Assembly (NCBI GenBank): GCA_017621035.1
Contig: JAGATY010000058.1
Location: 1-32,352 of the forward strand
DNA length: 32,352 nt
Source: Bacteroides sp.
GTDB taxonomy: Bacteria > Bacteroidota > Bacteroidia > Bacteroidales > Bacteroidaceae
Direction of reading: 5' to 3'
Part shown: positions 1 to 32,352 of the stretch, piece by piece
Position numbering within the stretch: position 1 is the stretch's first letter
How the letters are laid out: each line of letters starts with the position of its first letter
Program-made: the position numbers and the translations under genes
The notes under the pieces: generated by a model
The model's input: the letters and a program-made list of their open reading frames with translations, nothing else
Databases searched by the model: none
What the model was told of the DNA's origin: nothing

Positions 1-87
1 ACTGCCACTTTCATAATAATCCTTCAATACACTCAACTTGAATTGAAGGTCTAGTTTACGACGAGAACGTCGCTTCTTTTCTTCCAT
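1..87 (-). CDS. Partial transposase-like / HTH protein, N-terminus only
   Basis: The first 29 codons of a minus-strand gene run off the left edge. The start is the ATG at 87-85, and the peptide begins MEEKKRRSRRKLDLQFKLSV and continues LKDYYESGS. A very basic start followed by a helix ending in a Y-Y-E-S-G-S type turn resembles the N-terminal helix-turn-helix of IS3/IS911-type transposase OrfA proteins, which is inference from pattern only. No catalytic region is in view, so it could also be another small HTH protein. It lies downstream of and co-directional with the NVEALA gene, separated by an inverted repeat. Confidence 0.4.
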   Translation of the reverse strand, partial: MEEKKRRSRRKLDLQFKLSVLKDYYESGS

Positions 88-91
88 TTTT

Positions 92-121
92 TTACACGTT
101 TTAATTGTTAAACACGTGTAA
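92..121. repeat. Inverted repeat TTACACGT...ACGTGTAA
   Basis: TTACACGT (92-99) and ACGTGTAA (114-121) are perfect inverted copies around a 14-bp AT-rich centre. The element lies 5 bp upstream of the start of the truncated left-edge ORF. It could be an operator, or part of the end of a mobile element. Confidence 0.5.
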
Positions 122-133
122 AGTAAATCTGTA

Positions 134-352
134 CTAAGTCACTTTGTAAACATACTTCACTTTCTCTCCAGTACCCGGACATTCGATTTCCCCAACACCG
201 ACACAATTTATAGTGGTTTCTTCGTCTTCACCGGAAGCCAATGCCTCCACATTTCTTAACTCTACATCCGTCATTGGGGGACGTGAATGGGTGTGTGCGA
301 AACAAACTAAAAGCATAGCTGCAACGCCACCAATAAAAATTACCTTTCTCAT
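134..352 (-). CDS. NVEALA-family small secreted protein
   Basis: A 72-residue protein with a basic N-terminus (MRK) and a hydrophobic signal-like segment at about residues 4-19. The motif NVEALASGE follows at 34-42, preceded by a D-V-E-L stretch. After this comes a short tail with two cysteines (C50, C58) in the pattern CVGVGEIECPGTGEKV. The NVEALA motif followed by an acidic/Gly segment and a Cys-containing tail defines a Bacteroidales-specific family of small exported proteins (Pfam NVEALA) of unproven function. The leader-plus-short-tail layout resembles a processed peptide, which is inference. The gene is directly downstream of a membrane-bound winged-helix regulator and has its own promoter with two upstream direct repeats. 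The beta-propeller lipoprotein often said to accompany such genes is not in view. Confidence 0.8.
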   Translation of the reverse strand: MRKVIFIGGVAAMLLVCFAHTHSRPPMTDVELRNVEALASGEDEETTINCVGVGEIECPGTGEKVKYVYKVT

Positions 353-380
353 AGACTTGTGTATTTCAATTTACAGTAGT

Positions 381-437
381 CAAAAATAGAGAATAAAAAA
401 GGAATTAGGAAATTTTTGCGCTGACAGCCGCTGACAG
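381..437 (-). promoter_or_regulatory. Promoter of NVEALA gene with two upstream direct repeats
   Basis: On the minus strand TATTTTTG (388-381) fits the Bacteroides -7 consensus TAnnTTTG exactly. TTTC (412-409) lies 20 bp upstream, a one-mismatch -33 element. Just beyond it, CTGTCAGC occurs twice as direct copies (430-437 and 420-427) with a 10-bp period, one helical turn. Tandem sites with this period next to the -33 are the usual arrangement for OmpR-fold activators, and such a regulator is encoded immediately upstream. The predicted leader is about 20-25 nt. Confidence 0.6.
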
Positions 438-477
438 AAACAGTTTTTAGCGCGTAAACAAGACAGAGACGAAGAGA

Positions 478-1593
478 CTATTTTCCTGATGAAATGGGCG
501 ATTTTAGTGTATAAACATCCTCATCCAGCTCTATAACGTAAGAACTGACAGAACTCAATACTTTGCGTAAACGGGAGACAGCAGCATGCAACTTGTCCAT
601 ATTAAAATCTTCTCCCCAAAGCGTTTTGGCTATCTCTTCACGGCTTACTTTATGCTCTTCGGCCAAGATAAACAGCCTCAATAAGGCCAAGGAGTTTTTT
701 GAAATAGAACTTTTTTTCTCGCCACACGTGATGGTTCGGGCATCGAAGTCTACCAATAAATTCCCCAACAGATAAGTCTCACTCGTTTCTGCCGTTTGTG
801 ATAAGGGGAATATCTCTTTTACCGGAATCTCCTTTTTAATCACTTTCTCAACAACAACCACCTCTCTTTTAGCTGTTTCTTTTGTATGAACTTTTAACCA
901 AATTCTAGCACACAGGTCATAAATACGGAGAAAGAAAAGCAGAATCAGCAGAAAAAACAAGCCGAATAGGGAGATAGACACCCAGACAGCTGTCACTTCT
1001 TTCTCTTTACCAGATAGAATATAGCCGGTAAACTCTCCCTCACAGCGGAAACCTAAATAATAAGAGAGCAGACTGTCTGAGCAGGATATGTATAGAGAAT
1101 CGATAGAGTAGTGTTTAAGTGTTTTCCCCAATAGGTCAGTCCATCTGTACCGAATAGCACCCTGCAAAGGATTTTGTTGGGATGCCAACCGCCTATTCCA
1201 ATCGTTTTGCACAGAATCCACTGATAGCAAATCTTTTTCTAACAGACTGCTTACCACAATTCTTTGCCTAGTCTCCGGGTACAAACAGTTATCTGCTTTA
1301 ATTTGAGGGATGGGGTAAGGACGTTTTCCATATTCAGATATTGCCCACACCGTGTCAGAAATCCGGGGCTGCAGGGTTTGGTATTGGGGAGCATCTGTAG
1401 TAATGATTCTAACCTCATGGCCTTTATGCCTACCTATCTCCTGCTGCAAAGCCTCTCGGAACGCTTCTTTGGCTTCCGCCTCCCACACAGAAATCTGTGT
1501 GCGATAGGCAGTGTATCGCTCCCACGAGTAGCCCAACCAAGCGGTCAGGCAGACAACCAAAGTCAGTATGTAGGTAATCGTGCGTCGGGTCAT
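478..1593 (-). CDS. Membrane-anchored winged-helix transcriptional regulator
   Basis: A 371-residue protein with two predicted membrane segments (about 5-22 and 199-224). Between them is an extracytoplasmic domain of about 175 residues with no motif I recognise. After the second segment comes a charged linker (about 235-262), then an OmpR/PhoB-type winged-helix DNA-binding domain at about 275-365, with a recognition-helix region around SREEIAKTLWGED and KLHAAVSRLRKVL. This is a one-component, ToxR/CadC-like design with the order of parts reversed: sensor outside and N-terminal, DNA-binding domain inside and C-terminal. There is no receiver or kinase domain. It precedes the NVEALA gene by 125 bp on the same strand and follows glsB by 86 bp. 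The likely target is the NVEALA promoter (inference). Confidence is high for architecture and low for the signal sensed. Confidence 0.85.
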   Translation of the reverse strand: MTRRTITYILTLVVCLTAWLGYSWERYTAYRTQISVWEAEAKEAFREALQQEIGRHKGHEVRIITTDAPQYQTLQPRISDTVWAISEYGKRPYPIPQIKADNCLYPETRQRIVVSSLLEKDLLSVDSVQNDWNRRLASQQNPLQGAIRYRWTDLLGKTLKHYSIDSLYISCSDSLLSYYLGFRCEGEFTGYILSGKEKEVTAVWVSISLFGLFFLLILLFFLRIYDLCARIWLKVHTKETAKREVVVVEKVIKKEIPVKEIFPLSQTAETSETYLLGNLLVDFDARTITCGEKKSSISKNSLALLRLFILAEEHKVSREEIAKTLWGEDFNMDKLHAAVSRLRKVLSSVSSYVIELDEDVYTLKSPISSGK

Positions 1594-1679
1594 AATATAG
1601 ATAAGGTAACAGCTACTCTGATTCAGGTAGCCGGAAGTCCCACTCTCGGGGTAAAGAAACGCCCCTATGTAACCCCTCT

Positions 1680-2666
1680 TTACTTACCCGGCAAGAAGAG
1701 TTTATTGGCACCGGAAGTGAGTGCACAGGCGTCCGGTTCGTTTTCTAGGAAGGACTCGATGTGGCGGATGCGCTTCTCTGCCAGAATCTCATCTACGGCA
1801 ATCAGGATACCGGTTTCCTCCACGTCTCCAAACTCATCGTTTATGGCCGTGCCAAACATACGCATGGTAGGGCTGAGGCTCATGTAGGCATTTACCAGGG
1901 GAGGAATATTATAACCCAACTTACGAACCTCGGCATTCAGAATCTTATAGTTTTCCTTGAAAGTATCTTTACAGAAGAGCTGTTCCAATTCGGCCTCGGG
2001 AGTCTCCAACTTCAGCGGCTCCATCGGGGTGACCAGTCCCTCTTTGTCGCCAAAGTGTTTCTTTAAGAAGTAGAGAATCATGTCGCGTCCCTGGCGGTGA
2101 TAGCTGGGGTACATGGTCACTTTGCCGAAGTAGTACTTCACGTTGGGCATGATAACCGTGAGGGCACCCAGTCCGTCCCACAAATTATCCAGGGCGAAGA
2201 GGCCTTTACTGTCCGAGCGGGTAGACTGATACTCCAGCGTTACAAACGAGCGACCCAACTCAATGGTGGTGGGCAGATAGTCCTTAAGAAACTCCTCCGA
2301 GAAGTTAAACATGTGTGAAGTGGCCAAAATCGGATGACCCTGCTCATCGAAACGCACGTCGGTACCCAGCAGATAGCGGTATCCGCCCAGAATCTCCTCA
2401 GCTTCAGGATTCCATACAATCAGCTGCTTATAGGGATTCTCCATCACGTCATACTCGTCGATGTCCATCGACTTGCCGGTACCTCCTCCGGCTGCACGAA
2501 AAGCAATCTCACGCAAACGTCCTATCTCCTTCATCGTGTTTGGCGAGTCCTGAGCTGTGATAATGTAAATCTGGTTGTGGCTACGATTGGTCATTCGCAG
2601 ACGCTTCTCTTCGGTTAACTCCGCCTTCAACAGTTCCTTGCTAATCGGTGCAATAATCTCTTCCAT
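1680..2666 (-). CDS. glsB: Glycine N-acyltransferase (GlsB), GNAT-type
   Basis: A 328-residue protein of the acetyltransferase / OlsB-like family (hemolysin-type GNAT). Family signatures include RLREIAFRAAGGGTGKSMD (51-69), the central ELGRSFV (136-142), and a later YPSYHRQGRDM stretch. In Bacteroides the GlsB-GlsA pair makes glycine lipids: GlsB transfers a 3-hydroxy fatty acyl chain from acyl-ACP to the amino group of glycine, giving commendamide-type N-acyl glycine. GlsA then adds the second acyl chain. glsB follows glsA by 34 bp on the same strand, so they are very likely one transcript. The ATG at 2666 is the only sensible start. Assignment rests on family motifs and the linked glsA gene; related enzymes make ornithine lipids in other phyla. 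Confidence 0.85.
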   Translation of the reverse strand: MEEIIAPISKELLKAELTEEKRLRMTNRSHNQIYIITAQDSPNTMKEIGRLREIAFRAAGGGTGKSMDIDEYDVMENPYKQLIVWNPEAEEILGGYRYLLGTDVRFDEQGHPILATSHMFNFSEEFLKDYLPTTIELGRSFVTLEYQSTRSDSKGLFALDNLWDGLGALTVIMPNVKYYFGKVTMYPSYHRQGRDMILYFLKKHFGDKEGLVTPMEPLKLETPEAELEQLFCKDTFKENYKILNAEVRKLGYNIPPLVNAYMSLSPTMRMFGTAINDEFGDVEETGILIAVDEILAEKRIRHIESFLENEPDACALTSGANKLFLPGK

Positions 2667-2700
2667 ATATTGGGGTTCTACTATTTATCTACTTCGGTTA

Positions 2701-3519
2701 CTATAATTTATATACTATCTCTTTTACATACTGTGCCCATTGCAGGGGAGTTTTCGACTTGTCGAACGTCTCCCAGGGTATCGGTTTGCCTATGGTTACG
2801 GTAAACGTCTTGTGCCGGTTCTTCAGCATCTCGTCTGCCAGGTAGAGCATGGCGATGTTGAACTTGATGCCCAGTGCCTTGCAAACATTAGCCAGGTTGT
2901 AGAAGAAGTTGGAGTTGCGCCCTTCAAAATGGATGGGCACCACGTTGCGCTTACTCTCCACACTCTTGGTGATGAAGGTTTTCTTCCACTCCAAGTCTTT
3001 GATGACACCCTGTTGCCGGCGTGAACAAAGCCCGGCCGGAAACATAATCAGTTGGTCGTCCGACGCAAAGCCTGCCTCCACCAACCGGGGAAAGTCCTTT
3101 GCCTGCTTACCTGTCTTATTGATAGGGATGCAGAGGGGTGCCAATCCGTGCAGATTCATCAGCAGGTCGTTCACCAAGTACTTCACCTTTCCATTATAAT
3201 GCTTGCCTAGAATGTAGCCCAGTGCAATACCATCCTGTCCGCCCAACGGGTGGTTGGAAACAAATGTGCAAAGACCCTCGGCCGGCAGGTTTTCCAGTCC
3301 TTTGACCTCCAGCTTAGCATCCAGAAACTCCAGACAAGCCTCTAGGAAATCAACCCCCACCTTACCATTCGACTCTCGCAAGAATACGTTCAATTCATCC
3401 TGATGCACGATGCGTTTTAGATACGATACCAAGAACTTTGGAACATATCTATAGTGCTTCGGAGCTTTTTCCCGAAGTATCCGGTCGATGTCTATAAGAA
3501 ACAAAGAGTCGTCTTGCAT
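2701..3519 (-). CDS. glsA: O-acyltransferase (GlsA), PlsC-like
   Basis: A 272-residue member of the lysophosphatidate acyltransferase (PlsC) superfamily. The catalytic His/Asp motif reads NHPLGGQD (H90, D96), with five residues between His and Asp rather than the usual four. The acyl-acceptor motif corresponding to FPEGxRS reads FPAGLCSRR (160-168). VVPIHFEGRNSNFF (193-206) fits the motif IV region. GlsA adds the second, ester-linked acyl chain to the N-acyl glycine made by GlsB at the inner membrane. No transmembrane span is obvious, so peripheral membrane association is likely. It is the first gene of the glsA-glsB operon and has a good Bacteroides promoter 25 bp upstream. OlsA-type activity on other amino-acid lipids is the alternative. 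Confidence 0.85.
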   Translation of the reverse strand: MQDDSLFLIDIDRILREKAPKHYRYVPKFLVSYLKRIVHQDELNVFLRESNGKVGVDFLEACLEFLDAKLEVKGLENLPAEGLCTFVSNHPLGGQDGIALGYILGKHYNGKVKYLVNDLLMNLHGLAPLCIPINKTGKQAKDFPRLVEAGFASDDQLIMFPAGLCSRRQQGVIKDLEWKKTFITKSVESKRNVVPIHFEGRNSNFFYNLANVCKALGIKFNIAMLYLADEMLKNRHKTFTVTIGKPIPWETFDKSKTPLQWAQYVKEIVYKL

Positions 3520-3544
3520 ACCTGTTTTTTTTGAAAAGAATGCG

Positions 3545-3577
3545 CAAAATTAACTCTTCTTTCCCATAAATTGCAAG
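3545..3577 (-). promoter_or_regulatory. Promoter of the glsA-glsB operon
   Basis: Minus-strand TAATTTTG (3552-3545) matches TAnnTTTG. CTTG (3577-3574) supplies three of four bases of the -33 TTTG with a 21-bp spacer. The predicted leader before the glsA ATG is about 20 nt. The CTATCA repeats at 3601-3643 lie just upstream of the -33. Confidence 0.6.
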
Positions 3578-3600
3578 AAAAGAACCGAAAACTACACCCA

Positions 3601-3643
3601 AAAACTATCAAAAATCACCTGTAATCTATCAAATGATAGTTTT
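3601..3643. repeat. CTATCA repeats with a 10-bp inverted repeat and nested palindrome
   Basis: AAAACTATCA (3601-3610) is perfectly mirrored by TGATAGTTTT (3634-3643). Within the span, CTATCAAATGATAG (3626-3639) is itself a perfect palindrome around AA. The two direct CTATCA copies (3605 and 3626) are 21 bp apart, two helical turns. It sits between divergent glsA and an ECF sigma gene and is a good operator candidate for either. Confidence 0.6.
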
Positions 3644-3784
3644 TCCCCTAAACTATGTTGGAATTTCGCCCGTTGGAAATGCAGAACCTGCCTAAACTTG
3701 CACCAGCGAAAGCAAACGATAAAGTTGTTCTGAATTTCTTGAAAAAGATATGAGTGAATAATTAACCCTTAATACCTTTGATTT

Positions 3785-4288
3785 ATGAATAGTGTTACAT
3801 TTACCCAAGACCTTATCAGCGTACAAGACGAGCTGTTACGTTTTGCCTACAAGTTGACCTCCGACCGCGAAGAGGCTAATGACCTGCTGCAGGAGACCTC
3901 ATTGAAAGCCCTGGACAATGAGGATAAGTACACGCCTGACACAAACTTCAAAGGATGGATGTACACCATCATGAGAAACATCTTCATCAATAACTACCGC
4001 AAGGTGGTGCGCGACCAAACTTTTGTAGACACTACCGAGAACCTCTACCACCTGAACCTGCCGCGCGACACGGCCTATGAGAGCACCGAACGTGCCTACG
4101 ACCTGAAAGAGATGCACCGCATTGTCAACAGCCTGCCGCGCGAGTATCGTGTACCTTTCTCTATGCACATCTCCGGTTTCAAGTATCGTGAAATTGCAGA
4201 GAAACTGGGCCTTCCGCTGGGAACCGTCAAGAGTCGCATCTTCTTCACCCGCCAGAAACTGCAACAAGAACTGAAAGACTTCCGATAA
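3785..4288 (+). CDS. ECF-type RNA polymerase sigma factor
   Basis: A 167-residue sigma-70 family protein of ECF size. Region 2 covers about residues 12-75 (EANDLLQETSLKAL, then FKGWMYTIMRNIFINNYRK). Region 4 covers about 110-160 (LPREYRVPFSMHISGFKYRE, then KLGLPLGTVKSRIFFTRQKL), a clear helix-turn-helix. There is no region 1 or 3, and no anti-sigma gene beside it on either side, so its control must come from its own promoter or from elsewhere. The ATG at 3785 gives the standard N-terminus. A TAnnTTTG-like TACCTTTG ends only about four bases before this ATG; if used, the mRNA would be nearly leaderless. The gene is divergent from glsA and monocistronic, with a hairpin about 200 bp downstream. 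Its target genes cannot be read from the window. Confidence 0.9.
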   Translation: MNSVTFTQDLISVQDELLRFAYKLTSDREEANDLLQETSLKALDNEDKYTPDTNFKGWMYTIMRNIFINNYRKVVRDQTFVDTTENLYHLNLPRDTAYESTERAYDLKEMHRIVNSLPREYRVPFSMHISGFKYREIAEKLGLPLGTVKSRIFFTRQKLQQELKDFR

Positions 4289-4485
4289 GCATCTGAATCT
4301 CAGGTGGAGATGAGGGAAGATAGAAGTAGATAGGGGGAGATAAAGGCCGAATGATTCTATCCCATTCCGAGCCTATCATTCATTATCTTTGATTTTCAAA
4401 GAATCTCTATCTTTCGCAACACATACCCTTTATTCGGTTGAATTCAAGTCGTTGAATAACAGAAATAACTAGACTGCTAAACCAT

Positions 4486-4545
4486 CCGGCACGCCTGCCC
4501 TAACCATTTCCTATTTACAACCCAAGGCGTGCCGGAACTTTATTT
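4486..4545 (+). terminator. Hairpin with U-rich tail after the sigma gene
   Basis: CCGGCACGCCT (4486-4496) pairs perfectly with AGGCGTGCCGG (4525-4535), an 11-bp stem. The loop is 28 nt and AACTTTATTTTCT follows. The stem is strong; the loop is longer than in a classical intrinsic terminator. It is probably the end of the ECF sigma transcript. Confidence 0.5.
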
Positions 4546-4670
4546 TCTCTACCCCTCACATTTGTCTCCCAAAGGCAAGCTAACGCCTGCCCGATACAAA
4601 GTCTAAAAGTGGTTATGTAACTTTACAAATCATTTCCGGACTTTCACTCCTTACACCTTACTCTCTCGCC

Positions 4671-4736
4671 CTATTCGCCTCCTATTCGCCTCCTATCACC
4701 TCCCTATCACCTCCCTATCAGCTCCCTACCAGAGCC
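4671..4736. repeat. 11-bp tandem repeat, six copies
   Basis: Six consecutive 11-bp units: CTATTCGCCTC twice, CTATCACCTCC twice, CTATCAGCTCC, and a diverged CTACCAGAGCC. The period is close to one DNA turn. No ORF runs through it. The CTATCA core also occurs in the repeat at 3601-3643. Confidence 0.8.
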
Positions 4737-4747
4737 GTCACACCTTT

Positions 4748-4821
4748 GATACTGCTTCGATATTCCTTCGTTATCTACTAAGTAAATCAGCTGTTTACCG
4801 AATGTATATCGAAGCAGTATC
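4748..4821. repeat. Perfect 16-bp inverted repeat
   Basis: GATACTGCTTCGATAT (4748-4763) is exactly mirrored by ATATCGAAGCAGTATC (4806-4821) around 42 bp. The 74-bp unit looks like a REP- or MITE-type palindromic element or a large hairpin. No transposase is nearby. Confidence 0.75.
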
Positions 4822-4862
4822 GGTAGTGATGCAAGTGGGTAATGGAGAAGAAAGCCCCTTGA

Positions 4863-4880
4863 CTCCCCTCCAAAGGGGAG
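4863..4880. repeat. Short G/C hairpin CTCCCCT-CCAA-AGGGGAG
   Basis: A 7-bp perfect stem with a 4-nt loop. There is no T-run after it, so it is not a standard terminator. The surrounding AGCCCCTTGACTCCCCT pattern looks like a dispersed Bacteroidetes intergenic repeat; that impression comes from memory, not from a search. Confidence 0.4.
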
Positions 4881-4909
4881 CTTAGGATGCTCAGTGGATA
4901 GCTGGAGGT

Positions 4910-5146
4910 GGAGATATGTCATAAATCAATTATTGATATTTTAGGTACAGGTGGGATGGAGATCTACGGTAGGATTACAACTGTCCGGTTATAAAAACAA
5001 AGCGAAAATCAGTAATTTTCCGTGACATATTATTGAGTGAATTGGAATAATCTGTGCCTAGATTAACATCAGTTTGATAGATGGTCTTTCAGATCTTCTA
5101 CTGAAACTGTGTCTAAAATATCAATAAGTTGATTTACGACTTCTCC
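4910..5146. repeat. Long imperfect inverted repeat
   Basis: The left arm (4910-4944) and the complement of the right arm (5146-5113) share an exact 15-base core, TTATTGATATTTTAG, plus TAAATCAA and GGAGA, with only a few differences and gaps. Weaker similarity (including AGATCT) continues inward for about 30 bp. The element spans about 237 bp. It may be a MITE-like element, a decayed mobile element, or two facing copies of a related sequence. Confidence 0.55.
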
Positions 5147-5311
5147 TTGTTGAAAGTGACTTCGTCACCCACTCTTTCAGGCCTCAGAAGTAGTCCTAAG
5201 GAGGATATTTTGCCCCACCTTTGGAAGATTTTTAAGGTCATTCATTATCAAACGAATAAGTAATTAACAAGCTGTTGAAAACTTCTCTGAAAGTTTTTTC
5301 GATATTTATAG

Positions 5312-5336
5312 TGGGGAATTGTGGGGAAATGTGTAC
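5312..5336 (+). promoter_or_regulatory. MraZ-box-like repeats and promoter region of the dcw cluster
   Basis: TGGGG (5312-5316), a 5-bp gap, TGGGG (5322-5326), a 5-bp gap, and a degenerate TGTAC (5332-5336). MraZ of E. coli binds TGGGN repeats separated by 5 bp in its own promoter, so this fits an autoregulatory site. The weak -7 candidate TACTTTTA (5334-5341) overlaps the last repeat, as expected for repression. The mraZ ATG lies 34 bp downstream of the array. Confidence 0.7.
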
Positions 5337-5370
5337 TTTTACCGTCGCTTTTTATAATAATGTGTAAAAC

Positions 5371-5838
5371 ATGATACAATTTTTGGGAAATATCGAGGCT
5401 AAAACTGATGCGAAGGGGCGTGTATTCCTGCCTGCCGTGTTCAGAAAGCAGTTGCAAGCGGTTCAGGAAGAGCGGTTGGTGCTGCGTAAAGATGTGTACC
5501 AAGATTGTTTGGTACTCTATCCTGAGAGTGTGTGGTTTGCCACCCAGCAGCAGCTTCGCAACCGCTTGAATCGTTGGAATGCTCGTCAGCAGGCTGTGTT
5601 TCGTCAGTTTGTCAGCGATGCTGAGGTGGTTATCCCCGACGGTAACGGTCGCATTTTGCTCTCCAAGCGCCATATGCAGTTGGCAGGCATCCGCAACGAT
5701 GTGCGTTTTATCGGTGTGGACAACACTATTGAGATTTGGGCTAAGGAGCGTGCAGACCGTCCTTTCCTGAGCAACAAGGAGTTTAGCAGCGCCTTGGAAG
5801 AGGCTCTGGGACAGAAGGAAGAGGAGATGCCATTTTGA
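5371..5838 (+). CDS. mraZ: MraZ, division/cell-wall cluster transcriptional regulator
   Basis: A 155-residue protein with the two SpoVT/AbrB-like halves of MraZ. The first carries DAKGRVFLP (about 13-21) and the second DGNGRILLS (about 90-98), the paired D-x-x-G-R signatures. MraZ forms a ring-shaped oligomer that binds DNA and controls the dcw promoter, including its own. Here it is the first gene of the cluster, as in most bacteria, and TGGGN repeats lie just upstream. The ATG at 5371 matches the usual N-terminus (M-x-x-F-x-G). Its C-terminus is Glu-rich. The stop overlaps a possible TTG start of rsmH. Confidence 0.95.
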   Translation: MIQFLGNIEAKTDAKGRVFLPAVFRKQLQAVQEERLVLRKDVYQDCLVLYPESVWFATQQQLRNRLNRWNARQQAVFRQFVSDAEVVIPDGNGRILLSKRHMQLAGIRNDVRFIGVDNTIEIWAKERADRPFLSNKEFSSALEEALGQKEEEMPF

Positions 5839-5861
5839 AAATTGAAACCCGAGAAGAGTGT

Positions 5862-6767
5862 ATGGAAACGAATTATCATATTCCGGTACTGCTGAAGCAG
5901 AGTGTGGATGGCATGAATATTGTGCCGAGTGGCACCTATGTGGATGTTACCTTTGGAGGCGGTGGGCACTCATGTGAGATTCTTTCCCGCCTGGGTGAGG
6001 GTGGACGCCTGCTCAGTTTCGACCAGGATGAGGATGCTGAGCAGAACATTCCTGCCGACCCTCACTTTACGTTTGTGCGCAGTAATTTTCGCTACCTGCA
6101 TAACTTCCTCCGCTATCACAAGGTGGAGGCGGTAGATGCCATTTTGGCCGACCTGGGGGTATCGTCGCATCACTTTGATGACAGTGAACGGGGCTTCTCT
6201 TTCAGGGCAGACGGGCCTCTGGATATGCGCATGAACAAGCGTGCCGGTATCACGGCGGCTGACGTAGTGAACGGTTACGAAGAGGAGCGACTGGCCAACC
6301 TGTTCTACCTCTATGGCGAGCTGAAGAACAGTCGGAAGCTGGCTTCGGTACTGGTCAAAGCACGCAGCAAAGAGAAGATTAGCACCATCGGGCAGTTTCT
6401 GGAGCTGGTCAAGCCACTTTTCGGCCGCGAGCGTGAGAAGAAAGAGTTAGCCAAGGTGTTCCAGGCACTGCGTATTGAGGTCAATCAGGAGATGGAGGCA
6501 TTGAAAGAGATGCTCTATGCCGCCACCGAGGCATTGCGTACCGGAGGCAGGCTGGTGGTCATCACCTATCACTCTCTGGAAGACCGCATTGTAAAGAACA
6601 TCATAAAGACAGGCAATGTGGAAGGTAAGGCGGAAAAGGATTTCTACGGAAATGTGCAGACCCCTTTCCGGGCAGTGAACAATAAGGTGATTGTGGCCGA
6701 TGAGGAGGAGGTAGAACGCAACCCGCGCTCCCGCAGTGCCAAGTTGCGCATAGCTGAAAAGATATAA
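5862..6767 (+). CDS. rsmH: 16S rRNA (cytosine(1402)-N(4))-methyltransferase RsmH
   Basis: A 301-residue SAM-dependent methyltransferase (MraW/RsmH) that N4-methylates C1402 in the 16S rRNA decoding centre. Visible motifs are DVTFGGGGHS (28-37, SAM binding), GVSSHHFDDSERGFSF (99-114) followed by PLDMRM (119-124), QALRIEVNQE (201-210), YHSLEDRIVK (236-245) and NPRSRSAKLR (287-296). I take the ATG at 5862, which gives the family-typical start METNYHIPVLL. An in-frame TTG at 5835 overlaps the mraZ stop and would add nine residues; it would allow translational coupling but is less likely. The gene is second in the cluster and 18 bp before ftsL. Confidence 0.95.
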   Translation: METNYHIPVLLKQSVDGMNIVPSGTYVDVTFGGGGHSCEILSRLGEGGRLLSFDQDEDAEQNIPADPHFTFVRSNFRYLHNFLRYHKVEAVDAILADLGVSSHHFDDSERGFSFRADGPLDMRMNKRAGITAADVVNGYEEERLANLFYLYGELKNSRKLASVLVKARSKEKISTIGQFLELVKPLFGREREKKELAKVFQALRIEVNQEMEALKEMLYAATEALRTGGRLVVITYHSLEDRIVKNIIKTGNVEGKAEKDFYGNVQTPFRAVNNKVIVADEEEVERNPRSRSAKLRIAEKI

Positions 6768-6785
6768 CCAAGCAGGAGACTCAGC

Positions 6786-7127
6786 ATGGAAGAGCAGAAA
6801 GAGCAGACAAAGAAGAGACGTACCCCGTGGAAAGAGATTATCGGTGGTGACATCCTGGCGACAGAATTTTTCCGCCGGCAGACTAAACTGCTGGTGCTTA
6901 TCATGTTGCTGGTACTCTTCTACGTGCATAATCGGTACGCCTGTCAGCAGCAGATGATTGAGATAGACCGCCTGAAGAAAGAGCTGGTGGACATCAAGTA
7001 TGATGCCCTGACACGTGGCTCGGAGCTGATGGAACGCAGCCGGCAGTCGCGCATCGAGGAGTATATCTCCTCTCAAGAGAGTGACTTGCAGACCTCTACT
7101 CATCCACCCTATCTGATTAGCGATTGA
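6786..7127 (+). CDS. ftsL: FtsL-like divisome protein
   Basis: A 113-residue bitopic membrane protein. It has a basic cytoplasmic N-terminus (KKRRTPWKE), one membrane span at about 33-48 and a periplasmic helical, coiled-coil-prone segment at about 53-95. This is the size, topology and position (between rsmH and the septal transpeptidase gene) of FtsL. FtsL joins FtsB and FtsQ to activate the FtsW/FtsI wall synthase. FtsL proteins are poorly conserved in sequence, so the call rests mainly on context and topology and fits the Bacteroidetes FtsL-like family. No leucine zipper is strict. Confidence 0.85.
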   Translation: MEEQKEQTKKRRTPWKEIIGGDILATEFFRRQTKLLVLIMLLVLFYVHNRYACQQQMIEIDRLKKELVDIKYDALTRGSELMERSRQSRIEEYISSQESDLQTSTHPPYLISD

Positions 7128-7186
7128 GAGAGAAGAGAAAAAGAGACAAAAGATTGATTATAACCCCCTAAAAGAGAAATACGACA

Positions 7187-9364
7187 GTGGCTGTAAACAA
7201 GAAAAACATAATGACCCGTTACTTCTTTGTGATGCTCCTTATGAGCCTCGTGGGGATTGCTGTTGTTGTGAAAGGCGGCATCATCATGTTTGCTGAGCGG
7301 CAGTACTGGCACGATGTGGCCGACCGCTTTGTGAAGGAGAACGTCACAGTCAAACCTAACCGCGGGAATATCCTCTCTGCTGACGGGAAACTGCTGGCCA
7401 GTTCACTGCCGGAATACTCTCTGTTTATCGACTTCAAATATTACGACAGTAATGAGAAAAGACGGAAGGCCGGACAAGAACGGAAAGACAGTATTTTTGC
7501 ATCCAAGCTGGACTCCATCTGCATAGGGCTGAACAAATTGTTCCCGGAGACCGCTGTTAAGGCTTATAAAGAACATCTGAAGAAGGGACGCAAGAGCCGT
7601 ACTTGGCAACACTATCCCCTGTTACCAAACCGTCACCGACGCATCAACTACACGCAATACAAGGAGGTGAAACGGTTGCCTTACTTCAATCAGGGCAGTA
7701 ACCGGAGCGGGTTGCACCATCAGGAGTACAACAACCGTAAGCGTCCTTTCGGTGCCTTGGCAGCACAAACGCTGGGACGCCTCTATGCCGACACGGCACA
7801 GGGAGCGCGTAATGGTATTGAGCTGGCTTTTGACAGTCTGCTGAAAGGAACCGATGGTATCAGTCACCGCCAGAAAGTTATGAACAGATACTTGAACATT
7901 GTAGACCTTCCTCCGGTAGATGGGTGTGACATTATCTCCACCATCGACATCGACATGCAGGACATCTGTGAGAAGGCACTGGTGGACAAGCTGAAAGAGC
8001 TGAATGCCTCAGTGGGGGTAGCCGTGTTGATGGAGGTGGCCACCGGTGAGGTAAAGGCCATTGTTAACATGAGTAAAGGCAATGACGGGAACTACTATGA
8101 GATGAACAGTAACGCCATCAGCGACATGCGTGAGCCAGGTTCCACCTTCAAGACGGCCTCAATCATGGTGGCGTTGGAAGATGGACATATCACTCCTAAT
8201 ACTGAGGTAGACACCGGTAACGGTATTTTGGTGATGTATGGCAGCAAGATGCGCGACCATAACTGGCACCGAGGCGGATATGGAAAAATCAACGTGACAC
8301 GCATTCTGGAGGTCTCTTCCAACATTGGGGTCTCTTACTTAATCGATAAATATTACAAGGACAATCCGCAACGCTTTGTGGATGGGCTGAAGCGTATGAG
8401 TATAGACCAGCCCCTGAACCTGCAAATCAGGGGTGAGGGTAAGCCCAACATCATGGGGCCTGAGGATCGCAAGAAGGCGGGGCGCTACTTTTCTAAGACT
8501 TCACTGCCCTGGATGAGTATTGGTTATGAGACTCAGGTGCCGCCTATGAATATCCTGACTTTCTACAATGCCATTGCCAACAATGGTGTGATGGTGCGCC
8601 CCAAGTTTGTGAAGGCGGCCGTAAAGGATGGTGAGGTTATTCAGGAGTACCCCACGGAGGTTATCAATCCTAAGATTTGTTCTGACAAGACGTTGGCTCA
8701 GATTCGTGAAATCTTGCAGCGAGTAGTGTCACACGGCTTGGCCAAACCGGCCGGCAGTAAGCAGTTCTCTGTATCGGGAAAGACGGGTACTGCCCAGATG
8801 TCAAAGGGTGCCGCGGGTTATAAATCGGGTACTATGCACTATCAGGTGAGCTTCTGTGGTTACTTCCCCAGCGAGGCGCCCAAGTACAGCTGTATCGTCT
8901 CTATTCAAAAACCGGGTTTGCCTGCGTCAGGAGGACTAATGGCTGGTAGTGTGTTCAGTAAGATTGCCGAGCGGGTCTATGCCAAGGACTTGCGCTATGA
9001 CATCCGCAATGCGATAGATAGTACCAGCAATGTGATTCCTGCCATCAAGCATGGAGAACTGAATGAAGCACTCTATGTGTTGGAGGAGTTGGATGTACCT
9101 ACTGAGCTACAGATAGAGGATGAAAAGAGTAAGCTGTGGGGACATGGGGAGCAGAAAGAGCAGGTACTGGTGTTGCAGGAGAAGGCTCCTATAGATAACT
9201 TGGTTCCCAATGTGATAGGCATGGGTGCCAAGGACGCGGTCTTCTTGTTGGAAAGCAAAGGATTGCGGGTGAGAGTTCAGGGAGTAGGAAAGGTGAGAAG
9301 TCAGTCTATCAGAGGCGGTACGCACCTGGTGAAAGGCGAGACCATCTTGCTGACGATGCGATAG
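7187..9364 (+). CDS. ftsI: Septal peptidoglycan transpeptidase FtsI/PBP (PASTA-containing)
   Basis: A 725-residue class B penicillin-binding protein that cross-links septal peptidoglycan. A short cytoplasmic N-terminus and a membrane anchor (about 12-35) are followed by the dimerisation domain beginning RGNILSADGKLLASS. The transpeptidase domain has the three active-site motifs: STFK (319-322, catalytic Ser), SSN (377-379) and KTG (532-534, in SGKTGTAQ). A single PASTA-like domain ends the protein (from about 672, VPNVIGMGAKDAVFLLE), which is common in Bacteroidetes FtsI. The start is GTG at 7187; an ATG eight codons later is an alternative. Residues 86-185 are basic and less conserved. It lies between ftsL and murE and is expected to work with FtsW. 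Confidence 0.95.
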   Translation: MAVNKKNIMTRYFFVMLLMSLVGIAVVVKGGIIMFAERQYWHDVADRFVKENVTVKPNRGNILSADGKLLASSLPEYSLFIDFKYYDSNEKRRKAGQERKDSIFASKLDSICIGLNKLFPETAVKAYKEHLKKGRKSRTWQHYPLLPNRHRRINYTQYKEVKRLPYFNQGSNRSGLHHQEYNNRKRPFGALAAQTLGRLYADTAQGARNGIELAFDSLLKGTDGISHRQKVMNRYLNIVDLPPVDGCDIISTIDIDMQDICEKALVDKLKELNASVGVAVLMEVATGEVKAIVNMSKGNDGNYYEMNSNAISDMREPGSTFKTASIMVALEDGHITPNTEVDTGNGILVMYGSKMRDHNWHRGGYGKINVTRILEVSSNIGVSYLIDKYYKDNPQRFVDGLKRMSIDQPLNLQIRGEGKPNIMGPEDRKKAGRYFSKTSLPWMSIGYETQVPPMNILTFYNAIANNGVMVRPKFVKAAVKDGEVIQEYPTEVINPKICSDKTLAQIREILQRVVSHGLAKPAGSKQFSVSGKTGTAQMSKGAAGYKSGTMHYQVSFCGYFPSEAPKYSCIVSIQKPGLPASGGLMAGSVFSKIAERVYAKDLRYDIRNAIDSTSNVIPAIKHGELNEALYVLEELDVPTELQIEDEKSKLWGHGEQKEQVLVLQEKAPIDNLVPNVIGMGAKDAVFLLESKGLRVRVQGVGKVRSQSIRGGTHLVKGETILLTMR

Positions 9365-9455
9365 TTGAGAGTTGACAGCTGAGAGTAGATAATTGACAGT
9401 TCTTGTATAGAGAATAAAAGTTGAGAAGTTTGAGCTATTATATATATAATAAGGT
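9362..9455 (+). repeat. Degenerate GTTGA(G/C)AG repeats and AT palindrome before murE
   Basis: Between ftsI and murE the sequence repeats GTTGAGA / GTTGACAG / ATTGACAG variants (near 9364, 9371, 9392 and 9419); the two TTGACAG copies are 21 bp apart. A perfect 16-bp AT palindrome, TATTATATATATAATA (9436-9451), ends 4 bp before the murE ATG and should keep the start codon region unstructured. Confidence 0.45.
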
Positions 9456-10907
9456 ATGAAACTAAGTGAACTACTGAAAACCATCCAGCCAATACAGGTG
9501 GTTGGTAATAAGGAGGTAGAGATTGCGGGCGTCAACATTGACTCCCGTCTCATAGAGAAAGGGCATCTGTTTATGGCCATGCGGGGAACACAAACCGATG
9601 GGCATGCCTATATTCCTGCTGCACTGCAGAAAGGTGCTGTGGCTGTGCTGTGTGAGGAACTTCCGCAAGTAGTGGAGGAGGGTATCACCTATGTTCAGGT
9701 AAAGGAGAGTGAAGAGGCCGTCGGTAAAGTGGCGACACTGTTCTATGGAGACCCCACATCCAAAATGGAACTGGTGGGAGTTACCGGTACCAACGGAAAA
9801 ACTACCATTGCCACCTTATTATACAACACTTTTCGCTACTTCGGGTATAAGGTGGGGCTTATCTCAACCGTCTGCAATTATATTGATGATCAGGCTGTTC
9901 CTACCGACCATACCACACCGGATCCTATCACACTCAACAGACTGTTGGGTGAGATGGCTGATGCGGGATGCAAGTATGCCTTTATGGAGGTCAGCTCACA
10001 CTCGGTGGCACAGAAACGCATCAGTGGACTGAAATTTGCGGGGGGTATCTTCACTAATTTGACACGTGACCATCTGGACTATCACAAAACGGTGGAGAAC
10101 TATCTGAAGGCTAAGAAGAAGTTTTTTGACGATATGCCTAAGCAGGCATTCTGCTTGACCAATCTAGATGACAAGAATGGGCTGGTGATGACGCAAAACA
10201 CGAAAGCAAATGTCTACACCTACTCACTGCGTAGCTTGAGTGACTTTAAAGGAAAAATCCTAGAGAACCATTTCGAGGGTATGTTGCTGGAGTTCAACAA
10301 TCAGGAGCTGGCGGTGCAGTTTATCGGGAAATTCAATGCAAGCAATCTGTTGGCAGTCTTTGGTGCAGCTGTTCTGCTGGGTAAGAAGGAGGAGGATGTG
10401 CTTGTGGTACTCAGTACTTTGCGTCCGGTTGCAGGGCGGTTTGAAACCGTGCGCTCTGCCGGTGGGGTGACAGCCATTGTGGACTATGCACACACTCCCG
10501 ACGCTTTGGTGAATGTGTTGAATGCCATTCATGGGGTGCTGGAGGGAAAAGGTAAAGTGATAACCGTTTGTGGTGCGGGTGGTAATCGCGATAAGGGTAA
10601 GCGTCCTCTCATGGCTAAAGAGGCGGCTCGCTTGAGTGACCGTGTCATCATTACCTCAGACAATCCTCGGTTTGAAGAGCCGCAGGATATTATCAATGAT
10701 ATGTTGGCCGGCCTGGACAAGGAAGATATGCAGAAGACTATCAGCATTACCGACCGGAGGGAGGCTATCAAGACAGCTTATCTGCTGGCACAACCGGGTG
10801 ATGTTATTCTGGTGGCCGGCAAGGGACATGAGAACTATCAGGAAATTAAAGGTGTGAAACATCATTTTGATGACAGAGAAGAATTAACAGCAATCATGAA
10901 CAGATGA
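9456..10907 (+). CDS. murE: UDP-MurNAc-L-Ala-D-Glu:meso-diaminopimelate ligase MurE
   Basis: A 483-residue Mur ligase that adds the third amino acid to the UDP-MurNAc dipeptide in the cytoplasm. It has the N-terminal UDP-binding domain, the ATP-binding P-loop GTNGKTT (111-117), the central-domain stretch [11 protein letters not shown] (178-188) and TRDHLDYH (203-210), and the C-terminal DNPR motif (402-405). DNPR is the signature of meso-diaminopimelate-adding enzymes, as opposed to the lysine-adding type, so the wall should be meso-DAP. The C-terminal GKGHE motif is also present. The start at 9456 matches the family. It is preceded by AT-rich repeats, not a clear promoter, and is probably read through from ftsI. 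Confidence 0.97.
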
Positions 10908-10968
10908 CCGGAACCGGCAGGTACTGCACGATTGTCATTCATGATAAAACACTCAAAACTTAATAGAT

Positions 10969-12237
10969 ATGTTATATTACTTATTCCAATGGCTTGACAA
11001 GTATGACTTTCCCGGTGCGGGTATGTTTGGCTATACTTCATTCCGTGCGCTGATGGCAATCATTATTGCCCTGCTCATTTCCAGCATCTGGGGAGACAAG
11101 TTTATACGCTTGCTGAAGAAGAAACAAATTACAGAGACACAACGGGATGCCAAAATTGACCCATTTGGCGTAAAGAAGGTAGGGGTACCCAGTATGGGAG
11201 GCGTCATCATTATTTTTGCGATTCTGGTTCCCTGTCTGCTGTTGGGCAAGCTGGAGAATGTCTATATGATACTGATGCTTATCACAACAGTCTGGCTTGG
11301 CTCACTGGGTTTTGCCGACGACTACATTAAGATATTCAAGAAAGATAAGGAGGGCTTACACGGTAAGTTTAAGATTATCGGTCAGGTAGGGCTTGGATTG
11401 ATTGTGGGCTTGACACTCTATCTGAGTCCTCAGGTGGTGATTCGGGAGAATATTGAAGTGCAGGATGAGAGTGGTAAGATTGAGGTAGTGCACGCCGCCA
11501 AAGAAATTAAAGCTACCCAGACCACCATACCTTTCTTCAAGAGCAACAACTTGGATTACGCTGACCTGGTGGGTTTCTTGGGTGAACATGCTCAGACGGC
11601 GGGCTGGATTCTGTTTGTCTTTGTCACCATCTTTGTGGTAACGGCTGTTTCTAATGGCGCTAACTTGAATGACGGGATGGATGGTATGGCTGCCGGCAAT
11701 TCAGCTATTATTGGCCTGACACTGGGAATATTAGCCTATGTTTCCAGTCACATCGAGTGGGCCGGTTATCTGAACATTATGTACATTCCCGGTTCTGAGG
11801 AGTTGGTAATCTTTATCTGTGCTTTCATTGGTGCGTTGATAGGTTTCCTTTGGTACAATGCCTATCCGGCACAGGTCTTCATGGGTGATACCGGTAGTCT
11901 GACCATTGGCGGTATCATTGCTGTGTATGCCATCATTATCCATAAGGAACTACTGATACCTATTCTCTGTGGTATCTTCCTGATAGAGAATCTCTCTGTC
12001 ATTATGCAGCGGGTGTATTACAAGGCTGGCAAGAAGCGGGGAGTGAAACAGCGCATCTTCAAGCGTACTCCTATTCATGACCACTTCCGTACCTCCATGG
12101 AACTGATAGAGCCGGGGTGCAGTGTGATGTTTAAAAAGCCGGAACAGCTGTTTCATGAATCAAAGATTACTGTCCGTTTCTGGATTGTAACCATTGTGTT
12201 GGCAGCTATCACCATTATTACATTAAAAATCAGATAA
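10969..12237 (+). CDS. mraY: Phospho-N-acetylmuramoyl-pentapeptide-transferase MraY
   Basis: A 422-residue polytopic membrane enzyme that moves phospho-MurNAc-pentapeptide from UDP to undecaprenyl phosphate, making lipid I. Key motifs are FADDYIK (115-121, the paired Asp), NLNDGMDGMAAG (232-243), GDTGS (306-310) and PIHDHFR (368-374) near the C-terminus. It is about 60 residues longer than E. coli MraY, mostly because of a soluble insertion at about 158-205 (from RENIEVQDESGKIEV) between membrane segments. In the C-terminal motif the middle His of the usual H-H-H reads Asp. It lies 61 bp after murE and 9 bp before murD, so it is surely in the same operon. Confidence 0.97.
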   Translation: MLYYLFQWLDKYDFPGAGMFGYTSFRALMAIIIALLISSIWGDKFIRLLKKKQITETQRDAKIDPFGVKKVGVPSMGGVIIIFAILVPCLLLGKLENVYMILMLITTVWLGSLGFADDYIKIFKKDKEGLHGKFKIIGQVGLGLIVGLTLYLSPQVVIRENIEVQDESGKIEVVHAAKEIKATQTTIPFFKSNNLDYADLVGFLGEHAQTAGWILFVFVTIFVVTAVSNGANLNDGMDGMAAGNSAIIGLTLGILAYVSSHIEWAGYLNIMYIPGSEELVIFICAFIGALIGFLWYNAYPAQVFMGDTGSLTIGGIIAVYAIIIHKELLIPILCGIFLIENLSVIMQRVYYKAGKKRGVKQRIFKRTPIHDHFRTSMELIEPGCSVMFKKPEQLFHESKITVRFWIVTIVLAAITIITLKIR

Positions 12238-12246
12238 AAGAAGCAT

Positions 12247-13581
12247 ATGAGCAAGATTGTTATACTAGGAGCCGGCGAAAGCGGAGCCGGTGCTGCCGTA
12301 TTAGCTAAGGTGAAAGGGTTTGATACCTTTGTGTCAGACATGTCCACCATCAAAGACAAGTACAAAGCGTTGCTGGATGAATATCAGATTGAATGGGAAG
12401 AGGGCAAGCATACTGAGACCTCCATCCTGGATGCGGATGAAGTTGTGAAAAGCCCTGGCATACCTAACGATGCTCCCCTTATCCTTAAACTGAAAGAACA
12501 GGGGACACCTATTATCTCAGAGATAGAATTTGCCGGCCGATACACCGATGCTAAGATGGTGTGCATTACCGGTTCAAACGGAAAAACCACTACCACTTCA
12601 CTCATCTATCACATCTTCAAAAGTGCAGGACTGAACGTGGGGCTGGCCGGCAACATCGGGAGAAGCCTTGCGTTGCAGGTAGCTACAGAGAAGCATGACT
12701 ATTATGTAATAGAACTTAGCTCTTTCCAACTGGACAATATGTATGAGTTCAGGGCCAACATTGCTGTCTTGATGAATATCACTCCCGACCACCTTGACCG
12801 CTATGACCATTGCATGCAGAACTATGTAGATGCCAAGTTCCGTATCACACAGAACCAGACTGCAGATGATGCTTTTATCTATTGGAACGATGACCCGATT
12901 ATCCGGCGGGAGATGGAGAAGCACGGTCTGAAGGCTCAGCTATACCCCTTTGCGGCAGTTAAGGAGGATGGTGCCATTGCCTACGTGGAGGATGAAGAGG
13001 TGAAGATAAATGAGCCTATCGCTTTCAACATGGAGCAAGAGGAGCTGGCACTGCGCGGCACACACAATCTTTACAACTCGTTGGCTGCAGGTATCTCTGC
13101 AAACCTGGCCGGCATTCAGAAAGAGAATATTCGCAAGGCGTTGAGTGATTTCAAGGGTGTGGAGCATCGATTGGAAAAGGTTTGTGACGTGAGAGGCATA
13201 CATTTTATCAATGACTCCAAAGCCACCAACGTAAACTCTTGCTGGTATGCTTTGCAAAGCATGACTACTAAGACAGTGCTTATACTCGGAGGTAAGGATA
13301 AGGGTAATGACTATACAGAAATAGAGGAGCTAGTGAAAGAGAAGTGCTCGGCACTGGTTTATCTGGGGTTGCACAATGAGAAACTGCATGAGTTTTTTGA
13401 CCGTTTGGGCTTGCCGGTTGCTGATGTGCAGACCGGTATGCAGGACGCCGTGGAAGCAGCTTATCGCTTGGCAAAGAAAGGGGAGACCGTTTTGCTGAGT
13501 CCTTGCTGTGCATCGTTTGACTTGTTCAAGAGTTATGAGGATCGAGGCGAGCAATTCAAGAAGTATGTGCGAGCCTTATAA
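12247..13581 (+). CDS. murD: UDP-N-acetylmuramoylalanine--D-glutamate ligase MurD
   Basis: A 444-residue Mur ligase that adds D-glutamate to UDP-MurNAc-L-Ala. It starts with a Rossmann-like UDP-binding segment (VILGAGESGAGAAVLA), followed by KSPGIP (68-73, typical MurD), the ATP P-loop GSNGKTTTT (109-117), ELSSFQLD and TPDHLDRYDH in the central domain, FINDSKATN and ILGGKDKGNDY in the C-terminal domain, and LLSPCCASFDLF near the end. All catalytic features of the family are in place. It starts 9 bp after mraY. Length is normal for MurD. Confidence 0.97.
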   Translation: MSKIVILGAGESGAGAAVLAKVKGFDTFVSDMSTIKDKYKALLDEYQIEWEEGKHTETSILDADEVVKSPGIPNDAPLILKLKEQGTPIISEIEFAGRYTDAKMVCITGSNGKTTTTSLIYHIFKSAGLNVGLAGNIGRSLALQVATEKHDYYVIELSSFQLDNMYEFRANIAVLMNITPDHLDRYDHCMQNYVDAKFRITQNQTADDAFIYWNDDPIIRREMEKHGLKAQLYPFAAVKEDGAIAYVEDEEVKINEPIAFNMEQEELALRGTHNLYNSLAAGISANLAGIQKENIRKALSDFKGVEHRLEKVCDVRGIHFINDSKATNVNSCWYALQSMTTKTVLILGGKDKGNDYTEIEELVKEKCSALVYLGLHNEKLHEFFDRLGLPVADVQTGMQDAVEAAYRLAKKGETVLLSPCCASFDLFKSYEDRGEQFKKYVRAL

Positions 13582-13614
13582 TAATAGGTGTATCAGACAT
13601 AAACAGAGAAGACA

Positions 13615-14901
13615 TTGGATCTATTAAAAAGCATATTCAAAGGTGACAAGGTGATTTGGATCATCTTCTTGATGCTCTGCCTCATTTCGATTGTGGAGGT
13701 GTTCAGTGCATCAAGTACACTGGTCTACAAAAGTGGAGACCACTGGGGACCCATCACCAAGCACTGCGTGTTCCTGATGGTTGGTACGGCAGTGGTGGTG
13801 CTCTTCCACAACATTCCTTATAAGTGGTTCCAGCTGTTTCCCGTACTGCTTCTGCCGGCATCGGCAGTTATGCTGGTGGCGGTTATGTTCATGGGGAGAA
13901 TCAATAATGCAGCTCGTTGGATAGAGATTGCCGGCATTACTTTCCAGCCTTCAGAGTTTGCAAAGATGGCCATCATCATTGTCACGGCCTTTATCTTGAG
14001 TAAGGGGCAGACAGATAAGGGGGCGAATCCTAAAGCCTTTAAACATATTATGCTGATTACGGGCTTTATCTGCCTGCTGATTTTCCCGGAAAACTTCTCC
14101 ACGGCTGCACTGCTGTTTGGGGTGGTCTATCTGATGATGTTTATCGGACGGGTAGCTATCAGTAAGTTGGCGCTGTTGGGTGGAGGTCTTGTTGGGGTAG
14201 CTGTAGCTGCTGTTGTTTTTCTGGAGGTGACAAAAGGAATGGATGTAGAGTTCCTACACCGTTTCGACACTTGGCGTGCCCGCATTGAGAAATTTGTCAA
14301 TAACAAGGAAGTACCGGCTGCAAAGTTTGACATAGACCGTGACGGTCAGGTTGGGCATGCCCGCATTGCTGTGGCTACCAGTAATGTACTGGGTAAAGGA
14401 CCCGGAAATTCTGTGCAGCGTGACTTCCTGAGTCAGGCCTATTCAGATTTTATCTTTGCCATTGTCATTGAGGAGTTAGGACTGGTAGGAGGAGGATTTG
14501 TTGTGTTTCTCTATATCCTATTGCTTGTCCGAGCCGGTAAGATAGCGAAAAAGTGTGACCGTACTTTCCCTGCTTTCTTGGTGCTGGGTATAGGGCTATT
14601 ACTGGTCACTCAGGCACTGTTTAATATGATGGTGGCTGTAGGATTGGCTCCGGTTACCGGTCAGCCGCTCCCGCTTGTCAGTCGAGGTGGAACCTCTACC
14701 ATCATCAATTGTGTCTACATCGGCATGCTTCTTAGTGTCAGTCGGTACACGGCTAAGCTGGAAGAGCAGAAACTGCACGACGCCATGATTCCCATGACCG
14801 TGGAGACCGGCGTTCCCGACACACCCGTGTTTGAGAGTCAGGCGCAGACGGCAGTTGAGCCAACCGCCCAATCACTGAATAATGATGAAGAGTTTAATTA
14901 A
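13615..14901 (+). CDS. ftsW: FtsW, septal peptidoglycan glycosyltransferase (SEDS)
   Basis: A 428-residue SEDS-family polytopic membrane protein that polymerises lipid II at the septum together with FtsI. Motifs are GRINNAARW (94-102), QPSEFAK (111-117), KGPGNSVQRDFLSQAYSDF and the C-terminal TGQPLPLVSRGGTS loop. The start appears to be TTG at 13615, just ahead of the first membrane span; the first in-frame ATG lies inside that span, so the TTG is needed for a full protein. A soluble insertion of about 50 residues (MDVEFLHRFDTWRARIEKF region) sits in the large periplasmic loop. The C-terminus has a hydrophilic tail of about 45 residues rich in T/E/P. It lies 33 bp after murD. Confidence 0.95.
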   Translation: MDLLKSIFKGDKVIWIIFLMLCLISIVEVFSASSTLVYKSGDHWGPITKHCVFLMVGTAVVVLFHNIPYKWFQLFPVLLLPASAVMLVAVMFMGRINNAARWIEIAGITFQPSEFAKMAIIIVTAFILSKGQTDKGANPKAFKHIMLITGFICLLIFPENFSTAALLFGVVYLMMFIGRVAISKLALLGGGLVGVAVAAVVFLEVTKGMDVEFLHRFDTWRARIEKFVNNKEVPAAKFDIDRDGQVGHARIAVATSNVLGKGPGNSVQRDFLSQAYSDFIFAIVIEELGLVGGGFVVFLYILLLVRAGKIAKKCDRTFPAFLVLGIGLLLVTQALFNMMVAVGLAPVTGQPLPLVSRGGTSTIINCVYIGMLLSVSRYTAKLEEQKLHDAMIPMTVETGVPDTPVFESQAQTAVEPTAQSLNNDEEFN

Positions 14902-14918
14902 CGATATAATAAGTATCT

Positions 14919-16082
14919 ATGAAAGCAGACAATCTCAATAACAATCCCCGCATTATCATCAGCGGAGGCGGCACAGGTGGCCATATCTTTCCGGCAATCT
15001 CTATTGCCAATGCCTTGCGTGAGCTTCGCCCCGGTGCAGACATCTTGTTTGTAGGTGCAGAGGGCAGAATGGAAATGCAGAGGGTGCCCAATGCTGGTTA
15101 CCGTATTATCGGGCTACCGGTGGCAGGATTCGACCGCAAGCATCTGTGGAAGAATGTTGCTGTTCTCATCAAATTGTTTCGCAGTCAGTGGAAGGCGCGT
15201 AAGATTATCCGCCAGTTCCGGCCGCAGGCTGCTGTGGGTGTAGGCGGTTATGCCAGTGGGCCTACCCTGAAAACAGCCGGTATGATGGGGATTCCCACAC
15301 TGATTCAGGAACAGAACTCGTATGCCGGAGTGACCAATAAGTTGTTGGCAAAGAAGGCTCGTAAAATCTGTGTGGCCTACGAAGGTATGGAACGCTTCTT
15401 TCCGGCAGACCGTATTATCCTGACCGGTAATCCGGTAAGACAGGATTTGCTCAATAGCAGTGTCACACACGAAGAGGCAGTAAAGCACTTTAACCTGAAT
15501 CCCGAGAAGAAAGTTGTACTTATTCTGGGTGGTAGTCTGGGTGCTCGCACCATCAATCAGACCCTTTCTGAAAACTTGAGCCTTATTAAGGGACATCCTG
15601 AAATACAGTTTATCTGGCAGACCGGTAAGATATACATCAAGCAGGTACACGAAGCCATTCAGACCTTTACGGGGCAGGCTGTCCACAACAATCGGGTAAG
15701 CTCACTCCCCAACCTCTATTTCTCAGACTTTATTACTGATATGGCGGCTGCGTACAAGGCTGCCGACCTGGTTATTTCACGTGCTGGAGCCGGTTCTATT
15801 TCAGAGTTCTGCCTGCTACACAAGCCTGTGATACTGGTACCTTCGCCCAATGTGGCAGAAGACCATCAGACACAGAATGCGTTGGCGCTGGTCAATAAAG
15901 AGGCTGCCATTTACGTGAAAGATGCAGAGTGTATGGAGAAGTTGCTGCCTACAGCACTGGAAATCGTTGCAGATAACAAACAACTGGAAAGCCTGAGTAA
16001 TAACATTGCCAAGCTGGCACTGCCCGACTCGGCCAACATCATTGCCCGAGAGGTGCTTAAACTCATTGAAAACCCATCTTAA
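14919..16082 (+). CDS. murG: MurG, lipid II-forming GlcNAc transferase
   Basis: A 387-residue GT28-type glycosyltransferase that adds GlcNAc from UDP-GlcNAc to lipid I on the inner face of the membrane. The N-terminal glycine-rich loop ISGGGTGGHIFPA (14-26) binds the acceptor side, and a second loop, GVGGYASGP, follows later. PTLIQEQNSYAGVTNK and LILGGSLGARTIN are also typical, and the C-terminal domain has the donor-binding RAGAGSISEF and NVAEDHQTQNA motifs. The start at 14919 is 17 bp after ftsW. The 3' end is 16 bp from the murC start. Confidence 0.97.
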   Translation: MKADNLNNNPRIIISGGGTGGHIFPAISIANALRELRPGADILFVGAEGRMEMQRVPNAGYRIIGLPVAGFDRKHLWKNVAVLIKLFRSQWKARKIIRQFRPQAAVGVGGYASGPTLKTAGMMGIPTLIQEQNSYAGVTNKLLAKKARKICVAYEGMERFFPADRIILTGNPVRQDLLNSSVTHEEAVKHFNLNPEKKVVLILGGSLGARTINQTLSENLSLIKGHPEIQFIWQTGKIYIKQVHEAIQTFTGQAVHNNRVSSLPNLYFSDFITDMAAAYKAADLVISRAGAGSISEFCLLHKPVILVPSPNVAEDHQTQNALALVNKEAAIYVKDAECMEKLLPTALEIVADNKQLESLSNNIAKLALPDSANIIAREVLKLIENPS

Positions 16083-16098
16083 AAAAGAGAAAACAGAG

Positions 16099-17475
16099 AT
16101 GAATATAGAGAATATACAATCTGTCTATTTTGTTGGTGCCGGTGGTATCGGCATGAGTGCCCTCATTCGCTTCTTCCTCTCCCGTGGAAAGGTGGTGGCC
16201 GGATATGACCGCACGCCTACCCCCCTTACCGCACGCCTCATTGAAGAGGGGGCACAGATTCATTATGAAGAGAATGTAGATTTGATTCCGGCCTCTTGCA
16301 AAGAGAAGGAGTGTACGCTGGTAGTCTACACCCCTGCCATTCCGCACGAGCATGCAGAGTTAGCTTTCTTCCGTGCAAATGGGTTTGAAATACAGAAGCG
16401 TTCACAAGTGCTGGGTACCATAACCCGCAGTAGCAAAGGACTTTGCGTAGCCGGTACACACGGAAAGACAACCACCAGCACGATGGCTGCCCACCTGCTG
16501 CACCAGTCACATGTGGGATGCACTGCATTCCTAGGAGGTATCTCAAAGAACTATGGTACAAACCTGTTGCTCTCTCAGAATAGCCCCTACACGGTTATTG
16601 AGGCAGACGAGTTTGACCGTTCTTTCCATTGGTTGTCACCTTGGATAAGTGTCATTACCTCTACTGACCCCGACCACTTGGATATTTACGGAACCAAAGA
16701 GGCATATCTGGAGAGCTTCCGTCATTACACAACCCTGATTCAACCCGGAGGAGCACTCATCATTCATCAAGGATTAGAGATGAAGGCTGATGTTCAGCCC
16801 GGTGTCAAGACCTATACTTATAGCCGCACCGAGGGGGACTTCCACGCTGAGAACATACGCATAGGTAATGGTGAGATAGTTATTGACTTTGTGGCACCTG
16901 ATACACGTATTTGTGATGTTCGGTTGGGTGTCCCCGTCAGTGTAAACATTGAAAATGGGGTAGCAGCCATGGCTATGGCACATCTTAGTGGCGTGACCAA
17001 TGAGGAGATTAAACAGGGTATGGAGAGCTTCCGAGGAGTAGACCGACGCTTTGATTTCAAACTGAAGAATGATCGTATTGTGCTATTGAGTGACTATGCC
17101 CACCATCCGGCTGAGGTAGCACAGAGCTTAAAATCCATCCGCGAACTGTATGAGGGTCGCAAAATTACAGCCATCTTCCAGCCCCATCTCTATACCCGTA
17201 CGCGTGACTTCTACCAAGCGTTTGCCGACAGTCTTTCTCTAGCTGATGAAGTGATTCTGACAGAGATTTATCCGGCACGCGAACTACCCATACCGGGTGT
17301 AAGCAGCGAGCTTATTTATGACCGCTTACGCCCCGGCATAGAGAAGAGCCTCATACAGAAAACAGAGGTACTCCCGCTACTGGCGAACAAGCAGGTGGAC
17401 ATTGTGGTCATTCTTGGAGCCGGAGACTTGGAGAGTCAGATGCCGCAGATTATCGAATTGCTGAAGAACAGATAA
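16099..17475 (+). CDS. murC: UDP-N-acetylmuramate--L-alanine ligase MurC
   Basis: A 458-residue Mur ligase that adds L-alanine to UDP-MurNAc, the first peptide step. It has the N-terminal GAGGIGMS (13-20) dinucleotide-like fold, the P-loop GTHGKTTT (119-126), EADEFDRSF and TDPDHLDIY in the central domain, and DYAHHPAEV with IFQPHLYTRTRDF in the C-terminal part, all diagnostic for MurC. I chose the ATG at 16099, which gives MNIENIQSVYFVGAGG. The open frame extends upstream into murG but that part is only a reading-frame shadow. The stop is 3 bp before the ftsQ start. Confidence 0.97.
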   Translation: MNIENIQSVYFVGAGGIGMSALIRFFLSRGKVVAGYDRTPTPLTARLIEEGAQIHYEENVDLIPASCKEKECTLVVYTPAIPHEHAELAFFRANGFEIQKRSQVLGTITRSSKGLCVAGTHGKTTTSTMAAHLLHQSHVGCTAFLGGISKNYGTNLLLSQNSPYTVIEADEFDRSFHWLSPWISVITSTDPDHLDIYGTKEAYLESFRHYTTLIQPGGALIIHQGLEMKADVQPGVKTYTYSRTEGDFHAENIRIGNGEIVIDFVAPDTRICDVRLGVPVSVNIENGVAAMAMAHLSGVTNEEIKQGMESFRGVDRRFDFKLKNDRIVLLSDYAHHPAEVAQSLKSIRELYEGRKITAIFQPHLYTRTRDFYQAFADSLSLADEVILTEIYPARELPIPGVSSELIYDRLRPGIEKSLIQKTEVLPLLANKQVDIVVILGAGDLESQMPQIIELLKNR

Positions 17476-17478
17476 CAC

Positions 17479-18216
17479 ATGCTAAAGAAGATAGTACTCT
17501 ACATCACACTGGTGCTCATTACTGCCTATCTGGTAGTAGCACTGACAGCTTTCAACCGGAAGCCGAAAGGGGAGGTGTGCCGTAACTTGGAACTGGTTAT
17601 ACGCGATAGCGTGTATGCCGGATTCATCACCAACAAAGAGGTTAAAAACATGTTGGAGAAGAAAGGTATCAACCCTATTGGCAAAGAATTGGCCACCATT
17701 CCCACTAAGCAGTTGGAACAAGAACTGGCCAAACATCCCTTGATTGATGAGGTGGAGTGCTACAAAACACCCAGCGGCAAGATTTGTGTGGAAGTGAGCC
17801 AGCGCATACCCATTCTGCGGGTCATGAGTAACAATGGCGAGAACTATTACATTGATAACAAAGGAACCCCTATGCCTCCCGATGCCAAGTGTGTGGCACA
17901 CCTGGCGGTTGTGACCGGAAGTGTAGAAAAGTCGTTTGCATTGAGGGATTTATACAAGTTTGCACTATTTTTGCAGCAGAATCCATTTTGGGATGCACAG
18001 ATTGAGCAGATACACGTCTTGCCTAACAAAAAGATTGAACTGGTACCACGAGTGGGTGACCACATCGTTTACTTAGGCAGGCTGGACAACTACGAAAAGA
18101 AGTTGAAGCGACTGAAAACGTTCTACGAAAAGGCACTGAACAAGGTGGGGTGGAATAAGTATTCACGCATTAACGTAGAGTTTGGAAATCAAGTGATTTG
18201 CACTAAAAGGAATTAA
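17479..18216 (+). CDS. ftsQ: FtsQ-like cell division protein
   Basis: A 245-residue bitopic membrane protein. A short N-terminus and membrane span (about 5-24) are followed by a periplasmic POTRA-like region (about 37-105) and a beta-rich domain ending VEFGNQVICTKRN. Size, topology and position between murC and ftsA identify it as FtsQ, the scaffold that links the FtsL/FtsB pair to the rest of the divisome. Sequence conservation in the family is low, so the call leans on context. It is 3 bp after murC, so translation is probably coupled. A 108-bp gap before ftsA holds no clear promoter. Confidence 0.9.
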   Translation: MLKKIVLYITLVLITAYLVVALTAFNRKPKGEVCRNLELVIRDSVYAGFITNKEVKNMLEKKGINPIGKELATIPTKQLEQELAKHPLIDEVECYKTPSGKICVEVSQRIPILRVMSNNGENYYIDNKGTPMPPDAKCVAHLAVVTGSVEKSFALRDLYKFALFLQQNPFWDAQIEQIHVLPNKKIELVPRVGDHIVYLGRLDNYEKKLKRLKTFYEKALNKVGWNKYSRINVEFGNQVICTKRN

Positions 18217-18324
18217 GAGTAGAAGATAAGAGAGAAAGGCTTTGGAAGTATTGAGAAAGGCTGATGCCCAATTCACGCTCCGGCCACTCTCAGATAAAGA
18301 CAAGGATAAATTATAGTATAAGAT

Positions 18325-19716
18325 ATGGCAACAACAGATTTTATCGCCGCCATTGAGCTTAGTTCTTCCAGAATAGCAGGCATTGCCGGCAAGAAGAACA
18401 GCGACAACAGCATTCAGGTGCTGGCTTACGCCCGCGAAGAATCCTCATCGTTCATCCATAAAGGCATTGTCTACAACATAGACAAGGCTGCACAGGCGCT
18501 GAACAACATTCTTCACAAGTTGGAAGGACAGCTTGGTAACTCCATAGCCAAGGTTTATGTGGGCATTGGCGGACAATCATTACGCACAGTCAAGAACTTG
18601 GTTAACCGCACGCTGGAAGAGGAGGGAATCATCTCCAACGAGTTGGTTGACATGCTTTGTGACGAGAACCACGAATATCCTCTTACCGATATGGATATTC
18701 TGGATGTAGCTCCCCAAGAGTATAAGATAGACAACACCTTGCACGCCGACCCTGTGGGCGTGTCAGGCAGAAGCATAACCGGACAGTATCTGAACATTGT
18801 GGCGCGTGCTGCGTTGAAGAAGAATCTGGAACTGAGTTTCGAGCAAGCACAGGTGGAGATTGCCGATGACCTGATTGTGGCACCCACAGCCCTGGCACAG
18901 TCGGTACTCAGCGAGAATGAGATGCGTTCGGGATGCGCACTGGTGGATTTCGGAGCCGATACCACTACCGTGCTGGTCTACAAGAACAGCATCCTTCGCT
19001 ACCTCTGTGTCATTCCGTTGGGAGGAAACAACATCACTCAAGACCTCACCGCCTTGCAGATGGAACCGGAAGAGGCAGAGAAACTGAAACTACAATATGG
19101 AGACGCACTCTACGAGGAAGAGGAGAGTGAAACGCCGGCTACTTGCCAGACTGAAGACGGACGAAGCATTGAACTGACACAGCTGAACGACATTATTGGC
19201 GCACGTGCTGAAGAGATATTAGCCAACGTCTGGAATCAGCTCCGCCTCTCGGGTTATGATAAAGATATTTATGCCGGAGTGGTGTTTACCGGAGGTGGTG
19301 CCAACCTGAAGAACCTGGAGGCAGCCTTCCAGAAACTGAGCAAGATTGAGAAAGTAAAGAGCGTGAAGTTTGTGCAGGACACCGTGTATGGCTTTAGCGA
19401 CGTGCTGAAGAAGGATGGTACACAAAACACCCTGCTTGCTCTGTTGGCAGCCGGAAAAGAAAACTGTTGCAAGCAACACACCGGCAAGCTGTTTGATGAT
19501 GAAGAAACGGTAGTCACCCCGCCCGTAACGCCTACTCCCAAACCGGCAGCCACCGTTTCGCAGCCCGCTCCCAAACCGAAACCGGCACCTGAAGTCGTTC
19601 CTGAGCAGCCGGAAAAGCCTGCAGCGCCGAAACCGTCGAAGCCCAATTTCCTTAAAAAGTGGGCCGACAAGTTGCAAAAGGACTTGTTTGACGATAACAG
19701 TGACCAGATTAACTAA
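18325..19716 (+). CDS. ftsA: FtsA, actin-like Z-ring membrane tether
   Basis: A 463-residue actin/Hsp70-fold ATPase that recruits FtsZ to the membrane and signals to the divisome. It begins with the phosphate-1 loop region AAIELSSSRIAGIAGKK. LVDFGADTTTVLVYKN and VVFTGGGANLKNLE are the phosphate-2 and adenosine motifs. After the core comes a Pro/Lys-rich linker (395-440) of about 46 residues, then NFLKKWADKLQKDLFDD near the C-terminus, an amphipathic helix that should be the membrane-targeting sequence. The long linker is more than E. coli FtsA has. The start at 18325 is clear. ftsZ begins 23 bp after its stop. Confidence 0.96.
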   Translation: MATTDFIAAIELSSSRIAGIAGKKNSDNSIQVLAYAREESSSFIHKGIVYNIDKAAQALNNILHKLEGQLGNSIAKVYVGIGGQSLRTVKNLVNRTLEEEGIISNELVDMLCDENHEYPLTDMDILDVAPQEYKIDNTLHADPVGVSGRSITGQYLNIVARAALKKNLELSFEQAQVEIADDLIVAPTALAQSVLSENEMRSGCALVDFGADTTTVLVYKNSILRYLCVIPLGGNNITQDLTALQMEPEEAEKLKLQYGDALYEEEESETPATCQTEDGRSIELTQLNDIIGARAEEILANVWNQLRLSGYDKDIYAGVVFTGGGANLKNLEAAFQKLSKIEKVKSVKFVQDTVYGFSDVLKKDGTQNTLLALLAAGKENCCKQHTGKLFDDEETVVTPPVTPTPKPAATVSQPAPKPKPAPEVVPEQPEKPAAPKPSKPNFLKKWADKLQKDLFDDNSDQIN

Positions 19717-19739
19717 CCTCCAATCACAAGAAACAAGCT

Positions 19740-21068
19740 ATGGATAATCAAGCGATGAACAATATAGTAGAATTTGACCTTCCTACAGATAGCCCGAAGA
19801 TTATCAAAGTCATCGGTGTAGGAGGCGGAGGCGGTAATGCCGTCAACCACATGTATCGGGAAGGTATTCACGACGTGGCTTTCGTGGTGTGCAATACAGA
19901 CCGCAAGGCGTTGGAAGAATCTCCCGTACCCACCAAGTTGCAGTTGGGACACGAGGGTTTGGGAGCCGGTAACCGACCCACCAAAGCAAAAGAAGCAACC
20001 GAAGAGAGTCTGAGCGATGTGCAGAACATACTGAACGATGGCACCAAGATGGTGTTCATCACCGCCGGTATGGGAGGCGGTACCGGTACCGGTGCTGCAC
20101 CCACCATTGCCCGCATAGCCAAGGACATGGACATACTCACTGTAGGCATTGTCACCATTCCTTTCCGCTGGGAGGGCGACAAAAAGATTGACCAAGCCCT
20201 GGATGGGGTGGAAGAAATCAGCAAGCATGTAGACGCCCTGCTCGTCATTAACAATGAGAAGTTAGGCGAAATTTACCCCGACCTCTCCGTCACGAGTGCC
20301 TTTGCTAAGGCTAACGATACCCTGCTGGTGGCCGCCAAAAGCATTGCAGAAATCATTACCATGCGTGGAATCATCAACCTGGACTTTAACGATGTGAAGA
20401 CAGTCATGAAAGACGGTGGCGTGGCCATCATGTCCACCGGCTACGGTGAGGGTGAGAGCCGCGTGAGCGAGGCCATCAAGAATGCACAGCACTCGCCACT
20501 CTTGAACAATAACGACATCTTCAACTCGAAGAAGGTTCTCCTCAACATCTCCTACAGTAAGGAACACGAGCTGATGATGAGTGAGATGGACGAGGTGAAG
20601 GACTTTATGAACCGTTTCAATCGTGACTTTGAAACCAAGTTCGGCATGGCAGAAGACGACTCGCTGGGCAGTAAGGTGAAAATCACTCTCTTGGCAACCG
20701 GATTCGGCATACAAGACATTCACATGAAGGAGATGGACGAACGTCTGGCTCAGCAAACTGCCGAAGAACAGCGCCGACAAGAGGAGATGGAAGAGGAGGA
20801 AGAGTTGCGTCGCAACCGTCGTAAAATCTACTATGGTGAGGATACCAATGCCCGCAGCCAGCGCACACGTCGTCGCCACATCTATCTCTTTACCCCCGAA
20901 GACCTGGATAATAACGACATCATCACCCTGGTAGAGAACTCTCCCACCTACTTGCGTGACAAAGTAACACTTAACACCATCAAACAGAAGGCCGAAGAGG
21001 CCAGACAACAGGCTGTGGAAGAGGCCGAGGAGAGTGCCGAAACAGAACCGGGAATCATCAGTTTCTAA
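19740..21068 (+). CDS. ftsZ: FtsZ, tubulin-like division GTPase
   Basis: A 442-residue tubulin-like GTPase that forms the Z-ring. The GTP-binding signature GGGTGTG is at 112-118, with the N-terminal IGVGGGGGNAVNHM loop at 25-38 and NLDFNDVKTVM in the T7 region that supplies catalytic acidic residues. The GTPase core ends near residue 320. The C-terminal part is highly charged (an E/R-rich linker), then NSPTYLRDKV (400-409), which resembles the conserved FtsZ peptide that binds FtsA. Unlike E. coli this is not the very end: 33 more residues follow, ending EPGIISF. ftsZ is the last division gene of the cluster. Confidence 0.97.
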   Translation: MDNQAMNNIVEFDLPTDSPKIIKVIGVGGGGGNAVNHMYREGIHDVAFVVCNTDRKALEESPVPTKLQLGHEGLGAGNRPTKAKEATEESLSDVQNILNDGTKMVFITAGMGGGTGTGAAPTIARIAKDMDILTVGIVTIPFRWEGDKKIDQALDGVEEISKHVDALLVINNEKLGEIYPDLSVTSAFAKANDTLLVAAKSIAEIITMRGIINLDFNDVKTVMKDGGVAIMSTGYGEGESRVSEAIKNAQHSPLLNNNDIFNSKKVLLNISYSKEHELMMSEMDEVKDFMNRFNRDFETKFGMAEDDSLGSKVKITLLATGFGIQDIHMKEMDERLAQQTAEEQRRQEEMEEEEELRRNRRKIYYGEDTNARSQRTRRRHIYLFTPEDLDNNDIITLVENSPTYLRDKVTLNTIKQKAEEARQQAVEEAEESAETEPGIISF

Positions 21069-21113
21069 ACTCCCGCAACCCTTATTTACGTAGAACCATT
21101 AAACAATAAGTAT

Positions 21114-21563
21114 ATGAGTTTATTTGACAAAGTCAGCGAAGACATTAAAACCGCAATGAAGGCCAAAGACAAAGTGGCTTTGGAAACCTTGAGAAACGTG
21201 AAGAAAGTATTCCTTGAAGCAAAGACTGCACCGGGAGCCAATGATACACTGACTGACGAAGCCGCCCTGAAGCTTATCCAGAAACTGGCCAAGCAGGGAA
21301 AAGACGCAGCCGAAATCTACGTGCAACAAGGTCGTCAGGACCTGGCCGATGATGAACTGGCTCAGGTGAAGGTGTTGGAAGGCTACCTGCCCAAGCAGAT
21401 GAGTGCCGAAGAGTTGGAAGCCGCCCTGAAGGCCATCATAACTGAAGTGGGTGCCGAAGGCCCCAAAGACATGGGCAAGGTAATGGGTGTGGCTACCAAG
21501 AAGCTGGCCGGACTGGCCGAAGGTCGTGCCATCTCTGCCAAAGTAAAAGAACTGCTGGGTTAA
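21114..21563 (+). CDS. GatB/YqeY-domain protein
   Basis: A 149-residue all-helical protein of the YqeY family, related to the C-terminal tRNA-binding tail domain of GatB. Family features include the start SLFDKVSEDIKTAMKAKDKV, AEIYVQQGRQDLADDE and the C-terminal GPKDMGKVMGVATKKLAG. Its exact role is not established; a link to tRNA or amidotransferase function is inferred from the domain only. It starts 45 bp after ftsZ on the same strand and so probably shares its transcript. Downstream, tandem palindromes (21669-21734) separate it from convergent recO. Confidence 0.92.
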   Translation: MSLFDKVSEDIKTAMKAKDKVALETLRNVKKVFLEAKTAPGANDTLTDEAALKLIQKLAKQGKDAAEIYVQQGRQDLADDELAQVKVLEGYLPKQMSAEELEAALKAIITEVGAEGPKDMGKVMGVATKKLAGLAEGRAISAKVKELLG

Positions 21564-21668
21564 GAAGACTTGTGCTCCGCTTGTTCTGTATAAGACCGGA
21601 GCGGCAAGAAGTCACTATTTGGGGAGGCGTTTCATAGCTACCGCGCTACCTCCGCACAAGTACCCATA

Positions 21669-21734
21669 TTGCACAAGATGCCATCTTGTGTTGCATAAGA
21701 TGCCATCTTGTGCAGCATAAGTTGGCATCTTGTG
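21669..21734. repeat. Three tandem 22-bp repeats, each palindromic
   Basis: Units at 21669-21690, 21691-21712 and 21713-21734 share a core AAGATGCCATCTTGTG with few changes. The first contains CACAAGATG-C-CATCTTGTG, a perfect odd-centre palindrome, so each unit can form a hairpin. A T-run (CCCTTTT) follows on the plus strand at about 21741-21747. The position between convergent yqeY and recO suggests a transcription end, possibly in both directions. Confidence 0.75.
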
Positions 21735-21837
21735 CATTATCCCTTTTAATGCGGAGCATGAGAAGGTTGCTTGCGGAAGAGGGGTAGTGTAAGTCCGGGG
21801 GTAGGGCAGGATAAGTCGGGAGTTGAAGGGAGACGGG

Positions 21838-22566
21838 TCAGTTGAAGAGTTCCGTCAAGACTTCCAACGACTTCAATACAGGAAAACCGGGCAGATGAAG
21901 CCTGTAATAGTCGTTCAGCACTTGCAGACAACGCACTCGCTCGGCACGACTCATGGCAAAAAGGTGCATGTTTTCATACCGCATCCGCATCAATCGGGGC
22001 ACGCGGGCTGCTTCTGCGGGAGTAAGATAGTAGGAATGGTGCTGCGGGGGGAGTGGGGTAAAGCAGGCATTCAACAAGTCAAAACAGTCGCCCGCTTTGT
22101 ATTCCTCCAGGTTGGGGTATAAGCCCAGAAAGCGAGAGAGTCGCATGAGAAAAACCAGGTGAAAGTTAGAAAAGTTGTGGCGGCACTCGTCCAGCCAGAC
22201 AATGGAGTGATAGAGGTAGGCAAACAGAGTGCGATTTTCGGCCTCTTCGCGTATGGCGCGGTAGAGAAACTCAGAAAGGAAAAGGGCGATGGCAGACTTG
22301 TAAGGGTCGAACGGCAAAGAGGTGAAGGGGTAGTCCGACTTAGCCTCCTTAATCTTATGCAGCGAGGCAGTGGGGCGAACCTCAGCTTCAAACTCCAGCA
22401 GCGCCAAAGGCTGGAACAGCGATGTTCGCAAGGAAGCCTTCCGACTGCGAGGTACGGGCACCAGGAAAGAAGACCTTCCCGACTGCTCAGTATAGATATC
22501 CACAATCAGAGAGGTGTCTTTATACTTCATGCTCCGTAAAACAATGCCGCGTGTCTTCTGCAACAT
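21838..22566 (-). CDS. recO: DNA repair protein RecO
   Basis: A 242-residue recombination mediator that helps RecR and RecA load on SSB-coated DNA. The N-terminal OB-fold (about 1-80) starts [21 protein letters not shown], typical for the family, and the remaining part is helical. The C-terminal region has C193, C200 and C239-like spacing only loosely, with no CxxC zinc finger as found in Deinococcus or Bacillus RecO. It is monocistronic on the minus strand, with an excellent promoter 33 bp upstream, and converges with yqeY. Confidence 0.93.
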
Positions 22567-22598
22567 AGGCTGTCTCTATATTATATATAATGTGTTGA

Positions 22599-22630
22599 CA
22601 AAGGTAAGCGAAAAGCAAGAGACGGGCAAA
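22599..22630 (-). promoter_or_regulatory. Promoter of recO
   Basis: On the minus strand TTTG (22630-22627), a 20-bp spacer, then TACCTTTG (22606-22599): a full match to the Bacteroides -33/-7 consensus. Predicted leader is about 27 nt. Confidence 0.8.
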
Positions 22631-22741
22631 GATTATTTTTCCAAAAAGCAAGAGATGGGAAATAAAACCTTGTGTTTCAAGGCTGAAAAAAGCAAGAAAA
22701 GAAAGAAAATTGTGTTTTTGCCGTTTTTTTTTCAAGAATGT

Positions 22742-22772
22742 TTTGGTAATTCAAAAATAGTATCTACCTTTG
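22742..22772 (+). promoter_or_regulatory. Promoter of tRNA-Glu and rpsT
   Basis: TTTG (22742-22745), a 19-bp spacer and TACCTTTG (22765-22772) match the Bacteroides housekeeping promoter consensus exactly. Transcription should start near 22778, about 50 bp before the mature tRNA, and probably continue into rpsT. Confidence 0.85.
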
Positions 22773-22827
22773 CATCCGCAAACGAAAGGAAATACGGTTG
22801 CACGAGCGGAAACGCTCAACAAAGGCC

Positions 22828-22899
22828 GGCCCCTTCGTCTATCGGTTAGGACGCAAGATTTTCATTCTTGAAAGGGGGGTTCGATTCCCCCAGGGGCTA
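22828..22899 (+). tRNA. tRNA-Glu (anticodon UUC)
   Basis: A complete cloverleaf of 72 nt. The acceptor stem is GGCCCCT / AGGGGCT (with a G-U pair at 1-72). The D stem is GTCT / GGAC. The anticodon stem is CAAGA / TCTTG with loop TTTTCAT, giving TTC. The T stem is GGGGG / CCCCC with loop TTCGATT. The discriminator base is A at 22899 and CCA is not encoded, so it must be added after transcription. The gene has its own promoter and lies 35 bp before rpsT. Confidence 0.97.
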
Positions 22900-22934
22900 C
22901 AAGTAATAACAAAATTAAATAAAGATTAGTCGAG

Positions 22935-23189
22935 ATGGCAAATCATAAATCATCACTGAAAAGAATCAGACAAGAAGAAAAGAGAAGACTTCACAACAGA
23001 TATTATGGCAAGACCATGAGAAATGCTGTTCGTAAGCTCCGTGCTACTAAGGACAAAAACGAAGCAGTTGCTTTGTATCCTAGTATCGTAAAACTGTTGG
23101 ATAAGTTGGCTAAGACTAACATCATCCACAAGAACAAAGCCAATAACTTGAAGTCTAAATTGGCTCTTCACATCAACAAGCTGGCATAA
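22935..23189 (+). CDS. rpsT: 30S ribosomal protein S20
   Basis: An 84-residue, very basic helical protein that binds 16S rRNA early in 30S assembly. It starts [20 protein letters not shown], the standard S20 N-terminus, and ends with [21 protein letters not shown], the conserved C-terminal helix. Length is normal. It follows tRNA-Glu and probably shares its transcript. A strong intrinsic terminator begins 26 bp after the stop. No canonical RBS is visible, as is usual in this group. Confidence 0.98.
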
Positions 23190-23214
23190 GCGAATTGATA
23201 AGAATCAGATATGC

Positions 23215-23245
23215 AAAAGCCGAACTGAAAAAGTTCGGCTTTTTT
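23215..23245 (+). terminator. Intrinsic terminator after rpsT
   Basis: AAAAGCCGAACT (23215-23226) pairs with AGTTCGGCTTTT (23232-23243) around a GAAAA loop, and the 3' side runs into TTTTTT. This is a textbook Rho-independent terminator. Confidence 0.93.
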
Positions 23246-23351
23246 GCGTTTTACCTCACTTAAAGCCTCATTTATCTCCTCTTATAACAAAAAACGAGGC
23301 TAAATCTGCAAAATCTCGCCTTCGGACACATCACTTATCGGGATTTTTCAC

Positions 23352-23359
23352 TATTTTTG
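23352..23359 (+). promoter_or_regulatory. -7 element of the gyrB promoter
   Basis: TATTTTTG fits TAnnTTTG and lies 29 bp before the gyrB ATG. No clear TTTG is found at the expected -33 distance, so the promoter is only half supported. Confidence 0.5.
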
Positions 23360-23376
23360 CTCTGTTATTTCAATAA

Positions 23377-25362
<1,986 letters not shown>

Positions 25363-25449
25363 TTCAAACAAGCAAACAGGCTTGTACTCCTCCGGGAAAG
25401 GCAAGCCGCCATATATTATTCATTAACCTACTCACATCTTACAACGAAG

Positions 25450-25492
25450 AAGCCCCGGCGGGATAGGAAATACCTATTGCCGGGGCTTTTCA
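25450..25492 (+). terminator. Intrinsic terminator after gyrB
   Basis: AAGCCCCGGC (25450-25459) pairs with GCCGGGGCTT (25479-25488). An inner stem ATAGG / CCTAT (25463-25467, 25473-25477) extends the hairpin, and TTTT follows. It may also help end the convergent minus-strand transcript, though the T-run is on the gyrB side. Confidence 0.85.
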
Positions 25493-25538
25493 ATGTCAAA
25501 ATGTTACTGCCCATGGTTAATGTAAGAATATTCTATCT

Positions 25539-26120
25539 CTAAAGATACCCTTGCTTCTTCAGTTCCTCTACAGCAATTTCCAATTCATTGTACCAGGCTT
25601 GGCCAAACTTGCGGATAAGAGGCTCACGAAGGAACTTGTAGACGGGAAGATTCTCTTTCCGGCCCAGTAGAACGGCGGCTTTGCAAACGTCCCAACGATG
25701 GTAGTTCACTGCCTTGTAAGGGCCGTAATTTCCTACTCGGATGGGGTATAGATGGCAGGAAACCGGTTTATAGAAGTCTGTCTTCCCTGCTCGATAAGCC
25801 TTTTCAATAGCGCAGTAGCAGGCTCCCTTCTCATCGTAGCAGGTAAAGACACAATCTTTACCATTGACGATAGAGGTTACTAAGTCACCCTCTGCGTCGG
25901 TATAGACAACCCCTTGTTTCTCTATGACGGCACGGGCTTCCGGTGACAAGTCATCCCATATCACGGGTAACACTTCTTCTAGTTTCTCCACCTCTTCCAA
26001 CTCCACGGGTGCACCGGCGTCTCCTTCTATGCAACATTCGCCTCGACAAGCCCCCAGGTCGCAAAGGAATTTCTCACGCAACACATCCAATGAAACTACT
26101 ACGTCATCTATCTGAATCAT
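25539..26120 (-). CDS. DUF3109 family cysteine-rich protein
   Basis: A 193-residue cytoplasmic protein of a conserved, uncharacterised family (DUF3109). It has ten cysteines, many grouped: C20, C25, C29, C30 (CDLGACRGECC), C90, C94, C101, C103 and C122 (SCHLYPIR), and C146. The pattern is like the zinc/iron-chelating YkgJ-type proteins, so metal binding is likely but not shown. I choose the ATG at 26120, which gives MIQIDDVVVSLDVL; the open frame extends 36 codons upstream into the promoter region and should not be used. It is divergent from aroK with back-to-back promoters. Confidence 0.85.
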   Translation of the reverse strand: MIQIDDVVVSLDVLREKFLCDLGACRGECCIEGDAGAPVELEEVEKLEEVLPVIWDDLSPEARAVIEKQGVVYTDAEGDLVTSIVNGKDCVFTCYDEKGACYCAIEKAYRAGKTDFYKPVSCHLYPIRVGNYGPYKAVNYHRWDVCKAAVLLGRKENLPVYKFLREPLIRKFGQAWYNELEIAVEELKKQGYL

Positions 26121-26146
26121 ATTCTTATTGTTATTGAAAAGAGGCA

Positions 26147-26154
26147 CAAAGATA
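26147..26154 (-). promoter_or_regulatory. -7 element of the DUF3109 gene promoter
   Basis: TATCTTTG on the minus strand fits TAnnTTTG, 26 bp upstream of the chosen ATG. The -33 is not clear. It is back-to-back with the aroK -7 element. Confidence 0.6.
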
Positions 26155-26179
26155 ACGATTTCTTCTGAAAAGAAATATG

Positions 26180-26187
26180 TATCTTTG
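26180..26187 (+). promoter_or_regulatory. -7 element of the aroK promoter
   Basis: TATCTTTG on the plus strand fits TAnnTTTG. It lies about 100 bp upstream of the aroK ATG. The two divergent -7 elements are only 25 bp apart, so RNA polymerase binding at one should exclude the other. Confidence 0.55.
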
Positions 26188-26289
26188 CTCCGATAATCAT
26201 CTGGAGCAAAGATTGGAAGCGTCGGCACAGCTTATCACAGTGTGTAGTCTGGCTTGCCACTGCTCCTTACACTTATAATCAACGCATGT

Positions 26290-26823
26290 ATGATTCGCAT
26301 ATTCCTTACCGGCTACATGGGTGCCGGAAAAACAACTTTGGGCAAAGCTTTTGCGCGAGCCATGAATTTGACATTTATAGACTTGGACTGGTTCATAGAA
26401 GAACGCTTCCATCGCTCTATTAGTGAAATCTTTGCAGAACGGGGAGAAACCGGTTTTCGCGAACTGGAACAAAACATGTTACATGAGGCGGGCGAGTTTG
26501 AAGATGTAGTCATCTCCACCGGAGGAGGTACTCCTTGCTTCTTTGACAATATGGAGTATATGAACCGACAAGGACAGACCGTCTTCTTGGATGTACATCC
26601 CGATGTGTTGTTTCGGAGGTTACGCATGGCAACCCAACAGCGCCCCATTCTTCAGGGAAAGTCTGATGCCGAGTTGCGTACTTTTATAGATGAAGCCTTG
26701 CAGAAACGACTTCCACACTATGAAAAAGCTACATACCGGTTTGATGGGCAGTATTTGGAAAGTCGCTCGCAGATAGCTGAGTCGGTGAAAAGGTTGTCAA
26801 AATTGTTGGGAATTGATAATTGA
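26290..26823 (+). CDS. aroK: Shikimate kinase
   Basis: A 177-residue P-loop kinase that phosphorylates shikimate at the 3-hydroxyl in the pathway to chorismate and aromatic amino acids. It has Walker A GYMGAGKTT (8-16), IDLDWFIEERF (shikimate-binding Asp), GFRELEQ (Arg) and STGGGTP (Gly-Gly-Gly). The lid region holds QQRPIL. I choose the ATG at 26290, which gives MIRIFLTGYMGAGKTTLG; the frame is open from a TTG at 26254 but that adds a poor N-terminus. argB follows 54 bp after the stop on the same strand and may share the transcript. Confidence 0.95.
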   Translation: MIRIFLTGYMGAGKTTLGKAFARAMNLTFIDLDWFIEERFHRSISEIFAERGETGFRELEQNMLHEAGEFEDVVISTGGGTPCFFDNMEYMNRQGQTVFLDVHPDVLFRRLRMATQQRPILQGKSDAELRTFIDEALQKRLPHYEKATYRFDGQYLESRSQIAESVKRLSKLLGIDN

Positions 26824-26877
26824 ATAATTTAATAGTGGGCTTTACCTAGAGGAAGCCCCAAAAGTCATAATAGAAGT

Positions 26878-27660
26878 ATGAGAGAAAAACTCACAGTAAT
26901 TAAAGTAGGTGGCAAAATTGTAGAAGAAGAAGCCACATTGCAACAGCTGTTGGATGACTTTGCTGCCATTCCCGGTTACAAGGTTTTGGTTCATGGTGGT
27001 GGACGCTCGGCTACCAAACTGGCTGCTGCACTGGGAATTGAGAGTAAGATGGTGAATGGCCGGCGTATTACCGATGCCGAAACGCTGAAAGTAGTAACCA
27101 TGGTGTATGGTGGATTAGTCAACAAAAACATTGTGGCCGGACTGCAAGCCCGTGATATCAATGCGATGGGGTTGACTGGTGCGGACATGAATGTAATCCG
27201 CTCTGTCAAGCGTCCGGTAAAAGAGGTGGACTATGGCTTTGTTGGAGACGTCAAGCAAGTAGATGCTGAACTGCTGGGCGACCTCATTCACAAGGGTATT
27301 GTTCCGGTAATGGCTCCTCTAACACACGATGGTGAAGGTCACATGTTGAATACTAATGCAGACACTATTGCCGGTGAGACAGCCAAAGCATTGGCACGAT
27401 TGTTTGACGTAACTTTGGTCTTCTGCTTTGAGAAACGAGGCGTGCTGCGTGACGAGAATGATGACAACAGTGTTATTCCTGCTATTACTGAGCCGGAGTT
27501 TAAGCAATTGGTAGCTGAAGGTATCATCCAAGGTGGTATGATTCCTAAGTTGGAAAACTCATTTGAAGCTTTGGAAGCCGGTGTAAACGAGGTAGTTATT
27601 ACCCTAGCCGCAGCTATCAGTCAACCGGATGCAGGCACGCGCATCAGAAAAAGCAAATAA
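26878..27660 (+). CDS. argB: Acetylglutamate kinase (possibly N-succinylglutamate kinase)
   Basis: A 260-residue amino-acid kinase family enzyme of arginine biosynthesis. It has VIKVGGKI (7-14), VHGGGRSATKLAAALGI (38-54), the stretch MVNGRRITDAETLKVVTMVY (59-78) for substrate binding, and the C-terminal ATP-site region EGIIQGGMIPKLENSFEAL. It phosphorylates the gamma-carboxylate of N-acylated glutamate. In Bacteroides fragilis the later step uses N-succinylornithine, so this kinase may act on N-succinylglutamate; that cannot be decided here from sequence. There is no N-terminal helix of the arginine-inhibited hexameric type. It follows aroK directly. Confidence 0.93.
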   Translation: MREKLTVIKVGGKIVEEEATLQQLLDDFAAIPGYKVLVHGGGRSATKLAAALGIESKMVNGRRITDAETLKVVTMVYGGLVNKNIVAGLQARDINAMGLTGADMNVIRSVKRPVKEVDYGFVGDVKQVDAELLGDLIHKGIVPVMAPLTHDGEGHMLNTNADTIAGETAKALARLFDVTLVFCFEKRGVLRDENDDNSVIPAITEPEFKQLVAEGIIQGGMIPKLENSFEALEAGVNEVVITLAAAISQPDAGTRIRKSK

Positions 27661-27685
27661 TTAACAGAAAAAAGTCTACTCTCCT

Positions 27686-27710
27686 GTAACTTTTCTTTTT
27701 CTCAACCGTC
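27686..27710 (+). promoter_or_regulatory. ECF-type promoter of the sigma/anti-sigma operon
   Basis: GTAACTTTTC (27686-27695) is followed by CGTC (27707-27710), with 16 bp between GTAAC and CGTC. AAC in the -35 and CGT in the -10 are the usual ECF promoter core. The same elements stand in front of the DUF2807 operon. The predicted start lies only about 8 nt before the sigma ATG. Confidence 0.55.
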
Positions 27711-27724
27711 AATTAAATACAGAG

Positions 27725-28234
27725 ATGCAAGAAATCAGCTTTCGCAAACACATACTTCCGCTGAAAGACAAGCTCTTCCGATTGGCTCTGCGCATTACGA
27801 TGAACAAGGCCGAAGCAGAAGATGTGGTGCAGGATACGCTGATTAGGGTATGGAACAAACGCGACGAATGGAAGCAACTGGAATCTTTGGAAGCCTACTG
27901 TTTTACCGTTGCCAAGCATTTGGCCATAGACCGAAGCGAGCGAAAAGATGCTTGCACAGAATCTCTGCCAACTGATGGTGAGTATCCGGAGGAAGCATTC
28001 ACTCCTTATGATAGGCTGGTGAGTAAAGAACGCCTACTTCTGATACAACGCTTGATGAATGACTTACCACAGAAGCAACGCTTACTGATGCACTTGCGTG
28101 ATGTGGAAGGAAAAAGTTATAAAGAGATGGCCGACCTCTGCAATATGACTGAAGAACAAGTGAAAGTCAATCTTTTCAGAGCCAGGCAGAAAGTGAAACA
28201 ACGGTTTATCGATATAGATAATTATGGACTTTAA
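27725..28234 (+). CDS. ECF-type RNA polymerase sigma factor
   Basis: A 169-residue ECF sigma factor. Region 2 is at about 10-75 (NKAEAEDVVQDTLIRVWNKR, then LEAYCFTVAKHLAIDRSE). Region 4 is at about 105-160 (LPQKQRLLMHLRDVEGKSYK, then NMTEEQVKVNLFRARQKVKQ). There is no extra C-terminal domain. The next gene overlaps it by 11 bp and encodes a one-span membrane protein, the classical sigma/anti-sigma pair. Its own upstream region carries an ECF-type promoter, implying autoregulation. The same promoter motif precedes the facing DUF2807 operon, the most likely target. Confidence 0.93.
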   Translation: MQEISFRKHILPLKDKLFRLALRITMNKAEAEDVVQDTLIRVWNKRDEWKQLESLEAYCFTVAKHLAIDRSERKDACTESLPTDGEYPEEAFTPYDRLVSKERLLLIQRLMNDLPQKQRLLMHLRDVEGKSYKEMADLCNMTEEQVKVNLFRARQKVKQRFIDIDNYGL

Positions 28235-28712
28235 ACAGGTGGAAGAACTTTTGGAACGCTATTGGCAATGCGAAACCTCTGTGGAAGAGGAACAGCATTT
28301 GCGCAACTTCTTTTGCAATGAAGAGGTTCCTCAGCACTTGGCTCGTTACAAAGAGTTGTTTGTCTATCAACAGCTGCAACAGCAACCTGTTTTGGACGAC
28401 TCTTTCGACCGCAAGGTGTTGGCAGCCATCGAAACGCCGTTGGTGAAGGCGCACCGTCAAACTCTTCTATACCGACTGATACCGCTCTTCAAGGCAGCAG
28501 CAGTAGTAGCGGTGGTAGCCATCTTGGGTAGTGTAGCACAGCAATCGCTCTTCAACGAACCGATACAGCCGGAGCAAACACTTCCCACATCGTCGACACA
28601 AATCTCTGTTTCGCCCAAGAAAACTTCTACAGAAGCAGCTGTGGCACATGACAAGCAACGCCCTGACTCGCTTCGTGAACTGAAGTCCTTCCCTGCGTTG
28701 CGAGAGGAATAG
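28224..28712 (+). CDS. Putative membrane anti-sigma factor
   Basis: A 162-residue protein. The cytoplasmic N-terminal part (1-83) is acidic, helical and Gln/Glu-rich (VEELLERYWQCETSVEEEQH). One membrane span lies at about 84-106, and a periplasmic tail rich in Ser/Thr/Pro/Gln (107-162) has no recognised domain. There is no zinc-binding HxxxCxxC motif, so it is not a ZAS-type anti-sigma. The 11-bp overlap with the sigma gene and the single-span topology support the anti-sigma role (inference). Its short tail gives no clear sensor. A terminator follows about 135 bp downstream. Confidence 0.75.
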   Translation: MDFKQVEELLERYWQCETSVEEEQHLRNFFCNEEVPQHLARYKELFVYQQLQQQPVLDDSFDRKVLAAIETPLVKAHRQTLLYRLIPLFKAAAVVAVVAILGSVAQQSLFNEPIQPEQTLPTSSTQISVSPKKTSTEAAVAHDKQRPDSLRELKSFPALREE

Positions 28713-28847
28713 TAGTTTCGGTGGGATATTTGTAAAGACAACATTTTCATTTGCTTTAAACATAAGATAGTTAGTGTGCTTAGATTAAAAACAACAAGAA
28801 GCTGTGAAGTTTCAATTCTCTCAAATTTTTATTAACTAACTAAATAG

Positions 28848-28880
28848 AAGGGGCGCCGCGTGATGCAGCGCCCCTTTTAG
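28848..28880 (+). terminator. Terminator after the sigma/anti-sigma operon
   Basis: AAGGGGCGC (28848-28856) pairs with GCGCCCCTT (28868-28876) across an 11-nt loop, followed by TTAG and CTTTTA. It lies 136 bp after the anti-sigma stop. Confidence 0.8.
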
Positions 28881-28948
28881 CTTTTATCCGTCGGACGGCT
28901 CACGCAGTCTGCACGGTTCCGTTATTGTTAGAGAGAATTTCTTTTGAG

Positions 28949-28979
28949 AGGAACGGGAGAGTCTCAACACCCCGTTCCT
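28949..28979 (-). terminator. Hairpin downstream of the DUF2807 operon
   Basis: AGGAACGGG (28949-28957) pairs with CCCGTTCCT (28971-28979), 15 bp past the end of the minus-strand DUF2807 gene. There is no U-run on the minus strand, so termination there would be weak or factor-assisted. Confidence 0.45.
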
Positions 28980-28993
28980 TGTAGCCAGTTAGC

Positions 28994-29611
28994 TTAATTA
29001 TCAATCTTTAGCTCCTCTGTATCCAGATATCCCAGTCCGGTTTTGGAGATAGAAGCTTGGGCGGTTTCTCCACTCAGAGTCAGTCCTCCTATTCCACTGA
29101 CGGTGGCTTTCAGCTTCTGACACTTCACGTTTACTTCCCCTTTGCCAATACCTTCTATCTTTACGTCAAGTGATTGACAAATAAGCTCTTCAATATCCAG
29201 GTCGCCCACGCCACTGATGGTTATCTTTACATCATCCAGCTTCATGGTGTGGTTACATTGCAAAGAGCCTACACCGTTAAAGGTAATCTCTTTTAGGTCA
29301 GGAGCCGTGATGTAGATGATGACCCCGTTCTTGTTCTTGACTAGTGATTTTCCGTTTCTGTCCTTACTGCAATCAATACTCAACACGCCATCAGTTACAT
29401 TGCTTCTGTTCTGTTTCACATATTCCTCTTCACCTTCAAAACGAAGTGAGTAGTTATCGCCTTGTGTTAAATAGACTGTACCCACGGTACTAAGTTTCAG
29501 TGTTTGAAAAGCTTCTACCTTGCGTGTCTCGGTGACGGGATTCTTTACTTTGGCTAACAGAGTGTTTACGGAGGCTATCAATACAGCAAAGATGATGATA
29601 CACTGTTTCAT
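28994..29611 (-). CDS. DUF2807 (GIN domain) exported protein, second in operon
   Basis: A 205-residue protein with a signal peptide (about 1-20). The mature part is a DUF2807 head-GIN domain, a right-handed beta-helix-like fold. Short turns recur about every 21 residues: NGVGSL, SGVGDL, EGIGKG, SGIGGL, TGLGYL. No lipobox Cys follows the signal peptide, so it should be periplasmic or secreted. Function of the family is unknown; an adhesin-head or envelope role has been suggested for DUF2807. It lies 11 bp after its larger paralogue and faces the sigma/anti-sigma operon. Both have similar domains but diverged repeats, so they are an old duplication. Confidence 0.85.
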   Translation of the reverse strand: MKQCIIIFAVLIASVNTLLAKVKNPVTETRKVEAFQTLKLSTVGTVYLTQGDNYSLRFEGEEEYVKQNRSNVTDGVLSIDCSKDRNGKSLVKNKNGVIIYITAPDLKEITFNGVGSLQCNHTMKLDDVKITISGVGDLDIEELICQSLDVKIEGIGKGEVNVKCQKLKATVSGIGGLTLSGETAQASISKTGLGYLDTEELKIDN

Positions 29612-29622
29612 GCTTTCAAGAG

Positions 29623-30486
29623 TTATAGTTGATAAACGTGCTTCTTGGGCATATCCAGTTCCGGATTGCCTTTATATCCTATACTGCCACTGCCGGATGT
29701 GCGTGCTTTCAGATACTCGGTAGCGTGACACTTAATGTCACCACTGCCGGAGATTGAACCTTCTACACGCTTGCTCTTCAGCTCGTCGGCAAAGATGTCT
29801 CCACTACCGGCTACAGAGAACTTGGCTTTCTCGGCTGTACCACTCAGGCGAAGGGTGCCACTACCTGATACATGAGCCTTTACGTCTGTAGTGCTTATTC
29901 CATTCATTACCATATCACCACTACCGGCAATAGAGAGGCTTAACGTTTTACACTTCACTTCACCCAGTTTCACAGTCCCACTTCCGGCTACCGAGCTTTT
30001 CAGGTAAGAACACTGCAGATTGCTACCTTCGATGTCCCCACTACCGGCAATGGAGAGATTTAACGATTCTGTGTTTAACCCATTCTTCAACAACAGATCA
30101 CCTGAACCGGCAATGGTTATGCTGTTCAACTCTTTGGCTGTTACGGTGATATTCAGCTTATCGTAAGAGATGTTATATCCCTTTTTCCAACCAATCTTCA
30201 GGGTGTTGTTTTCCACCACAATCTCCAGCAGGTCAATCAGATTATCCGAGGTGTACACCTCTACTCGTGGCTTACCGCTCTTTTGTACAAAAGTAACATT
30301 GGGACTTCCTGTAATACTTAGTTTACTGAAGTCACTCATGCGCATCTCTTTCGTTACATAGTTCTTACTTCCTTTCACTTTTTCTGAACCGTAGGTGGTT
30401 CCAAAGATTTTGATTTGTGCATGTGTCGTACTACTTAACACCAGCAGTAGCATGCAAAGGATGATGGTTACTCGTTTCATATACAT
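29623..30486 (-). CDS. DUF2807 (GIN domain) exported protein, first in operon
   Basis: A 287-residue exported protein with a signal peptide (about 1-23, ending THA-Q). The domain is a DUF2807 GIN fold. From about residue 120 there are eight regular turns of the type (I/V)(A/S)GSG(D/T/S), about every 18-21 residues, as expected for a beta-helix coil with one turn per repeat. ATG at 30486 or the in-frame ATG two codons later could be the start; both leave a good signal peptide. An ECF-type promoter lies about 40 bp upstream with the same core as the facing sigma gene. Its partner gene follows 11 bp later. Role unknown, probably in the cell envelope. Confidence 0.85.
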   Translation of the reverse strand: MYMKRVTIILCMLLLVLSSTTHAQIKIFGTTYGSEKVKGSKNYVTKEMRMSDFSKLSITGSPNVTFVQKSGKPRVEVYTSDNLIDLLEIVVENNTLKIGWKKGYNISYDKLNITVTAKELNSITIAGSGDLLLKNGLNTESLNLSIAGSGDIEGSNLQCSYLKSSVAGSGTVKLGEVKCKTLSLSIAGSGDMVMNGISTTDVKAHVSGSGTLRLSGTAEKAKFSVAGSGDIFADELKSKRVEGSISGSGDIKCHATEYLKARTSGSGSIGYKGNPELDMPKKHVYQL

Positions 30487-30524
30487 CGTTTTATAGATTT
30501 GTTCATTTCCTCTTCTATTTGTTA

Positions 30525-30550
30525 GACGTAAGTAGGATAAGAAAAGTTGC
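30525..30550 (-). promoter_or_regulatory. ECF-type promoter of the DUF2807 operon
   Basis: Minus strand: GCAACTTTTC starts at 30550 and CGTC ends at 30525, with 17 bp between GCAAC and CGTC. The core is nearly the same as that in front of the ECF sigma gene at 27686-27710. No TAnnTTTG element lies nearby, which supports use of the alternative sigma. Confidence 0.55.
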
Positions 30551-30618
30551 AGCTAGAGACTCTTTTTCTTCCTTTTTCTTTCATATAGGAGAGATGCAAA
30601 TAGCGTGCCAAAAACGCA

Positions 30619-30726
30619 ATGCCTTGGTTTTCAGAGGAACTGAAGGACTTGAAGTGTCCGAATACGAACACTGTGTTCGGAAATGAGCACAAAGCTGTAC
30701 GCAAAATGATGTACCTTATCGGCTAA
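30619..30726 (+). CDS. Possible very small protein (35 residues), doubtful
   Basis: An ATG-to-TAA frame of 36 codons: MPWFSEELKDLKCPNTNTVF, then GNEHKAVRKMMYLIG. Composition looks protein-like, but there is no promoter or RBS, and the palindrome at 30665-30679 lies inside it. It could be a gene fragment left from a rearrangement, or chance. Confidence 0.2.
   Translation: MPWFSEELKDLKCPNTNTVFGNEHKAVRKMMYLIG
30665..30679. repeat. Palindrome CGAACAC-T-GTGTTCG
   Basis: Perfect 7-bp arms around one base. A candidate operator, or a chance hit inside a doubtful small ORF. Confidence 0.35.
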
Positions 30727-30731
30727 AATAT

Positions 30732-30765
30732 AATGCCCGAGATTCATCAACGAACCTCGGGCATT
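30732..30765 (-). terminator. Terminator for the acyl-CoA ligase gene
   Basis: AATGCCCGAG (30732-30741) pairs with CTCGGGCATT (30756-30765) across a 14-nt loop. On the minus strand ATATTTTA follows. It lies 33 bp past the ligase stop. Confidence 0.75.
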
Positions 30766-30797
30766 CACCTTTATTGAATCATGAAAAAAAGAAATTC

Positions 30798-32352
30798 CTA
30801 CTCTTCATACATCTTTTCAATCTGCTCCTTGTAGTTCTTGTTGAGTACCGGACGCTTAATCTTCAAGGTGTTAGTAAGTTCGCCACGTTCCATGCTGAAT
30901 GGTTCGGGCAATAGTGTGAAACGCTTCACCTGCTCATAATGTGCAAATTGTTGTTGCAAAGTATCGATACGAGCACGGAACAAAGCCTGTACTCTGGGGT
31001 GAGCCAATAGCTCTTCCATGTTGGAATAGACTATGTTCTTCTCTTTCGCATAAGCCTCTACTGCCGGATATGTAGGTACAATCAGAGCCGATACAAATTT
31101 ACGCTGGTCGGCAATAATAGCAATTTGGTCAATATAACGGTCAATACCTAGCTTGGTTTCCAGAGCTTGCGGGCAGATATACTTTCCGTTTGAAGTTTTG
31201 AACAAGTCTTTGATGCGCTCGGTCAGGTAGAGCTTGTCACCCTCCAAATAGCCGGCATCACCTGTGTGGAACCATCCATCGGCATCAATGGCCTGTGCTG
31301 TAGCTTCCGCCTTCTTGTAATAACCGGTGACGATGGTCTTTCCTTTTAGTAAGATTTCATTGTCAGCCCCAATTTTTACTTGTACGTCAGGCATCACGGT
31401 ACCTACCGAGCCAATCTTGAAGGCTTTGTCGATGAAACATGAAACAGTTGCTGTGCTTTCGGTCAACCCGTAACCAACAATCATGTTGATGCCCACCGAG
31501 TGGCAGAACTCACACACTTCGTCTGGCACTGCTGCACCGGCGGTGGGGAAGAAGTTGCCGTTTTCTATACCAATAGTCTTTTTCAGCAGAGCATACACAG
31601 TCTTTTCATAGAACTTGTACTTCAGTTGTAACATCAATGGGGGTGTCTTTCCCTGTAACAAGTACTCAATATTGTGCTTCTTACCCACCTTGATAGCATC
31701 CTCCATCAACGCTTTCTTCACACCCTTTTCGTTGGCAATCTTCTCCTGAACAGCAGAGTAGACCTTTTCCCAGAAACGGGGAACGCTGCACATCAGCGTG
31801 GGACGAATCTCTTTAATGGTGGTCTGTATATCTTGCGGACGTAGATTGATGCAGACAGTTACACCTTTATGAATACAGAGGTATGTCCAAGCCTTTTCAA
31901 ACACGTGTGTCAGGGGCAAGAAGTTCATGGAAACATCCTTGTCTGTCATGGTTTGCAGGCGGATGTCGTGAATACGGAATGCTTCAGTATAATTAAAATG
32001 GTGTAACATTACTCCTTTCGGTTCACCGGTAGTGCCGCTGGTGTAGAGAATATTGGCCAAGTCGTTCTCTGATGCTTTCCCAGTACGTTCCTCCACGATG
32101 TCATTATACTTCAACTCTTCTCCCATCTTCAAGAAATCTTCATAGTAGATGGAAGTGGTATCGCGCGGGTCCAGCTGAACACTGCGGTCGAAGATAATCA
32201 GTTTCTCCAATGTGTGGCAGAAGGGATAGACGCTGAATGCTGCGTTATATTGATATTGCTCACCCACAAACAGGTAGCGAATCTGTGCATCGTTGATGAT
32301 GTATTGTGCTTGAGCCGCTGAGCTGGTAGCATAAAGGGGAACGGTAACAGCC
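30798..32352 (-). CDS. Long-chain fatty-acid--CoA ligase (AMP-forming), partial
   Basis: Partial gene: the 5' end lies beyond the right edge, and about 517 codons are visible. The frame is open to the last base and begins AVTVPLYATSSAAQAQYIIN; an internal GTG at 32267 is not a start. It is an adenylate-forming enzyme that activates fatty acids with ATP and CoA. Motifs in order: P-loop LYTSGTTGEPKGVML, MNFLPLTHVFEKAW, the A5-type GYGLTESTA, GWFHTGDAGYL, LTERIKDLFKTSNGKYICPQ, and a C-terminal lysine region (GELTNTLKIKRP). The size and the LTHVFE/RIKDLFKTSNGKY signatures fit the Bacteroidetes FadD/FAA1-like group. A terminator lies just after the stop. The substrate chain length cannot be told. 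Confidence 0.93.
   Translation of the reverse strand, partial: AVTVPLYATSSAAQAQYIINDAQIRYLFVGEQYQYNAAFSVYPFCHTLEKLIIFDRSVQLDPRDTTSIYYEDFLKMGEELKYNDIVEERTGKASENDLANILYTSGTTGEPKGVMLHHFNYTEAFRIHDIRLQTMTDKDVSMNFLPLTHVFEKAWTYLCIHKGVTVCINLRPQDIQTTIKEIRPTLMCSVPRFWEKVYSAVQEKIANEKGVKKALMEDAIKVGKKHNIEYLLQGKTPPLMLQLKYKFYEKTVYALLKKTIGIENGNFFPTAGAAVPDEVCEFCHSVGINMIVGYGLTESTATVSCFIDKAFKIGSVGTVMPDVQVKIGADNEILLKGKTIVTGYYKKAEATAQAIDADGWFHTGDAGYLEGDKLYLTERIKDLFKTSNGKYICPQALETKLGIDRYIDQIAIIADQRKFVSALIVPTYPAVEAYAKEKNIVYSNMEELLAHPRVQALFRARIDTLQQQFAHYEQVKRFTLLPEPFSMERGELTNTLKIKRPVLNKNYKEQIEKMYEE

Follow-up and report, generated by a model that had tools for sequence, protein, structure and literature searches.

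A predicted membrane-anchored regulator accompanies one NVEALA peptide subtype and a putative tandem control site in Bacteroides

Introduction

Why does a gene for a small NVEALA peptide lie directly behind a gene for a membrane-bound transcription regulator, and do the two belong to one circuit? We know of no function for the NVEALA family. The question is raised by two genes near the start of a stretch of Bacteroides DNA (hereafter the window) that makes up one whole contig of 32,352 bp (C87) in a genome of 2.64 Mb and 93 contigs. A sequence-only reading of the window had taken the pair for a complete signalling unit, with a sensor in the membrane and a secreted peptide as its output or ligand. 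Here we follow up this proposal by comparing the regulator, the peptide and the DNA between them with their relatives in other genomes.

Results

The regulator

The larger gene (478-1593, minus strand) is an ORF of 371 codons whose product we read, from its PF00486 match, its homologues and hydropathy, as a membrane-anchored one-component regulator with the order N-terminal span, extracytoplasmic segment, second span, linker and C-terminal winged helix. The OmpR-type DNA-binding domain that had been proposed for its C-terminus was borne out: residues 295-349 (547-711, minus strand) match Trans_reg_C (PF00486) with 32.7 bits against a cut-off of 26.2, making this an OmpR/PhoB-type winged helix. 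A PDB profile search with the winged helix gave matches that include PcoR, CadC and KdpE, and the domain also scored against ToxR and TcpP chains. A two-component response regulator was rejected, as a Pfam scan found no receiver domain in the protein.

The two membrane spans that had also been proposed fared unequally in a crude hydropathy scan with a threshold. The second span was called in the window protein at residues 203-221 (931-987, minus strand), whereas the probable first span, placed by eye at about residues 5-22 (1528-1581, minus strand), falls below the threshold there, even though an N-terminal hydrophobic segment was found in 106 of 112 regulator homologues. A segment at 150-270 was present in 109 of the same 112, and the number of segments per homologue was two in 78, three in 25, one in 7 and four in 2. 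Because of the second span at 203-221 and the N-terminal segment of the homologues, the stretch between the two spans (about residues 23-202; 988-1527, minus strand) is predicted to be an extracytoplasmic sensor segment; in alignments it has a conserved stretch around YxGxRCExExTG. In a PDB sequence search this segment gave no match with E < 0.5 and none that was convincing.

The window's genome has a single copy of the regulator. Directly upstream of it, on the same strand, lie glsB and glsA of glycine lipid synthesis (1680-3519), and an ECF-type sigma factor is found at 3785-4288, with a match to the GFO_1088/PG0214 model that stays below the cut-off of that model. Among named genomes, relatives of the regulator were found at 13 loci, in Bacteroides records only; these records include B. 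cutis, B. cellulosilyticus DSM 14838, B. muris, B. rodentium and B. ndongoniae. In B. cellulosilyticus DSM 14838, an intact relative, clusters of regulator and partner lie in regions L106 and L107. Six regions (L113, L165, L202, L239, L241 and L243) hold regulator copies that are broken or incomplete, in some cases next to partner genes, and the module of regulator and partner seems to decay often.

The NVEALA peptide and its damaged end

As had been described, a small NVEALA gene follows the regulator on the same strand, after a gap of 125 bp. Its ORF of 72 codons (134-352, minus strand) contains NVEALASGE and two tail cysteines and matches Pfam NVEALA (PF14055) with 31.9 bits against a cut-off of 27. 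By hydropathy, residues 4-20 (293-343, minus strand) form an N-terminal hydrophobic export or anchor segment; the NVEALA motif (236-253, minus strand) contains an A-x-A that would fit a signal-peptidase-I-like cut; and the native part of the tail with its two cysteines (142-235, minus strand) aligns with the tail CxGxGSVDCPxxxxKVxYV of the subtype described below. No lipobox was seen by eye in the partner peptide, and a PDB sequence search with the peptide gave no match.

The 3' end of this gene has been overwritten. Window positions 1-141 form the terminal part of an insertion element present in multiple copies, and a transposase-like ORF (named by eye) starts within them on the minus strand. 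Positions 1-141 equal the first bases of contig C69, and positions 12-141 those of contig C38; three contigs begin with the element. A wholly native 3' end was rejected, as the element boundary at 141/142 falls within the NVEALA ORF, so that residues 1-70 are native, codon 71 is of both origins, and the element supplies residue 72 together with the stop codon. Most partner homologues extend several residues further, often with a GYSLE-like end, and a few end at about this point. The 31 native tail residues of the window peptide lie within the range of intact homologues (29-38 residues, 5th to 95th percentile), and therefore the truncated peptide may still work. The element has also cut off the cluster that usually lies downstream of the partner, which is absent from the window contig. 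Thus in the window the unit has lost the native 3' end of its peptide gene and stands without the rest of its cluster. It is doubtful that this copy is a complete signalling unit, despite a remaining tail of ordinary length. At another contig start, that of C11 (region L010, 1-120), we noted an inverted repeat of 60 bp without mismatch, which probably arose in assembly.

Pairing across genomes

A regulator profile was run against each of the 158 genomes of the genus, and by the regulator matches listed we picked 99 regions, beside a further one (L242) taken on other grounds. The set yielded 112 full-length regulators; many loci come from related species, so that the 112 are not independent events. 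Within 800 bp of these regulators an NVEALA match lay downstream in 83 cases, divergent in 12 and convergent in one, and was missing in 16. Well-scoring pairs, with a non-convergent NVEALA gene of at least 40 bits within 800 bp, were formed by 92 of the 112, and besides the 16 unpaired regulators another four had weak or convergent matches only. Among the 16, four regions end less than 600 bp from the gene, some regulators stand in tandem groups, and one case (region L210) has an adjoining NVEALA match that was listed in a search of 60 genomes. The 12 divergent pairs disfavour operon read-through as the sole cause of the pairing.

The reverse test gave a similar picture. Among the matches listed, and with fragments included, 98 of 120 genes of the partner subtype lay within 1 kb of a regulator; 10 of the remaining 22 were re-examined, and nine of these adjoin a lower-scoring regulator (43.5-77 bits). 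Over the 158 genomes, again among the matches listed, both genes occurred in 56, the partner only in six and the regulator only in six (Fisher p ~1e-28), and all six partner-only genomes proved on re-examination to have a lower-scoring regulator. Enrichment of the regulator beside NVEALA genes, which the sequence-only reading had named as the check on its claim, is what the 92 pairs and the 56 genomes show, and they do not refute it. The link holds for one NVEALA subtype and not for the whole family: in a first sample of 60 genomes NVEALA genes were found in 33 and regulator homologues in 19, and most intact regulators of that sample were followed by an NVEALA gene whose tail was of the same type. 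Beyond the genus, 301 genomes of the family were sampled, and regulator matches (E ≤ 1e-25) were confined to three of 30 genera, its own included; at seven loci of the two other genera the partner was adjacent in three and 0.8 kb away in one, and three had none with the tail.

The partner subtype and its cluster

The peptides beside the regulator represent one NVEALA subtype, with the tail C-x-G-x-GSVDCP-x4-KV, whereas in other NVEALA proteins the same leader precedes unrelated Cys-rich tails. Mean pairwise identity of the tails was 43% for partners, compared to 20% for the other NVEALA proteins of the same regions and 16% for shuffled sequences. The leaders of these other NVEALA proteins are more alike (45% against 37%). 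A loose expression of the tail pattern was matched by 83 of 86 partners and 12 of 98 others; the set was collected by means of a profile built on aligned partners, so that very different NVEALA proteins may be missing from these counts. The cysteines that had been called conserved come in pairs, exactly two in 74 of 86 partner tails and two, four or six in 81 of the 98 other tails.

Across 190 NVEALA sequences, alanine occupies position -3 in 186 and position -1 in 187, and the end of the motif would thus fit cleavage by signal peptidase I. The neighbouring N, E and L hardly vary either, so that the cut stays a prediction. The leader ends in NVEALA and showed no double-glycine cleavage site.

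The gene that comes next behind the partner on its strand (n = 92) was a propeller in 48 cases and another NVEALA gene in 30. Across 86 partner loci, in regions of limited length, propellers were found at 80, further NVEALA genes at 72, DUF1573-like proteins at 58, a lipoprotein-like family (c2) at 24 and signal-peptidase-like proteins at 12; in these counts the name propeller was taken from direct scans of two proteins, and the other names from resemblance by eye to scanned proteins of region L009. The c2-like protein of L009 had no Pfam match, and no C39-type transporter was present among ten cluster proteins scanned.

Region L009 (contig C16, 1-20000) is a second NVEALA cluster of the window's own genome. 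This genome has eight NVEALA matches, seven of them above the cut-off, and five genes, with other tails, lie in the C16 cluster. By Pfam the cluster also encodes 6-bladed propeller proteins, a DUF1573 protein, a signal-peptidase protein and a TPR protein, with further ones alike by sequence; the proteins of the cluster include a signal-peptidase-I-like protein, an O-antigen-ligase/TPR protein and a TPR membrane protein weakly resembling the BT3442 family. A search of this genome for the propeller that often comes behind the partner gave no match, which does not speak against its presence. The idea that a TPR-type regulator, as on C16, excludes the partner subtype was not upheld, as three of the four matches listed lay in loci that carry the regulator.

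A candidate control site between the genes

The gap between the two genes contains a pair of proposed operator half-sites, TGTCAG (431-436, minus strand) and, exactly 10 bp on, a second TGTCAG (421-426, minus strand), picked out by repeat search and period statistics. A Bacteroides -7 box, TATTTTTG (381-388, minus strand), lies 48 bp downstream of the first half-site; passages in PMC7366714 and PMC12632263 give TAnnTTTG as the consensus of this box. Without mismatch the pair of half-sites occurs once in its own genome. A regulon within this genome was rejected, as the only other site found has a single mismatch; this operator-like sequence, CTGACAGTATATGACAG on contig C39 (58998-59014, region L242), may be a second target.

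A direct repeat with a period of 10 bp was widespread in such gaps. Runs of at least 6 at this period were found in 52 of 85 non-redundant gaps, compared to 5.0 in shuffles, and the other periods from 6 to 21 gave such runs in 3-13 gaps. In a first set of 23 stretches the longest period-10 run averaged 7.78 (3.82 ± 0.25 in shuffles), with a run of at least 6 in 18 of 23 compared to 1.55 in shuffles. Upstream of the regulator a period-10 run was found in 0 of 22 stretches; in the 220 bp upstream of the regulators of the first set, six of 22 stretches had a run of at least 6 at period 11. The layout relative to the promoter recurs as well: the exact TAnnTTTG was present in 40 of 62 loci (4.0 in shuffles), and where a gap had both a good repeat and a TAnnTTTG-like box, the repeat started 45-50 bp before the box in 31 of 42.

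The half-site varies with the regulator (TGTCAG, GGTCCG, GGTCAG, GGTTAG, GTAAG), with period and spacing kept. Exact TGTCAGN4TGTCAG occurred 36 times in 60 genomes (226 Mb), compared to 12 for the reversed control pattern, and 18 of the 36 sites lay at most 450 bp upstream of an NVEALA gene (11 genes), where 0.012 sites were expected. For regulators below about 100 bits a period-10 run of at least 6 was found in one of 18 gaps, and that one was A-rich. OmpR/PhoB-type regulators bind head-to-tail direct repeats with a period of 10-11 bp; the period-10 repeat is widespread in the gaps, and the regulator might bind it.

Chance neighbourhood is rejected by the pairing in both directions, the re-examined exceptions and this association of site and gene. 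Inheritance of the two genes together as mere neighbours, with no functional coupling, could draw on the recurrence of both genes in clusters found several times within some genomes; it is hardly credible given a pairing that persists where regulators have no more than 22-45% identity to the alignment's first row, the occurrence of both gene orientations, and the conserved layout of repeat and promoter. A dedicated circuit from regulator to promoter is, on this comparative evidence, very likely. Because the repeat lies upstream of the promoter, the regulator would probably be an activator rather than a repressor.

Does the peptide act back on its regulator?

In a mirror-tree test, partner tails co-varied with the sensor segment (partial rho 0.20 given the winged helix; none of 500 permutations was as high), and the tail gave 0.04 with the winged helix given the sensor. 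The leader correlation was 0.30, higher than that of the tail, and therefore the co-variation does not single out a contact between tail and sensor. The tail (46% identity) is also more conserved than the sensor (27%).

One reading of these results is that the peptide is output only, the regulator sensing some other envelope or host cue with the partner as its most conserved target and no feedback. Pairing, repeat and repeat spacing bear solely on control of the promoter by the regulator, and the co-variation of tail and sensor is weak, which suits this reading; it fails to explain, however, why the regulator is accompanied by one subtype with a conserved tail and not by the variable NVEALA proteins of these clusters, and we consider it unlikely.

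A second reading, to our mind rather doubtful though less so than the first, is that the N-terminal helix keeps the partner anchored as a fixed sensor subunit, like ToxS with ToxR or VtrC with VtrA, and is not a diffusible signal. An adjacent partner, as in such co-component systems, was found in both the forward and the reverse counts, to the point of a near-obligate neighbour; the peptide has one hydrophobic N-terminal segment and no lipobox by eye, the winged helix scores against CadC, ToxR and TcpP chains, and VtrA/VtrC, as described in part of PMC9214523, offer a precedent. Against a fixed subunit, a promoter and an operator of its own seem to serve the partner, the genes are divergent in 12 of 112 loci, unlike the overlapping vtrA/vtrC, and both leader and NVEALA motif are common to cluster peptides that are not beside a regulator. 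Whether the peptide acts on its own regulator is, in our estimate, evenly poised.

Discussion

The comparison shows a pairing of regulator and partner, a single peptide subtype, a repeat and its spacing, a cluster order and a split between leader and tail. On this basis we infer binding, activation, cleavage, a disulfide and feedback on the sensor, as follows. The regulator would be a transmembrane one-component transcription activator whose winged helix binds, from the membrane, the two half-sites 10 bp apart and about 48 bp upstream of the partner's -7 box. Binding would switch on the partner gene and the cluster of NVEALA, beta-propeller and DUF1573-type genes behind it. For the partner peptide we envisage export by way of the N-terminal segment and, probably, a cut behind NVEALA and the formation of a single disulfide; the conserved tail would probably feed back on the regulator, at its extracytoplasmic segment, as a signal or co-component. 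The peptide has its leader in common with the hypervariable Cys-rich peptides of the cluster, just as an inducing peptide does with bacteriocins. Taken as a whole, this chain of activator, peptide export and feedback is plausible, with chances that we put barely above even. Only tentatively do we go on to suggest a peptide pheromone circuit of gut Bacteroides, a possibility that we favour less, in which one transmembrane protein might be both receptor and transcription factor, and the NVEALA partner, exported and disulfide-bonded, might be the autoinducer; read by the sensor segment, it might act through a 10-bp tandem operator to induce clusters of hypervariable Cys-rich NVEALA peptides with the same leader.

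The period-10 direct repeat in the intervening DNA is new. Bacteroidia are rich in transmembrane transcription regulators according to part of a survey (PMC10269533), and that part makes no mention of a regulator-NVEALA pair. In the open-access journal papers searched, the word NVEALA was not found, and no description of a regulator-NVEALA system was found there either, among the best-ranked matches where lists were long. The finding ties one NVEALA subtype of common human gut bacteria to a dedicated regulator and a probable control site; it sets one conserved member that looks like a signal apart from diversified ones that look like effectors, and the family becomes testable.

Several known systems resemble this one in part. 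Within Pfam NVEALA (PF14055), of which the window protein is a member by score, the family splits here into a regulator-linked subtype with a conserved tail and members with variable tails. Bacteroidales GG-leader peptides with C39 transporters are likewise small precursor peptides, as far as the relevant part of PMC10352776 describes them, but here there is no GG site, and none of the ten cluster proteins scanned was a C39 transporter. In peptide pheromone systems an exported peptide switches on its own regulator from outside. Unlike strain-specific pheromones, the partner has a tail more conserved than its sensor.

Members of the ToxR/CadC family have an N-terminal cytoplasmic winged helix, a single span and a C-terminal periplasmic domain. 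The regulator shares with ToxR, CadC and TcpP a membrane-anchored OmpR-type winged helix, an extracytoplasmic sensor and the lack of a receiver domain; it differs in layout, with the winged helix C-terminal (residues 295-349 of 371) and two spans (203-221 and the N-terminal one of the homologues), and in having as its partner a peptide of 70-80 aa with an apparent promoter of its own. With VtrA/VtrC and ToxR/ToxS, as far as they are described in part of PMC9214523, it has in common a fast-evolving regulator and a small neighbour that reaches the periplasm, but here the genes do not overlap, and a partner of 70-80 aa, of which about 35 make up the tail, is too small for a lipocalin domain. Furthermore, unlike in those systems, the partner's leader is common to other exported peptides and a promoter-like gap usually lies between the genes.

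In Gram-positive class II bacteriocin regulons, an inducing peptide is encoded beside its sensor and has a leader common to the bacteriocins. The present clusters are alike in having one conserved peptide by the sensor and a leader common to diversified, effector-like cluster peptides; they differ in using a single-chain transmembrane regulator in place of a kinase and response regulator, and an NVEALA leader with a hydrophobic N-terminus in place of a double-glycine leader. If the pheromone circuit suggested above is true, gut Bacteroides would use direct peptide signalling through a receptor that is itself a transcription factor, and would turn on their NVEALA clusters much as inducer-controlled bacteriocin loci are turned on.
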